Assembly: GCF_016125515.1 (NCBI RefSeq) | Contig: NZ_WGLO01000006.1 | Location: 1-64,000 of the forward strand | From: Hyphomonas sp. | GTDB taxonomy: Bacteria; Pseudomonadota; Alphaproteobacteria; Caulobacterales; Hyphomonadaceae | Length of the DNA: 64,000 bases | Reading direction: 5' to 3' | Shown here: in pieces, positions 1 through 64,000 of the stretch | Numbering within the stretch: the first letter of the stretch is position 1 | Layout: the number at the start of each line of letters is the position of its first letter | Notes under the pieces: model-generated | Told to the model about the DNA's origin: nothing | The model's database searches: none | The model's input: only the letters and a program-made list of their open reading frames with translations | Made by a program: the position numbers and the translations under genes

Positions 1-2
1 AC

Positions 3-125
3 GTCATCGAGCGCATGTTCTGCAGGCTGAAGGACTGGCGGCGCATCGCAACGCGGTTTGACCGAAACATCACCAACTTCATGGCGGCGATCACCCTTGC
101 AGCAGCCGTCATCTGGTGGCTGTAA
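3..125 (+). mobile_element. IS5-family transposase, C-terminal fragment (cut by window edge)
   Basis: The open frame entering from the left edge ends at TAA 123-125 and encodes 40 residues. They include the stretch RMFCRLKDWRRIATRFDRN followed by a hydrophobic tail ending in IWWL. This is the usual C-terminus of the DDE transposase of IS5-type elements (IS427-like group), which cut and paste the element. Just past the stop, GAGTCCGGAC at 127-136 looks like the inner part of the right terminal inverted repeat. It has an imperfect inverted copy, GTCCGGAGTC, at 149-158. The rest of the transposase lies outside the window, so it cannot be judged intact or dead. Confidence 0.8.
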
Positions 126-163
126 TGAGTCCGGACCCTAGGCACTTTGTCCGGAGTCCTGCC

Positions 164-835
164 ATGCCCACCACACTGATCACGGGTGCCAATCGCGGCA
201 TCGGCCTCGCACTCGTCCGCGAATTCCAGTCAAACGGCCACACGGTCGTCGCAACTGCACGCGACCTGTCAAAGGCGGCAGACCTCAAGGCAACCGGCGC
301 CCAACTCCATGCGCTCGATGTGTCCGACCCCGCATCGATCAAGGCGCTCGCCGCAGCGCTCGGCGGCCGCCCCATCGACTACCTGATCAACAATGCCGGC
401 CTCGGCGACCGCGCGGACATGCCAAGTCTCGACTATGACCGTTTCCAGGAATTGTTGCGGGTCAACACCATAGCCCCGATCCGGGTGCTGGATGCGCTGA
501 CGCCGAACCTGGCGGCGGGCGAAGCGAAAGTGGCCGCATTCCTTTCCAGCCAGCTCGGCTCGATCGAGAACACCAACATGGGTTTCGGTCTGGCTTACCG
601 CGTTTCGAAAGCGGGCCTGAACATGGGTCTGCGCACGGCGGCGCATACACTCGCAGCCAAGGGCATCACATTACTTGCGCTGCATCCGGGCTGGGTAAAG
701 ACCGATATGGGCGGAGAGGCTGCACCGGTACTGCCCGCCGACAGCGCGGCCGGACTCTACAAGGTGATCACCGGCTCCGGCGCCTCGAAGGAGCTTCGCT
801 TCTTCGACTGGGAAGGCAGGACGCTGCCCTGGTAG
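164..835 (+). CDS. SDR family short-chain dehydrogenase/reductase
   Basis: A 223-residue classical short-chain dehydrogenase that transfers hydride between NAD(P)H and an unidentified alcohol/carbonyl substrate in the cytosol. The N-terminus has the Rossmann glycine motif TGANRGIG, then the NNAG motif, a catalytic Ser in SSQLGSI, and the YRVSKAG active site (Tyr and Lys four residues apart). The frame stays open upstream to 116, but that would overlap the transposase end. ATG 164 has GGAG at 153-156 and places the glycine motif at the normal distance. The closest family resemblance is to C-factor/sniffer-like reductases. The IS end is only about 25 bp upstream, so the native promoter may be displaced. 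Confidence 0.88.
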   Translation: MPTTLITGANRGIGLALVREFQSNGHTVVATARDLSKAADLKATGAQLHALDVSDPASIKALAAALGGRPIDYLINNAGLGDRADMPSLDYDRFQELLRVNTIAPIRVLDALTPNLAAGEAKVAAFLSSQLGSIENTNMGFGLAYRVSKAGLNMGLRTAAHTLAAKGITLLALHPGWVKTDMGGEAAPVLPADSAAGLYKVITGSGASKELRFFDWEGRTLPW

Positions 836-841
836 GCCGGA

Positions 842-3800
842 TCACTCCGCCGCCGGCAGAACATCCTTGCGCTCCGCCGCGTCATTGGCGGCCCGCGGGG
901 CATCGCCTTCGACCACGGCATTGCGTCCGGTGATGCGTGCCCACATCCGCCGGCTCCAACGGGCGATGCGGTAAGGTGCAATCAGCCACGCGGGGGTAAC
1001 GAGCAGGATCATTGTGGTCGAGAAGCCGAGGCCGAACACGACCGCTGTCGCCAGCTGCACCCACCATTCCGAGGCAGCGCCGCCGAAATTGATCGCGCCT
1101 TCGCGGAAGCTCACGTTCATCTGCACGATCATCGGAAAAAGGCCGAACATGGTCGTGCCCGTGGTGAGCAGGATCGGGCGGATCCGCTGCGCGGCCGTCG
1201 CAATCGCCGCGTCTTCCGGCGACCGGCCGTCTTCCCGCAGGCGGTTAAACGTATCGATCATGATGATGTTGTTGTTCACAACGATACCTGCGAGGGCCAC
1301 GATACCGGTGCCGATCATCAGGATACTGACATAGGGCAGCAGCAGGTTCACGCCCACCAGAACGCCGGCCGTAGACAGGATAACGGCGGAGAGCGTCAAC
1401 GCGACTTGCCAGAAATTGTTGAACTGCCAGAGCAGGATCACGGCCATCATGAAGAGGGCAGCCATGGCAGCCCCGGCGAAGAATGCGCCGGCTTCGGCGG
1501 TGTCTTCGTCGGCGCCTTCAAAGCGCACTTCCACGCCGGGCGGCAGCGACTGCGTCGCCAGGAAGTCCTTCAGTTCGGCGACGATGGCGCCGCCGGTGCC
1601 TTGCTCTTTCGCGTTCCCGCGCACGTCGATCACGCGCTTGCCGTCCCGGCGTTCAATCTGGCTGACGCGTGGCGCCGCCTCGCGGGTGACGAACAGGGAC
1701 AGCGGCACGTTGCCTTGCGGGGTGGCGATCTTCAGCGCATCGATGGCGGAGGCGGACCGGTCTTGTTCCGGGAAACGGACGCGGATATCGACTTCCTCGT
1801 TCGCATCGTCCGGCCGGTAACGGCCAACCAGCACACCATTGGTCACGAGCTGCACGGCCGCGCCGATCTGTGCGGCATCGACGCCGAACTTGCCGGCTTC
1901 GGCGCGGTCCACGGTCAGCTGATACTCGACGCCGGGCAGGGGCCGCGAGTCGTCGATCTCGATCACATCGTCGCGCGCTTCCAGCCAGCTGCGGATCATC
2001 GTGGCAGTCTGGTCGAGCGCCGCCTTGTCCTGGCCAAGGAGGGCGACCTGCACATCCTTGCCGCCGGGCGGGCCTTGTTCGCGCGCCTTGATCTCGAAGC
2101 GTAGCGCCGGGATCGCGGCGAGGCGCGAGCGTACCTCTTCCAGCGTCAGGCGCGCATTGTAAGGGCCGTCCGACGTCGTCTTCATGTCCAGCAGGATCTG
2201 GCCGATCGTGTCGAGCGGAACGCCGTCCACGCCGTCAAAGCGCGATCCGCCAGCGGACGATTTGCCGGATCGTGTGGAGATGGCGGTAATGCCGTCAATA
2301 TCCGAAATCGCCGCTTCAGCACGGCTGACCAGTTCGGCCTGTTCCTTCGCCGACAGCGCGCCCTGTGCCTGAACGAACACGTAGGCCTGTTCCGGCTCGA
2401 TATCGAGGAAGAATTCGGATTTGTGGTTCTCGGAGCCGAACCAAACAAAAATGGCGATCACGGACGCCAAGACCACGCCTGTGGTGATCAGCGGACGGCG
2501 CACGGTTTCGGTCACGATCTTCACATAGCCGCCGATCCAACCTTTGGCCTTGCGCGGGTCCCCGTCGGCCGCGAGTGCGGCGAGGTTTTCATCGGTGCCG
2601 CTCGCGCGGCCGCCGATCACCGTGCCCAGAACCGGCAGGAAGATCAGCGCCACGACCAGCGAGGCTGTGAGCACGAAAATCAGCGTCAACGGCAGATAGG
2701 CCATGAACTTGCCGGGCATCGAGTTCCAGAACAGGAACGGCACGAACGCCGCGAGCGTTGTCAGTGTGGACGAGACCACCGGCCAGAACATCCGCTTGCC
2801 GGCGAGCGCATAGGCTTCTTTCCGGTCCAGACCTTCGGCGAGTTTCCGGTCCGCATATTCGGTCACGACAATCGCGCCATCGACCAGGATGCCGACCGCG
2901 ATGACCATGCCGAACATGACCATCATGTTCACGGTGTAGCCGAACGCGCCCAGGAACAGGAACGCGATCACGAAGGAGGACGGGATCGCGATGCCGACCA
3001 GTGTGGCCGAGCGCAGGCCGAGCGCGGCCACGACGATGATCATCACCAGCACAATGGCGGTCATGATCGAGCTTTCCAGCTGGCCGAGCTGCGAGCCGAT
3101 CAGTTCGGACGCATCCGAGGTGATCTCGGCCCGCACCGTGGACGGCCATTTTTGGCTTTCGTCGGCCAGGATCGCGCGGACATTGTTGGCAGTGTCCAGA
3201 ATGTTGGCACCCGTGCGCTTGACGACTTCGATCAGCAGGCCTTGTTCGCCGTTGAACGTTGCCGCGCCGGTTGCGTCCTTGAACGTGCGTCGCACGTCGG
3301 CCACGTCGCCGAGTGTCACGACGGCGTTCTCGGTCCGCTTGATCGGCAGGTTCAGCGCGTCCGCCCCGGTGCGGATGATGCCCGGCACCTTGACCGCGAA
3401 ACTGCCCTGTCCGGTGTCGATCACGCCGGCTGGGATCAGCTGGTTGTTGGAATTCACGATCGCCGCGATCTCCTGATAGGAGATGTTGTAGGCTTCGAGT
3501 TTCACCGGATCGATGACGATCTCGAGCAGGTCTTCGCGCTTGCCGCTGATGCGCGCTTCGAGGATGCCCGGATCCGCCTCGAGGCGTTCGCGCAAGTCTT
3601 CTGCGATGCGGCCGAGGCCGCGCTCCGGCGCGTCGCCATAAATGTTGACGACCAGCATCGGGAACTGGGCCGCGTTGAATTCGGAAACGATGGGTTCACG
3701 GGCATCGGCGGGGAAATAGCGTTTCGCCATGTCCACCTTGTCCTTGACGTCGAGAACCGCCTGATCGACGTCCACGTCGATCTCGAATTCCAGAACCAGC

Positions 3801-4072
3801 GTCGCGGCGCCTTCAGACGCGTAGGACTTGAAAGTCTTGAGGCCTTCCAGCGCCTGGATTTCCTCTTCCACCGGACGCACCAGCAGGCGTTCGGAATCCT
3901 CCGGCGTCACGCCGGCCAACGGAATGGTGATCGCCACCACCGGGATCGGAATGTCAGGGTCCGCTTCCTTGGGAAGCTTGATATATGTCAACGTGCCCGC
4001 GAGCACCGCGCAGATCAGGATGGCGATGACCATCCGTGCGCGGCCGATGGCGCCATCGATCAGCCCGTTCAT
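842..4072 (-). CDS. RND efflux transporter, inner-membrane permease
   Basis: A 1076-residue resistance-nodulation-division permease of full length for AcrB/CzcA-type pumps, which export drugs or other compounds with proton uptake. It has an N-terminal TM helix (about 12-30), two large periplasmic porter domains and two blocks of membrane helices around 335-560 and 870-1040. In the TM4 relay, Asp398 is present but the next residue, paired Asp in AcrB, is Gly399 (GILVDGAIV). The TM10 position holding Lys in AcrB is in VVNNNII. This pattern occurs in other non-AcrB RND clades, so it suggests a different subgroup rather than a dead pump. The start overlaps the adaptor stop by four bases (ATGA). 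Substrate unknown. Confidence 0.93.
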   Translation of the reverse strand: MNGLIDGAIGRARMVIAILICAVLAGTLTYIKLPKEADPDIPIPVVAITIPLAGVTPEDSERLLVRPVEEEIQALEGLKTFKSYASEGAATLVLEFEIDVDVDQAVLDVKDKVDMAKRYFPADAREPIVSEFNAAQFPMLVVNIYGDAPERGLGRIAEDLRERLEADPGILEARISGKREDLLEIVIDPVKLEAYNISYQEIAAIVNSNNQLIPAGVIDTGQGSFAVKVPGIIRTGADALNLPIKRTENAVVTLGDVADVRRTFKDATGAATFNGEQGLLIEVVKRTGANILDTANNVRAILADESQKWPSTVRAEITSDASELIGSQLGQLESSIMTAIVLVMIIVVAALGLRSATLVGIAIPSSFVIAFLFLGAFGYTVNMMVMFGMVIAVGILVDGAIVVTEYADRKLAEGLDRKEAYALAGKRMFWPVVSSTLTTLAAFVPFLFWNSMPGKFMAYLPLTLIFVLTASLVVALIFLPVLGTVIGGRASGTDENLAALAADGDPRKAKGWIGGYVKIVTETVRRPLITTGVVLASVIAIFVWFGSENHKSEFFLDIEPEQAYVFVQAQGALSAKEQAELVSRAEAAISDIDGITAISTRSGKSSAGGSRFDGVDGVPLDTIGQILLDMKTTSDGPYNARLTLEEVRSRLAAIPALRFEIKAREQGPPGGKDVQVALLGQDKAALDQTATMIRSWLEARDDVIEIDDSRPLPGVEYQLTVDRAEAGKFGVDAAQIGAAVQLVTNGVLVGRYRPDDANEEVDIRVRFPEQDRSASAIDALKIATPQGNVPLSLFVTREAAPRVSQIERRDGKRVIDVRGNAKEQGTGGAIVAELKDFLATQSLPPGVEVRFEGADEDTAEAGAFFAGAAMAALFMMAVILLWQFNNFWQVALTLSAVILSTAGVLVGVNLLLPYVSILMIGTGIVALAGIVVNNNIIMIDTFNRLREDGRSPEDAAIATAAQRIRPILLTTGTTMFGLFPMIVQMNVSFREGAINFGGAASEWWVQLATAVVFGLGFSTTMILLVTPAWLIAPYRIARWSRRMWARITGRNAVVEGDAPRAANDAAERKDVLPAAE

Positions 4073-5145
4073 GGCGTGGCTCCACCCTGCGCAACAGGGC
4101 GGACTTTCACGCCGTCATTGAGATAGTCCTGACCGATTGCGACCAGCGTGGTCTTCTCCGGCAGGCCGGTGACCCAGGCGCCGTTCACCGTCTCGTCGAT
4201 CACCTGGATCGGCGCGAACGCAACCGTATTGTCCGCCAGAACCTGACGCACGCCCAATTGTCCGGAGTCGGACAAGGTCAGCAGCGAACGGGTGATGAGC
4301 GTCGCCGAAACTTCCCCGGCCGGCACCTGCAGCGTTGCCGTCACACCGGCGGGCACGCGGGCATCGCCCGAGTCGAGTTCCGCTTCGATCGGGAACGTGC
4401 GCGTCTGCTGGCTCGCGGTGCGTGCCACATAGCGCAGTGTTGCCGGAAAGCTACGGCCGTCGGCCAGCTGCACCGTGCCCGTCATGCCGGGCTTCAGCAG
4501 GCCGGCTTCCGCCTCGCTCACCTCGGCCGCCATGATCACCGGATCGAGATCGACCAGCAGGCCGCAGGGCGAGCCCGGCGCCAGATAGTCGCCCGCTTCG
4601 GCGAGGCGTTGTTCAAATACACCGTCGAACGGCGCACGGATCTGCGTGCGGCCCAGCTCGACTTTTGCAGAATTCACCGCCGCTTCGGCAGCGTCCAGCG
4701 TCGCTTTCGCCGCCGCTTCGCGGTTTGCGGGCGAGAGGCCCTTGGCCGCCAATGACGCGGCGGCTTCGTAGTCCACCTTCGCCGCATTGCGGTTGGCTTC
4801 GGCTTCCTTCACGCGGGCGCTGCGGGCTTCCACGTCCAGCGCACAGAGCAGCGTGCCTTGCTTGACGAAGGTACCTTCGCGCACCGGCGTCGAGATCACC
4901 GTGCCTGCCGTGCCGGATTTCACGGTCACCACCTTGTCGGGCGCTGTGCGGCCCTTGGCGTTGACGTTGAGTTCATGTGCCTCGCTCGAAGCCGTAATCA
5001 CGACGGCGTCGGCAACGGGGGCAGGGCCCGCCGCCTCGATGGGCGGCGTCTCGGAGCTGAGGCTTCCGCGCATCAGACTGCGAACGCCAAAATAGGCGAG
5101 AATGAGCCCCAGAATGGAGGCTGCGATGACGAGCGATCTGTTCAC
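4069..5145 (-). CDS. RND efflux periplasmic adaptor (membrane fusion protein)
   Basis: A 358-residue HlyD/AcrA-type adaptor linking the RND permease to an outer-membrane channel. It has an N-terminal membrane anchor (about 5-24), the first half of a biotinyl-lipoyl-like domain, a helical hairpin (about 105-165, Ala/Glu/Lys-rich), the second lipoyl half containing RAPFDGVF, then beta-barrel and membrane-proximal domains. Translation appears to start at GTG 5143-5145 with AGGAAA upstream. It is the first gene of a two-gene operon with the permease. No outer-membrane factor gene is adjacent, so a shared TolC-like channel is likely. Confidence 0.9.
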   Translation of the reverse strand: MNRSLVIAASILGLILAYFGVRSLMRGSLSSETPPIEAAGPAPVADAVVITASSEAHELNVNAKGRTAPDKVVTVKSGTAGTVISTPVREGTFVKQGTLLCALDVEARSARVKEAEANRNAAKVDYEAAASLAAKGLSPANREAAAKATLDAAEAAVNSAKVELGRTQIRAPFDGVFEQRLAEAGDYLAPGSPCGLLVDLDPVIMAAEVSEAEAGLLKPGMTGTVQLADGRSFPATLRYVARTASQQTRTFPIEAELDSGDARVPAGVTATLQVPAGEVSATLITRSLLTLSDSGQLGVRQVLADNTVAFAPIQVIDETVNGAWVTGLPEKTTLVAIGQDYLNDGVKVRPVAQGGATP

Positions 5146-5288
5146 GGGCGTGGGCTTTCCTGGGAGGGATAGGCACTTAAATAGGTCGAAGTGACGCGAG
5201 AGTCATCTTTCGCGCCTCAAAAACTTAACGCACAGCGTGTTTCCGCCCGGCAAACAACGCGCTGATCTTGGTTAATTTAGCTCGGGAA

Positions 5289-5306
5289 GGCCTTCAGGAA
5301 CAGGCC
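5289..5306 (-). terminator. possible weak terminator after the amidase gene
   Basis: Read on the minus strand, GGCCT and AGGCC form a 5-bp stem with an eight-base loop, just past the amidase stop and followed by TTCCC. The stem is short and the T-run poor, so termination is only a possibility. Confidence 0.25.
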
Positions 5307-5317
5307 CCGACGTAGCG

Positions 5318-6796
5318 TCAGAGGGCTGAAACCGATGGTTTGCGGTCCGCCCAGGGGCGCGCCGCTTCCAGTTCCAGGGCCAGTTCGAACAGCAGGGCAT
5401 CGTCGCCCTTGCGGCCCGAGAACATCGCGCCGATGGGCAGCCCCGAAGGCGACCAGGCGAGCGGCACGCTCATCGAGGCCGCGCCCGCCACGTTCATCGG
5501 CGAGGTGAAGGCCACGAATTTGAGCACGTTGTCCATGACCGTATCGAAGTCGCCATCCGGCGCCTGCTCGCCGATCGGCACGGCCGGGCTGCCGGTCACG
5601 GGCGACAGGATCACGTCCATCGACTGGAAGAAGCTGTCATATTGCGCTTCAAAATTCTGCAGGTATCCGATCGTGCCCGGAATTTCCGTCATCCGGCCCA
5701 GCGCCATCTTGGCAAGACCCAGCGTCCAGGGCTCCAGGATGTCCGGCCCGATTGGCTTTCCCGAATAGGCCGACACCTTCTGCGCAAACTGCGCCGCGCC
5801 GGTTGCCCAGTAGAGGATGAACGCGTCCGTGAATTTGGGCCCGTCCATCGGGATCGTGTAATCCATCACCTCATGTCCAAGGTCGCGGCAGAGCTGCGCC
5901 ACGTCTTCAAGTGCCGCGCGTGTGTCGGGGTGCAGCGCTGTGCCGCCGATGGGTTCCGGCGCAAAGCCGATGCGCAGTCGGCGTTTCAGCGGCTGGATAT
6001 CGCCCAGCGGCGGATACGCGCCCGAGTTGGCCTCCGCCGCCTTGAACAGCCCGATGGAGTCTCGCACGCTCAGCGTGACGGCATGGTTCACCGAAATCTG
6101 CAGCGGCGGGGCATCGCCGTCACTGTAAGGCAGGCGGTCGCGCGAGGGCTTCAGGCCGAATACGCCGCACGTCGAGGCCGGGATCCGGATCGAACCGCCG
6201 CCATCGCTCGCATGCGCAAACGGAACCACCCGCGCGGCCACCAGTGCCGCTGCGCCGCCGGACGAGCCGCCCGGAATGCGCGACAGGTCCCAAGGGTTGC
6301 GTGTCGGTCCATTGGCGAGCGGCTCGGTCGACGAGATGAGCCCGGCTTCCGGCGTGGCTGACTTGCCCAGCGATACGATACCCGCGCCGCGCCATTTGCT
6401 GGCAAACACATTGTCCGCCGTGGCGATATGGCCGGCGAGCCCGCGGCAGCCTTCCTGGGTCGGTGCGCCTTTCCAGTCGATCAGGTCCTTGATGAAGCTC
6501 GGCACGCCAGCAAACGCGCCAGACAGCAGGCCCGCCGCGTCGGAGCGCGCCACTTCAAAGGTCTCGGTCACGATGCCGTTGATCTGCGGCTCCACCGCCT
6601 TGGCCCGGGTGATCGCTTCCTCCACCTGTTGCAGCGCCGTGGTCTCTCCGGCCGCAATCGCAGCGGCCATCGCCGTCCCGTCCGCGTAGACAGGCTTGAC
6701 GGGCTCGGCAGGCGACTTGCCGTTCCTGGAGCAGGCGACGAGAGCGGCGGTGGCGGCGCTGCCGGCCAACATGGCGCGGCGGGACAGTTTCAGCAT
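5318..6796 (-). CDS. amidase-signature hydrolase, exported lipoprotein
   Basis: A 492-residue member of the amidase signature family (GatA/fatty-acid-amide-hydrolase fold), hydrolysing an unknown amide. The N-terminus has a twin-arginine-like SRRAML followed by a hydrophobic stretch and a lipobox ending in Cys22 (ALVAC), so export by Tat with lipid anchoring is likely. The Ser-cisSer-Lys machinery is visible: Lys in FIKDLIDWKG, and the glycine/serine block GGSSGGAAALVAARVVP followed by DGGGSIRIPAS. Start ATG 6794-6796 has GGAGGA upstream. The gene stands alone between the RND operon and sodC. Confidence 0.88.
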   Translation of the reverse strand: MLKLSRRAMLAGSAATAALVACSRNGKSPAEPVKPVYADGTAMAAAIAAGETTALQQVEEAITRAKAVEPQINGIVTETFEVARSDAAGLLSGAFAGVPSFIKDLIDWKGAPTQEGCRGLAGHIATADNVFASKWRGAGIVSLGKSATPEAGLISSTEPLANGPTRNPWDLSRIPGGSSGGAAALVAARVVPFAHASDGGGSIRIPASTCGVFGLKPSRDRLPYSDGDAPPLQISVNHAVTLSVRDSIGLFKAAEANSGAYPPLGDIQPLKRRLRIGFAPEPIGGTALHPDTRAALEDVAQLCRDLGHEVMDYTIPMDGPKFTDAFILYWATGAAQFAQKVSAYSGKPIGPDILEPWTLGLAKMALGRMTEIPGTIGYLQNFEAQYDSFFQSMDVILSPVTGSPAVPIGEQAPDGDFDTVMDNVLKFVAFTSPMNVAGAASMSVPLAWSPSGLPIGAMFSGRKGDDALLFELALELEAARPWADRKPSVSAL

Positions 6797-6893
6797 GGTT
6801 GATCCTCCCCGGATTCGACTGCGCGTATGGTGACGCGCAGCCCCGGCGGGCGCAAGTCTGTCTAAACGGTCCTTGGGGCCGCAGGCCGAAAGC

Positions 6894-7478
6894 TTAGCTG
6901 CCGCCTTCTTCGATCACCGCGCAGGCCACGCGTGCGCCGGCCCCGCCAATCGGCTGGGACATATGATCATCGACGGATTCGTGGATCACCAGTGCCAGTC
7001 CGTCCGCATCCAGTGCGGGTGCGAGCTCGAACAGGCCCGAGTAGGCTTCATACTTGGCCGACCCATCTGCGCCGGCCCAGATATTCGGCAGGTCACCTTC
7101 CTCGGGGCCTTGCGGATTCAAGAGGCCGTGCCCGCCTTCCGTCATTCCCTGGTGTCCGGCGGACTTCTTGTACGTTCCGACATCCGAGCAATCGCCGACC
7201 GAATGCAGGTGGATGCCATGCCAGCCGGGCGTCAGCCCGCCTTCTTCGACATTGACCTTGATCAGAACGCCTTTGATGCCCTGGACGGCTGTCACCGTGC
7301 CCACAGCTGTCCCCGCGGCGCCGAGCACAGTGCCGCGCGCACTTGCCGGGGCAGGCGGCGTGGCCGTCGCCATCATATGCATCTCCGGACCTTCCATATG
7401 CTCGTGCCGGTGTGGCGGCGCCGAGGCACAGGCGCCCAGTGCGAAGATCGAAGTGGCAAGCGTGAAACGGATGAGCAT
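6894..7478 (-). CDS. sodC: Cu/Zn superoxide dismutase, lipoprotein form
   Basis: A 194-residue Cu/Zn superoxide dismutase converting superoxide to peroxide and oxygen in the periplasm. A signal peptide ends in a lipobox (ALGACAS, Cys17). Metal ligands are recognisable: the HLH pair in GIHLHSVGDC, the His cluster in GHQGMTEGGHGLLNP, GDLPNI with a downstream Asp, and the late His in LVIHESVDDH. Both disulphide cysteines are present (GDC and RVACAV). A methionine/histidine-rich segment after the lipobox (about 20-40) could help metal loading; that is inference. The start has AGGAGACCTCC upstream. Confidence 0.93.
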   Translation of the reverse strand: MLIRFTLATSIFALGACASAPPHRHEHMEGPEMHMMATATPPAPASARGTVLGAAGTAVGTVTAVQGIKGVLIKVNVEEGGLTPGWHGIHLHSVGDCSDVGTYKKSAGHQGMTEGGHGLLNPQGPEEGDLPNIWAGADGSAKYEAYSGLFELAPALDADGLALVIHESVDDHMSQPIGGAGARVACAVIEEGGS

Positions 7479-7525
7479 GGAGGTCTCCTATCGATTTGGA
7501 TACCAGTATAGGGCAAAAGGCCCGC

Positions 7526-8275
7526 ATGTCAGACCTAAACCTTCCTACTTCCGACCGCGCCGACCGCATGCTCGTCGCCCTCGGCCATTTCGGCAGCCGC
7601 GCCGCCGCCCAGGATGCCATCTCCGCCGGCCTTGTCTTTGCCGATGGGAAACGGGTCGCCAAAGCGTCCGAGACGCTGTCGCGCGACGCCGCCATCCAGT
7701 CCGAAGCGGCTCACCCTTACGTCTCGCGCGGCGGGTTGAAACTCGTCCGCGGGCTGGATGTGTTTGGTGTTGATCCGTCCGGCATGGCCTGCCTCGATCT
7801 CGGCGCCTCAACCGGCGGTTTCACCGATGTGTTGCTGCGGGCGGGCGCAGCGCAAGTCACCTGCGTCGATGTTGGCCACGGCCAGCTACATGAAAAGATC
7901 GCGTACGATCCCCGCGTTGCCTCGTTAGAGCGCCTGAATGCCCGCGATCTCACGGCCGTTCACCTGACAGCGCCGCCGCAGCTGATCGTCTGTGATCTGA
8001 GCTTTGTTTCGCTGGAAAAGGTGCTGGCCATGCCCTTGTCGCTGGCCGCGCCAAAGGCCGTCCTGATCGCGCTCTTCAAGCCGCAGTTCGAAGTCGGCCC
8101 GTCAAATGTCGGAAAGGGTGGGCTCGTCACCGACGCCGCCGCCACCGAAACAGCCCTTCAGGGTTTCCTCGCCTGGCTGGCCGGGCAAGGCTGGACGCCG
8201 GAAACGCCTCAGCCAAGCCCCATTCGCGGCGGCGATGGAAACCGGGAATGGCTGGTCATGGCACGGCGTCAGTAG
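7526..8275 (+). CDS. tlyA: TlyA family rRNA (2'-O)-methyltransferase
   Basis: A 249-residue protein with an N-terminal S4 RNA-binding domain (about 10-70) and an FtsJ/RrmJ-like methyltransferase domain. The SAM-binding motif is CLDLGASTGGFTDVLL, and the interdomain signature YVSRGGLKL is typical of TlyA/hemolysin-A proteins. Characterised members 2'-O-methylate 16S and/or 23S rRNA. The frame is open from 7496, but ATG 7526 has AAAAGG just upstream and gives the usual N-terminus. Its 3' end overlaps the convergent gene by seven bases. Confidence 0.9.
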   Translation: MSDLNLPTSDRADRMLVALGHFGSRAAAQDAISAGLVFADGKRVAKASETLSRDAAIQSEAAHPYVSRGGLKLVRGLDVFGVDPSGMACLDLGASTGGFTDVLLRAGAAQVTCVDVGHGQLHEKIAYDPRVASLERLNARDLTAVHLTAPPQLIVCDLSFVSLEKVLAMPLSLAAPKAVLIALFKPQFEVGPSNVGKGGLVTDAAATETALQGFLAWLAGQGWTPETPQPSPIRGGDGNREWLVMARRQ

Positions 8276-8982
8276 CCGAAATTGTCGTCGGAATAGCCGT
8301 CCTGGATGCGCCACTCGCGCGTGCGTTCGTCATAGCAGGCCGTCACCGGATCACGGATCGTGTCGCCGTCGGGCAGGCGCGTCTCGCGTTGGATCACCCG
8401 GCAATCGCGGACTGGTTCCTGATACCGCGGTTCTTCCGGATAGGCTGGATAGCTGGGGGCAGACGGGTAGGCCGCCGGATAGCGGCTTTGCGTACCCATC
8501 ACTTCCGGTCCGCCATACAGGCCCTGCGTCGAGCGCGGGATCGATCCCTGCGGCACCGAAGAATAGCTTTGCGGCGCATAGGCCACCTGGCAGTCCGGGC
8601 TGGTATCCTTGGCAATCGAATTGCCCAAGGCGCCACCCGCGAAGGCACCGATCAACGCGCCGGCGATCACTTCGCCATCATTGTCGTCGCGTCCGCGATG
8701 GCCGCCATAGTAGCGCCCATGGCCGCGTCCGTATCCGCGATGGCGATAGCCGTGATCGTCATCGTCGGCGATTTCGTTGCCGATGGCGCCGCCGATCAGC
8801 GCGCCGGCCAGCGCACCGACAATCGTGCCGGCGGCCGAGTCGCTGGATTTCTGGCGTTCGCACTGAACATTGCGCACGCCGGGATCATAATAGGGGTAGC
8901 CGCCATATTGGGCCTGGGCCTGCATCGGCAAGGCAAGAGCCATCAGGCCAAGGCTGCCGGCCGCAATCGAGAGCTTCAACAT
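8269..8982 (-). CDS. glycine-zipper envelope protein
   Basis: A 237-residue secreted protein with signal peptide MLKLSIAAGSLGLMALALPM ending in AQAQA. Two glycine-zipper segments follow: one with VGALAGALIGGAIGNEIAD, another with AGALIGAFAGGALGNSIA. They are separated by a His/Asp/Arg/Gly-rich stretch (DDDDHGYRHRGYGRGHGR). The C-terminal half is Tyr/Pro-rich. The family resembles 17-kDa surface antigen-like outer-membrane proteins, but no enzyme function is evident. The frame continues upstream to 9291; ATG 8982 is preferred because a signal peptide follows it and GGAG lies upstream. Shares a divergent promoter region (8983-9103) with the methyltransferase. Confidence 0.75.
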   Translation of the reverse strand: MLKLSIAAGSLGLMALALPMQAQAQYGGYPYYDPGVRNVQCERQKSSDSAAGTIVGALAGALIGGAIGNEIADDDDHGYRHRGYGRGHGRYYGGHRGRDDNDGEVIAGALIGAFAGGALGNSIAKDTSPDCQVAYAPQSYSSVPQGSIPRSTQGLYGGPEVMGTQSRYPAAYPSAPSYPAYPEEPRYQEPVRDCRVIQRETRLPDGDTIRDPVTACYDERTREWRIQDGYSDDNFGY

Positions 8983-9103
8983 CACCACATCTCCTTCGGC
9001 GTCATGGACAGGCTGCGCCACTATCGGCCAGCAATCTGCCCGGGCCAACCTGAACGGAGCGTGAAGGCTAGACGCACCTTCGGGCGCCCCCCATATTCTG
9101 GGA

Positions 9104-10207
9104 ATGGGACTTCTGGACCGCGCCGCAAGGACTGCCGGCCGGGCGCGATACGCGGCCGGGCAGGGCCTGCGTTCGGCCTGGTATGCCGCCCAGATGCAGG
9201 CCGTGCGCCGCCAGTCCGGCGGGTTTGACCGCCCCGGCGAGCCCGATTTCAGCCCTTCCCGGGGTCGGCCGGACCTCGCCGCCCTGCGCAAGGCCTATTT
9301 CCGCCTCTTCCTGCAGGACCGCGCCAATGTGGAAGCCGGGCTCTATCCGGCGCCGCACGACCTCAATCTCAGGGCGCTGCCGTCCGCGCTGAAATCCGCC
9401 CGCGCCTTCCTGCGGGACGCCGCCGAGGTCAACCGCCGCCGCCTTGCCCGGGACGGCACCGAAGTGCGCGCCCAGGTTCCCGAAGGCACCAACCGCTACC
9501 CCGCCTATTACCTGCAGAACTTCCACTACCAGTCCGGCGGCTGGTTCACTGAAGACAGCGCCGAACTCTACGACACTCAGGTCGAGGCCCTGTTCTCCGG
9601 CACGGCCGACGCCATGCGCCGCGCGGCTCTTGCCGAAATCTCGCGCGAATTGAAGGGGCGCGACCAGCGCGCGCAGCGCCTCCTCGATGTTGCCGGCGGC
9701 AATGGCCGTTTCCTCGAGAGCGTGCTGCGGGTCTATCCCCGGTTGCGCGTGACAGGGCTCGACCTTTCGCCTTCGTACACGGAAGCGGCCCGCACGCGGC
9801 TTGCGCGCTGGCCGAATGCCGAACTCATCCACGACGCCGCGGAAGCCATGCCGCTGGAGGATTCGGCGCAAGACATCGTTGTCTCGATCTTCCTGTTCCA
9901 CGAACTCCCCGAGAAGGTACGCGGGAAAGTCCTTGCAGAGATATTCCGTGTGCTGAAGCCCGGCGGCGCTTTCATCCTGGCCGACAGTGTCCAGTTCGGC
10001 GATTATCCCACGCTCGACGGCCTGCTGGAGTATTTCCCGCATGGTTTCCACGAGCCATACTACAAGGGCTATCTGAGTTGGGGCTTGTCACAAGCGCTTG
10101 AAACACAAGGGTTTGTTAAGGAGCGCGAGACGCTCGCCTTCCTTACAAAAGTCACAGTTTGGCGCCGTCCTCGCCATGATGTAGCCGGTTGCGCGATTCA
10201 AGATTAA
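9104..10207 (+). CDS. class I SAM-dependent methyltransferase
   Basis: A 367-residue protein whose C-terminal two thirds form a class I methyltransferase: motif I LLDVAGGNGRFLE, then VTGLDLSPSYTEAAR, a DIVVSIFLFHELP post-motif and VLKPGGAFILADS. The N-terminal ~140 residues are Arg-rich and include a YYLQNFHYQ..GWF segment found in related methyltransferases that lack an assigned substrate. The fold resembles UbiE/menaquinone-type small-molecule methyltransferases, but the target is unknown. No operon partner. Confidence 0.8.
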   Translation: MGLLDRAARTAGRARYAAGQGLRSAWYAAQMQAVRRQSGGFDRPGEPDFSPSRGRPDLAALRKAYFRLFLQDRANVEAGLYPAPHDLNLRALPSALKSARAFLRDAAEVNRRRLARDGTEVRAQVPEGTNRYPAYYLQNFHYQSGGWFTEDSAELYDTQVEALFSGTADAMRRAALAEISRELKGRDQRAQRLLDVAGGNGRFLESVLRVYPRLRVTGLDLSPSYTEAARTRLARWPNAELIHDAAEAMPLEDSAQDIVVSIFLFHELPEKVRGKVLAEIFRVLKPGGAFILADSVQFGDYPTLDGLLEYFPHGFHEPYYKGYLSWGLSQALETQGFVKERETLAFLTKVTVWRRPRHDVAGCAIQD

Positions 10208-10342
10208 ATCGCTTTCATAATCTGTGCTCCGCGAGCCACAGGCGGTCGTCCAAACATCCAGATTACTGCATGGCAAGCTGGCGCCCGCCAAATCCGTTGC
10301 TACCTCAGCGGCGCGCAGTTGCGCAGAGTACGGAGAAAAAAC

Positions 10343-10840
10343 ATGAAACTTGCACTCGCTTCACTCGCCGCCATCCTCGCGGCCCCGATCGCTGTTGCCC
10401 AAGGCAATGCCGAACTCAGCGCCGGCTACACCCAGTTCGACGCCGACGGCGCAGACCTGGGCGCTATCACCGGCCGCGGCACTTACTTCTTCAACCGCTA
10501 TCTCGGCGCTGAAGGCGAAGTCTCGATCGGTGTTGACGATGCGTCGGTCGGCCCAGGCAAGGTTGAACTCGACAACTCGCTGGGCGCCTTCGGCGTCGTG
10601 CGTGCCCCGGTGACCGAACGCCTCGAACTCTTCGGCCGCGTCGGTTACGCCGCTTCGGAATTCAATGCCAGCGTGCCGGGCCTCGGCAGCGCGTCGGCAG
10701 ACGTTGACGGCATCGCTTATGGTGTCGGCGGCAAGCTCTTCCTGACCGACCGCTTCGGCGTCCGCGCCGATGTCGGCCGTTATGAAGGCGACGACAGCGA
10801 AGCTGACGTCTTCACCATCGGCGGCGTCGTCCGCTTCTAA
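10343..10840 (+). CDS. outer-membrane beta-barrel protein (OmpA-like/porin fold)
   Basis: A 165-residue protein with a clear signal peptide (MKLALASLAAILAAPIAVAQ) followed by alternating hydrophobic/polar strands typical of an 8-stranded barrel, ending in a C-terminal phenylalanine (GGVVRF), the outer-membrane insertion signal. It belongs to the OMP_b-brl family; the function is unknown, probably structural or adhesive. ATG 10343 has GGAG at 10332-10335 with ideal spacing; the in-frame codon at 10319 has none. Followed by a strong hairpin terminator, so likely monocistronic. Confidence 0.87.
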   Translation: MKLALASLAAILAAPIAVAQGNAELSAGYTQFDADGADLGAITGRGTYFFNRYLGAEGEVSIGVDDASVGPGKVELDNSLGAFGVVRAPVTERLELFGRVGYAASEFNASVPGLGSASADVDGIAYGVGGKLFLTDRFGVRADVGRYEGDDSEADVFTIGGVVRF

Positions 10841-10866
10841 GCATCCGTTTACGGATTAATGACGGG

Positions 10867-10896
10867 GCCCCGGTGCAGAACGCGCCGGGGCTCTTT
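10867..10896 (+). terminator. rho-independent terminator after the OMP gene
   Basis: GCCCCGG (10867-10873) and CCGGGGC (10885-10891) form a perfect 7-bp stem with an 11-base loop, followed by TCTTT. It lies between two convergent genes and may serve both. Confidence 0.75.
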
Positions 10897-10901
10897 CCGT
10901 T

Positions 10902-11993
10902 TCAGCGCCCGGTCTGGCCCCGGTGGCGCAGTTTCGCGTCGGCGAGCACGCAGGCGAGCATCGCCTCGGCCACCGGCACCGCACGGATGCCGACGCAGGG
11001 ATCGTGCCGCCCGATGGTGCGCACGTCGACTTCCTCGCCGTCCCGCGTCACCGACTTCACATCGTTGAGAATCGAGGAAGTCGGCTTGATCGCAATCCGC
11101 ACCACCACATCCTGTCCGGTCGAGATGCCGCCCGCCACGCCTCCATTGTTGTTGGCGAGGAAAGTCGGGCCGTCATTGCCTGCGCGCATCTCGTCGGCAT
11201 TCTCTTCGCCGCTCATCGAGGCTGCCGCAAAGCCTGCGCCGATCTCGACGCCCTTGGCCGCATTTATGCCCATCATCGCGCCGGAGAGTTCGGCGTCGAG
11301 CTTGCCATAGACCGGCGCGCCCCAGCCGGCCGGTACACCGCTCGCCTCGACCTGAACGATGGCCCCGGCCGAGCTGCCCGCCTTGCGCGTCGCGTCGAGG
11401 AACTCTTCCCATTTCGTTGCCATCGCCTTGTCCGGGCACCAGAAGGGATTGTTCTGCGTTTCCGACCAGTCCCAGGCATCGGGGTCGATCATGTGCGGGC
11501 CGATCTGCACCACCGCGCCGCGGATCACGATCCCGTCGCCCAGCACCCGCCGCGCCACCGCGCCGGCTGCCACCCGCGCCGCCGTCTCGCGCGCCGAGCT
11601 GCGCCCGCCGCCGCGATAGTCGCGCACGCCGTATTTCGCGTCATACGCATAGTCCGCATGGCCGGGCCGGTAGCGGTCACGGATCTCGCGGTAATCCTTG
11701 CTGCGCTGGTCGGTATTTTCGATCATCAGGCTGATCGGTGTGCCGGTCGTCACCGCGCCGCCCGTGCGGTCATCCTCGAACACGCCGGACAGGATCTTCA
11801 CGAGGTCGGCTTCCTGGCGCTGCGTCACAAAGCGCGACGTGCCGGGTTTGCGCTTGTCCAGAAAGCCCTGGATGAATGCCTCGTCCAGCGCCAGGCCCGG
11901 CGGACACCCGTCCACCACGCAGCCCAGCGCCGGCCCATGGCTCTCGCCCCAGGTCGTCACGCGGAAAAGATGGCCGAAAGTGTTGTGCGACAT
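10902..11993 (-). CDS. aroC: chorismate synthase
   Basis: A 363-residue chorismate synthase, converting EPSP to chorismate with reduced FMN at the end of the shikimate pathway. Hallmarks are N-terminal [19 protein letters not shown], the flavin/substrate segments RPGHADY and [16 protein letters not shown], and the C-terminal PTSSI..VKSV and [21 protein letters not shown] 11993 gives the family's normal N-terminus; the longer frame to 12053 is unlikely. It cooperates with the class II DAHP synthase at 31-32.4 kb. Confidence 0.96.
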
Positions 11994-12062
11994 GTGACAG
12001 CCTGACCCTCGCAGTTGTGCCCCGCGTCCTATATGAAATCGCCAGACTGACAAACCGCGAAA

Positions 12063-12731
12063 ATGGATGTCCGCATGTCTTCCTCCCTGATCCCGCCCAC
12101 ACCCAGCGCTGCCGACTATGCCAACAGTGGCGACCGGCCGCTGATTCCGGAAACCACCGATCCCATCGGTCTCTTCCAGGCCTGGATAGCGGACGCGCGG
12201 GTCGCCGAGCCCAATGATTCCAACGCCATGTCACTGGCCACGGTCGATGCGGACGGCAATCCGGATGTCCGCATCGTCCTGCTGAAGGGCGTCGATGCGG
12301 ACGGGTTCACCTTCTTCACGAACCTTGAAAGCGCCAAAGGCGTCCAGCTCGCCGCCCGGCCGAATGCGGCGCTCGGCTTCCACTGGAAATCCCTTCGCCG
12401 CCAGGTTCGCATACGGGGCAGCGTCACGCGCGTTTCCGACGCCGAGGCCGACACCTACTTTGCCTCCCGCGCCGCACAGAGCCGCATCAGCGCCGCCGCC
12501 TCGGACCAGTCCCGCCCGCTCGCCAACCGCGCCGTCTTCGAACAGCGCGTTGCCGAAATTTCCAGCATCTATGGCGACAGCGCGGACATTCCGCGTCCGC
12601 CGTTCTGGGGCGGCTACCGCCTCGCGCCAACCGAAATCGAGTTCTGGCAGGACCAGAACTTCCGCATGCACGACCGACTGAAGCTCTACCGCAAAGGCGA
12701 CGGCTGGGTCAGCCTGCGGCTTTATCCGTAG
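12063..12731 (+). CDS. pdxH: pyridoxamine/pyridoxine 5'-phosphate oxidase
   Basis: A 222-residue FMN enzyme producing pyridoxal 5'-phosphate. Family signatures: [48 protein letters not shown] for FMN/substrate binding, and the C-terminal [18 protein letters not shown] ending in [11 protein letters not shown] 12063 and ATG 12075 are both possible; neither has a strong Shine-Dalgarno. Head-to-head with aroC across about 70 bp. Confidence 0.95.
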
Positions 12732-12754
12732 GCCTTCTGCGAGGCCCGCGTGTC

Positions 12755-12794
12755 GTCATCCCGGAAAACGCACAGCGTTTGTCCGGGACCCGGT
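12755..12794. repeat. REP-like intergenic hairpin (CATCCCGG type)
   Basis: GTCATCCCGG opens a long stem: TCCCGGA (12759-12765) pairs with TCCGGGA (12782-12788), with an inner AACGC/GCGTT pair. Related CATCCCGGCG hairpins occur at 17132-17156 and around 29361 and 29530, which suggests a dispersed element rather than a gene-specific terminator. Confidence 0.6.
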
Positions 12795-12852
12795 CTTGTC
12801 ACGTGATCTCTTCAGCCGCGCGCGCAGCGGCAGGATGTGTACGGAAGGTTTG

Positions 12853-13302
12853 TCACACAATCCCGGTGCTGGTCCGCTCCACCACCATGTGCGGTACGCC
12901 GTCGCTGGTCCTGAAGGTGGACACGCCGCCGGCGGACACGGTCACGTTCACCTGCGTGCGCAGGTTCGAGAAACTGTCGAACTCCACCACATCGACCGGC
13001 GCGTCAAAGCGGATCGTCACCTCGAACGCTGCGCCGCCGCCGACCTCGCGCACGCTCAGAACGCGGCCCTTGAACGGCTGTTTGAGATAGCGCCCTGCCA
13101 CTTCGTCGCCGACCTGCAGCGGCACTTCCGGTTCGTTCGACAACCGCGCGGACGCGGTGTTCCAGTCGCGGTAACCCAATTCGGCCGCCACCAGTTCCAG
13201 CGACTCGGAATGGGAAATCGGATTGCCGCGCGCGGCGCGCTCGGCACGGAGTTCGCGGGCCCGGGCTTTCGCCTGCTCGCGGTTGGTAATCAGGGATGAC
13301 AT
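12853..13302 (-). CDS. glyoxalase-superfamily domain protein, unassigned function
   Basis: A 149-residue protein. The N-terminal part carries a conserved pattern, ARGNPISHSESLELVAAELG followed by YRDWNTASA, found in short proteins annotated as glyoxalase-superfamily (and fused to some resistance-type glyoxalases). The remaining 90 residues form a beta-rich domain with a KGRVLSVREVGGG segment. No glyoxalase metal ligands are evident, so catalytic activity is doubtful. Monocistronic, preceded by a 214-bp gap. Confidence 0.6.
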   Translation of the reverse strand: MSSLITNREQAKARARELRAERAARGNPISHSESLELVAAELGYRDWNTASARLSNEPEVPLQVGDEVAGRYLKQPFKGRVLSVREVGGGAAFEVTIRFDAPVDVVEFDSFSNLRTQVNVTVSAGGVSTFRTSDGVPHMVVERTSTGIV

Positions 13303-13516
13303 CGTCTCAATCCAGTTTCACGGCCGTCACGTTTTAGCGGGGCTCGCTTTGCCGCGGGACGACCGGAAAGGACCGGGTTCCGTGTCAGGACGCGGCGCTT
13401 GCGGCGCCGGGGGATCTTTACCTTCAGGCCAAAGCCCTGCGAGCGGCGGGCGTCCCAAGCCCGCGCACCTCATACGCCGTATGCGGAACGGGGTCAATCA
13501 GCCGGCCGGCCCCGCC

Positions 13517-14482
13517 TCAGCGCACCGCGCAGGCTGCCCAGCCGCTGTCGTCCGCGTCCAGCCAGTCCGCCACGCGGTACGGCTCGTCGGTCGCGATCAG
13601 CACCACGCCGTCATCGACCAGGCGCTGGTACTCGCTGCCGTCGCCGTCTTCCCAATACTGGTCGTCTAGGCGTTCGCCCGGGCGGCCGAGCGTGCCGAAG
13701 GCCGGCTCCACGCCTTCCTTCACCAGCCGTTCGAAAGCTGGCGGATCGGGCTCATCCGTTCCGGTCCAGGCCACCAGCCGGGTGCGGTTCACGCCCAGCG
13801 CTTCCAGCGATTCTATGTCGCGCCCGCCGCGTGCCGAGGCCGTCATCATGATGTCCGGATCGAGTCGGGCGACCTCGGCCGCTTCCTCGTCCTTATAGGT
13901 GATCATCACCACGTTCTGCCCGGCGCCTGCTGCCTTCACCTCTTCGAGGATGTTGCGGAAGCCGGTCGTCTTCTTCCGGTCCAGTTCCACGATCGCGCCC
14001 GAAAGTTTCGCCCAGACCAGCACTTCGCTCAGCTTCGGCGGATGGAATTCGGTCGTCCGGCCGTCATTGTCGCGCAGGAAGATCCGCGCAGCGTCTGCCC
14101 AGTCGGTATCCGACACATAGCCGTCGGCCCGCGAGGTGCGCCCGAACTTGTCGTCATGGTGAAGGTAAAGCACGCCGTCGCGGCTCATCGCCACGTCGAT
14201 CTCGAACACCCGGATGCCCTGGTTGAACCCGTGTTTCAGCGTCTCCAGAGCGTTTTCCGGATAGCCCTCCACCGGGCCGCCCCGGTGGGCCGCCACCAGC
14301 GCGCCGCCGGACTTGCGCAGGCAGTCAAACAGCTCGGGCAGGGCCACCGCGCGGGCCGGCGCCGCCTCTTCGGCGGGCACAACGGCCGCTGCATCAGTCT
14401 CCGCCGCCGCGGTCTCCGCCTCGGGCTCTGTACAACCGCTCAGCAAGGCAAGGGTCAAAACTGCTACGAGAAGTCGCTTCAT
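13517..14482 (-). CDS. glycerophosphodiester phosphodiesterase family lipoprotein
   Basis: A 321-residue periplasmic lipoprotein: the signal peptide ends in LALLSGC (Cys17), followed by a Glu/Ala-rich linker. The GDPD domain has AAHRGG..EGYPENALETL, the metal-binding FEIDVAMSRDGVLYLHHDD, and VELDRKKT. Such enzymes cleave glycerophosphodiesters to glycerol-3-phosphate and an alcohol. The C-terminal motifs are less standard (MMTASARG..), so the substrate is uncertain. GTG 14485 and ATG 14482 are adjacent; ATG is better spaced from AAGGAAAGG. Divergent from the acyl-CoA synthetase. Confidence 0.85.
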   Translation of the reverse strand: MKRLLVAVLTLALLSGCTEPEAETAAAETDAAAVVPAEEAAPARAVALPELFDCLRKSGGALVAAHRGGPVEGYPENALETLKHGFNQGIRVFEIDVAMSRDGVLYLHHDDKFGRTSRADGYVSDTDWADAARIFLRDNDGRTTEFHPPKLSEVLVWAKLSGAIVELDRKKTTGFRNILEEVKAAGAGQNVVMITYKDEEAAEVARLDPDIMMTASARGGRDIESLEALGVNRTRLVAWTGTDEPDPPAFERLVKEGVEPAFGTLGRPGERLDDQYWEDGDGSEYQRLVDDGVVLIATDEPYRVADWLDADDSGWAACAVR

Positions 14483-14588
14483 CACCCCGGACCTTTCCTT
14501 GCGTCAGCGCCACTGCCCGCATAGACAGGGCTTCGAAAAATCACAAGCGCACCCGAAAGGGTACAGCGCCGCACTGGAGGATAATTCA

Positions 14589-16214
<1,626 letters not shown>

Positions 16215-16228
16215 AAGGATCAAGGCAC

Positions 16229-17113
16229 ATGACGGACGTCTCCAATACACCTGCGCAGGATGCAGGCTGGCGCGGCAAGTTTGCGGGCGCGGCGCTCGCG
16301 GTGTCGGTGCTCTCCATCCTCTGGTTCGCCGCTGCGGCGGTGGGCACCAAGCTTGGCTTCTGGGGCTGGCAGTTCGGCCTTGGCAAGATGACCATCGGCT
16401 GGGGCCCAATGATCCTGATGGGCGCGCTCGGCCTGTCGGTCATTGCGGTCATTGTTGCCCTGATCAAGGCGCCGCGCAAACAGCCGCTGATGCTGGCGCT
16501 GGGGGCGTTGCTGATCTCTGGTCTCGCCTTCGGGCGCGTCGCCGCGTTCGGTGCGCAGGCGGCCGGCCTGCCGCCGCTGCACGACATCCAGACCGACTGG
16601 TCCGATCCGATCCAGCCCTCCGATGCACTGCTCACCCAGCGCGAGGCGACCGGGGCGCTGAACCCCATCGAGGATGACCCCGTCATCATCGAGGGCGCCA
16701 ACGCCCGCTGGCCCGGCATGGGCGGCAAGCGCGTCGCCGAAGTGCAGGAAGCCGCCGAGTTCGACACGGCGACCCACGAGTCACCGAAAGAGACACCCTA
16801 TCCACTGCTCGCGCCGCTGATCACATCGAACACGGTGGAGCAGGGCTATGCCGCTGCGCTCGCCGCGGTCGAAGCCAAGGGCTGGACGATCGTCCTCGCC
16901 GAGCCGGAAGAGGGCCGTATCGAGGCCACCCAGACCAGCTACTGGTTCGGCTTCAAGGATGACATCATGATCCGTATCCGCAGCGAGGGCGAAGGCATGC
17001 GCCTCGACGTGCGCTCCACCAGCCGCGTCGGCCTCTCCGACCTCGGTGCCAACGCGAAGCGCGTCCGCAACCTCCTCGACGAAATCGAGGCCCGCCTCCA
17101 GAAGGGCGTCTAA
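16229..17113 (+). CDS. DUF1499 membrane protein
   Basis: A 294-residue protein with three predicted TM helices in the first 105 residues (about 20-40, 60-80 and 86-105) and a C-terminal DUF1499 domain (about 165-292) containing TQTSYWFGFKDDIMIRIR and MRLDVRSTSRVGLSDLGANAKR. DUF1499 has no established biochemical role; proteins with it are common in proteobacterial envelopes. Placed 14 bp after the acyl-CoA synthetase, so probably co-transcribed. The stop is followed by a REP-like hairpin. Confidence 0.82.
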   Translation: MTDVSNTPAQDAGWRGKFAGAALAVSVLSILWFAAAAVGTKLGFWGWQFGLGKMTIGWGPMILMGALGLSVIAVIVALIKAPRKQPLMLALGALLISGLAFGRVAAFGAQAAGLPPLHDIQTDWSDPIQPSDALLTQREATGALNPIEDDPVIIEGANARWPGMGGKRVAEVQEAAEFDTATHESPKETPYPLLAPLITSNTVEQGYAAALAAVEAKGWTIVLAEPEEGRIEATQTSYWFGFKDDIMIRIRSEGEGMRLDVRSTSRVGLSDLGANAKRVRNLLDEIEARLQKGV

Positions 17114-17131
17114 GTCTCACCTCTGCAGCTC

Positions 17132-17156
17132 ATCCCGGCGAAACTTGCGCCGGGAT
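17132..17156. repeat. REP-like hairpin (CATCCCGGCG type)
   Basis: ATCCCGGCG (17132-17140) and CGCCGGGAT (17148-17156) are perfect 9-bp inverted arms with a 7-base loop. It could end transcription of the upstream operon but lacks a T-run, and matches the element seen elsewhere in the window. Confidence 0.65.
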
Positions 17157-17265
17157 CGAGCAAGTCGCACTCGGCGCAACATAAGCGAACCTGAAAACCC
17201 AGATCCCCCCAAACCGGCCAGCCCCGAAGCTGCGTCCGGCCGCACGCACATCCTCGCCCGCCAGA

Positions 17266-17292
17266 ATTCATGTTAGTCATACTAAAATGAAT
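17266..17292. promoter_or_regulatory. TetR-type operator 1
   Basis: A 27-bp palindrome with outer half-sites ATTCATGTTA and TAAAATGAAT around a central AGT..ACT. It shares the half-site ATTCATGTTA with the second palindrome 43 bp downstream (centres 17279 and 17322). Its position upstream of the TetR gene suggests autoregulation. Confidence 0.7.
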
Positions 17293-17308
17293 GCTTGCGC
17301 GGTCGAAA

Positions 17309-17335
17309 ATTCATGTTATAGACACTAACATGAAT
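17309..17335. promoter_or_regulatory. TetR-type operator 2, overlapping the start codon
   Basis: Perfect 10-bp inverted arms ATTCATGTTA (17309-17318) and TAACATGAAT (17326-17335) around a 7-base spacer. The ATG of the regulator (17330-17332) lies inside the right arm, so bound repressor would cover the translation start region. Same half-site as operator 1. Confidence 0.78.
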
Positions 17336-17938
17336 AGAGCAAAAACCTCCCCACCGCCCAAGCGGACCTATAACCAGACCGCGCGTGCTGAGGCCGCCGA
17401 GGCCACGGCTGAGCGCATCGTCGAGGTCTTCTACGGCTTCATGACCGACGACTGGTACGACAATGTCAGTCTGGAAAAGGTCGCCAAGGCGGCGGGCGTC
17501 ACCGTGCCGACCGTGCTGCGCCGTTTCGGAAGCAAGGAGGGGTTGCTCGAGGCCACAAAAGAAAAGATGGAGCGCGAGGTGGAAGCCCGCCGCACCGTTA
17601 AGCCGGGCGATGTAACGGCGGCCGTCGATGCCATCGTCAACGATTATGAGGCCGCCGCCGGCATCATGCTGCGCATCCTGGCGCAGGAAGACCGGCTCTC
17701 GGTCCTGAAGGAATTGACCGACTACGGACGGAAGCAGCATCGCGAATGGGTTGAATTAGCCTTCGCGCCGCAGCTTGAAGGCCTGAAGCCGGCTGGGCGC
17801 GAGTGGACGCTCGACGGGCTCATCGCCGCGCTTGATATTTACGTGTGGAAAGTGCTGCGCATCGACCGGGGGCGCACCCCGGCCGAGGTTGCGCGACACA
17901 TGCGAAACCTTGTGAGAGGCATCCTCGAAGGGCGGTAA
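17330..17938 (+). CDS. TetR/AcrR family transcriptional regulator
   Basis: A 202-residue repressor-type protein. The N-terminal HTH (about 20-65) includes ATAERIVEVFYGFM, VSLEKVAKAAGVTVPTVLRRFGSKEGLLEA, the usual TetR recognition layout. The C-terminal helical ligand domain is unassigned. Upstream in-frame codons (17291) fall between the two operator palindromes and are less likely starts. At ATG 17330 there is no room for a Shine-Dalgarno outside operator 2, so the message may be leaderless; this is inference. The glycosyltransferase follows after 25 bp and is probably the main regulated target. Confidence 0.85.
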   Translation: MNRAKTSPPPKRTYNQTARAEAAEATAERIVEVFYGFMTDDWYDNVSLEKVAKAAGVTVPTVLRRFGSKEGLLEATKEKMEREVEARRTVKPGDVTAAVDAIVNDYEAAAGIMLRILAQEDRLSVLKELTDYGRKQHREWVELAFAPQLEGLKPAGREWTLDGLIAALDIYVWKVLRIDRGRTPAEVARHMRNLVRGILEGR

Positions 17939-17963
17939 CGCCCGATGTTTTCTGGAGACTGAA

Positions 17964-19262
17964 ATGACTGGCTCAATACCTGGGTCATACCTGCTCGCGA
18001 CGTTCGAGGGCGGTGGATCCGTTGCCCCCAAGATAACCCTGGCCCGCAAGCTGTTGGCGCGCGGACATGCCGTACGTATCATGAGCGATGCCTGCAACCG
18101 CACGGAAGTCGAAGCCGCCGGCGCGGAATTCGTGGCCTGGTCCGCAGCGCCCAGCCGCCCGGCGCGGGGCCGCGAGCACGAGTTCGTGGACGATTGGAAC
18201 ATGCCGACCGCTTTCGACGGCTTCTGCCTGATGCTTGACCGGATGCTGGTGGGTCGCGCGGCCGATTATGCTGCCGATGTCCGCATGGAGCTCGCCCGCA
18301 AACCTGCGGATCTCGTTGTCGCCAATGACATGCTGCTGGGTGTCATGCTCGGCTGCGAATCGGTTCGCCAGCCCTTCGTGGCGGTCGCCTGCAACGTAAT
18401 GCCGTATCCCATCGTGCCGGGCATCCCGCCGATGGGCCCGGGCCTGACGCCGGCGGTCACTCCGGAAGATGAGGCGCTCCACGCAGAGGTTCGTGCCGGG
18501 ACGATGGCCACGTTCGATGCCCAGCTGGAGCGCTATAATGCCCTCCGCGCCCGGTTTGGCCTCGCGCCGCTCGAACACCTGGTCGACCAGGTCCGGGCTG
18601 CGCAGAAATTCCTCCTGCTCACCACGCAGGCGTTCGATTTCACGCCGGACACGCTGCCGGACTTTATCGAATACCTGGGCCCGCAGATGGATGATAATCT
18701 GTGGTCGCAGCCCTGGGTCTCGCCCTTCGCGTCGGACGATACGCGCCCGCTCGTACTGGTCGGCTTTTCCACGACCTTCCAGAACCATGCCAGCATCCTT
18801 CAGCGTACGGTCGATGCCCTGTCGGAGCTGCCGGTCCGGGCGGTCGTCACGCTTGGCGGGTCGATCCGCCCGGACGAGGTCCGCGCCGCAGCGAACACTT
18901 CGGTGGTCGATAGCGCACCGCACAATGTGGTGATGCGCGAGGCGGCCCTCGTGATCACGCATGGCGGTCATGGCACCGTCACCAAGGCGCTGCTTCGCGG
19001 CTTGCCGCAGCTGGTCATCCCGCATGGCCGGGACCAGTTCGACAATGCCGTGCGGGTCACGCATCGCGGCGCCGGCCTGACGCTTGATCCGTCGGCGGAC
19101 ACCGCGGCGCTGCGTGCGGCCATCCAGCGGCTGCTGGAGGAGCCGGGCTTCACCGCGCAGGCCGTCGCCCTCGGCACGCGCATCCGGGAGGAAGCCGAAG
19201 CCCGCTGTGCTGCCGGCCGGCTGGAAGCGCTCGCTACGCTCAACACCTGCCGGGCTGCCTAG
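17964..19262 (+). CDS. UGT/MGT-type glycosyltransferase (GT-B, GT1-like)
   Basis: A 432-residue GT-B enzyme resembling macrolide, sterol or glycolipid UDP-glycosyltransferases. The N-domain begins with YLLATFEGGGSVAPKITLARKL (acceptor side). The C-domain has LVGFSTTFQNH and the nucleotide-sugar signature with AALVITHGGHGTVTKALLRG, PQLVIPHGRDQFDNAVRV. It should transfer a sugar from an NDP-sugar to a small lipophilic acceptor; neither is known. GGAG lies 8 bp upstream of ATG. Co-directional with the TetR gene, so probably a TetR-controlled detoxification or natural-product step. Confidence 0.88.
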   Translation: MTGSIPGSYLLATFEGGGSVAPKITLARKLLARGHAVRIMSDACNRTEVEAAGAEFVAWSAAPSRPARGREHEFVDDWNMPTAFDGFCLMLDRMLVGRAADYAADVRMELARKPADLVVANDMLLGVMLGCESVRQPFVAVACNVMPYPIVPGIPPMGPGLTPAVTPEDEALHAEVRAGTMATFDAQLERYNALRARFGLAPLEHLVDQVRAAQKFLLLTTQAFDFTPDTLPDFIEYLGPQMDDNLWSQPWVSPFASDDTRPLVLVGFSTTFQNHASILQRTVDALSELPVRAVVTLGGSIRPDEVRAAANTSVVDSAPHNVVMREAALVITHGGHGTVTKALLRGLPQLVIPHGRDQFDNAVRVTHRGAGLTLDPSADTAALRAAIQRLLEEPGFTAQAVALGTRIREEAEARCAAGRLEALATLNTCRAA

Positions 19263-19295
19263 TCCGGACATCCCAAACCCCACAGGAACACCCCG

Positions 19296-19865
19296 ATGAA
19301 ACTCCAGACCCTTGCGGCAGGCCTGTGCCTGCTTATGACCGCTTGCACCCAGAATCCGGAAGCGGCCATGCCCGTCGCCGAGCCCGCTCCTGCACCCGCG
19401 TCTTTGCCCGCGCCGTCTGTATCGTCCGTACACGTTACGGGTGCCTCGCAGATCGAGATCGGCGCCTACCTAGCCGATCTCGGCGGCTGCCATGATTGCC
19501 ACACGCCCGGCTGGGCGCAGACCGGCGGCAATGTGCCCGAAGACCAGTTGCTGGTCGGCACCGATGTCGGCTTCTCCGGCCCGTGGGGCACGTCCTATCC
19601 GGGCAACCTGCGCCTCACAGCGGGCCAACTCGACGCCGGCGCCTGGGCCGACATGATGAAGGACCGCAACGGCCTGCCGCCGATGCCCTGGCCGACGGTC
19701 AACCGGATGAGCCGGGAAGACCTGATGGCGCTGCACGCCTATATCACTTCGCTCGGCCCGGCGGGCGAGCCCGTGCCGATGGCGGTCACCGACGGGTCCG
19801 GTCCGCGCACGCCCTTCATCTGGTTCGTGCCGCAGCCGCCCGAGGCCTGGCCGGCCCAGCCCTAA
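19296..19865 (+). CDS. c-type cytochrome lipoprotein, single haem
   Basis: A 189-residue exported lipoprotein: signal peptide with lipobox LMTAC (Cys17), a Pro/Ala/Val linker (about 22-45), then one haem-attachment site, CHDCH at 65-69. A candidate Met ligand sits in LPPMPWPTV; the end is Pro-rich (FVPQPPEAWPAQP). It resembles small cytochrome c domains that receive electrons from periplasmic dehydrogenases; its partner is unknown. It follows the glycosyltransferase by 33 bp and may share its transcript. Confidence 0.8.
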   Translation: MKLQTLAAGLCLLMTACTQNPEAAMPVAEPAPAPASLPAPSVSSVHVTGASQIEIGAYLADLGGCHDCHTPGWAQTGGNVPEDQLLVGTDVGFSGPWGTSYPGNLRLTAGQLDAGAWADMMKDRNGLPPMPWPTVNRMSREDLMALHAYITSLGPAGEPVPMAVTDGSGPRTPFIWFVPQPPEAWPAQP

Positions 19866-19888
19866 GCGGAAAAATTTCAGGGGCTCTG

Positions 19889-19943
19889 CATCCAGATGCG
19901 GCGCTCGCTGCATCTAACCCACAAAGGCCGGAATGTTCCGGCC
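19889..19943 (+). promoter_or_regulatory. structured leader before small ORF
   Basis: GCATC/GATGC (19889-19900) can pair, or AGATGC (19895-19900) can pair instead with GCATCT (19911-19916), giving alternative stems. Then GGCCGGAA/TTCCGGCC (19926-19943) forms a perfect 8-bp stem. They precede a 56-residue ORF by 25 bp; role unknown. Confidence 0.35.
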
Positions 19944-19967
19944 GCCCGGACCCCAAGGATACCTGAC

Positions 19968-20138
19968 ATGAACACGCTGCCCCTTTCTCGCCCCACCGAA
20001 CCGCCGGCCTCGTCGCCGGTGCTGGACCGCATCTTCGCTGTCGCGCTGCCCCGCGCCGCGGACAACGACCAGAATGGCGCCCGCACGTCGCTGATCGTCC
20101 GCCGCCGCGAACGCCAGCGGCGCCGCGACGCGCGCTAA
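19968..20138 (+). CDS. small basic protein, hypothetical (56 aa)
   Basis: ATG 19968 has AAGGA at 19954-19958 and opens a 56-residue frame with a Pro-rich start (MNTLPLSRPTEPPASSP) and a strongly basic end (VRRRERQRRRDAR). No domain is recognised. Support for a real gene is the good ribosome site, a structured leader, and an intrinsic terminator 30 bp past the stop. It could instead be a spurious frame in a small RNA. Confidence 0.45.
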   Translation: MNTLPLSRPTEPPASSPVLDRIFAVALPRAADNDQNGARTSLIVRRRERQRRRDAR

Positions 20139-20165
20139 ACCGTTTCGCTCTCTCGCGAAGTCTTC

Positions 20166-20198
20166 AGGGGCAGCTTCAGGGAGCTGCCCTTCTTTTTT
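20166..20198 (+). terminator. rho-independent terminator
   Basis: GGGCAGCT (20168-20175) pairs with AGCTGCCC (20182-20189), a 6-base loop, followed by TTCTTTTTT. One of the clearest intrinsic terminators in the window; it ends the transcript carrying the 56-aa ORF, abutting the stop of the convergent lpxL-like gene. Confidence 0.88.
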
Positions 20199-21160
20199 CA
20201 GGAAACGCCGGCGGCCTTCCAGGCTTCTTTCGGCCAGCGCCGGTGTTGCCAGAACCACTGGCCCGGATGGGCCCGAATCTGCGCCTCGATGAAGGCCGTG
20301 ATCCGCTCGACCGACCGGCGAATGTCGGCTTCGGCGTTGCCGGTATCTTCCGGCACAAAGGGTTCGTGGAACTCCACGCGGAAGCGGGCCGGGCCCGTGC
20401 GCACGGTCGAGACCGGCACGATCGGCACCTTGTATTTCAAAGCCATCCGCGTCGGCCCCGGCGCGGTCATGGCCTCATGGCCGAAGAAGGCGACCGGGAT
20501 GCCCTCATTGAACTTCTGGTCGTTCATCAGCGCCACCGGCGCGCCTTTGGAGAGGGCCCGCATCAGTTCGCGTGTGCCGATCCCTTTGGGCGCATTCACC
20601 TGCGTGCCATAGGCCGCGCGGAGATCGGCGACGCGCTTGTCGATGTGCGGATTGTTCAGGGCACGGTACGTCATCACCGCACGCGGGATGCGCTTGGTAA
20701 TGGCAGCCGGCATGATTTCCCAATTGGCGAAGTGGCCGGACACGAAGACGGCGCCTTTGCCGCTGGCCTCGATCCGGTCGAGCACGTCAGCGCCGATCAC
20801 CTCGACTCGCCCGCTCGTGTACGGATCAATCGCCGGCAGGTGCGGCATCTCGCCGGCGGTGCGGCCCGCGCTCTCCCAGGCGGCGCGGGCAACGTCTTCG
20901 ATCTTCACCGCATCCCAGTCCGGGAAGGCAAGGCGCAGGTTGCGGCGCATCGTCTTGTGCTGCGACAGTCGCGGCCCGATCTTCGTCAGCAGCCAGCCCG
21001 CAAAGTTCGACGCCCGGTCCGGCCCCAGCGCCTTCATCGGGCCCCAGTAGATGATATCCCAGGCAATGGTTTCCAGGCGCCATTGCACGCGCTGCCAGAA
21101 GGTGGCGCGGTTATCGATATCCTTCGGGCGGACATAGTCGGGCGGCGTGTGGTCGGTCAT
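20198..21160 (-). CDS. lpxL: lipid A biosynthesis acyltransferase (LpxL/HtrB family)
   Basis: A 320-residue late acyltransferase adding a secondary acyl chain to Kdo2-lipid IVA. The catalytic HX4E motif is VSGHFANWEIMP, with downstream MTYRALNNPHIDKRV and GTRELMRALSKGAPVALMNDQKF typical of the family. An N-terminal hydrophobic segment (about 30-50) anchors it to the inner membrane. ATGA overlap with lpxK makes it the last gene of a four-gene lipid A operon. The exact chain length and position (LpxL versus LpxM role) cannot be told. Confidence 0.9.
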   Translation of the reverse strand: MTDHTPPDYVRPKDIDNRATFWQRVQWRLETIAWDIIYWGPMKALGPDRASNFAGWLLTKIGPRLSQHKTMRRNLRLAFPDWDAVKIEDVARAAWESAGRTAGEMPHLPAIDPYTSGRVEVIGADVLDRIEASGKGAVFVSGHFANWEIMPAAITKRIPRAVMTYRALNNPHIDKRVADLRAAYGTQVNAPKGIGTRELMRALSKGAPVALMNDQKFNEGIPVAFFGHEAMTAPGPTRMALKYKVPIVPVSTVRTGPARFRVEFHEPFVPEDTGNAEADIRRSVERITAFIEAQIRAHPGQWFWQHRRWPKEAWKAAGVS

Positions 21161-22152
21161 GGCTGCGACCGTTTGAAGATCGCTGCGAGCATCGCGTCAA
21201 GCGCCTCCGGGTCCTCAAACACTGCCGCGACCGGAAACATCCGGGTTTCGGCGCGCAGGTCTGGTGGCAGGCGCACATGGTCCTTGGACGTCGTCACCAG
21301 CGCCGCGCCCTCGCGGCGGGCAAGGGCGCGCAGGAAATCGAGGTCGCCAGCGGAATAGGGGTGGTGGTCGGCATAGGGGATGGCGTCGCGCAGGTCGGCG
21401 CCGGCCACTTTCAGGCTGTCGAAGAATTTCTCCGGCCGCCCGATCCCGGCAAAGGCCACCAGCGGTCCGGTGGGCACCGGCGCAGCCGCTTTCAGCCGGG
21501 CCCGCAGCACTGGCTTGCCGCTGCGGGTCACGGCCGCCGGCACCGGGCCGTCGCCTATCAGGATCACCGCTTCGGCGCGGGCAAGTCCGGCGACGACGGG
21601 TTCACGCAGCGGCCCCTTGGGCAGCACATGGCCATTGCCGAACGGCGCGCCGGCATCGATTACCACGAAGGTGAAGTCCTTCTTCAAGGAAGGGTTCTGG
21701 TGGCCGTCATCCATCAGCACCGCCTGCACGCCGGCATCTGCCATGGCGCGTGCGGCGGCCGGGCGGTCGCGCCCGATCCAGGCTTCGCCGCTCGCTGCGA
21801 GCAGAAGCGGCTCGTCTCCGACCTCGCGGAAGGTGTGCGCTTCCGGGTTCACCTTCAGCGGTCCGGACTCGCGCCCGCCATGTCCGCGCGACAGGGTGGC
21901 AGCGCGCAGGCCCAGCGCGCTGATCCGGCGACGTATGGCTTCAGCCACAGGGGTCTTGCCAGCGCCGCCGGTCGTCAGGTTGCCGATACAGATCACCGGC
22001 ACGGGCGCGGTCTCCGGAACGGCAGAGACCAGCTTGCGGTTGAGTCCCCAGAGATAAAGCCAGGCGAGCGGGGTCAGTAGCGCGCGGGTGAGGGGGGCGG
22101 CTTCGCGGGACTTCGGGTCAAGCCCCGCCGACCAGAAGTGGGGCGCCTTCAC
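21157..22152 (-). CDS. lpxK: tetraacyldisaccharide 4'-kinase
   Basis: A 331-residue LpxK, phosphorylating the 4' position of the lipid A disaccharide with ATP. The P-loop GNLTTGGAGKTPVAEAIRR is at about 57-75, followed by LSRGHGG and the catalytic DDGHQN motif. An N-terminal amphipathic/hydrophobic helix provides membrane association. Overlaps waaA and lpxL by four bases each, so translational coupling is likely. Confidence 0.95.
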   Translation of the reverse strand: MKAPHFWSAGLDPKSREAAPLTRALLTPLAWLYLWGLNRKLVSAVPETAPVPVICIGNLTTGGAGKTPVAEAIRRRISALGLRAATLSRGHGGRESGPLKVNPEAHTFREVGDEPLLLAASGEAWIGRDRPAAARAMADAGVQAVLMDDGHQNPSLKKDFTFVVIDAGAPFGNGHVLPKGPLREPVVAGLARAEAVILIGDGPVPAAVTRSGKPVLRARLKAAAPVPTGPLVAFAGIGRPEKFFDSLKVAGADLRDAIPYADHHPYSAGDLDFLRALARREGAALVTTSKDHVRLPPDLRAETRMFPVAAVFEDPEALDAMLAAIFKRSQP

Positions 22153-23423
22153 CGGTCCGTCCCTGCGGCTTCGAACAGCGGCTTGGGGATCAGCGGCAAG
22201 AGGGCGTCCAGCGTGGCGATCATCGGCGCGTCGGCATCGGCCTCCAGCGCGGCAACAGCCGCCTCGTCGACCACCGGAGGGGCAGCAAGGCCGGCGGCGA
22301 GGTCGCCGGAATCCTTCACAGTACGGACGAGTCCGCGCGCGATCAGGTCGTCCATCATGGACGCGAAGTTGAACACGGACGGACCGGTCAGCACCGGCTT
22401 GCGCAGGCGCACGGGCTCCAGCGGATTATGGCCGCCCACATCCGGCGTGTTGCCGCCTCCGAGGTAGACGACCGAGGCGAGGCGCAGCCAGAGGCCCATC
22501 TCGCCCATCGTGTCGGCCAGGATCACGCGGTCGCGCGGCGACGGCGCGTCGCCCTTCGAGCGGCGGGCAAATGGCAGGCGGCGGGCTTTCAGCAGCGCTG
22601 CAATCTCGTCGCCCCGTTCCGGATGGCGGGGCACGATGATCAGCGCCGCATCGGTCATCCGGTCGATGGCGTCGAGGAACATTTCCTCCTCACCCGGATG
22701 GGTTGAGGCGGCGACGAAACAGCGCCGGCCGGCGACGAAACTGGTCGTCAGGCGCGCCAGGTCTGCCGGGTTGGCATCCGGCGGCGACTGGGCGGATTTG
22801 AGATTGCCCGGCACACGCACATGCCGGCCGATCAGGCCTTCAAGGCGCGCGGCGGTATCGGCGTCGGCCGCGAGAATCACATCGAACCGGCCCGTCAGGG
22901 CACGGAACATGCCGCGCGCGCGGGCCCAGCCCTTGGCCGAGGCGTCGGTCATGCGGGCATTGACCAGCGCGCGGCGGGCGCCTGCCTTGCCGGCTTCATG
23001 GATCAGGTTCGGCCAGATCTCGCCCTCGGCAAAGACGCAGAGGTCCGGCCGCCAGTGCTGGATGAAACGGCGCGCTGCCATCGGCGTGTCGATGGGGGCC
23101 ATCGCATGGATGGCGCTTTCGGGAATCTCCTTGCCCATCAGGCGGGCCGAGGTCAGCGTCTGGCTGGTGAAGACCAGCATCACGCCCGGGCGCTGGGCGA
23201 TCAATCGGCGGCCGAGTTCCAGCAGCACACGGCTTTCGCCGACGCTTGCCCCGTGCAGCCAGACCAGCGGGCCGGGCCGGCGCGGGGGCAGGTTGCGGGC
23301 CAGGCGCTCATTGAGACGGAGATAGTCTTCCTTGCCCTTGCGGGCCCGGTCGCTGAGGACAAGGCGGGCCAGCGGCGCCAGGAGGCGCGTGACCAGTCGG
23401 TAGAGAAACAAGGCAGGCGCCAT
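22149..23423 (-). CDS. waaA: 3-deoxy-D-manno-octulosonic acid transferase
   Basis: A 424-residue Kdo transferase (KdtA/WaaA), transferring Kdo from CMP-Kdo to lipid IVA at the inner membrane. N-terminal membrane segment, then LVWLHGASVGESRVLLEL with the conserved catalytic Glu, FVAASTHPGEEEMFLDA, VPRHPERGDEI and the C-terminal nucleotide site VYLGGGNTPDVGGHNPLEPV. Essential for LPS in most Gram-negatives. One base separates its start from the stop of the upstream DUF374 gene. Confidence 0.95.
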   Translation of the reverse strand: MAPALFLYRLVTRLLAPLARLVLSDRARKGKEDYLRLNERLARNLPPRRPGPLVWLHGASVGESRVLLELGRRLIAQRPGVMLVFTSQTLTSARLMGKEIPESAIHAMAPIDTPMAARRFIQHWRPDLCVFAEGEIWPNLIHEAGKAGARRALVNARMTDASAKGWARARGMFRALTGRFDVILAADADTAARLEGLIGRHVRVPGNLKSAQSPPDANPADLARLTTSFVAGRRCFVAASTHPGEEEMFLDAIDRMTDAALIIVPRHPERGDEIAALLKARRLPFARRSKGDAPSPRDRVILADTMGEMGLWLRLASVVYLGGGNTPDVGGHNPLEPVRLRKPVLTGPSVFNFASMMDDLIARGLVRTVKDSGDLAAGLAAPPVVDEAAVAALEADADAPMIATLDALLPLIPKPLFEAAGTDR

Positions 23424-24164
23424 TCAGACGGCAGCTCCGGTTGGGCTCGGCTCGGCAGGGTAACCGGCCAGTTCTTCGGCCCGGCGCGTAGCCGTGTCCA
23501 TCCCGATTTGCAACGCCTGCCGGAGGGCTTCGGTGTCGCCGTCACGCGGGCAATCGATCGGCGCGCCGAGCACGATACCGCCGCGTGCGAAGGGCAGGGG
23601 GAAGATCAACCTGTCCCAGCTGCCGAAACGGCCGATGGGCCGGGCACTGATGGCGTAGGGCACGATGGCCGCGCCGGATCGCTGGGCCATGGTCACTGCG
23701 CCGGCGCTGGCGGTGCGCCGGGGGCCGCGTGGGCCATCGGGGGTCATGCAGATAAGGCCGCCCTCGCGCAGGCGCTTGCTGGCTTCTGCGATCGCGCGCA
23801 CGCCGCCCTTGTCCTTGTTCGCCTTTTTCTTGTTTGAGGCCGAGCCGCGCACGACATCGATATCCAGACGGCAGACCGCTTGGGTCACCGACGCGCCGTC
23901 GGGCGACATGGAGACCATCATCGCCACGCGGCCGCGCCGTTCCGGCCAGTGGCGGATGTGGCGCAGCCAGCCGGAGGGCATCAGCAGGATGGTCTCGTGC
24001 CAGCAGGCCAGGATCAGGCCCGGCTCCCGCGCGCCCAGCAAGGCGCGGGCCTCGTCCAGACCCTCGACCCGCCAGCGGATCGTGTGCGCCACCAGCGCCA
24101 TCCAGGCCCACAGGACATAGCCGAGGATGGCAGCAATAAAGGGCGAACGGAGCAGCGATTTCAT
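23424..24164 (-). CDS. DUF374 lysophospholipid acyltransferase-like protein
   Basis: A 246-residue membrane protein of the DUF374/LPLAT-like family. Signatures: CWHETILL in the acceptor region, MVSMSPDGASVTQAV, RGSASNKKKANKDKGG, and MTPDGPRGPRRTASAG. In alphaproteobacteria it sits beside waaA and is thought to act on lipid A/Kdo lipids, though its reaction is not firmly known. N-terminal TM helix at about 10-28. First gene of the lipid A operon; tRNA-Val lies 65 bp upstream on the same strand. Confidence 0.85.
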   Translation of the reverse strand: MKSLLRSPFIAAILGYVLWAWMALVAHTIRWRVEGLDEARALLGAREPGLILACWHETILLMPSGWLRHIRHWPERRGRVAMMVSMSPDGASVTQAVCRLDIDVVRGSASNKKKANKDKGGVRAIAEASKRLREGGLICMTPDGPRGPRRTASAGAVTMAQRSGAAIVPYAISARPIGRFGSWDRLIFPLPFARGGIVLGAPIDCPRDGDTEALRQALQIGMDTATRRAEELAGYPAEPSPTGAAV

Positions 24165-24228
24165 GGGGTGGCTTATACTGTGCTTCGGTTACTAAGCCAT
24201 TGGAACCGGCAGGACAGCGGGTGGCGGA

Positions 24229-24303
24229 TGGTGGGCGATGCAGGGTTCGAACCTGCGACCCCTGCCGTGTGAAGGCAGTGCTCTACCACTGAGCTAATCG
24301 CCC
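24229..24303 (-). tRNA. tRNA-Val (anticodon CAC)
   Basis: On the minus strand the 75-nt gene folds as a cloverleaf: acceptor GGGCGAT/ATCGCCC, D arm with AGCTCAGTGGTAGAGC, anticodon stem CTGCC/GGCAG with loop TTCACAC (anticodon CAC, valine GUG codons), and T arm GCAGGTTCGAACCCTGC. The 3' CCA is encoded (24229-24231 as TGG on the plus strand). No duplicated 3' end nearby, so no sign of an attachment site. Confidence 0.96.
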
Positions 24304-24796
24304 GCCGCGAGGGCGTGGCGTAGTCGGGCCGGACTGAGAGGTCAAGCGGGTATGTGAAGGCTTTGCAGCCGTGATTTTGTCCAGCGATGGCCAGGCGGCG
24401 GCGGGGGAGGGATTGGAATTTATGTCATGGCTTCTGCCGAGAGATATGCGTTTATGCATTGCGAGTGCGAATGGCTTGCGGAAGTCTTGACGTTTTCCTG
24501 CCAATTCGTGACAGAGCGTCGCAAGGGACGCTTTCTGCTTGGGGGTTGGCGCACCGGCGATTTTCGGGCGCTGCGCCGATTTTTGGCATCCACATGAACA
24601 ACTGTTCATGATGAATATTTGTTCATCGTAATAACTTACGAAACCGTCACCCTAATTTGCCCTTGAGAAATCCTGCAAACGTTGTCATCTACCCGCCATA
24701 CAAGACGGGTCAACCAAGGTCCGCAGTATGAACTGAAGAAGGACAGGCACGGCGGCGTAAGTCGCCAGAGTGATAACAAGCCTGGAGAGAGCAAAA
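24304..24796. other. long intergenic region (about 490 bp) with palindromes and a structured leader
   Basis: I see no convincing gene here. The right part is more AT-rich than its surroundings. It holds tandem palindromes at 24594-24627, then a stretch with TTGAGA (about 24663) as a possible -35 element. ACCCG/CGGGT arms at 24691-24710 and a GGCG..CGCC hairpin near 24754-24769 follow in what would be the leader of the small GTG-start gene at 24797. Confidence 0.4.
24594..24627. promoter_or_regulatory. tandem palindromes, possible operator
   Basis: ATGAAC..GTTCAT (24594-24609) is directly followed by GATGAA..TTCATC (24610-24627). Both contain the core TGTTCAT. Adjacent palindromes with a shared core suggest paired binding of a dimeric regulator; no regulator gene is adjacent. 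Confidence 0.45.
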
Positions 24797-25039
24797 GTGA
24801 AAGACTGGTGTGACGAAGACGGCGCAAAGCGCCTTCGCGAAAAAATCAATGCGTACTGGGCCGAGCGTGGCTACGAAGTCGATGTCGACCTCGTGGAAGC
24901 CGGGTTCGTTCCTGCAATGCGGAGTGCACGGACTGACGTGCGTTCCAATATGGTCAACGGCATGCCTCGCCGGCGCGCCCTTGGCGAAGGCGGATCCGCC
25001 CGCCCGACCTATCGTCCGCGCGGCGAAGCCACGGCCTGA
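24797..25039 (+). CDS. conserved small hypothetical protein
   Basis: GTG 24797 with GGAG at 24784-24787 gives an 80-residue protein starting VKDWCDEDGAKRLREKINAY, with a mixed middle (GYEVDVDLVEAGFVPAMRSARTDVRS) and NMVNGMPRR. I recognise the pattern as a short alphaproteobacterial protein of unknown function. The ATG at 24770 lacks a ribosome site. Preceded by a structured leader; it overlaps the 3' end of the convergent gph gene by 31 bp. Confidence 0.6.
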   Translation: MKDWCDEDGAKRLREKINAYWAERGYEVDVDLVEAGFVPAMRSARTDVRSNMVNGMPRRRALGEGGSARPTYRPRGEATA

Positions 25040-25728
25040 TCCCTCAGGTCCGACAAAGCTGAAACAAGTTGGGTGTAGTGGCTGATGGCAACATCAGCGG
25101 CAATATCCTCCACCGTTTCCGCCTCGTAACCGAAGGTCACGAACACGAAGGGCAGTCCGGCATTCCGGGCTGCCCTTTCGTCTGTCCGGCTGTCGCCCAC
25201 GAACAAGGCTCGGGCCGGATCGCCGCCGGCCGCCGCCAGCGTCTCGAAGACATGGTCGGCATGGGGCTTGCGGTGGGTGGCGCGGTCCGCGCCGAAAATC
25301 ACGTCGAACTGGTGGCTGAGGCCCAGCGCGCCGATCAGGCGCTCGCTGAGATCCTGGCGCTTGTTGGTGCACACGGTCAGCTTGGCGCCGGCTTCGCGTA
25401 GGGCCGCCAGGGCGTCGACGGCGCCTTCAAAGGGTCGCGAGTGGTCCGCGATATGGTCCACATAATAGGCGATGAACCGCTCGAAGGCCGCGTCCATTTC
25501 TGTTGCGGAGAGTACAGCGCCCTGCGTGTTAAGACCCGTCTCGATCATCGCCCGCGCGCCGTGCCCGATCATTTCGGCGACGGCGTCCAGGCTGACGGGT
25601 GCGAGGGCCATGTCTGTCAGCACATGGTTCAGGGCGCCGAGCAGGTCCGGCGCAGTATCGACCAGTGTTCCGTCCAGATCGAACAGGATGGTCCAGCCCT
25701 CAAAGCCACGGATTTGCACGGAGTCCAT
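25009..25728 (-). CDS. gph: phosphoglycolate phosphatase (HAD superfamily)
   Basis: A 239-residue HAD hydrolase. Motif I is LFDLDGTLVDTAPDLLGALN, motif II KLTVCTNKRQ, motif III Lys in THRKPHADH, motif IV FVGDSRTDERAARNAG. The helical cap between motifs I and II matches Gph, which removes 2-phosphoglycolate formed by DNA repair or oxygenase activity. Start ATG 25728 gives the normal N-terminus; the frame extends to 25977 but would cross the glmU start. Divergent from glmU. Confidence 0.87.
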   Translation of the reverse strand: MDSVQIRGFEGWTILFDLDGTLVDTAPDLLGALNHVLTDMALAPVSLDAVAEMIGHGARAMIETGLNTQGAVLSATEMDAAFERFIAYYVDHIADHSRPFEGAVDALAALREAGAKLTVCTNKRQDLSERLIGALGLSHQFDVIFGADRATHRKPHADHVFETLAAAGGDPARALFVGDSRTDERAARNAGLPFVFVTFGYEAETVEDIAADVAISHYTQLVSALSDLRDQAVASPRGR

Positions 25729-25803
25729 ACCGGGTTCGCCCTCGCCAAACTGCGGGGTTTCGTCTAGGCGATGGGGCGAACGAAAGCGAGAGGGAGCCCG
25801 CAT

Positions 25804-27180
25804 TTGACCCAAGCGCACAAACAGCGCGCCGCTATCATCCTCGCGGCCGGAAAGGGCACGCGGATGAAGTCTGCCCTGCCCAAGGTGATGCACGCTGTGG
25901 GCGGCCGTCCGATGATGGACTGGTCGGTCGCGTTGGCCCAGGAGACCGGCTGCGCGCGGATCGTGGCGGTGGTGCACCCCTCACAGGACGTGCTGATCGC
26001 GCACCTGAAGGCGGCCCATCCCGACGTGGCGATCGCCTTCCAGGATCCGCCGCAGGGGACGGGCCATGCGGTGCGCTGCGCCGAAGCGGCGCTGCAGGGG
26101 TTCGAGGGCGAGCTGGCGGTGCTTTACGGCGACAGTCCGCTCGTGCCGGCGGGCGTGATCGAGGCGCTGTTCGACGGTGTCTCCGGCGGCGCCGCGCTCG
26201 GCGTGCTCGGCTTCGAGGCGGCCGAGCCCGGCCTTTACGGTCGGCTGATCACCAACGCGGCAGGCGATCTTGAGGCGATTGTCGAGGCGCGTGAGGCGAC
26301 TCCGGATCAGCTCAAGGTCCGGATCTGCAACTCAGGCGTGATAGCGGGTCGCGCAAAGGCTATGTTCCGGCTCTTGCAAAAAATTACAAACACCAATGCA
26401 AAGGGCGAGTATTACCTGACCGACCTGGTGGGCCTGGCCCGGTCCGAAGGGGGGCGCTGCGCTCTGGTCACCGCTAGTGAGGACGACCTGATCGGCTGCG
26501 ATTCGAAGGCCGACCTCGCCGAGGCCGAGCGCATCTTCCAGGCGCGGCGCCGGATGGCGCTGATGGAGGCGGGGGTTACCCTTGTCGCGCCGGAGACTGT
26601 GTTCGTGTCCTTTGACACTGCCATCGAGGCCGATGTGATAGTGGAGCCGAACGTGGTGTTCGGGCCCGCTGTGACGGTCGCGGCGGGTGCGCGGATCAAG
26701 GCGTTCTCGCATCTGGAAGGCGCCCGGGTCGGTGCGGGCTGCGAGGTTGGCCCGTTCGCGCGGCTGCGGCCGGGCACGGTGCTCGGCGCGAAGGTGCGCG
26801 TTGGCAATTTCGTGGAGACCAAGAACACGGCGATGGGCGAGGGCGCCAAGGCGAACCATCTGGCCTATCTGGGCGACGGAGCCATCGGGGCCGGCGCGAA
26901 TATCGGCGCGGGCACCATCTTCTGCAACTATGATGGCTATCTCAAACACCAGACCGATGTGGGCGAGGGCGCCTTCATCGGGTCCAACTCGGCGCTCGTG
27001 GCTCCGGTGCGGATCGGCGACGGGGCCTATGTCGGCTCGGGCAGCATCATCACCAAGGATGTGCCCGCCGATGCTTTGGCGGTCGCCCGCGCCCAACAGA
27101 TGACCCGCGAGGGCTGGGCGAAGACGTTCCGTACAAAGAAGGCCGCCGAGAAGGCCGCCAAGGGCAAGAAGGGTAGCTAG
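25804..27180 (+). CDS. glmU: bifunctional UDP-N-acetylglucosamine pyrophosphorylase / glucosamine-1-phosphate N-acetyltransferase
   Basis: GlmU makes UDP-GlcNAc for peptidoglycan and lipid A. The N-terminal uridylyltransferase has AAIILAAGKGTRMKSALPKVMH, QDPPQGTGHAV and YGDSPLV. The C-terminal left-handed beta-helix has hexapeptide repeats, RLRPGTVLG, VETKNTAMGEGAKANHLAYLGD with the catalytic His, and GAGTIFCNYDG. TTG 25804 with AGGGAG at 25791-25796 looks like the best start (458 aa). ATG 25771 would add eleven residues and is an alternative. It ends in a Lys/Ala-rich tail. rpiA follows after six bases. Confidence 0.95.
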   Translation: MTQAHKQRAAIILAAGKGTRMKSALPKVMHAVGGRPMMDWSVALAQETGCARIVAVVHPSQDVLIAHLKAAHPDVAIAFQDPPQGTGHAVRCAEAALQGFEGELAVLYGDSPLVPAGVIEALFDGVSGGAALGVLGFEAAEPGLYGRLITNAAGDLEAIVEAREATPDQLKVRICNSGVIAGRAKAMFRLLQKITNTNAKGEYYLTDLVGLARSEGGRCALVTASEDDLIGCDSKADLAEAERIFQARRRMALMEAGVTLVAPETVFVSFDTAIEADVIVEPNVVFGPAVTVAAGARIKAFSHLEGARVGAGCEVGPFARLRPGTVLGAKVRVGNFVETKNTAMGEGAKANHLAYLGDGAIGAGANIGAGTIFCNYDGYLKHQTDVGEGAFIGSNSALVAPVRIGDGAYVGSGSIITKDVPADALAVARAQQMTREGWAKTFRTKKAAEKAAKGKKGS

Positions 27181-27186
27181 CCAGCT

Positions 27187-27888
27187 ATGGCCTACGAGAC
27201 CGAGAAGCAGAACGCGGCCGCTGCGGCGATGGAATTTGTCGAGGAGGGCATGACGATCGGTCTCGGCACGGGCTCGACGGCGAAATTCTTCGTCGAGATG
27301 CTGGCCGACGAGATTGCCGACGGCCTGCTGGTGCGCTGTATCGAGACGAGCGAGCAGACGCGCGCACTGGCGCGCAGCCTGGGTGTGCCGCTGATCCCGT
27401 TCGAGCAGGTGGACCGCATCCATCTGACCGTGGACGGCGCCGACGAGGTCGGCCCCGGCGGTGTGCTGATCAAGGGCGGCGGCGCGGCGCTGCTGCGCGA
27501 GAAGATTATCGCCAACGCCTCCGATCACATGGTCGTGATCGCCGATCCGTCCAAGGACGTTGCTATGCTGGGCGCGTTTCCGCTGCCGGTGGAAGTGACG
27601 CCGTTTGGCTACACGATCACGGCGAAGAAGGTGCATGACGCGCTGGTAGCCTCCGGGATCGAGCGCCCGCGCATCGAGCTGCGCAAGGCGCCTCAGAGCC
27701 CTGAATTGCTGGTGACCGATGGCGGCAACCACATCCTAGATTGCCATTGCGGCAAGATCCCGGACCCCGCGCGAACGGCGGCCTACCTGTCGGGCGTGCC
27801 CGGCGTGGTGGAACATGGCCTGTTCATCGGGCTTGCCCGTACGGTAATCATCGGCACGGAAACCGGCGCCAACATCATTGAATACTAG
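27187..27888 (+). CDS. rpiA: ribose-5-phosphate isomerase A
   Basis: A 233-residue RpiA, interconverting ribose-5-phosphate and ribulose-5-phosphate in the pentose phosphate pathway. Signatures: GMTIGLGTGSTAKFFVEML phosphate loop, TVDGADEVGPGG with the catalytic Asp/Glu, LIKGGGAALLREKI, and VTDGGNHILDC. Co-directional with glmU, six-base gap, so probably the same transcript. Confidence 0.96.
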   Translation: MAYETEKQNAAAAAMEFVEEGMTIGLGTGSTAKFFVEMLADEIADGLLVRCIETSEQTRALARSLGVPLIPFEQVDRIHLTVDGADEVGPGGVLIKGGGAALLREKIIANASDHMVVIADPSKDVAMLGAFPLPVEVTPFGYTITAKKVHDALVASGIERPRIELRKAPQSPELLVTDGGNHILDCHCGKIPDPARTAAYLSGVPGVVEHGLFIGLARTVIIGTETGANIIEY

Positions 27889-27940
27889 GCCTGCGCGCCT
27901 CACATGAGGGCGCTCGACACTCCTTCAGGGACACGACCCC

Positions 27941-29329
27941 ATGACCGATACGACCTACGACTATGACCTGTTCGTGATCGGAGGCGGCTCCGGCGGGGTG
28001 CGCGCGGCGCGCATCGCGGCGCAGGCCGGCGCCAAGGTGGCGCTCGCCGAGGAATACCGCATGGGCGGTACCTGCGTGGTGCGCGGCTGTGTGCCGAAGA
28101 AGTTCATGGTCTATGCCAGTGACTATGCGAAGAAGATCAGGCAATCGGCCGGATACGGATGGTCGGTCAGCGGCGTGTCCTATGACCATTCGGCCTTCCT
28201 CAAGGCGATGCATGCCGAAGTGGACCGGCTGTCGACCATCTATGACCGTAGCCTGAAAGGCGCGGGCGCCGAAATCTTTGCCGAGCGCGCGGAGTTCGTG
28301 GACCGGCACACGCTGCGCCTGATGACATCGGGCCGCACCGTGACGGCTAAGAAGATCCTGATTGCGACTGGCGGGCGCGTCTGGCGTCCAACGCCGGAAG
28401 AGCTGCCAGGTGTGGAACACACGATTTCCTCGAACGAGGTGTTCTTCCTCGATCCTCTGCCGAAGCGGATGATTGTCGCCGGCGGCGGCTATATCGCGCT
28501 GGAATTTGCGCATGTGTTTGCCGGGCTCGGCGTGGATGTCACGGTCGTCTATCGCGGCGACAAGGTGCTGCGCAGCTTCGACGAGGATGTGCGCGACGCC
28601 GTGACCGAGGGCCTGACGCAGGCCGGTATCAAGCTGGTGACCGGCACGGTGTTCGAGCGGATTGATCTGGAGGCGGACGGTGTGCGCCGCGTGACTCTGA
28701 AGACGGGCGAGACGCTGCGGGCGGAGACGGTGCTGATGGCGGTGGGCCGTGTGGCGAACACAGACACGCTCGGCTGCGACAAGCTGGGCCTGGCGCTGGA
28801 CCAGAACGGTGCCGTGATCGTCGATCAATGGTCGCGCACGAATGTCGACAACATCTGGGCCGTGGGCGATGTGACCGACCGGGTGAACCTGACGCCGGTG
28901 GCGATCCGGGAGGGCCATGCCTTTGCCGATACGGAGTTCGGCGGCCATCCCTGGCATATGGACCATTCGGATATTCCGACAGCGGTGTTCACGCAGCCTG
29001 AAGTCGGCACGGTGGGTCTGACCGAGACGATGGCGCGCGAACAGTTCGGCGAGATCGACATCTACAAGACGAGCTTCAAGTCGATGAAACACGCGCTGAG
29101 TGGCAGCGCGACGCGTGTGATGATGAAGCTGGTGGTGCGGGCGTCGGACCAGCGCGTACTGGGCATTCACATCGTGGGCGAAGACGCCGCCGAGATGATC
29201 CAGATGGTGGGCATCGCGGTGAAGATGGGCGCGACGAAGCCGGACTTCGACCGGACCTGTGCGCTGCATCCCTCGGCGGCCGAGGAGATCGTCACGCTAC
29301 GGACGAAGTGGGTCGCGCCGGCAGTGTGA
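27941..29329 (+). CDS. gor: glutathione-disulfide reductase
   Basis: A 462-residue FAD/NADPH disulphide reductase keeping glutathione reduced. FAD motif VIGGGSGGVRAARIAAQAG, redox-active pair GGTCVVRGCVPKK (Cys-x4-Cys), NAD(P) motif VAGGGYIALEFAHVFAGLG, and the dimer-interface His-Glu in CALHPSAAEEIV that protonates the thiol. The basic residues after the second Rossmann motif (VVYRGDKVLR) fit NADPH specificity and glutathione reductase rather than lipoamide dehydrogenase. 52 bp after rpiA. Confidence 0.93.
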   Translation: MTDTTYDYDLFVIGGGSGGVRAARIAAQAGAKVALAEEYRMGGTCVVRGCVPKKFMVYASDYAKKIRQSAGYGWSVSGVSYDHSAFLKAMHAEVDRLSTIYDRSLKGAGAEIFAERAEFVDRHTLRLMTSGRTVTAKKILIATGGRVWRPTPEELPGVEHTISSNEVFFLDPLPKRMIVAGGGYIALEFAHVFAGLGVDVTVVYRGDKVLRSFDEDVRDAVTEGLTQAGIKLVTGTVFERIDLEADGVRRVTLKTGETLRAETVLMAVGRVANTDTLGCDKLGLALDQNGAVIVDQWSRTNVDNIWAVGDVTDRVNLTPVAIREGHAFADTEFGGHPWHMDHSDIPTAVFTQPEVGTVGLTETMAREQFGEIDIYKTSFKSMKHALSGSATRVMMKLVVRASDQRVLGIHIVGEDAAEMIQMVGIAVKMGATKPDFDRTCALHPSAAEEIVTLRTKWVAPAV

Positions 29330-29360
29330 GCGGGGCGGATTTGAAATACGCTGCCATCCT

Positions 29361-29548
29361 GCCATCCCGGCGAAAGGCGGGACCCAAAGAAGCACGGTCA
29401 AACGTCATCGAGCTCATGCTGAGCGAAGTCGAAGCTCGAGCGTGCGGGAGCGGCCGTTTGAGCCCGCTATCCTTCGAATTCGCTAAGGATCAGCTTTGAT
29501 GGGTCGGCACTTGGGGCAAGTCTGGGGCCCGTCTTTCGCCGGGGTGAC
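29361..29548. repeat. composite element bounded by inverted REP-like ends
   Basis: The left end has CATCCCGGCGAAAGGCGGGACC (from 29363); the right end has the inverted match GGCCCGTCTTTCGCCGGGGTGAC (29526-29548). Between them is a second intergenic motif, GTCATCGAGCTCATGCTGAGCGAAG near 29407, of a type common in these genomes. The ~188-bp unit fills the gap between gor and the TIR-ParA gene and carries no plausible ORF. Confidence 0.55.
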
Positions 29549-29571
29549 AAGCGCATATGAACACAGGAAGG

Positions 29572-30882
29572 TTAGTGCCCTGAGCCGCCACCCTCACTCA
29601 GATTCTTCAATTCCAACGCAACCTGTTTCAGGCTGTCGCGAATGGCTTTGAGGCCGCCGCCCCGGCCGGCGTGGACGAGGAGCTGGCGCCAGGGCGGTTG
29701 GCCATCGACGGGGGCTTTCACGGCGAAGTGGGCCGAGCGCGGCAGGGCGGCGGTCATCAGCGACTTTGATAGGGGGAAGCCGGCGATCTGGTCGTAGACG
29801 CCGTTGCGCGCGTCGCCTTCGAAGGTCGACTGCTCGTTGCGGTTCACGGCATTGAACAGCACGGACAGTGCCGGACGTTTGGCTTCCTCGACCTGGTCAC
29901 GGATGACGAGGTTCAGGAGGCGCACGCCGCGCAGGGAGTAGATGTCCGCATGCATCGGCGCGATGACACGGTCGGCCGCTTCCAGCGCGCAGCGCGTGAG
30001 GAAGGTGGCGTTGGGGTTGGTGTCGAAGACGATTAGATCGTATTCGCTGCGATAGTGATCGATGGTGCGCAGGAAGTGCTGCTTGATGGCAGCAAGCGCG
30101 TCGCGGTCATTCGCAAAGGCGTATTTCGAGATCTCGAACTGGCCGGAGACGAGATCGAGCCGTCCGGGCGGACCGTCCTCACCGAGAATCTGGTGGACGA
30201 AGCTGTCGCGCGGCGCCGGCGTGAAGGGTGCGATGGTGAGGCTCAGCCAGTTCTCTGCCGGCGAGGCGGCGTCCTTGGCGTGCAGGCGCGAGCGTTCGAA
30301 CAGCGAGATGACCGAACGGTCGACGCCCGACGAGGCGTCGGCGGCCTCCATCGAGTAGAAGGTTTGGGTGAGGTTGTATTGCGGATCGAGGTCGATCAGC
30401 AGCACGCGCCCGCCATTGACCTCCTGCCAGGCGCCCGAGAGCTGGGCCGAAACGGTGGTTTTGCCGACGCCGCCTTTCAGGTTCATCACGGCGACGACGG
30501 GGCATTTGCGGCGATAGGCGCCCTGGGTCTCTGCGATGAGCTGTTCGAGGCCGTCTTCCATCGACGATGACAGGCGCAGCAGGGGCTGGACCTCGGTCTT
30601 GAAGAAGCCGTTCAGGCGCGCCTTGTCGATCTGGTAGGGGATGATCGGCACGCCGAGGGCCTTGGCGGTCTCGACATCCTGGCGCACCGCGCGCGAGCGC
30701 ACGGCGGCGGCTGAAACGAGCACGATGACCGCAAAGGCGGCGCTGATTTCGGTGTCTGCGCCCATGCGTTCGGGCTCACCGGTCGTGTAGCGATCTGCGA
30801 TCCCTGCGGCGCGCAGGGCCTCATGGAGTTGCAGCAGCGCATCCGGATCGGCGCCCGAATGGCTGATATAGACGTGCGGCAT
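29572..30882 (-). CDS. TIR domain fused to ParA/MinD-type ATPase
   Basis: A 436-residue two-domain protein. Residues about 1-95 form a TIR domain: HVYISHSGADPDALLQLHEA, EISAAFAVIVLVSAAAVRS, then AVRQDVETAKALGVPIIPYQID. Residues about 125-430 form a ParA-like ATPase with deviant Walker A NLKGGVGKTT (136-143), Walker A' LLIDLDPQYNLTQTF (164-166 Asp) and the DLIVFDTNPNATFL Walker B. Aligned by eye with SARM1, the catalytic Glu falls on Asp69, with Glu71 two residues on. No ParB, nuclease or cyclase gene is adjacent. Its neighbours are housekeeping genes, so it looks like an insertion. A role in signalling, defence or positioning is open. Confidence 0.82.
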   Translation of the reverse strand: MPHVYISHSGADPDALLQLHEALRAAGIADRYTTGEPERMGADTEISAAFAVIVLVSAAAVRSRAVRQDVETAKALGVPIIPYQIDKARLNGFFKTEVQPLLRLSSSMEDGLEQLIAETQGAYRRKCPVVAVMNLKGGVGKTTVSAQLSGAWQEVNGGRVLLIDLDPQYNLTQTFYSMEAADASSGVDRSVISLFERSRLHAKDAASPAENWLSLTIAPFTPAPRDSFVHQILGEDGPPGRLDLVSGQFEISKYAFANDRDALAAIKQHFLRTIDHYRSEYDLIVFDTNPNATFLTRCALEAADRVIAPMHADIYSLRGVRLLNLVIRDQVEEAKRPALSVLFNAVNRNEQSTFEGDARNGVYDQIAGFPLSKSLMTAALPRSAHFAVKAPVDGQPPWRQLLVHAGRGGGLKAIRDSLKQVALELKNLSEGGGSGH

Positions 30883-31036
30883 GGCGCATCAGTCCCCGTG
30901 TTGAACCCTTGAAACCCCACGACCTTTTAGCCGCTGAAGCCCCGAATCAGCCAGCTTTGTGCTGTGAAATTATGGTGAAACTTGAGCATGCGCCTGCCAT
31001 GTGATTTATGCGCCGCACATTAGGAGCTTACGCATT

Positions 31037-32413
31037 ATGGCCTGGACCCCCTCTGACTGGCGCAAATTGCCTGCCCAGCACATCCCGCAGGACTATCCTG
31101 ACACGGGCGCGCTGGTGGCTGTCGAAAACCGCCTCAGGAGCTATCCGCCACTGGTTTTTGCGGGCGAAGCGCGCCGGCTGAAGACCCGTCTGGCCGAGGT
31201 TGCGGCCGGAAATGCCTTCCTGCTGCAGGGCGGAGACTGTGCCGAGAGCTTCAAGGAGTTCCACCCGGACAATATCCGCGACACGTTCCGCGTGATCCTG
31301 CAGATGGCCGTCGTGCTGACCTTTGCGGCGGCCAAGCCGGTCGTGAAAGTGGGCCGTATCGCCGGCCAGTTCGGCAAGCCGCGGTCCGAGCCGATTGAAA
31401 CCATCGATGGCGTGACGCTGCCCTCCTATCGGGGCGACAACATCAACGGCATGGATTTCACGCCCGAGAGCCGCATTCCGGATCCGGAGCGCCTGGTGCA
31501 GGCCTATTCGCAATCGGCCGCGACGCTGAACCTGCTGCGCGCTTTCAGCCAGGGTGGTTATGCCAGCCTCGCCAACGTCCAGCGCTGGATGCTGGGCTTC
31601 GTGGACCGCAGCCCGCAGGGCGAGCGCTACCAGAAACTGGCGGACCAGATTTCGGCCTCCCTGCGCTTCATGCAGGCAGTGGGGCTCAATGCCGAGACGG
31701 TGCCGCAGATGGCGCAGGTGGAGTTCTACACCAGCCATGAAGCGCTGCTGCTCGGCTATGAAGAAGCGATGACGCGCATCGATTCCACGTCCGGCGATTG
31801 GTACGACACCTCGGCCCACATGCTGTGGATCGGTCACCGCACGCGCCAGGTGGACCACGCGCACGTGAACTTCTGCAAGGGCATCAAGAACCCGATCGGC
31901 ATCAAGTGTGGTCCCGGCATGGAGACCGACGAGTTGCTGCGTCTGATCGAGACGTTGAACCCGAGCGACGAGCCGGGCCGCATTACGCTGATCTCGCGCT
32001 TTGGCTCCGAAGGCGTGGCGAAGGGCCTGCCGCCGCTCGCACGCGCAGTGAAGAAGTCCGGCCGCACGGTCGTCTGGTCGTGCGATCCGATGCACGGCAA
32101 CACGCTGAAAACCGGCACCGGGTTCAAGACCCGTCCAGTGGACCGCATCCTTTCGGAAGTGCGCCAGTTCATCGACATCCTTCCCGCCGAAGGCTGCTAT
32201 CCGGGCGGTGTCCACTTCGAGATGACGGGCCAGAACGTCACCGAATGCATCGGCGGCGCGCAGGCGATCTCGGAGGAAGATCTCTCCAGCCGCTACCACA
32301 CGCACTGCGACCCGCGCCTCAACGGCGAGCAGGCGCTGGAACTCGCGTTCCTCGTGGCGGAGAAGCTGCAGCAGGTCGAGACCAAGAGCACCGACACGCG
32401 CAAGGCGGGCTAA
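31037..32413 (+). CDS. 3-deoxy-7-phosphoheptulonate synthase, class II
   Basis: A 458-residue class II (plant-type) DAHP synthase, joining PEP and erythrose-4-phosphate as the first shikimate step. Motifs: [46 protein letters not shown]-like STSHEA region, [37 protein letters not shown] and [18 protein letters not shown] 31037 has TAGGAG at 31021-31026; the frame opens at 31001 but with no ribosome site. Feeds aroC at 10.9-12 kb. Confidence 0.95.
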
Positions 32414-32569
32414 AGCGCCTTCCGGAGAGAGCCACCGTTGTTCGAATTTGGGTAACCGGTCTCCAGACGAAACCTGCTCACCGACGGGTCCGTTCTTACC
32501 GACCGGAGTTCGCCGATAGGCGTCATTGCTTTCAATGCCGGCCTGACCCCGCCGCGCTCCTGACCAAGC

Positions 32570-33787
32570 TCAATGCAACTCAACCGGAACGCTCAAAACG
32601 TTCGTGAGAAAAGGGTGCGCTTCGCGCACGACCGGGCCAACACGCCGGACAATGACTTTCCGGGACGCCATCTCTTCCAGAAGGATGCGCAGCTGTAGCT
32701 CGGCGAGACGCGCGCCCAGACAACGGTGAATGCCATAGCCGAATGCGATATGATCCCGAGCGTTCTTGCGGTCCGCGATGAAACGGTCCGGGTTCTCGAA
32801 AACGGCCTCATCGCGGTTGCCTGAAATGTACCACATGACGACAGAGTCCCCTGCCTTGAAGGTCTTACCTCGAAACTCTGTATCCTCGGTGACCGTGCGC
32901 CGCATGTGTGCTGCAGGTGATTGCCAGCGGATGGCCTCCGGAACTGCCGTGATGATGAGGCCCGTGTCGGCGTAGAGCTTTTCGCGCTCCTCCGGCCACT
33001 GATCAAAGGCGATAGCAAGGCCTGACATGGTGTTGCGGGTCGTATCGTTGCCGCCAACAACCAGGGTCGCCATGTTTCCAAGGAATTCAGGCGCATCCAT
33101 ATGGCCGAGCGCGCCGGAATGGATCATCCGGGACAACAGATCAGGTGCCTCCGGGGTGGAGGCACGCTCCTGCCAGAGGCGCAGGAAATAGGCCGCCATT
33201 TCACCCATTTTTTCCATTCGGCCCTGTGGCTCCTTCTGGATGCGCTCCAAGGACACGATCCAGTCTGTCCATTCCGGCAGGAGGTGTCGATCTTCCCATG
33301 GAAAATCGAACAAGGTGGCAAGCATATCGGTCGTCAAACGGACGGACACGTCCGAGACCCAGTCAAACGTCTTACCCCTTGGAAGTTGGTCCAGAAGATC
33401 AGACGTCCGGTTCCGGATGTTTTCCGAGAGGCGCGTCATTTCCTGGGCTGAGAAGGCAGGCACAAGCGCTTGGCGCCGCGGCCCATGGTCGGGCGGGTCC
33501 ATCTGGATAAAGGTCACGAGACTCTCCACGCCGGGAGGCTGGATCAAGGATACTCCGCCCCGCTGGTAGGACGAGGAAAACCGTTCCGGCTGCAGTTCAA
33601 TTTCCCTTATGTCGGCATGCCGGGTGATGGACCAGAACGGACCGTGTTCGCTGCTGGCACAATAGTGCACAGGTGCTTCCTGGCGGAGCCTCTTCATCAG
33701 GGGATGAATGCTCCCATCCGCGAACCTGTCGGCACGGCTGGGGTCGATGGCTTCGAGAGCCGAGATGACGTCATCGTCCATGTGCAT
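32570..33787 (-). CDS. cytochrome P450, CYP153-like
   Basis: A 405-residue soluble P450. Haem-binding loop FGYGIHRCLGARLAEL (Cys356), ExxR 284-287 (EAIR), and I-helix oxygen motif VVGGNDTTRN (245-250). The segments HYCASSEHGPFWSITR and VMWYISGNRDEAVFENPDRF strongly recall CYP153 enzymes, which hydroxylate terminal carbons of alkanes and fatty acids. The last ~30 residues differ, so function is inferred only by family. No ferredoxin or reductase gene is adjacent. Start ATG 33787 has AGGAGA. Eighteen bases downstream of the MarR gene, likely one operon. Confidence 0.88.
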   Translation of the reverse strand: MHMDDDVISALEAIDPSRADRFADGSIHPLMKRLRQEAPVHYCASSEHGPFWSITRHADIREIELQPERFSSSYQRGGVSLIQPPGVESLVTFIQMDPPDHGPRRQALVPAFSAQEMTRLSENIRNRTSDLLDQLPRGKTFDWVSDVSVRLTTDMLATLFDFPWEDRHLLPEWTDWIVSLERIQKEPQGRMEKMGEMAAYFLRLWQERASTPEAPDLLSRMIHSGALGHMDAPEFLGNMATLVVGGNDTTRNTMSGLAIAFDQWPEEREKLYADTGLIITAVPEAIRWQSPAAHMRRTVTEDTEFRGKTFKAGDSVVMWYISGNRDEAVFENPDRFIADRKNARDHIAFGYGIHRCLGARLAELQLRILLEEMASRKVIVRRVGPVVREAHPFLTNVLSVPVELH

Positions 33788-33805
33788 AGTGTCTCCTGAT
33801 GGGAC

Positions 33806-34267
33806 TCAGCCCCGGCTGAGATTCGTTGTGATCTGGTCGAGCATCCGGCGAAGGAGCTGCAATTCCTGCGCTGTCAGTCCCCGGAAGGTTTGGGCATAGA
33901 TCTCCGAGATGGCCTCGCGCAGGCTCGCGAGCAGCGCCTCAGCCTCGGGTGTCGCTGAAATCGCCCAGGCGCGCCGATCTTCAGGCACCGGTTCCCGCAC
34001 GACCAGGCCGCGTGCGCTAAGGCTGTCGATCGCGCTGCCGACGCTGGCGCGTTCCAGTTCAAGCAGCCTTGCCAATTCTGTCTGGGTCAGACCGCTTTCA
34101 CGCAAGACATAACCCATCAGGCGCCACTGTGTCCTGCTGAGGCCGCTATCGACAAGGATCTCGTCGATGGCGCGCCGGAGCATCCGAGGAATGTCCTCGA
34201 ACCGGAACGTCAGTTCATCGAGTTCGGTGAGTATCCTGCGCAAGGCGGCATTCTTTACGATTTTCAT
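33806..34267 (-). CDS. MarR family transcriptional regulator
   Basis: A 153-residue winged-helix regulator: helices through LSRTQWRLMGYVLRESGLTQTELARLLELERASVGSAIDSLSARGLV, then wing with EPVPEDRRAWAISATPEAEALL. MarR proteins usually repress their own operon and release DNA on binding small aromatic or fatty ligands. Sits immediately upstream of the P450 and probably controls it. ATG 34267 has no strong ribosome site; a nearby AT-rich palindrome lies upstream. Confidence 0.87.
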   Translation of the reverse strand: MKIVKNAALRRILTELDELTFRFEDIPRMLRRAIDEILVDSGLSRTQWRLMGYVLRESGLTQTELARLLELERASVGSAIDSLSARGLVVREPVPEDRRAWAISATPEAEALLASLREAISEIYAQTFRGLTAQELQLLRRMLDQITTNLSRG

Positions 34268-34573
34268 TAGGTCAGGTGTATAAGTAAAATATAATATTGT
34301 CTACTATCTTACAATATGGGTGCGAGATAGTCCGCAAAACGAAGAGCTTAGCAGAGCGTCGGGAAGTCGATTGGCTCGATAGAGCCAACAAGCACCGTTC
34401 AGGTCTCAAGCTGTCGTGTCGAAGGCCGGCGCCGGTGCGGTTATGACGTATGAACACAAAACGATGACAAAAGCCTGATTCCGTCTTGCCCTTTTGATCC
34501 GTTTACGGCATTCGGACCGGCTGCTCAAAAACCAGCCGGTTTCCGGCTCGGGATAACGCAAGGGAGGGCAGGG
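34268..34573. other. 306-bp divergent intergenic region between MarR and MATE genes
   Basis: Holds the MarR-side palindrome at 34294-34317 and, on the MATE side, mutually exclusive stems: ACCGGCT (34516-34522) can pair with AGCCGGT (34534-34540), or AGCCGG (34534-34539) with CCGGCT (34543-34548). No gene is seen. Confidence 0.45.
34294..34317. promoter_or_regulatory. AT-rich palindrome, candidate MarR operator and promoter
   Basis: ATATTGT (34294-34300) and ACAATAT (34311-34317) are perfect inverted arms with a 10-base spacer, 27 bp upstream of the MarR start codon. Read on the minus strand, TTGTAA and TATATT lie close enough to act as promoter elements, with the palindrome over the promoter. 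Confidence 0.6.
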
Positions 34574-36007
34574 ATGACGACGTCGCGACTGCCCGTCTGG
34601 GCGAAGCCTTCGGATATTGCAGACCTTCTGCGCCTGTCGGTGCCGATTGCGGTGAGCCGCATGGCGATGATGCTGATGGGCCTGACGGATGCCATCGTGC
34701 TCGGCCAGTTCGCGCCGGAGGAGCTGGCCTATGTCCTCTCCTCCTGGCTGCCGATCGGCGTGTCGCTGGGGCTCGGCATCGGCATCCTTCTGGGTGTGCA
34801 GGTGCTGACGTCCGAACTGCTCGGCGTCGGGCGCGAGGCCGGATCGGGCCGCATCTTCCGGCGCGGCCTGGTCTGGGCGCTGCTGCTTGGTGCGGCGCTG
34901 ACGGCTCTGCTGTTGCCGACCATCGGTGCCTTCTTCCATTGGGTGTTCGTCACCATTGCCCCGCCGAGCGAGGCGCTGCGCGAAGCCACCCCGGAGCAGG
35001 TGGCGCAGGAGACCGCGAAAGTGACGCGCATTCTGGCGCTGGGCCTGATCGGCCACATGATCACTCAAGCCTGCAGCTATTATCTGGAAGCGCTGCGCCG
35101 TCCGCTGATGGTGACACTCGCCATGTATGGCGGGGTGCTCGTGAACCTGATCATCGACCTCGCTTTGGTCGGCGGGTACTGGGGCATGCCGCAAATGGGC
35201 GCGGAGGGCGTTGCTTGGGCTACGACTGGCACGCGCTGGCTGCTGGTGATCGTGTTCCTGGGATTGGTCGCCGCCTTCACGCCGGGCTTCCGGGCCTCGC
35301 CGCCGGCGCCGGCTGGTGAAGCGCGCCGCCAGTTCGATGTCGGCACCGGCACGGCCATCTCCAACGTCGCCGAATGGGGCGGTTTCAATATTACCTTCAT
35401 CATCGCGACCTGGATCTCGATCGCCGCCAACGCAATCTATGGCTATTCGGTGCAGGTGATGGGCCTCTGCTTCATGTTCTATCTCGGCATCGCCTCGGCG
35501 ACGTCGGTGCGCGTGGCGGAAGCGGCAGGGCGCGGCAGCGCGCAGGACGTGAAGAATGCCGGACGCCTCGGCGTGGTGGCGACGATTGCCATGGGCCTGA
35601 TCCTCGGCCTGATCCTGATCGTCTTCGCCGGGCCGATCTCAGGCCTGCTGGTGAAGGAGGATGCGATCATCGGCGGCGTCGCGATTGCGCCGGCGATTGC
35701 GGGCCTTCTCTGGCTGGCGGCGGCGGCGACGATCTTCGACGGGCTTCAGGCGACGGCCTCGTTCGCGCTGCGCGCGCAGGGCATGGTGTGGCTGCCGAGC
35801 GCGATCCACATGGGATCGTTCTTTGTCGTGATGCTGCCGGCCGCGTTCGGACTCGGCATCGTGGCGCAGCGCGGTCCGCAAGGCGTGCTCGAAGGCGCAT
35901 TCTTCGGCGTGCTGTTTGCCGGCGTGCTGCAGGTGGCCTTGCTGGAATGGAAAGCGGCGCGCCCCGTGAAGGAACGCGCCGCCGGAACCGTCTTCGTGCC
36001 CCACTAG
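34574..36007 (+). CDS. MATE family multidrug/cation efflux transporter
   Basis: A 477-residue integral membrane protein with about twelve TM helices in two similar halves, typical of MatE. The first helix begins DLLRLSVPIAVSRMAMMLMGLTDAIVLG, and the second half restarts at GTGTAISNVAEWGGFNITFI. MATE proteins export cationic compounds using sodium or proton gradients. Start ATG 34574 has GGGAGGGC upstream. Alternative hairpins in the leader may affect expression. Substrate unknown. Confidence 0.92.
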   Translation: MTTSRLPVWAKPSDIADLLRLSVPIAVSRMAMMLMGLTDAIVLGQFAPEELAYVLSSWLPIGVSLGLGIGILLGVQVLTSELLGVGREAGSGRIFRRGLVWALLLGAALTALLLPTIGAFFHWVFVTIAPPSEALREATPEQVAQETAKVTRILALGLIGHMITQACSYYLEALRRPLMVTLAMYGGVLVNLIIDLALVGGYWGMPQMGAEGVAWATTGTRWLLVIVFLGLVAAFTPGFRASPPAPAGEARRQFDVGTGTAISNVAEWGGFNITFIIATWISIAANAIYGYSVQVMGLCFMFYLGIASATSVRVAEAAGRGSAQDVKNAGRLGVVATIAMGLILGLILIVFAGPISGLLVKEDAIIGGVAIAPAIAGLLWLAAAATIFDGLQATASFALRAQGMVWLPSAIHMGSFFVVMLPAAFGLGIVAQRGPQGVLEGAFFGVLFAGVLQVALLEWKAARPVKERAAGTVFVPH

Positions 36008-36020
36008 GGGGCAGAGCGGC

Positions 36021-36287
36021 TTAGATGTCCTTCAGGACCGAAGCCGGCTTGAACGCCGCCGAGGTTTTCTCGGGGATCTTGATCACTTCTTTGGTGGCCG
36101 GGTTGCGGCCTTCACGGGCGTTGCGCGTCTTCGCGACAAACGTGCCGAAACCAGCGATTGCAACTTGTTGGCGACTCTTCACGGCGCCTGCGATGGTGTC
36201 GAAAACAGCGTCAACGGCCTTGCCGGCGTCGCTCTGGGACATGCCACATTCCTGTGCCACCGCTTTGGTCAGTTCACCCTTGTTCAT
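36021..36287 (-). CDS. hup: HU family DNA-binding protein
   Basis: An 88-residue nucleoid protein: MNKGELTKAVAQECGMSQSDAGKAVDAVF, GAVKSRQQVAIAGFGTFVAKTR, then the DNA-contact arm NAREGRNPATKEVIKIPEKTSAAFKP. It bends and compacts DNA as a dimer. Start ATG 36287 has AGGAGA. Monocistronic and convergent with the MATE gene. Confidence 0.96.
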   Translation of the reverse strand: MNKGELTKAVAQECGMSQSDAGKAVDAVFDTIAGAVKSRQQVAIAGFGTFVAKTRNAREGRNPATKEVIKIPEKTSAAFKPASVLKDI

Positions 36288-36387
36288 AGGGGTTCTCCTC
36301 TAGATTAAAATGACGCTTGAACGCCATAGCCGCGACTTACCCACGATTCGACTCGTGTGGATACGCCGGAATCCCAGTAGACACGGG

Positions 36388-37305
36388 CTAAACGCCGAGA
36401 ATCCAGCCCTCTTCGCCGGTAATCAGGCAGATCTGGTCCCCGGACAGCGATTTGCCTGTGGAAAACGCGGCGCCGAGGGCGCTTTTCTCGTCCAGATCCG
36501 CGTAATGACGGGCAATCTGGCGGACCTGGGCCTCGTCGGCCACCTCGCCTTTTTCGGGCTTCGGCTTGACCAAGGAGGGGTAGATTTCCGCGATCACGAC
36601 ATCGATTCCGTCGAGCTCTCCTGCCGTCAGCGGGCCGCCTTCGCCCAGTTCGAACGGCCAGATACGGGCGCTCGGCCAGGCCTGCCGCAGGGCATGAACA
36701 TGCGGAATGCCGGTCAGGCTTTGGCTGCCGACCGATCCTGCACCGTAAAGTTGCCAGCAGGACTTGGGTGATGCGCCGGGAATTGAGCGCAGATGCTGTT
36801 CGGCCAGGCGGAATTCGGCGACCGGCTTGTCATCCGTGAACTCTGGCCGCGAGGTCGACAGGGTGGTGGCCTTGTCGGCCGGCGGGGTCCCCCAGAAAGG
36901 GAATGGCCCTTTAGAGATCGTGTAGTTCAGGCCCGCGGCAATGGCGAAGCGCGGACGCGAGTTGTTGTCCGGCTTGTCCTTGTAGCGTGTGGCGAGATGC
37001 GCATACATCGCCGCCCAGGGCGCCTGTTTCGACGTATCAAGGCCGAGCGCCTTTGCCGTGCCGGCCGGATAGCCGAGCGAGAAGTCGAAGCCGAGCAGCA
37101 CCTTGTCGCCGCGCTTGACGAGCTTGGCGACCATGTCCTCAAGGAACGCGCGTGCCTTCAGGCGCGTGTCGATGTTCACCGCCTTGAACTGCAGCTTCAG
37201 GCGCGCGTCCTTGATCAGCATGCCGATCCAGATCGAGTTCGGACCGAGCGCAGGTTTCGCAGCCGCGCTCCAGTCCACCATGATGTATGCGTCGAACAGG
37301 GCCAT
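36388..37305 (-). CDS. conserved hypothetical protein, DUF429-like (RNase H-like fold)
   Basis: A 305-residue soluble protein. The opening YIMVDWSAAAKP and the later VLLGFDFSLGYPAG (acidic residues in beta-strand contexts), with DVVIAEIYPSLV further on, suggest a RNase H-like core as in DUF429. Such proteins have no settled function. Six bases after the MDR gene, probably co-transcribed. Confidence 0.55.
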   Translation of the reverse strand: MALFDAYIMVDWSAAAKPALGPNSIWIGMLIKDARLKLQFKAVNIDTRLKARAFLEDMVAKLVKRGDKVLLGFDFSLGYPAGTAKALGLDTSKQAPWAAMYAHLATRYKDKPDNNSRPRFAIAAGLNYTISKGPFPFWGTPPADKATTLSTSRPEFTDDKPVAEFRLAEQHLRSIPGASPKSCWQLYGAGSVGSQSLTGIPHVHALRQAWPSARIWPFELGEGGPLTAGELDGIDVVIAEIYPSLVKPKPEKGEVADEAQVRQIARHYADLDEKSALGAAFSTGKSLSGDQICLITGEEGWILGV

Positions 37306-37311
37306 GGTGTC

Positions 37312-38334
37312 TCAGGCGAGTTTGACCAGCATCTTGCCGGTGTTGGCGCCCGTGAAGAGGCCCAGGAAGGCCTCAGGCGCTTTTTCGATACCGTTCATAA
37401 CGGTCTCTTCGAACTTCATCTGGCCGCTGGCAATCCACTTCGCCATGTCGGCGATGAAGGCGGGTTGCATGTCGGCATGGGTCGACACGATGAAGCCTTG
37501 CACCTTCAGCTGTTTGCCGACGGCCTGGATGATGTTGTGCGGGCCTTCCGGTTTGCCGGTCTCGTTGTACTGGGCGATCATTCCGCAGAGGGCGAACCGC
37601 GCGAGCGGACGGGCGCATTCGATAGCGGCTGTCAGGTGATCGCCGCCGACATTGTCGAAGTACACGTCGATACCTTTGGGTGCGGCCGCGCGCAGGGCGG
37701 CGACAAGGCCGTCAAAGCCCTTGGCCTGCTTGTAGTCGATCACATGATCGGCGCCGAGCGACTTGACCAGCGCGCACTTGTCCGCGCCGCCGGCCGAGCC
37801 GATGACAGTGGCGCCCTTGATCTTGGCGATCTGCACGACGGTCGAGCCGACCGCGCCGGCAGCGCCGGATACGAACACGGTGTCGCCGGCTTTCAGTTCC
37901 GCCACGCGCAGCAGGCCGGCATAGGCTGTCAGGCCGGGCATGCCGGCGACGCCGAGGAAAGCGCTTTCCGGCAGGCCGGTCGCCGGCAGTTTCTGCACGG
38001 CAGCGGCTTCCGGCTTTGCGGTCCAGGCCGTGCGCCAGCCGAAGAAGGAAGAGACGAGATCGCCGACCTTGTAGTCCGGATGGGTCGAGGCCGAGACGCG
38101 TCCGACCGCGCCGCCCTGCAGGGTTTCGCCGATCTGGAAGGGCGGCACATAGCTTTCGCGGTCATACATGCGGCCGCGCATGTAGGGGTCGACGGACATC
38201 CAGGTATTCATGACCTGGATTTCACCCTCGGCCGGTTCCGGCACATCGACGGTTTTCATCTGGAAGTCCGCCGTCTTCGGCATGCCGACCGGTCGCTGCG
38301 CGAGGGCCCATTCGTTCGAAGTAAGCTTGGCCAT
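37312..38334 (-). CDS. NADP-dependent oxidoreductase (MDR, 2-alkenal/15-oxoprostaglandin reductase type)
   Basis: A 340-residue zinc-free medium-chain dehydrogenase/reductase resembling leukotriene-B4 dehydrogenase, CurA and YncB, which reduce carbon-carbon double bonds of alpha,beta-unsaturated carbonyls with NADPH. Signatures: STWM-like NTWMSVDPYMRGRM, GGAVGRV, nucleotide site VFVSGAAGAVGSTVVQIAKI and YFDNVGGDHL. ATG 38334 has AAGGAGA upstream; the open frame to 38382 is ignored. Confidence 0.9.
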   Translation of the reverse strand: MAKLTSNEWALAQRPVGMPKTADFQMKTVDVPEPAEGEIQVMNTWMSVDPYMRGRMYDRESYVPPFQIGETLQGGAVGRVSASTHPDYKVGDLVSSFFGWRTAWTAKPEAAAVQKLPATGLPESAFLGVAGMPGLTAYAGLLRVAELKAGDTVFVSGAAGAVGSTVVQIAKIKGATVIGSAGGADKCALVKSLGADHVIDYKQAKGFDGLVAALRAAAPKGIDVYFDNVGGDHLTAAIECARPLARFALCGMIAQYNETGKPEGPHNIIQAVGKQLKVQGFIVSTHADMQPAFIADMAKWIASGQMKFEETVMNGIEKAPEAFLGLFTGANTGKMLVKLA

Positions 38335-38486
38335 ATCCGTCTCCTTATTGGTCTCTAGTTGTCCGTCCACATGGACTGCCATCTGCTGCGTGTGAAGGGG
38401 TGGCCGCGAAGAATCCGGCCTGAAGGCGGGTCTTGCGGGCCTGCGCTTAGGGTGTCATTGCGGAAGGCAAAAGGGATAGGACGGGC

Positions 38487-39407
38487 ATGACGAAGTTGAA
38501 AGTAGGTGTCGCGGGCGCCGGTGTTTTTGGAAACTACCACGCCCAGAAGGCGGCCGCCTCACCGCATGCCGACCTGATGGGCATCTTCGATGTCGACCTC
38601 GAGCGTGCCATGCGGCTGGCCGATGCTTTCGGCACCAAAGGCTACAGTGATTATGCGGAATTCCTGAAAGTCTGCGACGCGGTCGTCATCGCCGTGCCAG
38701 CTACATGGCACGAACAACTCGCGCGTCAGGCGATCGATGCGCATTGCCATGTGCTGGTCGAAAAGCCGCTCGCGTTGTCCGGCCTTGCGGCGCGCGACCT
38801 TGCCGACGAGGCCGCGGCGCGCGGACGGATCCTGCAGGTCGGCCATCAGGAACGTTTCGTCGCCAAGGCGATGGGGGTGCTGGCCATTCCGGAAACGCCG
38901 CTGCTGGTGGAGTCCGTGCGCTCCGGCCCGCCGGCGCCGGGCGGGCGGGCCGGCGACGTGTCGGTGATCTGGGACCTGATGATCCACGACCTCGACCTCG
39001 CCGCCATGCTGCTCGGCCGCGAGTTCACGCATGTGGAAGCAACCGGCCGGCGTGTGCACTCGCCCCATATCGACGAGGCCGAAGCCGAGTTCGACTATGC
39101 CAGCGGCGGCAAGGCAAAGTTGCGTGCAAGCCGCGCGGCAGATATCCGTGAACGGACGATGCGTGTGGTCTATCCGTCCGGCGAAATCGACATCGACTTC
39201 CTCACCCGCAAGCTCAAGAACACGACGCCCTACGAAGTGCGCGTCGATATTGCCGCCGACTTGCCCGATCCGCTCGGCGCCGCCGATGAAGGTTTCTACG
39301 CCGCTTGCCTTGGCCTTGCGCGCAGCCCGGTGCCGGCGCACGGAACGGTCGCCGCCGTGATGATGGCAGAGGCTGCAGAGGCCGCTGTGCTCGCGGGTGT
39401 GGATTAG
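38487..39407 (+). CDS. Gfo/Idh/MocA family oxidoreductase
   Basis: A 306-residue NAD(P)-binding oxidoreductase. N-terminal Rossmann KVGVAGAGVFGNYHAQKAA, conserved EKPLALSG (dinucleotide-proximal Glu-Lys-Pro), then the alpha/beta C-terminal domain with MIHDLDLAAMLLG. Family members oxidise sugar or inositol-type substrates; the actual one is not clear. The family is often annotated in UDP-sugar pathways. Divergent from the MDR gene. Confidence 0.87.
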   Translation: MTKLKVGVAGAGVFGNYHAQKAAASPHADLMGIFDVDLERAMRLADAFGTKGYSDYAEFLKVCDAVVIAVPATWHEQLARQAIDAHCHVLVEKPLALSGLAARDLADEAAARGRILQVGHQERFVAKAMGVLAIPETPLLVESVRSGPPAPGGRAGDVSVIWDLMIHDLDLAAMLLGREFTHVEATGRRVHSPHIDEAEAEFDYASGGKAKLRASRAADIRERTMRVVYPSGEIDIDFLTRKLKNTTPYEVRVDIAADLPDPLGAADEGFYAACLGLARSPVPAHGTVAAVMMAEAAEAAVLAGVD

Positions 39408-39421
39408 GCTTCGGCCTGAAG

Positions 39422-40138
39422 TCAGGTGCCGACGATCTCGCGGTAGACGGCGCGTTGGCCTGTGCGCGTCTCGGACGGTGAGACGAGTTTCACCAGTTCC
39501 TTCGCCACCGCCTCGGGCGTGGGCAGCGTCATCGGGTCTTCGCCCGGCATCGCTTCGGCGCGCATGCCGGTGCGGACTGCGCCGGGGTCAAACAGGTTGA
39601 CGCGAAGGGCCATGTTCTCGTGCTCGTCGGCCCATGCCTTGACCAGAGATTCAAGCCCGGCCTTGGACGCCTGGTAGGGGCCCCAGAAGGCGCGTGGACG
39701 CGGCACGACGCCGGACGTGACGAACACCGCCCGCGGCGCGTCCGACCGGTGCAGCAGCGGACCGATGGCGCGGATCAGGTGGGCGTTGGCGGTGAGGTTC
39801 ACCTGGATGGTTTCCTCGAAACTGCGCGGCCCGCACGTCTCCAGCGGCCCGAGGGTTCCAAGCAAGCCGGCATTGGCGATGAAGCCGTCGAGGCGGCCGA
39901 ACTTCTCGCCGAGCACCTTGCCCAGCGTTTCGATGCCTTTGGTGTCCTTAAGATCCATCGGGACGAGCAGGGCCTCGGAGCCGAGCGCGCGGATCTCGTC
40001 ATCGAGCTTTTCGAGCGCCGCCTTGGAGCGCGCGAGCGCAATCACGAGATCGCCCTGGCGGGCAAGCTCCAGCGCAGCAGCACGGCCGATGCCGCGCGAG
40101 GCGCCGGTGACGAGAATGAGGCGTTTGGTCTGGGTCAT
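39422..40138 (-). CDS. SDR family NAD(P)-dependent oxidoreductase
   Basis: A 238-residue short-chain dehydrogenase: LVTGASRGIGRAAALELARQG, the ANAGL motif (GFIANAGLLGTL), catalytic Ser in VFVTSGVV and YQASKAG with Tyr-x3-Lys. The family is similar to YciK/FabG-like reductases. Substrate unknown. Divergent in orientation from the preceding Gfo gene (stops 15 bp apart), 23 bp downstream of purF on the same strand. Confidence 0.9.
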   Translation of the reverse strand: MTQTKRLILVTGASRGIGRAAALELARQGDLVIALARSKAALEKLDDEIRALGSEALLVPMDLKDTKGIETLGKVLGEKFGRLDGFIANAGLLGTLGPLETCGPRSFEETIQVNLTANAHLIRAIGPLLHRSDAPRAVFVTSGVVPRPRAFWGPYQASKAGLESLVKAWADEHENMALRVNLFDPGAVRTGMRAEAMPGEDPMTLPTPEAVAKELVKLVSPSETRTGQRAVYREIVGT

Positions 40139-40160
40139 GGCGCGGCGTGTAGCGCGCCGC

Positions 40161-41612
40161 TCAGACGTCGTCCAGCAAGGAGAGCTGGCGCTCCTTGTCG
40201 GCCTGGTCCTGCTGGTAGTCGACCAGCGGGGTCGGGTATTCGCCGGTGAAGCAGTGATCCGAGAATTGCGGGATCATGTTGTTGCGCAGCGGCTCGCCGA
40301 TGGCCTTGTAGAGGCCGGGCACGGACAGGAAGCCGAGGCTTTCGACCTGCAGCTCCTCTACCATCTCCTCATGGGAGTGGATGGCAGCGAACAGTTCGGA
40401 CTTGGCGGCCATGTCGATGCCGTAGAAGTCCGGGTTGACGATTGGCGGGCTGGCCGAACGGAAGTGGATCTCACGGGCGCCGGCTTCGCGCACCATCTGG
40501 ACGATCTTCTTCGACGTGTTGCCGCGCACAATGGAGTCGTCGACCAGGATCACGCGCTTTCCTTCAAGCACCGCGCGGTTCGGGCTGTGCTTCTTGGAGA
40601 TGGCGGTCTGGCGGCCGGTCTGTGTCGGCTGGATGAAGGTTCGGCCCACATAGTGATTGCGGATGATGCCCATCTGGAACGGGATGCCGGACTCTTCGGA
40701 AAAGCCGAGCGCGGCAGGCACGCCGGAATCCGGCACCGGCACGATCACATCGGCATCGGCCGGCGTCTCAAGGGCGAGTTGGTGTCCCATCCGGCGGCGT
40801 ACTTCGTACACGGAGCGTCCCTGGATGAAGCTGTCCGGACGGGCAAAGTAGACATACTCGAAGGCGCAGGGGCTTGGCGGGCGGGGCGCGAAGGCGCGGA
40901 AACTCTCGAGGCCTTCTTCGGAGATGACGACGACTTCGCCATTCTCGATCTCGCGCACGAATTCGGCGCCGATGATGTCGAGCGCACAGGTTTCCGAGGC
41001 GAGCACATAGCCAGCACCGAGACGGCCGAGCACGAGCGGACGCAGGCCGATGGGATCGCGCGCGCCAATCAGTTTCTTGCCGGTGATGCCGACGAGGGCA
41101 TAGCCGCCTTCGATCTGGTGCATCGCATCGATGAGACGCTCGACGAAGCGCTTCTTCGGGCTGCGGGCCACGAGATGGAGGATGACTTCGGTGTCCATGG
41201 TGGACTGGAAGATAGCACCGTCCTTGACGAGCTGCTGGCGCAGGTGGCGCGCGTTCGTGAGGTTGCCGTTATGGGCGACGGCGAAGCCGCCGAGCGCCAG
41301 ATCGGCAAAGATGGGCTGGATGTTGCGCAGGATCGGGCGGCCCTGCGTGGAATAGCGGTTGTGGCCGATGGCGGCGTGACCAGGCAGGCGCTGACGCAGG
41401 TCACCGCCGAAATGTTCGCCGACGAGGCCCATGTGGCGTTCTGAGTTGAAGCGCTTACCGTCGAAACTGACGATGCCGCAGGCTTCCTGGCCCCTGTGCT
41501 GCAGGGCGTGCAGGCCGAGCGCAGTGAGCAGGCTCGCTTCCTTGTTTCCGAACACGCCGAAAACGCCGCACTCTTCGCGTGGCTTGTCGTCATCATTGTC
41601 GAAATAGGCCAT
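40161..41612 (-). CDS. purF: amidophosphoribosyltransferase
   Basis: A 483-residue PurF, first committed purine step: glutamine + PRPP to phosphoribosylamine. A short acidic propeptide (MAYFDNDDDKPREE) ends before CGVFGVFG, whose Cys is the N-terminal nucleophile after cleavage. Class II glutaminase motifs (GHNRYSTQG, NGNLTNA) and the PRPP loop VILVDDSIVRGNTSKKIV are present. It lies downstream of cvpA but an esterase gene intervenes. Confidence 0.96.
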   Translation of the reverse strand: MAYFDNDDDKPREECGVFGVFGNKEASLLTALGLHALQHRGQEACGIVSFDGKRFNSERHMGLVGEHFGGDLRQRLPGHAAIGHNRYSTQGRPILRNIQPIFADLALGGFAVAHNGNLTNARHLRQQLVKDGAIFQSTMDTEVILHLVARSPKKRFVERLIDAMHQIEGGYALVGITGKKLIGARDPIGLRPLVLGRLGAGYVLASETCALDIIGAEFVREIENGEVVVISEEGLESFRAFAPRPPSPCAFEYVYFARPDSFIQGRSVYEVRRRMGHQLALETPADADVIVPVPDSGVPAALGFSEESGIPFQMGIIRNHYVGRTFIQPTQTGRQTAISKKHSPNRAVLEGKRVILVDDSIVRGNTSKKIVQMVREAGAREIHFRSASPPIVNPDFYGIDMAAKSELFAAIHSHEEMVEELQVESLGFLSVPGLYKAIGEPLRNNMIPQFSDHCFTGEYPTPLVDYQQDQADKERQLSLLDDV

Positions 41613-41726
41613 CGGAAGTTCCGACTCGCTTTGGGGCGCCGCTGCCCGGTCGGGATATAGTTCGGTTTTCCCCGGGGCGAAAGGGTAGAGATGTGACGGA
41701 TTTGCCCTGACGTGCAGAAAGTCCGC

Positions 41727-43088
41727 TCAGAGCATCCGCGACGGCGTCAGTTCCGGATGGATCACGAGCACATCGAACAGCGAGTCGGGCGGCACCCGTG
41801 GAACTTCGCTCGCTTGCGGCTCGGGATGAGCCTTTGCGCCGTACCATTCCATGCCGATCGGCGTCTCGCGCCAGTCGGTCACCATCGAATTGTCCGGCAG
41901 GGTTGCCAGGTCGAACCACGCAAGCTGGCCGCTCGCTTCGGTCAGCAAGGCATTCAACGTATCCGGGCGGGCGGTGCGCTTCAGGGTGATCGGCGCGGCG
42001 TCGGGTGCGGCGTCCGGCGGAACGGCGAGGAAGGTGGCTTCGGTGAATTCCTGGATCAGGGCGGCGTAGCCTTTGCCCAGCGCCTCGCGCAGCACGGCGC
42101 CCGATGGAATGTATCCGGCGCCCTGACCGGCGGGTCGGCCGCCTTGAACATGGATGTTGTGCCCCCAGAGCGCAGCCTTGTCCGGTCCGGCGAGGCTGAG
42201 CACGTTCTGCGCCATGAACACGTCGCGCCGGCTCCAGTATTCGAGGTTCGCGCGGGACATGTCGCCGTCCGAGGTTTCGTATTCGAAGGCATTCAGGCCC
42301 TGCCAGGCGCGGCGCGCCGTGAAGGCGGCATTGTCTAGCCCCACGCGCTGGAGCTCGGCCTCGAGCATCCGGCAGGCTGCTTCGGCTTCGAAGCGCTGGG
42401 CGGAGCTGATCGTTTTCAGCATCAGGTCGTGGCGCGCGGCTTTGGCCTCATCGGTCAGGATCGGTGCCAGGGCGACCGAAATCGCATCGGCCGCACCGGA
42501 ATCGACCGTGGCGAGCGCGGCAAGCGCGTCCGCCGCATCAATGCTGCTCGCCTGGCAGTCGATGCCGACAAGGCGCACGGGCTGGTCAGCGTTCACCGCG
42601 TTCCAGCCGCGCAGCCAGGCCAGAAGGTCGGCCATCACTTCGGTCTTCAGCACGTTGAAGATCGGCGCCTGCTTCACCGCTTCGGCCGCCAGCAGGCCGG
42701 TCGGCAGGGCAGAGGCGTAGATGTTCAGCTGGTCCGTGCCGGTGCGGTTGGCTTCCACCAGGATAAGGCGCAGGCCGTGGTTTTCGACCATGTCCTGCAC
42801 CAGCAGCGATTTCAGCAGCGCGTCCTGGTGCGAACCGTGCGTGGCTTCGCCGAGGCCGACGATCTTCGCCTCGGCCAGGCGGCGGGCGAAGGCGGTGATG
42901 CCGGGATCGTCCGGCACGAGATGACGGATGGGCACGGCCTGCGCCGCCAGAAGGCTCGCCATCGTCGGCCCGCGCACGGTTTCCACAGGCTCCACCGGCA
43001 CCGGCGTCGCGCACGCCGCCAGCAGACCGGCAGAGGCGGTCGCCAGCAGGAAATTGCGGCGGGAGAGCAGGGCGTGGCGATCTGGCAA
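41727..43088 (-). CDS. erythromycin esterase family lipoprotein
   Basis: A 453-residue protein with Tat-type signal SRRNFLLATASAGLLAAC (twin Arg 10-11, lipidated Cys26). The body matches the erythromycin esterase superfamily: IVGLGEATHGSHQDALLKSL contains the catalytic Glu-His pair, LILVEANRTGTDQLN the second acidic residue, and HNIHVQGG a second His. True Ere enzymes open macrolide lactones, but most relatives have unknown substrates. The start is taken at TTG 43088 (GAGG upstream); TTG 43148 is an alternative. Sits between cvpA and purF. Confidence 0.8.
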   Translation of the reverse strand: MPDRHALLSRRNFLLATASAGLLAACATPVPVEPVETVRGPTMASLLAAQAVPIRHLVPDDPGITAFARRLAEAKIVGLGEATHGSHQDALLKSLLVQDMVENHGLRLILVEANRTGTDQLNIYASALPTGLLAAEAVKQAPIFNVLKTEVMADLLAWLRGWNAVNADQPVRLVGIDCQASSIDAADALAALATVDSGAADAISVALAPILTDEAKAARHDLMLKTISSAQRFEAEAACRMLEAELQRVGLDNAAFTARRAWQGLNAFEYETSDGDMSRANLEYWSRRDVFMAQNVLSLAGPDKAALWGHNIHVQGGRPAGQGAGYIPSGAVLREALGKGYAALIQEFTEATFLAVPPDAAPDAAPITLKRTARPDTLNALLTEASGQLAWFDLATLPDNSMVTDWRETPIGMEWYGAKAHPEPQASEVPRVPPDSLFDVLVIHPELTPSRML

Positions 43089-43150
43089 GTTCGTCCTCAC
43101 CTCAAATGGGAGCGGCTGCGAGAGTAACCCGCGCCGCCAAGGCTTCAAGT

Positions 43151-43687
43151 TCAGTCGCCTGACGCGGGTGTATGCGCCCTCGCGCTCTCGCTGGCCTCTC
43201 GCGCCTCGCCGGTGACCGCCTTGGCGGCCGAGGCGAGGATCGGATAGCTAAAACTGTCATGGATGAAGGGTGGCACGCGCTCATCTTCGAAGCCGACGGT
43301 GAGCAGCACCGCGAAGAACACAAGCGCCACGCCGCCGCGGATGATTCCGAAGACGAGACCGGCGATATGGTCGAACAGGCCGATCTCGCCGTTCGACATG
43401 ATCGATTTCGACAGGCTCTGCCCCAGCGCGGCCACGATCACGTAGACGATCAGGAACGCGCTCACGACGAGGATGATGTCCGGCGCCAGCGGGTGGCTGC
43501 CGGGGGGCAGCAGCTCGGCGACGGTGCCATGCAGGAATTTCCGCGCATAATAGGCTGCGGCCAGGGCCCCGATGAACGCGCCCAGTGTCGCCAGTTCGCG
43601 CAGGAAGCCGCGCGCAAAGGCCATGATCGCCGAAACGATGATGACACCCAGCGCGATGCCGTCAAAAGCGGAAATGTTTTCAAGCAT
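43151..43687 (-). CDS. cvpA: CvpA family membrane protein
   Basis: A 178-residue inner-membrane protein with four hydrophobic helices (about 7-25, 28-46, 64-85, 104-126), matching CvpA, first known from colicin V export and usually next to purF. Motifs DGIALGVIIVSAIMAFARGFLREL and GLFDHIAGLVFGIIRGG are standard. The start overlaps the radA stop by eight bases, so coupled translation is likely. Confidence 0.9.
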   Translation of the reverse strand: MLENISAFDGIALGVIIVSAIMAFARGFLRELATLGAFIGALAAAYYARKFLHGTVAELLPPGSHPLAPDIILVVSAFLIVYVIVAALGQSLSKSIMSNGEIGLFDHIAGLVFGIIRGGVALVFFAVLLTVGFEDERVPPFIHDSFSYPILASAAKAVTGEAREASESARAHTPASGD

Positions 43688-45065
43688 TTGCTGCGTCCGG
43701 GGCGAGGAGGTCGACGAGCGCGATTAGCCGTGCAATCGGCGTGACCGTCAAGGCGCCCTCTGCCGCAGGGCTGCTATCCGGGCCATAGGCGCGCTGGAAC
43801 CCGAGGCGGGCGGCTTCCTTCAGGCGCTGGTCCATCCGGGGCGCGGCGCGTACGGCACCGGAGAGCGCGATTTCGCCGAAGAACACGCTGCGCGAGGGCA
43901 CCGCATTGCCGGCCAGGGACGAGAGCAGGGCCGCTGCCGCTGCCAGATCGCCCGCAGGTTCGGAGATCCGGTAGCCGCCGGCGACCGAGAGATAGACGTC
44001 CATGCCCGCGAAATTCAGGCCGCAGCGCGCTTCCAGCACCGCCATGATCATCGCGAGGCGCCCGGCATCGAAGCCGATCACGCTGCGCCGGGGCGTTCCG
44101 AACGGGCTTTTGGCGACCAGGGCCTGCACTTCGGCCAGCACCGGACGCGAACCTTCCATCGCCGCGAAAACTGCCGTGCCGCCGCCGGGCTCGGCCTCGG
44201 CGGAAAGGAACAGCGCGGAGGGCTCCTTGGCGGGCGTCAGGCCAAGGGCGTGCATCTCGAAAATGCCAATCTCGTCGGTTGGTCCGAACCGGTTCTTCAC
44301 CGCCCGCAGGATGCGGAACTGGTGGCCCCGCTCGCCCTCGAAGTAGAACACGGCGTCCACCATGTGCTCGACCACGCGGGGGCCGGCTATCGTGCCTTCC
44401 TTGGTGACGTGGCCGACGAGCACCAGCGCGGCGCCGGACTTCTTGGCCCAGCGCACGAGTTCCTGTGCGCAGGCGCGGACCTGCGCCACTGAACCGGGCG
44501 CGGCCTCCAGCGCGTCGGACCAGAGCGTCTGGATCGAGTCGATCACCACGAAGCCGGGATTGGCGTCCTTGAGGGCCGTAAGGATGCGGCGCAGGTCCGT
44601 TTCGGTCGCCAGCTGCACCGGCGAATTGGCGACCTTGAGCCGCTTTGCGCGTTCCTGGATCTGCGCTGCGGCTTCCTCGCCGGAGACGTAGACGGTCTTC
44701 ACGCCGTTGCGCGCCAGCCGCGCCGCAGCCTGCAGCAGCAGGGTCGACTTGCCGATGCCGGGGTCGCCCCCGATCAGCGTGGCCGAGGAGGGCACAAGGC
44801 CCCCGCCGAACACGCGGTCGAGCTCGTCCACACCGATGACCACGCGCGGCGGTGTGTCGGTTTCGGCATTCAGGGCGATGAATTCGGTCTTGGGCCCGCG
44901 CTTCGCCGTTGGAGTCTTTTCGGCTTTCAGCGCGCCGGGAGGCGCGCTGACGGCTTCTTCCACCAGCGTGTTCCACTCGCCGCAGGCCTCACAGCGCCCG
45001 GCCCATTTGGCATGTACAGCGCCGCAGGACTGGCAGACGAAGGCAGAGGTCGGAGCTTTGGCCAT
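43680..45065 (-). CDS. radA: DNA repair protein RadA
   Basis: A 461-residue RadA (Sms), a RecA-like ATPase helping branch migration in recombinational repair. N-terminal C4 zinc finger (CQSCGAVHAKWAGRCEAC), Walker A GGDPGIGKSTLLLQ, the RadA-specific KNRFGPTDE motif, and a Lon-protease-like C-terminal domain without the catalytic Ser/Lys. Start ATG 45065. First gene of radA-cvpA-esterase-(purF) direction. Confidence 0.96.
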   Translation of the reverse strand: MAKAPTSAFVCQSCGAVHAKWAGRCEACGEWNTLVEEAVSAPPGALKAEKTPTAKRGPKTEFIALNAETDTPPRVVIGVDELDRVFGGGLVPSSATLIGGDPGIGKSTLLLQAAARLARNGVKTVYVSGEEAAAQIQERAKRLKVANSPVQLATETDLRRILTALKDANPGFVVIDSIQTLWSDALEAAPGSVAQVRACAQELVRWAKKSGAALVLVGHVTKEGTIAGPRVVEHMVDAVFYFEGERGHQFRILRAVKNRFGPTDEIGIFEMHALGLTPAKEPSALFLSAEAEPGGGTAVFAAMEGSRPVLAEVQALVAKSPFGTPRRSVIGFDAGRLAMIMAVLEARCGLNFAGMDVYLSVAGGYRISEPAGDLAAAAALLSSLAGNAVPSRSVFFGEIALSGAVRAAPRMDQRLKEAARLGFQRAYGPDSSPAAEGALTVTPIARLIALVDLLAPDAANA

Positions 45066-45195
45066 GGGGGATGCGATACCCGTGTTTGCAGCGCCGATAC
45101 AGTCTCAAATTCAGTAGATGATTCAAGGCTGAATACCTTCCATTGATCGATGGGAACCCCTCCATGGCACGCGGTTGCTGCCGCGTTCGCCGGGA

Positions 45196-46041
45196 TCAGG
45201 CCGGCACATCTTGAGGGTCAGCCGCGACCGGTTTGCCGGCCGTCCTGGCTGCGCGCCGTTCAATGTCGGCCGCAAGCTGCAGGCCGATCCGGTCGAGATA
45301 GTCCGCGTGCTCGGTGCCCATCCAGCGGTCGCACCAGGTGAAATAGAAACCGTAATTTCCGTCGGCACGCGCGTGGTGCATGTCGTGGTGCGTGACCGTA
45401 GTCAGGCAGCCGAGCACCGGGTGGAAGACCCAGGTGCGGGGAAATAGTTCGTAGCCGCAATGCGCGGTGGCGTTCTTGAAGATCATGACCGTCATCACCG
45501 TATAGAGCGCCAGGCTATGGATCGGCAGGATCAGCAGCAGCACCGGTATGAACATGTAGTTCACGACCGCTTCGCCGGGCGCAAAGGAATAGGCCGTGAA
45601 GGGCGTTGGGTTGTGCGAGCGGTGATGCGTCATGTGGAAGGTGCGGTACAGCCGGCGCAGGTGCATCAGCCGGTGGGTCCAGTAGAACCAGGCATCATGC
45701 AGAACGATCGCAACGGGGATCGACACCAAGAACCAGACCCATCCGTAAAGGCCGATATCCTCATACAGGCGGAAAACACCGCGCGCGCCCAGATCGAAGA
45801 TCACCACATCCAGAGTGACGAACACGAGGATGGTGATGAAGGAGTTGCGGAGCTCGTCGCGGACCTGTTTCATCCGGTGCGGGGTGGTGCGGATCTTCCG
45901 GGACTTCAGCATGGGGGCAAACAGAACCCAGACCAGCCCGAACACGGATAGCGTGCCCATGGCGTATCGCATGGCCTCAAAGCTGATACCGTTCAGGAAG
46001 CGGGCCGGCAGGTGTGCAAGAAATTCCAGGAAGGGGTCCAT
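45196..46041 (-). CDS. sterol desaturase / fatty-acid hydroxylase family membrane enzyme
   Basis: A 281-residue membrane di-iron oxygenase. Histidine boxes: HDAWFYWTHRLMH, FHMTHHRSHNP and the late HHDMHHAR. About four TM helices (about 22-40, 70-90, 95-118, 160-180). Family members hydroxylate or desaturate sterols, fatty acids, carotenoids or hopanoid-like lipids; the substrate here is unknown. GGAG precedes ATG 46041. An AraC-type regulator lies 135 bp upstream on the same strand. Confidence 0.85.
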   Translation of the reverse strand: MDPFLEFLAHLPARFLNGISFEAMRYAMGTLSVFGLVWVLFAPMLKSRKIRTTPHRMKQVRDELRNSFITILVFVTLDVVIFDLGARGVFRLYEDIGLYGWVWFLVSIPVAIVLHDAWFYWTHRLMHLRRLYRTFHMTHHRSHNPTPFTAYSFAPGEAVVNYMFIPVLLLILPIHSLALYTVMTVMIFKNATAHCGYELFPRTWVFHPVLGCLTTVTHHDMHHARADGNYGFYFTWCDRWMGTEHADYLDRIGLQLAADIERRAARTAGKPVAADPQDVPA

Positions 46042-46176
46042 CTGTCTCTCCGTTCATGCGCCGGGCGGGACGCTCCGGGGCTGGACGCCAGGCATTCCAG
46101 AATGCGGCGCTGCGGTCTCATCGCAGTCGGAAAAGACGCCGCGATTTCGAAACTGAAGCTGTTTTTCTGGAAGTGA

Positions 46177-47241
46177 TCAGGTTTCGGTGAGGCGCGCGGC
46201 CCTGAATTCGCTGGGCGTGACACCCTCAGCCGCGCGAAAGGCGCGGTTGAACGGCGCCAGGGACGCGTAGCCCGAATCGAGCGCGATGGTCAGGATGGGC
46301 AAGCGGGCCTGTTCGGGGTCTGAAAGCACGGCTTTGGCGTGGGCAAGGCGGTAGCCATTGAGGAAGCCGGAGAAGTTGCGATGCCCCAGCGCCCCATTGA
46401 TCAGGGCCCGCAATTGGTGTTCCGGCACACCGACGCGGGCGGAAAGGGCGCCGATCGTGAGACCGGGTTCGAGATAAGCGCGCTCGGTTTCCATCAGGTG
46501 CAACAGCCGTTTGTACGTGGCGGCGTCGCGCGGATCGACCGCTGGCTCCGTAGGCGCCCGTTCGGCGGGTTGTTCGAACCGCAGGTGCAGAGGCTCCAGC
46601 CGCAGCAGCCACATGCCGCCCCACAGCGCGAGGCCGCCCACGACGATGGCGAGCACGAAATTCGCGATCTCCGAATCCGGCCCCCGGAACAGGTTGTCCG
46701 CCAGCACAGTCATCAGCGTGCCGCAGGCGATGGAAAGCGCAAACCAGAAGCGCACCTTGCGCCGGCGTTCGACCAGGTCTTCCGCCCGGCCGGCAAAGGC
46801 TTTCCAGACGACATGAACAATCATGGAAAGACTGATCAGATCGATCACGGGGTCCAGCGCGGCAGGCGCGAAGGTCGTCAAGCCGAGGGTTGCCAGCCGC
46901 CACACAGCCAGCAGGAGGACGAGCAGGACCATGCCGCCCCATTCGATCGGGCCGGGCCGGAAATCGTCGTCGAACAAGGCGAGGCCCAGCCACCAGGCCA
47001 GCGGGATCGCGGTCGTGTCGATCAGGCGCAGCACCACATGCACGGGAAAGGGCAGGAGGAGACCGGCCGGCGCGCTGCTGAGCAGGACAGCGGCGCAACT
47101 GAGACAGGTGACCGAAGCCAGCAGCACGGTGCGGGAGCCGCGCCCGTCGCGCAGACCCAGGAGGCCGATCAATACCAGCATGCCGATCGCGGGATACCGG
47201 ATCAGAACATCAGCAAGGGTCAAGGCGCCAGCAGGGTCCAT
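46177..47241 (-). CDS. AraC family regulator with membrane-embedded N-terminus
   Basis: A 354-residue protein with six or seven hydrophobic helices in the first ~210 residues and an AraC DNA-binding domain at the C-terminus. The domain runs LTIGALSARVGVPEHQLRAL, LGHRNFSGFLNGYRLAHAK, LPILTIALDSGYASLAPFNRAFR, VTPSEFR. Membrane-bound AraC regulators exist and would sense lipophilic or membrane signals. ATG 47241 is chosen; GTG 47292 would add 17 residues. Upstream of the hydroxylase, likely its regulator. Confidence 0.82.
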   Translation of the reverse strand: MDPAGALTLADVLIRYPAIGMLVLIGLLGLRDGRGSRTVLLASVTCLSCAAVLLSSAPAGLLLPFPVHVVLRLIDTTAIPLAWWLGLALFDDDFRPGPIEWGGMVLLVLLLAVWRLATLGLTTFAPAALDPVIDLISLSMIVHVVWKAFAGRAEDLVERRRKVRFWFALSIACGTLMTVLADNLFRGPDSEIANFVLAIVVGGLALWGGMWLLRLEPLHLRFEQPAERAPTEPAVDPRDAATYKRLLHLMETERAYLEPGLTIGALSARVGVPEHQLRALINGALGHRNFSGFLNGYRLAHAKAVLSDPEQARLPILTIALDSGYASLAPFNRAFRAAEGVTPSEFRAARLTET

Positions 47242-47320
47242 GGCGTCTGGTAGAGCGCTTTTGCCGCGCGGAAAAGCCGGAACGCTGGCCACTGACCGGC
47301 GTTCCGGTTAGACCGTGCCC

Positions 47321-48511
47321 ATGAAACACATCGCGATCATCGGCGCAGGACCGGCCGGGCTCATGGCGGCCGAGGTGGCGCTGGAAGCCGGCGCGCGGGT
47401 CGATATCTATGACGCGATGCCCAGCGCGGGCCGCAAGTTCCTGATGGCCGGCAAGAGCGGCCTCAACATCACGCACTCCGAAGACGAGGCGGTGTTCCGC
47501 ACCCGCTACGACGCGCCGGACGCACGGCTGGCAAAAATGGTGGAGGCGTTCGGGCCGTCGGACATCGTGAAATGGATGGCGGGCCTCGGCATCGAGGCGC
47601 ATGTCGGCTCGTCGGGCCGGGTATTTCCGGTGGGCATGAAAGCCTCGCCGCTGCTGCGCCGCTGGCTGGCGCGGCTGGGTGCGGCGGGGGCAACGCTGCG
47701 CACCCGTCATCGCTGGACCGGCTGGGACAGCGAGGGCGCGCTGGTCTTTGAAACGATGACGGGACAGGTGAGCGTCCAGACCGATGGCGTTGTCCTTGCG
47801 CTGGGCGGGGCGAGCTGGCGCCGGCTGGGCTCGGATGGGGAATGGGCGAAGATCCTCGCCTCGAAGGGCGTGGCGCTGGAAGAATTCTCGCCATCCAATT
47901 GCGGCTTCACGGCAGACTGGTCTGCCAAAATGCCGCCGCTGGCGGGCGCGCCGGTGAAAAATATTTCTTTGTCCGCTCACGGACAAACTGTGCGCGGCGA
48001 TTTTGTGATCACACGGTCCGGCATCGAGAACGGCGCGGTCTACCCGCTGGCCGCCGCCTTGCGGCGTGACATCGCGGCGGATGGCCGGGCCGTGCTGACG
48101 ATCGACCTTCTTCCGGGAACGGACGAAGCAGCGCTCATTGTGCGCCTTGCCGCAGCCCATCCCAAGGACTCGATTTCAAACCGCCTGCGCAAGGCCGCGC
48201 GGCTGGACGCGGCGAAGATCGGCCTCCTTAATGAAGTAACCCGGGGCCAGCTGCCGAAAGAACCCGAGGCCTTGGCGCGCCTCATCAAGGCGCTGCCTTT
48301 GGTTCTGGCTGGCACCGCGCCGATGGATACCGCCATCTCCACCGCCGGAGGCGTGCCCTGGTCGGCGCTGGATGACGGCCTTCAGCTGAAGGCCTTGCCG
48401 GGCGTCTGGTGCGCCGGCGAGATGATCGCTTGGGACGCGCCCACCGGCGGCTACCTTCTGACTGCGAGCCTTGCGACCGGGCGCGTCGCGGGACGGGCGG
48501 CAGCGCGCTAG
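47321..48511 (+). CDS. TIGR03862/HI0933-type flavoprotein
   Basis: A 396-residue FAD-binding oxidoreductase of the HI0933/BaiN family. N-terminal dinucleotide fold HIAIIGAGPAGLMAAEVALEAGARV, followed by GRKFLMAGKSGLNITHSE, DGVVLALGGASW and a C-terminal FAD-contacting segment, GVWCAGEMIAWDAPTGGYLL. Their reactions are unknown; BaiN is linked to bile-acid reduction and others may act on tRNA or menaquinone-like substrates. Start ATG 47321. Divergent from the AraC gene. Confidence 0.85.
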   Translation: MKHIAIIGAGPAGLMAAEVALEAGARVDIYDAMPSAGRKFLMAGKSGLNITHSEDEAVFRTRYDAPDARLAKMVEAFGPSDIVKWMAGLGIEAHVGSSGRVFPVGMKASPLLRRWLARLGAAGATLRTRHRWTGWDSEGALVFETMTGQVSVQTDGVVLALGGASWRRLGSDGEWAKILASKGVALEEFSPSNCGFTADWSAKMPPLAGAPVKNISLSAHGQTVRGDFVITRSGIENGAVYPLAAALRRDIAADGRAVLTIDLLPGTDEAALIVRLAAAHPKDSISNRLRKAARLDAAKIGLLNEVTRGQLPKEPEALARLIKALPLVLAGTAPMDTAISTAGGVPWSALDDGLQLKALPGVWCAGEMIAWDAPTGGYLLTASLATGRVAGRAAAR

Positions 48512-49146
48512 TCTGGTGTTTCCGCCGCAAATTCGGCTTCCAATTCTTCGACAATCGGCGTGGCGGCTTCGACCGCTTCGGCGGCGGCGAGCACGTCGGC
48601 TGCTGTCAGGCCCTTGCATGCGAAGGGCGCCACACCGTCCGGCATCTGACCATTGGTGAGACGCACCGCGCGGGCCGTGCCGCGCGCATTGCCCGCAGTG
48701 AAGGCGAAGGTGCCCTGCAGCACATCCACATTGCGCTGGTAGAACGGGATGTAGCCCGAGAAGAGCCGTTTGGAGATCGTCGGCTTGAATTCAAACCGGC
48801 CGGTGGAGGCGCGCTTTGCGCCTTCGAAACGGCCGGTGAGACTGACGGAATTGATCTCCTTCGTGCCGACCAGGCGCACCGGGAAGCGCGCCGAGGGCGG
48901 AATGGCCGCGAAGGCTTCCTCGGTCTTCTCGCCATCGCCGACGACCGGCGCCGAGAGCGGATCATCCGACAGGAACACCCGCCAGGCGAGGTGCAGGCCT
49001 TCATAGCGCGTGAGGTCGGCGGCTTCGGTGCAGGTGTCGATCTGCCATTCGCCGTCGAGCCGAAACTTCTCGTATTGCAGCCACCCCGTGAAGGCGACCG
49101 AGACGGCCGTGAAGGCTACGGAAGCGTATTTGATGAATTCCAGCAT
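48508..49146 (-). CDS. hypothetical membrane-anchored protein
   Basis: A 212-residue protein with one N-terminal TM helix (about 5-25: KYASVAFTAVSVAFTGWLQYE) followed by a beta-rich domain with DLTRYEGLHLAWRVFLSDD, RFEGAKRASTGRFEF, and an acidic C-terminus. No family recognised. GAGGGGAC precedes ATG 49146. Its stop overlaps the flavoprotein stop by four bases on the other strand. Confidence 0.6.
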   Translation of the reverse strand: MLEFIKYASVAFTAVSVAFTGWLQYEKFRLDGEWQIDTCTEAADLTRYEGLHLAWRVFLSDDPLSAPVVGDGEKTEEAFAAIPPSARFPVRLVGTKEINSVSLTGRFEGAKRASTGRFEFKPTISKRLFSGYIPFYQRNVDVLQGTFAFTAGNARGTARAVRLTNGQMPDGVAPFACKGLTAADVLAAAEAVEAATPIVEELEAEFAAETPD

Positions 49147-49225
49147 GGCGTGTCCCCTCACACAGGCCGGGAGGGTAACCCCGATGAGCGAGGATGGGAA
49201 CCACTAAGCGTGCAACCGGACAGTT

Positions 49226-49990
49226 CTAAATCGCCGGCTGGATCGGGCCTTCGGCGCGTCCGTTGACGAACTGGTCGACGTAGTCATTTTCGCTCTGGTA
49301 AACGTCGCCCGCCGGACCGCGCCAGATGATCCGGCCTTCGAAGAGCATGGCGATCTCGTCGGCGACTTTGCGGGCGCTGGCCATGTCGTGCGTGATCGTG
49401 ACGGCAGCGGCGCCGAGGCCGCGCACCATTTCGAGGATCAGGTCGTTGATCGCATCCGCCGTGATCGGATCAAGCCCGGTCGTCGGTTCGTCGAAGAAGA
49501 TCAGGTCCGGCTCGGAAATGATCGAGCGGGCGAGTGAGACGCGCTTCTGCATGCCGCCGGAAATCTCGGCCGGGTAAAGCCCTGCAACGTCCGCCCCCAG
49601 ACGAACCTTCTTCAGGGTCTCGATGGCGCGCTCTTTCGCATCTTTGCGCTTGGTGCCCTCGGTATTGATCAGGCGGAAGGCGACGTTTTCCCAGACCGTC
49701 AGCGAGTCGAACAGCGCGCCGGATTGGAACAGCATGCCCACGCGGGCGCGCATCTTCTCGCGCGTCTTGCCGGTCGCGTTGGTCACGTCTTCGCCGTCGA
49801 AAAAGATCTTGCCCTTGTCCGGCGTCATCAGGCCGAGGGCATTTTTCAGCATCACCGATTTGCCGGAGCCTGACCCGCCGATGACGACGAGGCTCTGGCC
49901 CGGCGCCACATCGATATCGACGCCGCGCAGAACCTCTTTGTTGCCGAAGGACTTCGTCACCCCTTCAAGTTTCAGCAGCGATCCGCTCAC
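49226..49990 (-). CDS. mlaF: MlaF-type ABC transporter ATP-binding protein
   Basis: A 254-residue ABC ATPase of the phospholipid (Mla/Ttg2) trafficking class. Walker A VIGGSGSGKSVMLKN, Q-loop FQSGALFDSLTVWENVAF, signature EISGGMQKRVSLARS, Walker B PDLIFFDEPTTGLDPI and H-loop ITHDM. GTG 49990 overlaps the permease stop (GTGA), so it is translationally coupled to mlaE. MlaD and MlaB are not adjacent. Function in maintaining outer-membrane lipid asymmetry is by family. Confidence 0.9.
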   Translation of the reverse strand: MSGSLLKLEGVTKSFGNKEVLRGVDIDVAPGQSLVVIGGSGSGKSVMLKNALGLMTPDKGKIFFDGEDVTNATGKTREKMRARVGMLFQSGALFDSLTVWENVAFRLINTEGTKRKDAKERAIETLKKVRLGADVAGLYPAEISGGMQKRVSLARSIISEPDLIFFDEPTTGLDPITADAINDLILEMVRGLGAAAVTITHDMASARKVADEIAMLFEGRIIWRGPAGDVYQSENDYVDQFVNGRAEGPIQPAI

Positions 49991-50769
49991 AGGCCAATCT
50001 CCACGAACAGGGTCGACATGACGTAGTTGGTTGCCAGCACCAGAACGGCCGCGCCGACCATAGACAGTGTCGCCGCGCGGCCGACGCCGGTCGCGCCGGC
50101 CTGGCTGCGGTCGCCCTGGTAGCACCCCATCACCGCGATCACGCCGCCGAACACGACCGCCTTGATCACGCCGACGATGATGTCGTTGCGGGTGATGAAA
50201 TCGACTGTGTTGCGCAGGTAGACCGTTGAGTCGAAACCGAGGCCGTGCACGCTGACCAGCCAGCCACCCATGACGCCGATGATGTCGGCGACGATGACCA
50301 ATGCAGGCAGGGTCAGGAGAGCCGCGATGAAGCGCGGCGCATAGAGGTAGCGGTAGGGCGAAGCCGACAGGGTTTCGAGCGCGTCGATCTGTTCGGTCAC
50401 GCGCATGGCGCCGATCTCGGCGGCAATACCGGCCGACACCCGGCCCGCCAGCATCAGGCCGGTGATCACCGCGCCCAGCTCGCGCGAGATACCCAGCACC
50501 ACGATGTTCGGCACGAACTGTTCCGCGCCGTAGCGGCTGCCACCTTCATAGATGTTGAGCGCGAGCGCCGCGCCGATGAACACGGCCGACAGGCCGACCA
50601 CGGGCAGGGAGTAGAAACCGATGCGCACCATCTGGCGCAGGATCTCGCCGCCATACCAGCGCGGTGTGAACGCTGCCATCTTCACGCGGCCCGCGAAGAC
50701 CGCGAGCCGGCCGATTTCGGAGAACAGACCCAGCGTCACGCGGCCGATGATTTGGAGAGGGTTGGTCAT
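49987..50769 (-). CDS. mlaE: MlaE-type ABC transporter permease
   Basis: A 260-residue membrane permease of the Mla/Ttg2B family with about five TM helices (about 50-75, 95-115, 150-175, 200-220, 235-258). Family motifs: GRVSAGIAAEIGAMRVTEQIDALETL (the conserved Glu-Gly/Arg stretch), PRFIAALLTLPALVIVADIIGVMGG and GCYQG. Together with MlaF moves phospholipids across the inner membrane. Six bases upstream of alr on the same strand, so likely co-transcribed. Confidence 0.93.
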   Translation of the reverse strand: MTNPLQIIGRVTLGLFSEIGRLAVFAGRVKMAAFTPRWYGGEILRQMVRIGFYSLPVVGLSAVFIGAALALNIYEGGSRYGAEQFVPNIVVLGISRELGAVITGLMLAGRVSAGIAAEIGAMRVTEQIDALETLSASPYRYLYAPRFIAALLTLPALVIVADIIGVMGGWLVSVHGLGFDSTVYLRNTVDFITRNDIIVGVIKAVVFGGVIAVMGCYQGDRSQAGATGVGRAATLSMVGAAVLVLATNYVMSTLFVEIGL

Positions 50770-50775
50770 GCGGCC

Positions 50776-51831
50776 TCAGCGATAGTTGCGTTGCACGCGA
50801 GGGCCAAGCCCGGTCAGCAGCTCATAGCCGAGTGTGCCGCATGCTGCCGCCTGCGCCTCCAACTTGGCGTGCTCACCCAGAAATTCAACGCGCGAGCCCG
50901 GTTTGACGGATTTGGGCCCGTCGGTGACATCCAGAGTGACCAGATCCATGGAAATCCGCCCGGCAACCGGGCAAGCGACGCCGTCGATCCAGCCCTTCAG
51001 CTTGCCGGAGCCGGCGCGCGGCAGGCCGTCGGCATAGCCAATGGCGCAGGTGGCCAGCAGCCGATCCTCGGTCAGCGCATGGGTCGCGCCGTAGCCCACG
51101 CTGGTGCCTTTCTGGCCCGTGAACAGGCTCAGCACGGTCGCTTCCAGCACGACGCCGGGCTTCAATTCCACCCCGGCGGGCGGCGTTGACCCCCCATATA
51201 GCGCGAGACCCGGACGGGTGAGGTCAAAGCCGAAGCCTTTGCCGAGGAAGCAGCCGGCGGAGTTCGCCAGGCTGGCCGGTGTGTCCGGGAAGGCGTCGGC
51301 AACCTCCTCGAAGGCCCGGCGCTGGCGCAGGTTCATCGGGTGCTTCGGCTCGTCCGCGCACGCCAGGTGGCTCATCACAAGAACCGGCGCGAGGCGCCGC
51401 AGGGCCGTCGTTTCGGTGTCCACCAGGGCTATCGGCAGGCCAAGCCGGTTCATGCCGGTATCAACATGGATTGCGCAGGTGCCGCGCGCGGCCGTCGACC
51501 AGAGCTTCAGGTGCAGCTCGCTCGACAACACGGCGGTCAGCTCCGCATCGCGATAGGCGGCGAGCTCGCCCCGCATCGGCCCGTTCAGCACGAAGATTCG
51601 CGGGCCCCGACCCACCGCCTTTCGCAGGGTCAGGCCTTCATCGAGATAGGCGACGAAAAAGGTGGAACAGCCTGCCACTTTCAGCGCGCGGCCGATCTTG
51701 GTGGCGCCGAGGCCGTAGGCGTCGGCCTTCACCACGGCCGCCGTGGTCGCGCCCGGATGCAGGGCATCCAGGGTGCGCCAGTTGTCCACAATGTTGGACG
51801 TCAGCACGGTCGCGCGGGGCAGGAGGCTCAT
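50776..51831 (-). CDS. alr: alanine racemase
   Basis: A 351-residue fold-type III PLP enzyme making D-alanine for peptidoglycan. The PLP lysine is in AAVVKADAYGLGATKIG, with the C-terminal catalytic Tyr in TSVGYGATHALTEDRL. Other landmarks: THVDTGMNRLG-like HVDTGMNRLGLP and GRISMDLVTLDVT. Start ATG 51831. First of the alr-mlaE-mlaF set. Confidence 0.92.
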   Translation of the reverse strand: MSLLPRATVLTSNIVDNWRTLDALHPGATTAAVVKADAYGLGATKIGRALKVAGCSTFFVAYLDEGLTLRKAVGRGPRIFVLNGPMRGELAAYRDAELTAVLSSELHLKLWSTAARGTCAIHVDTGMNRLGLPIALVDTETTALRRLAPVLVMSHLACADEPKHPMNLRQRRAFEEVADAFPDTPASLANSAGCFLGKGFGFDLTRPGLALYGGSTPPAGVELKPGVVLEATVLSLFTGQKGTSVGYGATHALTEDRLLATCAIGYADGLPRAGSGKLKGWIDGVACPVAGRISMDLVTLDVTDGPKSVKPGSRVEFLGEHAKLEAQAAACGTLGYELLTGLGPRVQRNYR

Positions 51832-51873
51832 GCGATCAAGCGCTAAGCGAGATTCCGGCGGATGTCATCCCGG

Positions 51874-53328
51874 CTATTTCTGCTGTCCGTGATGGGCGAG
51901 CCAGGCGGTGCCTTTCAGATTCCAGACGGGCGTGAAGAACACCATCCAGGCGATCAACAGGATCATGCCGCCGGCCGGCACGACGGCGATCTTCTGCGGG
52001 CCGAACACGTCCACCAGGGCGCCCATCAGGGCGGCGCCGAACGGTGCGCCCGCCATGAAACCCAGCTGGTAGATGGACAGGACCCGGGCGAGCTTCGCCT
52101 TGGGCGCGGAATCCTGGACGATCGAACGGCTCATGGCGATCGAGATGCCGGCGGCAAGGCCCCAGACGAACACGATGCCCAGGAACATCCAGTGCGGGAT
52201 CGTGCCCATCATGGCAAGAATCGAGACCGACGCGATCAGCTGCGCAATAAGCAGAAGGCGGCCCTGCCGCTTGATCCGCCTGAACACTGCCAGCACGGCC
52301 GAGGAGACAAAGGCCCCCATCCAGAAGGTCACGAACATGTCCCGGATGCCGGACGAGCCGAAATGGTACACGTCGCGGTTGATGATCGGCAGCACCACGA
52401 GGAAGGAGCCGATGACGAACACTCCGACGCCGAACATCAGGCTGGTCATGGCCCAGAGCTTGGGGTCGGCGCGCACCGCATGCACGCCGTCCATGATATC
52501 GCCGAGGGTTGAGCCGAGGCCGCTGCGGCCGGTACGGACCTGGCGTCCACGCGCAAGGAACAGGGCAAATCCGGCGCCGCTGGCGAGCGCGATGGCCTGT
52601 GTGATCAGCAGCGCCTCGGCCGAGATCGGTCCGATGCTGAACCCGCCCAGCCAGGGTGGCATCCTGGTCGCTTTGTCGGCATATCCGGCAAGGATCAGGC
52701 CGACGATCTGCGCCAGGAACTGCGCCATGGTCGCCAGTGTCACGCCGAGCTGCAATGTCACGCCGGAGCCGACCCGCATCCGGCGGTCGACGACCTCATT
52801 CACGATCGAATCCCGCGCCGGCATCATGAAGGCGCCGATGGTGCCGATGGTGAACGCGTAAACGATCATTGCCGGATAGCTCAGCGCATCGCGCGCCAGT
52901 GTCAGGCCGAGGAACAGGGCCGGCACGGCAGCCAGAAGGTGCAGCAGGATCAGCAGGCGCCGACCGTCGGCGCGCTCGGCCACCACACCGCCCAGCAGCA
53001 GGAAGATCACCGAGGGCAGGGACAGCGCCATGTTGGCCAGACCGAGGGCCAGCCCGTCGAGGTGGAGGTGATCGCGGCCCGTGATCAGGTAAGGAAACAG
53101 AACCAGTTGCAGGCCGAAGGCGACAAACCAGCTGCACTGGACGGCAAGGTAGGCGGGCAGCTCGATCTTCACGCCGCGCCGCAGGCGCTGGGCCCGCCAA
53201 TGCGTGGCGCTGACCAGAAGGCTGGCGCCGGCGCCGAATGCACCGTCGATGCCGCTGACCGGGGAGACCACGGTGTCAGCGGCTTCCTCGGCCATTTCGT
53301 CGACGATCTTCTCGATGTCGCCGTCCAT
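51874..53328 (-). CDS. MFS transporter
   Basis: A 484-residue major facilitator superfamily protein with about twelve TM helices, a long N-terminal cytosolic stretch (about 1-60) and the loop signature GGVVAERADGRRLL after TM2 (residues of motif A). The family of enterobactin/drug exporters (MFS_3) fits best. ATG 53328 with GGAG upstream gives the shortest sensible N-terminus; the frame extends to 53361. Substrate unknown. The gap to alr is 42 bp. Confidence 0.88.
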   Translation of the reverse strand: MDGDIEKIVDEMAEEAADTVVSPVSGIDGAFGAGASLLVSATHWRAQRLRRGVKIELPAYLAVQCSWFVAFGLQLVLFPYLITGRDHLHLDGLALGLANMALSLPSVIFLLLGGVVAERADGRRLLILLHLLAAVPALFLGLTLARDALSYPAMIVYAFTIGTIGAFMMPARDSIVNEVVDRRMRVGSGVTLQLGVTLATMAQFLAQIVGLILAGYADKATRMPPWLGGFSIGPISAEALLITQAIALASGAGFALFLARGRQVRTGRSGLGSTLGDIMDGVHAVRADPKLWAMTSLMFGVGVFVIGSFLVVLPIINRDVYHFGSSGIRDMFVTFWMGAFVSSAVLAVFRRIKRQGRLLLIAQLIASVSILAMMGTIPHWMFLGIVFVWGLAAGISIAMSRSIVQDSAPKAKLARVLSIYQLGFMAGAPFGAALMGALVDVFGPQKIAVVPAGGMILLIAWMVFFTPVWNLKGTAWLAHHGQQK

Positions 53329-53497
53329 TCGGTGGTGCTCCAACCCATTGCGCCCGGACAATAGGTAGACGGTCCGGCCAAGGGAAGGGCCGTGGCCCGG
53401 TGACGCGCAGTGACTGCGCTGAGCCTCGTCGGTTGCCTTGGGTTGGACGCGCCGCTAATCTGCCCTTTCCAGATCAGGCGTCCCGGAGGCCCCTCCC

Positions 53498-53947
53498 ATG
53501 AGCGCATTCCGCCTATTGGCCAGCTGGTTGCTGGCCCTCGCGCTGATCGCCTTCTTCCTTCATGTGACGCTGCATCCGTGGCCGAACCCGGTGGCGGGCT
53601 ATATCAAGTTCTACGATGCGCCGGGCGAGAATCTCTTGTTCTCGGCGCTGGCCGAACGCTCCGGCATCAGCCTGTTCGAGCCGGCCGGCCGGTTCGTGTC
53701 CGGCATCATCGAACTGATCGCGGCGCTCCTGTTGCTGTTGCCGATCAGCCGCCGGATCGGAGCGGCCATTTCCGTCCTTTGCCTTGGCGCCGGCGTTGCG
53801 CTGCACCTGTCGTCTTGGCTCGGCCGCGAGATCGCCCTGCCGGAAGGCGGAACGGATGGCGGCACGCACTTTCTGATCTACGTCATTTTCCTGGCGCTGG
53901 CCCTGCTGCTGCTGGTTGTGCACCCGACCGAGCGCAGCCGGTATTGA
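53498..53947 (+). CDS. DoxX-like membrane protein
   Basis: A 149-residue protein with four hydrophobic helices (about 5-22, 63-82, 86-105, 122-140) and the layout of DoxX/SURF4-like proteins: short N-terminal helix, periplasmic loop with PGENLLFSALAERSG, and LIAALLLLLPISRRIGAA. Function unknown; DoxX proteins are linked to quinone or thiosulphate redox and detoxification. GGAGG lies upstream. Divergent from the MFS gene. Confidence 0.72.
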   Translation: MSAFRLLASWLLALALIAFFLHVTLHPWPNPVAGYIKFYDAPGENLLFSALAERSGISLFEPAGRFVSGIIELIAALLLLLPISRRIGAAISVLCLGAGVALHLSSWLGREIALPEGGTDGGTHFLIYVIFLALALLLLVVHPTERSRY

Positions 53948-54049
53948 GCGGCTCGCCCGCCCGGCGAAAGTCTCCAAAAATTAAGGCTGATCCACGTCTC
54001 GTTAACGTTCCGCTGCCAGATTCCGGGGTTCATGGCAGGCCGTTACTGA

Positions 54050-55252
54050 ATGACTGACACGTCCGAGGCACCTTCGTTCAAGCCGCCCGGCGCCGCGCGC
54101 GATGCGCTGGTCCGGCGGCTGATTGACGTTGTAGCCCTGCCGGGCTCGCGCGTTCCTCCGCAGGACCGCTCGATGGCGGGCGACATCCTGCTCGACATGC
54201 TGCTGCACTCCACGGACCGGGAACGGGCCCTGTGTGCGTCGCGTCTGGCTGTCTGCCGCGATGCCCCGCGGCGGGTCCTGCGTTATCTCGCGCAATGCTC
54301 GTTCGCGGTGGCCAAGCCGCTGCTGGAGGAGAGCGACGCGTTCGACGCCTGCGATCTCGTTGAAATTATACAGAATTCCTCGGTCGAACACCGGCTGCTG
54401 ATCGCCCGGCGTCGCAATCTTTGCGTTACGGTGACCGACTGCCTCGCCAAGGTGGGTGAGCCTCAGGTGGTGCGCGAACTCCTGTCCAACCGGAACGCCC
54501 CCTTCGCCGAAGCGACAATGGACCGGCTGATTGCCCTGTCGCGGGACGAGCCGTCCTATTGTTCCATCCTGGCCGAGCGGGTCGAGCTGCGCGCCTCGCA
54601 CGCCATGGCGATGTTCTGGTGGTCGGATGCCTCGACCCGGCGCAAGATCCTGACCCGTCAGGCCGCCGACCGGTCCGAAATGATTTCGCTTTGCCGCGAT
54701 GTGTTCGAAATGGCTGCGGCCGAGGGCTGGCAGGACGATGTCACGCGCAAGGCTTTACAATTGATCGAACGCCGCCAGCGCAACCGTGCGGCGATAGAAC
54801 GCAGCCCTTATGACAGCCTGGAAGGCGCCATTGCGGCGGCTGCCTCGCGCGGTATCGACGCCGAACTGGTGCAGGAAATCGGGTATCTGGCCGGCGTCAA
54901 ACCGGTCACCGCCGCCAAGATCCTGTCGGACCTGGGCGGGGAGGGACTGGCCGTGCTGTGCAAGTCTACGGGCCTCAAGCGTGAGTACCTGAGACTGCTC
55001 TGGACGGCCCTGCGCCGCCCGCTGGAGGGGCCAGCCGGAGAGCCCGCCGCCGCCTTCCAGCACGTCGCCGAGACTTATGAAGTCCTCTCGGTGGCCAAGG
55101 CCCAGACCACCTTGCGCTACTGGAACTGGTCCCTGTCCTCGGCCTACTCGCCGGGCGCCATGCGGCGGACGCAGGAAATCGGCGTTCCGGCCAATGAAGA
55201 GGCCGAATACTCCACCTCGCAACGCACAGCGCGGCTGGTCTTTGGAAATTAG
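54050..55252 (+). CDS. DUF2336 domain protein
   Basis: A 400-residue, largely helical soluble protein. The middle and C-terminal helices, including STDRERALCASRLAVCRDAPRRVLRYLA and HRLLIARRRNLCVTVTDCLAK, match DUF2336, an alphaproteobacterial family with HEAT-like repeats of unknown role. Stands alone, upstream of the antiporter operon by 92 bp. Confidence 0.8.
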   Translation: MTDTSEAPSFKPPGAARDALVRRLIDVVALPGSRVPPQDRSMAGDILLDMLLHSTDRERALCASRLAVCRDAPRRVLRYLAQCSFAVAKPLLEESDAFDACDLVEIIQNSSVEHRLLIARRRNLCVTVTDCLAKVGEPQVVRELLSNRNAPFAEATMDRLIALSRDEPSYCSILAERVELRASHAMAMFWWSDASTRRKILTRQAADRSEMISLCRDVFEMAAAEGWQDDVTRKALQLIERRQRNRAAIERSPYDSLEGAIAAAASRGIDAELVQEIGYLAGVKPVTAAKILSDLGGEGLAVLCKSTGLKREYLRLLWTALRRPLEGPAGEPAAAFQHVAETYEVLSVAKAQTTLRYWNWSLSSAYSPGAMRRTQEIGVPANEEAEYSTSQRTARLVFGN

Positions 55253-55344
55253 GCGTGCCACGCCAAAACTGGCTTCACATTCCCAGCACAGCCCTTTAGG
55301 TGGGGCGTTCACCATCGGGGTCGGTTCCTGAACAGAGGGGCGCA

Positions 55345-55833
55345 GTGGCGTATTTACTCGGTATATTCGTGGCGATCGTCGCTTTCTGGATGGGTAACTC
55401 CGGCCATTACAAGCCGTTGATGCTCGGCTTTGCGGCGCTGTCGGTGGGGCTGACGCTGCTGCTGAGTGCGCGCCTCAAGATCATCGACCGCGAAGGCGCG
55501 CCCTATGTGCGCTTTGTAGGTTTTGCCACTTATTATCCCTGGCTGTTCTGGGAGATCGTCAAATCGAACGTGGTGGTCATCAAGGCCTGCCTGCGCGCCG
55601 ATCTCGATATCAATCCCGCGCTCGTGAAGGTGAAGACCACCTGCAAGACGGACCTCGCAAAAGTCACCTTTGCCAACTCGATCACCCTGACGCCCGGCAC
55701 GGTGACGGTTGAGATTGACGGCGACAAACTGCTCGTTCACGGCCTGTACGAAGCCAACACTGTTCCCGAAGCGTTTGAAGAGATGGACCGGCGCTGCGCG
55801 CGCGCGGCAGATCCTTCGGAGAAAGCGTCATGA
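55345..55833 (+). CDS. mnhE: cation/proton antiporter subunit E (MrpE/MnhE/MbhA)
   Basis: A 162-residue membrane subunit with two or three N-terminal TM helices (AYLLGIFVAIVAFWMG; PLMLGFAALSVGLTLLLSA; YVRFVGFATYYPWLFWEIVKSN) and a soluble C-terminal domain with SITLTPGTVTVEIDGDKLLVHGL, the MrpE hallmark. GTG 55345 has AGAGGGG just upstream. First gene of the operon; overlaps the next start by four bases. Confidence 0.92.
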   Translation: MAYLLGIFVAIVAFWMGNSGHYKPLMLGFAALSVGLTLLLSARLKIIDREGAPYVRFVGFATYYPWLFWEIVKSNVVVIKACLRADLDINPALVKVKTTCKTDLAKVTFANSITLTPGTVTVEIDGDKLLVHGLYEANTVPEAFEEMDRRCARAADPSEKAS

Positions 55834-56138
55834 CGTTTGCTGCGCTCATCGCCCTCCTGGTCGGCATGTGCATGCTGTTGATCCGTGCACTGATCGGCCC
55901 GACGATGTACGACCGCGTGCTCGCGGTGAACTCGTTCGGCACCAAGACCGTGCTCGTCCTCGGCCTGCTCGGCTATGTGATGGGACGTCCGGACTTCCTC
56001 GACATCGCGATCCTCTACACGTTGATCAATTTCGTCTCGACGATCGCGATCCTGAAATTCTTCCGGTACCGCTCTTTCCAGGTGCCGCTGGTGCGCAAGA
56101 CCGATGCGCCTGCGCGCGGAGGTGATCGCAATGGCTGA
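55830..56138 (+). CDS. mnhF: cation/proton antiporter subunit F (MrpF/MbhB)
   Basis: A 102-residue three-helix subunit: FAALIALLVGMCMLLIRALIGPTMYDRVLAVN, TVLVLGLLGYVMG and DIAILYTLINFVSTIAILKFF. Matches MrpF, small structural subunit of the multisubunit antiporter. ATGA overlap with mnhE, eight-base overlap with mnhG. Confidence 0.94.
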   Translation: MTFAALIALLVGMCMLLIRALIGPTMYDRVLAVNSFGTKTVLVLGLLGYVMGRPDFLDIAILYTLINFVSTIAILKFFRYRSFQVPLVRKTDAPARGGDRNG

Positions 56139-56511
56139 TTTCGTCCTGCTCGCCGGCAACACCTGGGAGACCGTGCGCTTTCCGCTCGGCGGCGCCGTGT
56201 GCCTGTTCGGAGCCATCCTCTGTGTGATCGGCACGATCGGCGTCATGCGCTTCCCGGATTTCTATACACGCCTTCACGCGGCCAGCATCACCGACACATC
56301 GGGCGCGTTTCTCGTGCTGGCCGGTATGGCGCTGATGGCACCAAGCTGGCTGGTGCTGGTGAAGCTGTTCTGCATGCTCGGCTTCCTGGTGCTGACCAGC
56401 GCCACCGGTTCGCATGCGCTCGCCAATGCGGCCCACACCGCTGGCCTGCAGCCCAAAATCGGACCGGTCGGGCAGGCGGGCCATCAGGATCACGAGGAGG
56501 GCGACCATTGA
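56131..56511 (+). CDS. mnhG: cation/proton antiporter subunit G (MrpG/MbhC)
   Basis: A 126-residue subunit: three helices with the family motif IGTIGVMRFPDFYTRLHAASITDTSGAFLV. GGAGG at 56118-56122 before ATG 56131. C-terminal tail is polar with His residues (HQDHEEGDH). Overlaps the following TTG start (TTGA). Confidence 0.94.
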   Translation: MADFVLLAGNTWETVRFPLGGAVCLFGAILCVIGTIGVMRFPDFYTRLHAASITDTSGAFLVLAGMALMAPSWLVLVKLFCMLGFLVLTSATGSHALANAAHTAGLQPKIGPVGQAGHQDHEEGDH

Positions 56512-57140
56512 CCGAAGTCATGATCGGCGGCACCGGCACCGCGCTCATCAACATCCTGTTCCTTGCCATCCTGTTCGTGGTGGCGCTGGCGATTGCGCGC
56601 CTGCGCAGCCTGTTTGCCATCGTAATGCTGTCGGGCGTCTACTCGCTCGTCTCGGCGGCCTGGTATATTCTTGTCGATGCGGTCGATGTGGGTTTCACCG
56701 AAGCAGCCGTCGGCGCGGGCATGTCGACCGCCGTGCTGCTTGGCGCAATGCTGCTGACCGCGCGCACCGCCAAGCCGGAGAAGCCGCTGAAGCGCATCGG
56801 CCCGTTCATCGTCTGCCTCGTGACCGGCGTTATGCTGATTTACGGGTCGATTGACCTGCCGGCGCTCGGTGACGCGACCTCGCCGGCGAATGCCGGTGTC
56901 GGTCTCACCTACCTGCAGATCAACTGGTTCGACACGGGCGTGCCCAACGTGGTCACCTCGGTCCTTGCCAGCTATCGCGGCTTCGATACGCTGGGCGAAA
57001 CCGCCGTGGTGTTCACCGCCGGTCTCGCCGTGGCGCTGCTGCTCGGTTTCGGAGAGCGCTCGCTGGCCGAAACGCTGCGCAAACAGCCCAAGGCCGCGCC
57101 CCGGCCTGCAGCCTCCAACACGGATGGAGGCGCAGCATGA
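56508..57140 (+). CDS. MrpA C-terminal-type subunit (DUF4040 + MbhE-like)
   Basis: A 210-residue membrane protein corresponding to the C-terminal part of MrpA, here free-standing. The first half (FAIVMLSGVYSLVSAAWYILVD, VGAGMSTAVLLGAMLL) is DUF4040/MbhD-like. The second half (VVTSVLASYRGFDTLGETAVVFTAGLAVALL) is MbhE-like. Start TTG 56508 with GAGGAGG at 56494-56500; ATG 56520 is an alternative. The N-terminal, antiporter-like part of MrpA must be one of the three large subunits downstream. Confidence 0.85.
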   Translation: MTEVMIGGTGTALINILFLAILFVVALAIARLRSLFAIVMLSGVYSLVSAAWYILVDAVDVGFTEAAVGAGMSTAVLLGAMLLTARTAKPEKPLKRIGPFIVCLVTGVMLIYGSIDLPALGDATSPANAGVGLTYLQINWFDTGVPNVVTSVLASYRGFDTLGETAVVFTAGLAVALLLGFGERSLAETLRKQPKAAPRPAASNTDGGAA

Positions 57141-57589
57141 AGGGCGATCATCACATGATCCTGCGGGTGATCGCCAAGTGCCTGATCCCGCTGATCGTCA
57201 TCTACGCATTCTATGTCCAGTTTCACGGCGAAGTTGGCCCCGGCGGCGCGTTCCAGGCGGGCGTGATTATCGCAGTGGCGCTGATCCTTTACGCGCTGGT
57301 CTTCGGTCTCACCGCCACCATGCGCGCCGTGCCACCCTGGTTCACCCGGTCGCTCGCGGCGGTCGGTGTGATGATCTATGCGGGCGTCGGCTTCTGGGCC
57401 TTGCTCAGCGGCGGCGACTATCTTGAATACCAGGCACTGTTCGGCGAACCGCCGGGCGAGCACCACGGCCAGCATGCAGGCATCATCATCATTGAAATCG
57501 GCGTCCTGTGCGCCGTGTCGGGCGCGATGACGACCATCTTCTATGCGCTCGCCGGGCGCGTCGCCGAAATCCGCGACGAGGACTGGTAG
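57137..57589 (+). CDS. mnhB: cation/proton antiporter subunit B (MrpB/MbhF)
   Basis: A 150-residue four-helix subunit with the family signature QFHGEVGPGGAFQAGVIIA. A loop before the last helix, GEPPGEHHGQHAG (residues about 103-115), is unusually rich in histidine. ATGA overlap with the preceding gene. In Mrp complexes, MrpB helps form the ion path with MrpC and MrpD. Confidence 0.92.
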   Translation: MKGDHHMILRVIAKCLIPLIVIYAFYVQFHGEVGPGGAFQAGVIIAVALILYALVFGLTATMRAVPPWFTRSLAAVGVMIYAGVGFWALLSGGDYLEYQALFGEPPGEHHGQHAGIIIIEIGVLCAVSGAMTTIFYALAGRVAEIRDEDW

Positions 57590-57592
57590 ACC

Positions 57593-58096
57593 ATGTGGAC
57601 CTTCATTCTCGAACATGCCGGCTACTGGGCGATCATCGCGCTGATGATGATCAGCCTCTACATCGCCTTCTCGGCGGAAAACCTGATCAAGCGCCTTGTC
57701 GGCCTGTCGCTCTTCCAGACGACGATCTGTCTGTTCTATGTGACGCTCGGCAAGATCACCGGCGGCACCGCGCCGGTGCTGCTGCCCGCCGACATGCCGA
57801 AGCATGCGGTTGATCACGGCGCCGCAGGCGCGGCCGTCGATGGCCACCTCGTCGCCGGCGGCGGTGAGCGCGTGGCCGATGTCGTTCATGTCTATTCCAA
57901 TCCGCTGCCGCACGTCCTGATGCTGACTGCCATCGTCGTCGGCGTTGCAACGCTTTCGGTCGGCCTCGCGCTGATCGTCCGTATCCGTGAAGCCTACGGT
58001 TCGATCGAGGCGGACGATGTCCGCGCCATCGATATCGAGACCGCGCTGGCCCAGGAAGCGAAGCTCGAGAGCGACCTCAAAGAGGCCACGGCATGA
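57593..58096 (+). CDS. mnhC: cation/proton antiporter subunit C (MrpC/NuoK-like), with loop insertion
   Basis: A 167-residue NuoK-like subunit with three TM helices: WAIIALMMISLYIAFSAENLIKRLVG, QTTICLFYVTLG and VLMLTAIVVGVATLSVGLALIV. Between helices 2 and 3 an insertion of about 35 residues (66-100, PADMPKHAVDHGAAGAAVDG then HLVAGGGERVADVVHVY) carries several His and acidic residues. Typical MrpC loops are short here. It also has a 35-residue acidic C-terminal tail. Confidence 0.9.
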   Translation: MWTFILEHAGYWAIIALMMISLYIAFSAENLIKRLVGLSLFQTTICLFYVTLGKITGGTAPVLLPADMPKHAVDHGAAGAAVDGHLVAGGGERVADVVHVYSNPLPHVLMLTAIVVGVATLSVGLALIVRIREAYGSIEADDVRAIDIETALAQEAKLESDLKEATA

Positions 58097-59628
58097 TTCT
58101 CGAAACCTTGCTCGTCACGGCGCCCGACTGGGCGGTCCGGCACTCGACCGTGCTGATCCCGATCGTGCCGCTGGTCGTGGCACCGGTCCTGGCGATGAGT
58201 CCCAGCGGGCGTCTGGCCTGGCTGGTTTCCATCGCGACCACCGCCGCCTCGCTGTATTTCGCGCTGCTCACGCTGGCCATCGTCCAGTCCACCACGGGCG
58301 GCGTCATCAGCTATCATATCGGCAACTGGGCGCCGCCCATCGGCATCGAGTTCCGCGTCGATTCCCTCAACGCGATGATCCTGCTGATTGTCACGCTGAT
58401 GGGTTTCCTCGCGTCGATCTTCTCCTGGCCGACCATCGTTGCAGAGATTAGCAAGGAAAAGGCCGGCCTGTTCCTGTGCGCTTTCCTGCTGTGCTTTGCG
58501 GGCCTGTGCGGCGTTGCGACCACGGGCGACGCGTTCAACCTGTTCGTCTTCCTCGAGATCAGTTCTCTGTCGACCTATGTCCTCGTCGCCATGGGCGCGG
58601 GCCGTGACCGCCGCGCCCTGCCGGCGGCGTTCGACTACCTGATCATGGGCACGCTTGGGGCTAGCTTTTATGTCGTGGGGGTCGGGTTTCTCTATGCGGC
58701 CACCGGCACGCTCAACATGGCCGACATCGCCGCCCAGCTGCCGGCGCTCGGCGCCAACCGCTCCGTGCAGGTCGGCTTCGCGTTCATTATTGTGGGCCTG
58801 GGCCTGAAGGCTGCCATGTGGCCGCTGCACCAGTGGTTGCCCAACGCTTACGCGTATTCGCCGTCTTTCGTGACGATGTTCCTTGCCGCCACCGCCACCA
58901 AGGTTGCGCTCTACGCGCTGATCCGCTGGATGTTCACGATCTTCCAGCCTGAGTTCGCGTTCGAACAGGCGCTGTTCACCTGGGTGCTTGCGCCGCTCGG
59001 CATGGCCGCGATGGTGATTTGCAGCTTCCAGGCGGTCTTCCAGACTGACATCCGCCGCATGCTAGCTTACTCATCGGTTGCGCAGGTCGGATACATGATC
59101 CTCGGTATCTCGCTCGGCACGGCCGCCGGTGTCTCGGCAGGCCTGCTGCACCTGTTCAACCACGCTCTGATGAAGGGTGCGCTGTTCATGGCGGTCGCGG
59201 GTATCTGTCTCAACGTGCAGGGCACGACGCTGCGCGACTTCGCCGGCCTCGGCCGCTCCGCGCCGTTCACGATGACCGCGTTCGCCATTGCCGGCCTGTC
59301 GCTGATCGGTGTGCCGTTGACGGCCGGTTTCATCTCGAAGCTGCAGCTCGGCTACGCCCTGTTCGAGCAGGGCTGGTGGTGGGCCGTGTTGCTGGTTGTG
59401 TTCTCCAGCTTCCTTGCTGTCTTCTATGTCGGCCGGGTGCTGCAAGCCGTGTTCTTCCAGCCGCCCGCCAATCCCAGCAAGCTGCGCAAGGAGGCGCCGC
59501 TTCTGCTGCTGGTGCCACTGTGGACGCTCGCGCTCGCCAACCTCTATTTCGGCATCGATGCCAGCTTCCCGGCGGGCCTTGCCCGTGACGGGGCGGTCGC
59601 CGCCCTTGGTCTGGAGGCGTTCCAATGA
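58093..59628 (+). CDS. mnhD: antiporter-like subunit D (NuoL/M/N-type) 1
   Basis: A 511-residue proton-conducting subunit, about fourteen helices, homologous to MrpD/NuoN. Key charged residues of the channel are present: Glu155 (FVFLEISSLSTY), Lys239 (GLGLKAAMWPLHQWLPNAY), Lys270 (ATATKVALYAL) and Lys361 (HALMKGALFMA). All point to an intact proton/cation path. ATGA overlaps both sides. Confidence 0.92.
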   Translation: MILETLLVTAPDWAVRHSTVLIPIVPLVVAPVLAMSPSGRLAWLVSIATTAASLYFALLTLAIVQSTTGGVISYHIGNWAPPIGIEFRVDSLNAMILLIVTLMGFLASIFSWPTIVAEISKEKAGLFLCAFLLCFAGLCGVATTGDAFNLFVFLEISSLSTYVLVAMGAGRDRRALPAAFDYLIMGTLGASFYVVGVGFLYAATGTLNMADIAAQLPALGANRSVQVGFAFIIVGLGLKAAMWPLHQWLPNAYAYSPSFVTMFLAATATKVALYALIRWMFTIFQPEFAFEQALFTWVLAPLGMAAMVICSFQAVFQTDIRRMLAYSSVAQVGYMILGISLGTAAGVSAGLLHLFNHALMKGALFMAVAGICLNVQGTTLRDFAGLGRSAPFTMTAFAIAGLSLIGVPLTAGFISKLQLGYALFEQGWWWAVLLVVFSSFLAVFYVGRVLQAVFFQPPANPSKLRKEAPLLLLVPLWTLALANLYFGIDASFPAGLARDGAVAALGLEAFQ

Positions 59629-61130
59629 CGCCTGAAATGTTGATTGCCGCCGCCATCTGCCTGCCGGTGATCATTGCCGCCGGCATCGCGGCTGCCGGCA
59701 AGTTCCCGAACCTGCGCGAAGGCGTCACGCTGATCGGCGCGTTCGCGCTGTTCGCGGTCGTCGTTCAGCTCACGCTGCTGGTCGCCGGCGGTGCGCGCCC
59801 GGAACTCTATATCGGCGAAGCCATCCCAGGCCTCGCCTTCGCGTTCAAGCTGGAGCCGCTCGGCGCCTTGTTCGCCGTGGTCGCCAGCGGCCTGTGGATC
59901 GTCAACTCGTTCTATTCCATCGGCTACATGCGCGGAAACCGCGAGCGCAACCAGACGCGCTTCTACATCTGCTTTGCCCTGGCCCTGTGCGGCGCGATGG
60001 GCGTGGCGATGTCGGGCAACCTGTTCACGCTGTTTGTGTTCTACGAAGTGCTGACGCTGTCGACGTATCCGCTCGTGGCCCACAAGGGCGACGCTGCGGC
60101 CCAGCGCGGTGCACGTATCTACCTGCTGACCCTGCTCGGCACGTCGATCGGCCTGCTGCTGACCGCCATCATGTGGACATGGATGCTCGCTGGCCAGAAC
60201 CTCGACTTCGTCGATGGCGGCCTGCTGGCCAATGCCAACCTGTCGCCGCTGGTCTCCAGCGCGCTGCTGTTGCTGTTCGTGTTCGGCGTCGGTAAGGCCG
60301 CGCTGATGCCGTTCCACTTCTGGCTTCCCAACGCGATGGTCGCGCCGACGCCTGTCTCGGCCTTGCTGCACGCGGTGGCCGTCGTGAAGGCCGGCGTTTT
60401 CGCGGTGATGAAGATCTCGGTTTACATCTTCGGCGACGAGCTGCTGCACGCCACGCCCTCGCGTGAATTCCTGATCGGCGCTGCCTGCTTCACGATTGTG
60501 CTGGCCTCGCTGATCGCGATGACCAAGGACAATCTCAAGGCCCGTCTCGCATACTCCACCATCGCCCAGCTGGCCTATGTCACGCTCGGCGCCATGCTGG
60601 CCGACCATGCCGGTGTCGTGGGCGGCTCGTTGCAGATCGCTGCGCACGCGGTCGGCAAGATGACGCTCTTCATGTGCGCCGGCGCGATCTATGTCGCCAC
60701 CGGCCTCACCAACATCTCGGACATGAAGGGCCTCGGGCGTAAGATGCCGCTGGTCTTCATCGCCTTCTTCATTGCCTCGCTGTCGATCATCGGCATTCCG
60801 CCGCTCGCCGGTGACTGGCCGAAATACGAGCTGATGCAGGGCGCCATCGACGACCAGCATGACTGGGTGGTGATCATCCTCATCCTGTCATCGCTCATCA
60901 ACATTGCCTACCTGCTGCCGATCCCGATCCTGGGGCTGATGCCGCCGCCGGGCACCAAGCCGCTGAAGGAATTCAAGCGTCCGGGCGGCGCACCGGCCCT
61001 GACGGTTGCCGCACCATTGTTCACGGCGGCGCTCTGCTTCGTCCTGTTCTTCATGATCGATCCGGTCAGCGACTTCCTCGAACCGGCCTTTGCGACCATC
61101 GAATACTTCCACGGGGTGGACCTGCCATGA
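59625..61130 (+). CDS. antiporter-like subunit (NuoL/M/N-type) 2
   Basis: A 501-residue proton-conducting subunit of the same superfamily. Channel residues: Glu141 (FVFYEVLTLSTYPLV), Lys224 (GVGKAALMPFHFWLPNAM), Lys255 (VAVVKAGVFAV) and Lys345 (HAVGKMTLFM). It resembles NuoM/MrpD more than NuoL. Overlaps its neighbours by four bases. Confidence 0.9.
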   Translation: MTPEMLIAAAICLPVIIAAGIAAAGKFPNLREGVTLIGAFALFAVVVQLTLLVAGGARPELYIGEAIPGLAFAFKLEPLGALFAVVASGLWIVNSFYSIGYMRGNRERNQTRFYICFALALCGAMGVAMSGNLFTLFVFYEVLTLSTYPLVAHKGDAAAQRGARIYLLTLLGTSIGLLLTAIMWTWMLAGQNLDFVDGGLLANANLSPLVSSALLLLFVFGVGKAALMPFHFWLPNAMVAPTPVSALLHAVAVVKAGVFAVMKISVYIFGDELLHATPSREFLIGAACFTIVLASLIAMTKDNLKARLAYSTIAQLAYVTLGAMLADHAGVVGGSLQIAAHAVGKMTLFMCAGAIYVATGLTNISDMKGLGRKMPLVFIAFFIASLSIIGIPPLAGDWPKYELMQGAIDDQHDWVVIILILSSLINIAYLLPIPILGLMPPPGTKPLKEFKRPGGAPALTVAAPLFTAALCFVLFFMIDPVSDFLEPAFATIEYFHGVDLP

Positions 61131-61564
61131 CCGATGAAACACCAACGGTCCGCGATTCCTCCGGACGCTTCGTCAAGAAGGCGGCGGAAACGGTCAACGC
61201 GATGAGCCGCACCAATGACGAGGGCATCCACCCGATGTCGAAGGTCCTGTTCGGCTGGACCGAAGCCAAGGGCATCGGTGCCACGCTGTTCTGGGTGATG
61301 GCGGTCCTGTCACTGGTCCTCGTGCTGGCGGATCTCGTGATCCACCGCCATGAAGAGATCCATTTCGCGAGCTCCATTGGCTTCTTTGGCCTCTGGGGCT
61401 TTCTTTCCTTCTCGTTCGTCGTGCTGATGGGCTGGCCGCTCGGCCGCCTGCTTCGTCGCGATGAAGATTATTACGGGGAAGCCGGCGGCCCACCCGCCGA
61501 CATTGATCCCGACCTCGACGGCGCGCCTCTGGCTTCCCGCGGCAAGCAGGAGGGAGGCCACTGA
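61127..61564 (+). CDS. uncharacterised antiporter-operon membrane protein
   Basis: A 145-residue protein with two TM helices (about 48-65, LFWVMAVLSLVLVLADLVI; about 80-105, SSIGFFGLWGFLSFSFVVLMG), an N-terminal soluble region (TVRDSSGRFVKKAAETVNAM) and a polar tail rich in Asp/Pro/Gly. Not a standard Mrp subunit. Translationally tied to its neighbours (ATGA before, TGATG after), so probably part of the complex or its assembly. Confidence 0.7.
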   Translation: MTDETPTVRDSSGRFVKKAAETVNAMSRTNDEGIHPMSKVLFGWTEAKGIGATLFWVMAVLSLVLVLADLVIHRHEEIHFASSIGFFGLWGFLSFSFVVLMGWPLGRLLRRDEDYYGEAGGPPADIDPDLDGAPLASRGKQEGGH

Positions 61565-63309
61565 TGCCCGCATTCCTCGCTTCCCTGAACCCGGGCTGGC
61601 TCCTGATCGTCGCCGGCGTGATTGCCCTGTTCGTCAAGGTGCGCGTTGTGCGCCAGGCGATCAGCATCATTGCGCCGATCGTCGGCATCCTGATGCTCGC
61701 CACCGCCCAGCACGGCGTCGACCACATGACCTACGAGACGCTGGGCATCAAGATGTCCTTCTACCGCGTCGACAGCCTGAACTTTCTGTTCGGCCTCGCC
61801 TTCCTGATCGCCGCGCTGCTGAACGCCATCTATGCGCTGCACACGGACAACAAGACCCAGGATGGCATGGCGCTGGCCTATGCCGGCTCGGCCATCGCGG
61901 CGACCTTTGCCGGCGACCTGATGACCCTGTTCATCTTCTGGGAGATCACCGCCATCACGTCGGTGTTCATGGTGCTGCAGGCGGGCACGCGCGCCTCCTA
62001 CTTTGCCTCGATGCGCTATCTCGGCATCCAGATCCTGTCGGGCGTCCTCCTGCTCGATGGCATCGCCTATGTCTGGCACTATCAGGGCGACCTCTCGCTG
62101 AAGGCCTTCACTGACCTGAACCAGCCAGGCGCGCTGATCATCTTCATCGCCTTCGGAATCAAGGCGGCATTTCCGTTCCTGCACAACTGGCTGCAGGATT
62201 CCTATCCGAAGGCCACCGTAACCGGCGCAGTCGTGCTGTCGGCCTTTACCACCAAGCTCGCCGTCTACGCGTTCGCGCGCGTGTTTCCGGGCCAGCACGA
62301 GCTGATCTGGATCGGCGCGGTGATGACCTGCTTCCCGGTCTTCTTTGCCGTCATCGAGAACGACCTGCGCAAGGTTCTGGCCTATTCGACCAACAACCAG
62401 GTCGGCTTCATGATCTGCGCCATCGGCGTTGGGACACCGCTTGCGCTCAACGGCGCCGTCGCGCACGCCTTTGCCGATATCCTGTTCAAGGGCCTGTTGT
62501 TCATGTCGATGGGCGCGGTCCTCTACCGGACCGGCACGACCAAGGCGAACGAGCTCGGAGGTCTCTACCGCTCGATGCCCTGGACCACACTGTTCTGTCT
62601 CGTGGGTGCCATTTCGATCTCGGCGATGCCGCTCTTCTCGGCCTTCGTCACCAAGTCGATGATCCTTTCGGCGGTCGCGTCCACCGGCATGGTCGTGGTC
62701 TGGCTGATGCTGATGTTTGCCTCGGCAGGCGTGCTCGAACACTCGGGTATCAAGATCCCGTACTTCGCCTTCTTCGGCCATGACAGCGGCAAGCGCGTCA
62801 AGGAAGCGCCGTTCAACATGCTCCTTGCGATGGGCATGGCGTCCTTCCTCTGTATCGCCATCGGCCTGCCGGCCTTCATTCCGGGCTTCGGCTATGAATG
62901 GCTCTACAGCCTGCTGCCATATCCGATCGAAGCGGCCAGCTACCAGCCGTTCACGATTGGCCACATCCTGGCGCAGCTGCAGCTGCTGGCGCTCGCCGTG
63001 TTCGCCTTCGTGCTGCTGCAGCGCCTCGGCCTGTACCCGCCCGAAAAGCCCGGCGTCATTCTGGATACGGACTGGCTTTACCGGAAAGCCGGCTATGGAG
63101 CGGCGCGATGGATCGATACGGTCTGGGCCAAGCTCGGCCCGGCGTTGACCTCGCTGTTTCGCAGCCTGTCCGAGCGGGCCTATGACCGTCTGGTTGACAC
63201 GTTCAGCCCGCGCGGCGTGCTTGCCCGCAACGGTGTGGCGGGGGGAATGGCGGTCTGGACCACCGTGATTCTCGCCGTCGTGCTGCTGCTGTCCTATCTG
63301 ACGAGCTGA
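61564..63309 (+). CDS. antiporter-like subunit (NuoL/M/N-type) 3
   Basis: A 581-residue proton-conducting subunit, the longest of the three. Channel residues: Glu127 (LFIFWEITAITSVFM), Lys200 (FGIKAAFPFLHNWLQDSYPKA), Lys231 (FTTKLAVYAFARVF) and Lys309 (DILFKGLLFMSMG). The C-terminal extension (about 500-581) with an amphipathic segment and final TM helix may correspond to the MrpA/NuoL tail, but not the full lateral helix. Last gene of the operon; start overlaps the previous stop (TGATG). Confidence 0.9.
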   Translation: MPAFLASLNPGWLLIVAGVIALFVKVRVVRQAISIIAPIVGILMLATAQHGVDHMTYETLGIKMSFYRVDSLNFLFGLAFLIAALLNAIYALHTDNKTQDGMALAYAGSAIAATFAGDLMTLFIFWEITAITSVFMVLQAGTRASYFASMRYLGIQILSGVLLLDGIAYVWHYQGDLSLKAFTDLNQPGALIIFIAFGIKAAFPFLHNWLQDSYPKATVTGAVVLSAFTTKLAVYAFARVFPGQHELIWIGAVMTCFPVFFAVIENDLRKVLAYSTNNQVGFMICAIGVGTPLALNGAVAHAFADILFKGLLFMSMGAVLYRTGTTKANELGGLYRSMPWTTLFCLVGAISISAMPLFSAFVTKSMILSAVASTGMVVVWLMLMFASAGVLEHSGIKIPYFAFFGHDSGKRVKEAPFNMLLAMGMASFLCIAIGLPAFIPGFGYEWLYSLLPYPIEAASYQPFTIGHILAQLQLLALAVFAFVLLQRLGLYPPEKPGVILDTDWLYRKAGYGAARWIDTVWAKLGPALTSLFRSLSERAYDRLVDTFSPRGVLARNGVAGGMAVWTTVILAVVLLLSYLTS

Positions 63310-63446
63310 AAAATCCTGTGACAACAGGGTGCCAAAATTAAGCCATATTGGGACCCAAAACCGGTTTGCGTGGCCAGCCACGGCCGGCGTGACCGCTCGC
63401 GGTCCTGATCGTCCGTGGTCTGCCCTTGCTGGGGAGGCAAGACAGG
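63310..63446. promoter_or_regulatory. region between the antiporter operon and mucR
   Basis: CCTGT/ACAGG (63315-63328) forms a short stem just after the operon stop, a weak terminator at best. An AT-rich stretch with CCAA..TTGG arms (about 63332-63351) follows, possibly part of the mucR promoter and its autoregulatory site. Confidence 0.35.
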
Positions 63447-63866
63447 ATGCTTGAGCGCGCTATGCCCGCTGATGGCGATATGAATGTGGCGTTTGCGACC
63501 GGGATCGTCTCGGCCTATGTGCGCAACAATACGCTGGATACGTCCGAGCTTCCGGACCTGATCCGCAATGTCCATGCGGCCTTGATGGATCTGTCGCGCG
63601 GCGTCGACACCCCGGCCGAGCCGCCCACGCCGGCCGTGCCTGTAAAACGCTCTATATTCAAAGACTACATCATCTGCCTGGAAGACGGGCTGAAGTTCAA
63701 GTCCCTGAAACGCCACCTGCGCTCGAAATACGGTCTGTCGCCGGAGGAATACCGCCAGAAATGGGGGCTTCCGGCTGATTATCCGATGGTGGCGCCCGGC
63801 TATTCAGAGAAGCGGTCAAAGCTCGCAAAGAAAATGGGCCTGGGCCGCTCCGGCCGGGAAGAATAG
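63447..63866 (+). CDS. mucR: Ros/MucR family transcriptional regulator
   Basis: A 139-residue alphaproteobacterial regulator. The DNA-binding region is IICLEDGLKFKSLKRHLRSKY, followed by GLSPEEYRQKWGLPADYPMVAPGYSEKRS, the typical MucR zinc-finger-like layout with Cys and His but Asp in the place of the second Cys, as in Caulobacter-type MucR. These proteins bind AT-rich promoters and control exopolysaccharide, motility and cell-cycle genes. ATG 63447 has GGGGAGG at 63431-63437. Confidence 0.92.
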   Translation: MLERAMPADGDMNVAFATGIVSAYVRNNTLDTSELPDLIRNVHAALMDLSRGVDTPAEPPTPAVPVKRSIFKDYIICLEDGLKFKSLKRHLRSKYGLSPEEYRQKWGLPADYPMVAPGYSEKRSKLAKKMGLGRSGREE

Positions 63867-64000
63867 GTCAAGTGAAACCGCTTCGTTCCGGATACGGAAC
63901 GAAATGTTCTGTAAACCAATATTAACAAAAAGCTTCAAAGACTCTTGATCCGCGAGTCCACTCGCGTAATAGGTGATTCTTGCGAATCACCACGGGGGTG
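63867..64000. promoter_or_regulatory. palindrome- and GANTC-rich region downstream of mucR
   Basis: TTCGTTCCG/CGGAACGAA (63882-63903, 4-base loop), CGCGAGT/ACTCGCG (63951-63966) and GGTGATTC/GAATCACC (63972-63991) are perfect inverted repeats. GTAA-N7-TTAAC (63911-63926) differs from the CtrA box TTAA-N7-TTAAC by one base. GANTC sites start at 63940, 63954, 63975 and 63984. It probably feeds a gene beyond the window; no ORF is seen in it. Confidence 0.5.

Follow-up and report, generated by a model that had tools for sequence, protein, structure and literature searches.

A vertically inherited TIR-ParA gene of the Hyphomonadaceae: a possible spatial organiser with a degenerate TIR domain

Bacterial TIR domains have been studied almost only as immune NADases encoded by mobile or island genes, and the presence of one at the N terminus of a ParA-type ATPase, in a gene that lies among housekeeping functions, raises the question of what such a protein does for the cell. 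The gene, here called tir-parA, is found in a 64,000-nucleotide stretch of the genome of a Hyphomonas sp. (contig NZ_WGLO01000006.1, positions 1 to 64,000; 'the window'), and an earlier note, made from the sequence of this window, had drawn attention to it. The features of the gene and its product are as follows.

29572..30882, minus strand: tir-parA, an open reading frame with an ATG start whose translation is 436 aa long
30538..30873, minus strand: TIR domain, residues 4-115 (Pfam TIR_2, 33.4 bits against a cut-off of 28; AlphaFold and Foldseek)
29593..30504, minus strand: ParA/MinD-type ATPase domain, residues 127-430 (Pfam AAA_31, 94.9 bits; Foldseek matches to pNOB8 ParA and Soj)
30676..30678, minus strand: codon of Asp69, the site of the catalytic Glu of TIR NADases (orthologue counts and HMM alignments to solved TIRs)
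30454..30477, minus strand: deviant Walker A motif KGGVGKTT, residues 136-143 (alignment of 24 orthologues)
30379..30393, minus strand: Walker A' motif DLDPQ, residues 164-168 (D164, D166, P167 and Q168 invariant)
30013..30024, minus strand: Walker B region DTNP, residues 287-290 (4 of 4 residues invariant)

Two domains in one gene

The open reading frame is not a chance product, since 61 distinct related sequences could be aligned across the gene and dN/dS over its entire length is 0.03-0.16. The gene is under purifying selection, with dN/dS among estimable pairs of 0.01-0.17 for the TIR half and 0.02-0.21 for the ParA half. As the earlier note had proposed, it joins a TIR domain to a complete ParA/MinD ATPase in a single chromosomal gene, a reading on which the Pfam assignments, the AlphaFold model and the sequence motifs agree.

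In the ParA half, the AAA_31 match covers residues 129-337, and the motifs NLKGGVGKTT, DLDPQ and FDTNP vary little or not at all among 24 orthologues. K136, G137, G138, G140, K141, T142 and T143 of the Walker A motif do not vary, and position 139 is V or I, so that the deviant Walker A (KGGxGKT), Walker A' and Walker B elements of the ParA/MinD family are all present. This half of the full-length model has only moderate pLDDT; a Foldseek search with the whole model matched the ParA proteins pNOB8 ParA and Soj and, at rank 30, the two-domain ParA-like structure 3fkq, which we take to be TadZ, over 390 alignment columns at a low TM-score of 0.23-0.28. The best domain-level match is NCBIfam ParA_partition, far under its own cut-off, and in a tree of ParA domains the window protein and its orthologues form a clade of their own, joined solely by a distant relative (L052, below) and apart from canonical Soj and other ParAs.

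The TIR half retains its fold. A TIR_2 match at E<=0.001 was obtained for 23 of 24 orthologues, some of them under the Pfam cut-off, and residues 1-124, modelled separately with AlphaFold from the 24 orthologues, gave TIR topology at a mean pLDDT of 93. The best PDB matches of this model in Foldseek are plant, bacterial and animal TIR domains, including RPS4, BtpA, AbTir, the SPARTA TIR and SpbK, with the top TM-scores for SPARTA TIRs (TMq 0.79). Both the domain search and the structure prediction that the earlier note had suggested as checks therefore return a TIR, with the flavodoxin-like alpha/beta fold of that family.

The enzymatic signature of the domain has fared differently. Profile alignments with solved bacterial TIRs, to which the window TIR has weak HMM matches (Cat1 among them), independently place Asp69 at the position of the SARM1-type catalytic Glu, where the earlier note had put it by eye; of 60 orthologues, 41 have Asp here, 18 have Gln and a single one has Glu, the last being the most divergent orthologue (L051, 40% identity), from a Ponticaulis-type genome. 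Residue 71 is Glu in 46 of the 60 and Q, A, I or S in some others. The window protein thus lacks the catalytic Glu on helix C, and its TIR also lacks the Trp four residues ahead of that position, the W-x-D...L-x-x-G element and the usual BB-loop motif. The genome itself (G000, 3.2 Mb) provides an internal control: it contains 11 TIR_2 domains in total, and the Glu is kept in 9 of the other 10, most of which also have the W-x-D...G element that is absent from the tir-parA product. (One of these 11 TIRs is joined to an FGE-sulfatase domain, L241:2377-3897.) Given that other TIRs depend critically on this Glu for their NADase activity (PMC7075850), and because it has been replaced by Asp or Gln in 59 of 60 orthologues while the other TIRs of the genome mostly keep it, NADase activity of this domain appears unlikely, in line with the doubt that the earlier note had voiced. 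What is conserved in the TIR half clusters on helix A (D14, L16, L17, H20, E21 and R24, invariant in the 24-orthologue alignment) and at a few core positions, a pattern suggestive of a retained interaction surface.

Inheritance at a fixed chromosomal site

The gene lies between two conserved neighbours, which are not considered part of the system.

31037..32413, plus strand: class-II DAHP synthase (DAHPS), divergent neighbour (Pfam DAHP_synth_2; synteny)
27941..29329, plus strand: glutathione reductase-like flavoprotein (gor), convergent neighbour (Pfam Pyr_redox_2; synteny)
30883..31036, no strand: divergent intergenic region between tir-parA and DAHPS, 154 bp (136-174 bp in all orthologous loci measured)
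30944..30948, no strand: GANTC (CcrM-type) site, 66 bp upstream of the tir-parA start (comparison of orthologous loci)

Each of the 37 genus genomes sampled in a protein search of relatives gave a full-length match, and single-copy orthologues are present in 41 of 42 genus genomes and 65 of 105 family genomes. The latter count derives from 67 genomes matched at E<=1e-15, from which a contig-edge fragment (G083) and a distant, L052-type protein (G093) were dropped; it includes one orthologue cut off by a contig end (G077). Beyond the family, the search for the same architecture that the earlier note had recommended covered the contigs of 84,980 species, and full-length matches were limited to Hyphomonas, Henriciella, Ponticaulis and other Hyphomonadaceae bins (some apparently mislabelled), the next-best matches being ParA proteins that have no TIR. 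Among 385 genomes of the class, a profile search matched the genus alone, no full-length TIR-ParA relative was found in plasmid, phage and viral collections, and viral contigs searched with the TIR alignment yielded nothing. Scans of this kind are most sensitive to close relatives and could overlook a distant TIR-ParA. Several candidates were set aside: the open reading frames of the loci checked among distant matches L129-L154 have no N-terminal TIR; the viral, phage and plasmid matches start near or within the ParA part, save some RepA proteins that match from about residue 68; and the apparent N-terminal extension of L245 (G002), which would have made it a third two-domain relative, is uvrB in another frame.

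Among approximately 40 orthologous loci, whose conserved neighbours are DAHPS, gor and a MATE transporter gene, DAHPS adjoins tir-parA divergently in nearly all and gor adjoins it convergently in most, with other genes on the gor side in some Henriciella loci. Several Henriciella lineages, most of genus g19 and other genera lack the gene, which hence is not essential to the family; in Henriciella and g19 loci without it, gor and DAHPS are mostly immediate neighbours, and a TIR profile found no copy elsewhere in five such genomes (G064, G067, G068, G080 and G103). When mapped on a DAHPS tree (39 genomes with the gene, 28 without), its presence requires six changes against 21.6 expected by shuffling, which, together with the fixed site, reads as one origin followed by a few losses. 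Protein distances of the tir-parA product correlate with those of DAHPS (Spearman 0.91), those of the TIR half correlate equally with those of the ParA half (Spearman 0.91), indicating that the two domains co-evolve, and the base composition of the gene is native (GC 65.1% vs 64.7%). The proposal in the earlier note that the gene is an inserted module is rejected on the strength of the genus- and family-wide synteny and the congruence of distances with DAHPS; single-copy occurrence, native GC and the plasmid and phage searches also speak against it. Its 'REP-bounded element' probably stems from a 27-nt imperfect inverted repeat pair (29360-29386 and 29523-29549, 85% complementary, 136 nt apart) located between gor and tir-parA; this pair does not bound the gene. 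In sum, tir-parA is a real, Hyphomonadaceae-specific and vertically inherited gene, undescribed as far as the searched collections and the open literature show: a search of the latter found no paper describing the architecture and PADLOC recovered no such system, which agrees with the earlier note's statement that no TIR-ParA system has been characterised.

On the far side of DAHPS, the window contains a cytochrome P450 and a MarR-type regulator (32570-34267) ahead of the MATE transporter. DAHPS and MATE are adjacent in most relatives, and the P450 and MarR genes have no homologue in the compared loci, so they are likely a lineage-specific insertion.

The earlier note was also right that the gene stands without a partner. 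There is no ParB or other partner gene beside it, its orthologues too come without a ParB, and the sole ParB_N gene of the genome lies at contig C7, adjoining canonical Soj. Separately, three g16 loci (L202, L204 and L213) have a 283-aa ParA and a 122-aa gene directly upstream of DAHPS and in the same direction, the 122-aa product matching no Pfam family and ending in RDAKLF(D/E)Y; a similar ParA and small-partner unit lies upstream of DAHPS in a genome of another family (L186, G058), which has two such ParA genes. This looks like an undescribed two-gene ParA unit, tied to TIR-ParA by the ParA fold alone. Descent of tir-parA from it was rejected because its ParAs form a separate clade near the Hyphomonas ParA L236, and the common DAHPS neighbourhood looks coincidental.

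With respect to regulation, 30 of 38 genus loci carry a GANTC site, its N varying, at -63 to -67 relative to the start of tir-parA; five Henriciella loci have one at about -51 to -60, and loci without the gene have none at the corresponding place. This conservation, in counts that ignore kinship, is a lead that tir-parA may be under CcrM/GcrA cell-cycle control; a CtrA site of the form TTAA-N7-TTAA was looked for in the 250 bp preceding the genus orthologues and not found.

Positioning, defence and other readings

ParA/MinD ATPases position varied cargos via highly diverse or unrelated partners, and many of them are 'orphans' (PMC10241942). With a probability that we put at about one half, the tir-parA product is an orphan, vertically inherited spatial organiser of this type, in which a degenerate TIR serves as a non-enzymatic interaction module on a two-domain plan like that of TadZ/CpaE. 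Its ParA half would cycle between an ADP-bound monomer and an ATP-bound dimer on nucleoid DNA, as ParA proteins do, with ATPase activity, dimerisation and DNA binding predicted from the motifs. The TIR, with its conserved helix-A residues, would act in docking or assembly and connect the ATPase either with a cargo or polar site or with an assembly of TIRs (or mediate self-assembly), much as an alpha/beta localising domain sits at the N terminus of the ATPase in TadZ/CpaE, and its partner would be encoded elsewhere in the genome. That ParA systems usually have a co-encoded partner, whereas tir-parA has none, counts against this reading, as do the absence of the gene from parts of the family, the low TM-score of the 3fkq match and the moderate pLDDT of the modelled ParA half.

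Positioning or scaffolding is a better-supported reading than phage defence: of the roles suggested in the earlier note, spatial sensing and a signalling scaffold are favoured by the evidence and defence is not supported. A defensive protein might sense invading or replicating DNA through its ParA part and respond through its TIR, by NAD+ depletion or a signal, and known bacterial TIRs do come mostly from defence systems, while 11 TIR_2 domains are present in this one genome. A distant relative lends further weight to such a role. L052 (L052:9207-11056), known from one genome of genus g16 in the same family, is a 476-aa TIR-ParA at a different genomic site, whose best matches among approximately 780 genomes sampled from the class and phylum are Hyphomonas proteins. 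It has the same two-domain order as the window protein, and its ParA domain clusters with those of the window family (support 99/84, subject to a long-branch warning). However, the two are only 27-28% identical, and L052 keeps the canonical SEWVKKEVE motif intact in a TIR that scores 67.5 bits against TIR_2 and matches the PADLOC defence models SAVED_TIR (52.5 bits) and ThsB (33 bits); in addition, a co-encoded 140-aa gene downstream overlaps its stop by 4 bp. L052 and the 140-aa gene are possibly a defence system, and an intact TIR in such a relative makes it plausible, on the thin evidence of a single genome, that the housekeeping gene descended from an active, perhaps defensive, TIR-ParA. 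The window protein itself is different: the catalytic Glu has given way to Asp, as it has to Asp or Gln in nearly all orthologues, and PADLOC gave it neither a TIR nor a ThsB match, a candidate (PDC-M28B, 16 bits) being rejected as a match to the P-loop only. Against defence also stand the fixed housekeeping synteny, family-wide inheritance and native GC of the gene, the lack of full-length relatives in the plasmid and phage collections, and the absence of defence genes alongside it among the window's open reading frames and their Pfam matches. Defence is consequently considered unlikely for tir-parA.

Three further explanations are less probable still. The near-invariant divergent layout, with its spacer of 136-174 bp across the family, could mean that the protein is a local regulator of the DAHPS gene and thereby of the aromatic amino acid pathway, but Pfam finds no DNA-binding domain apart from ParA, many genomes keep DAHPS at the same site without tir-parA, and vertical inheritance alone would conserve the gene order, all of which make such a role improbable. 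It is about equally hard to sustain that the protein is a second chromosome or plasmid partition ATPase working with the genome's ParB: its ParA motifs are complete and ParA_partition is the best, though sub-threshold, domain-level match, but the only ParB_N gene adjoins canonical Soj and the canonical ParAs from these genomes fall into a different clade. Least credible is a still-active NADase or cADPR synthase, gated by ParA for housekeeping signalling and using Asp69 or Glu71, for although Asp and Glu chemistry is alike, both residues are common among orthologues and the divergent Ponticaulis copy keeps its Glu, position 69 is Gln in 18 of 60, position 71 varies, the accompanying Trp and W-x-D...L-x-x-G elements are absent, and the Glu is critical in other TIRs (PMC7075850).

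Within the spatial-organiser reading, a more specific role can be imagined for stalked, budding Hyphomonadaceae. In Hyphomonas neptunium, chromosome segregation has a second step, in which one origin travels through the stalk to reach the bud and whose mechanism is described as unknown; the transfer of chromosomal DNA from mother to bud is an open question in a genus for which genetic tools exist (PMC6650430). An immune-type TIR might have been domesticated for the non-enzymatic targeting of a ParA motor whose task is to move or anchor some large cargo, and which could be a component of this origin transfer; the GANTC site would then link its expression to the CcrM/GcrA cell-cycle programme. 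We regard this as a long shot, because Henriciella also has the gene and losses occur; both facts favour a positioning role that extends beyond the stalk. If the organiser reading is true, tir-parA would be a clear case of a TIR without its catalytic site that serves everyday cell biology as an assembly part, and would mark a route from a defence-like TIR-ParA of the L052 type to a housekeeping form. It also offers a concrete candidate for a part in Hyphomonas cell organisation, one that is easy to delete.

Relation to known systems

Known defence and partition systems differ from tir-parA in their partners. No ThsA (SIR2-SLOG or macro effector) lies beside it as in Thoeris, its neighbours being gor and DAHPS; unlike the TIR effectors of CBASS, its TIR is fused to ParA and not to STING or SAVED, and no CD-NTase is found among the neighbouring proteins scanned; and in contrast to ParABS, no ParB gene adjoins it in the approximately 40 orthologous loci. 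Bacterial TIR NADases and cyclases (AbTir, ThsB, the SPARTA TIR, SpbK and Cat1) have the same fold as the window TIR, which differs in lacking the catalytic Glu, the preceding Trp, the BB-loop motif and a defence partner, and in being carried by a ParA-type ATPase instead of SIR2, STING, Argonaute or NLR.

With the ParA/MinD ATPases (Soj/ParA, pNOB8 ParA, McdA, MipZ and PpfA/ParC), the window protein shares complete deviant Walker A, A' and B motifs and a fold that matches Soj and pNOB8 ParA. It is distinguished by its N-terminal TIR, where these have no such domain, an HTH or a receiver-like domain, by the absence of a co-encoded partner, and by its membership, with L052, of a separate clade. 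The N-terminal domain of TadZ/CpaE is an atypical receiver, whereas the window protein scores as a TIR with no receiver match and is surrounded, in the window and in orthologous loci, by gor, DAHPS and MATE with no tad or cpa genes; what the two have in common is the overall plan, an alpha/beta N-terminal domain of approximately 125 aa followed by a ParA-like ATPase, and the Foldseek alignment with 3fkq, though low in TM-score, spans both domains.
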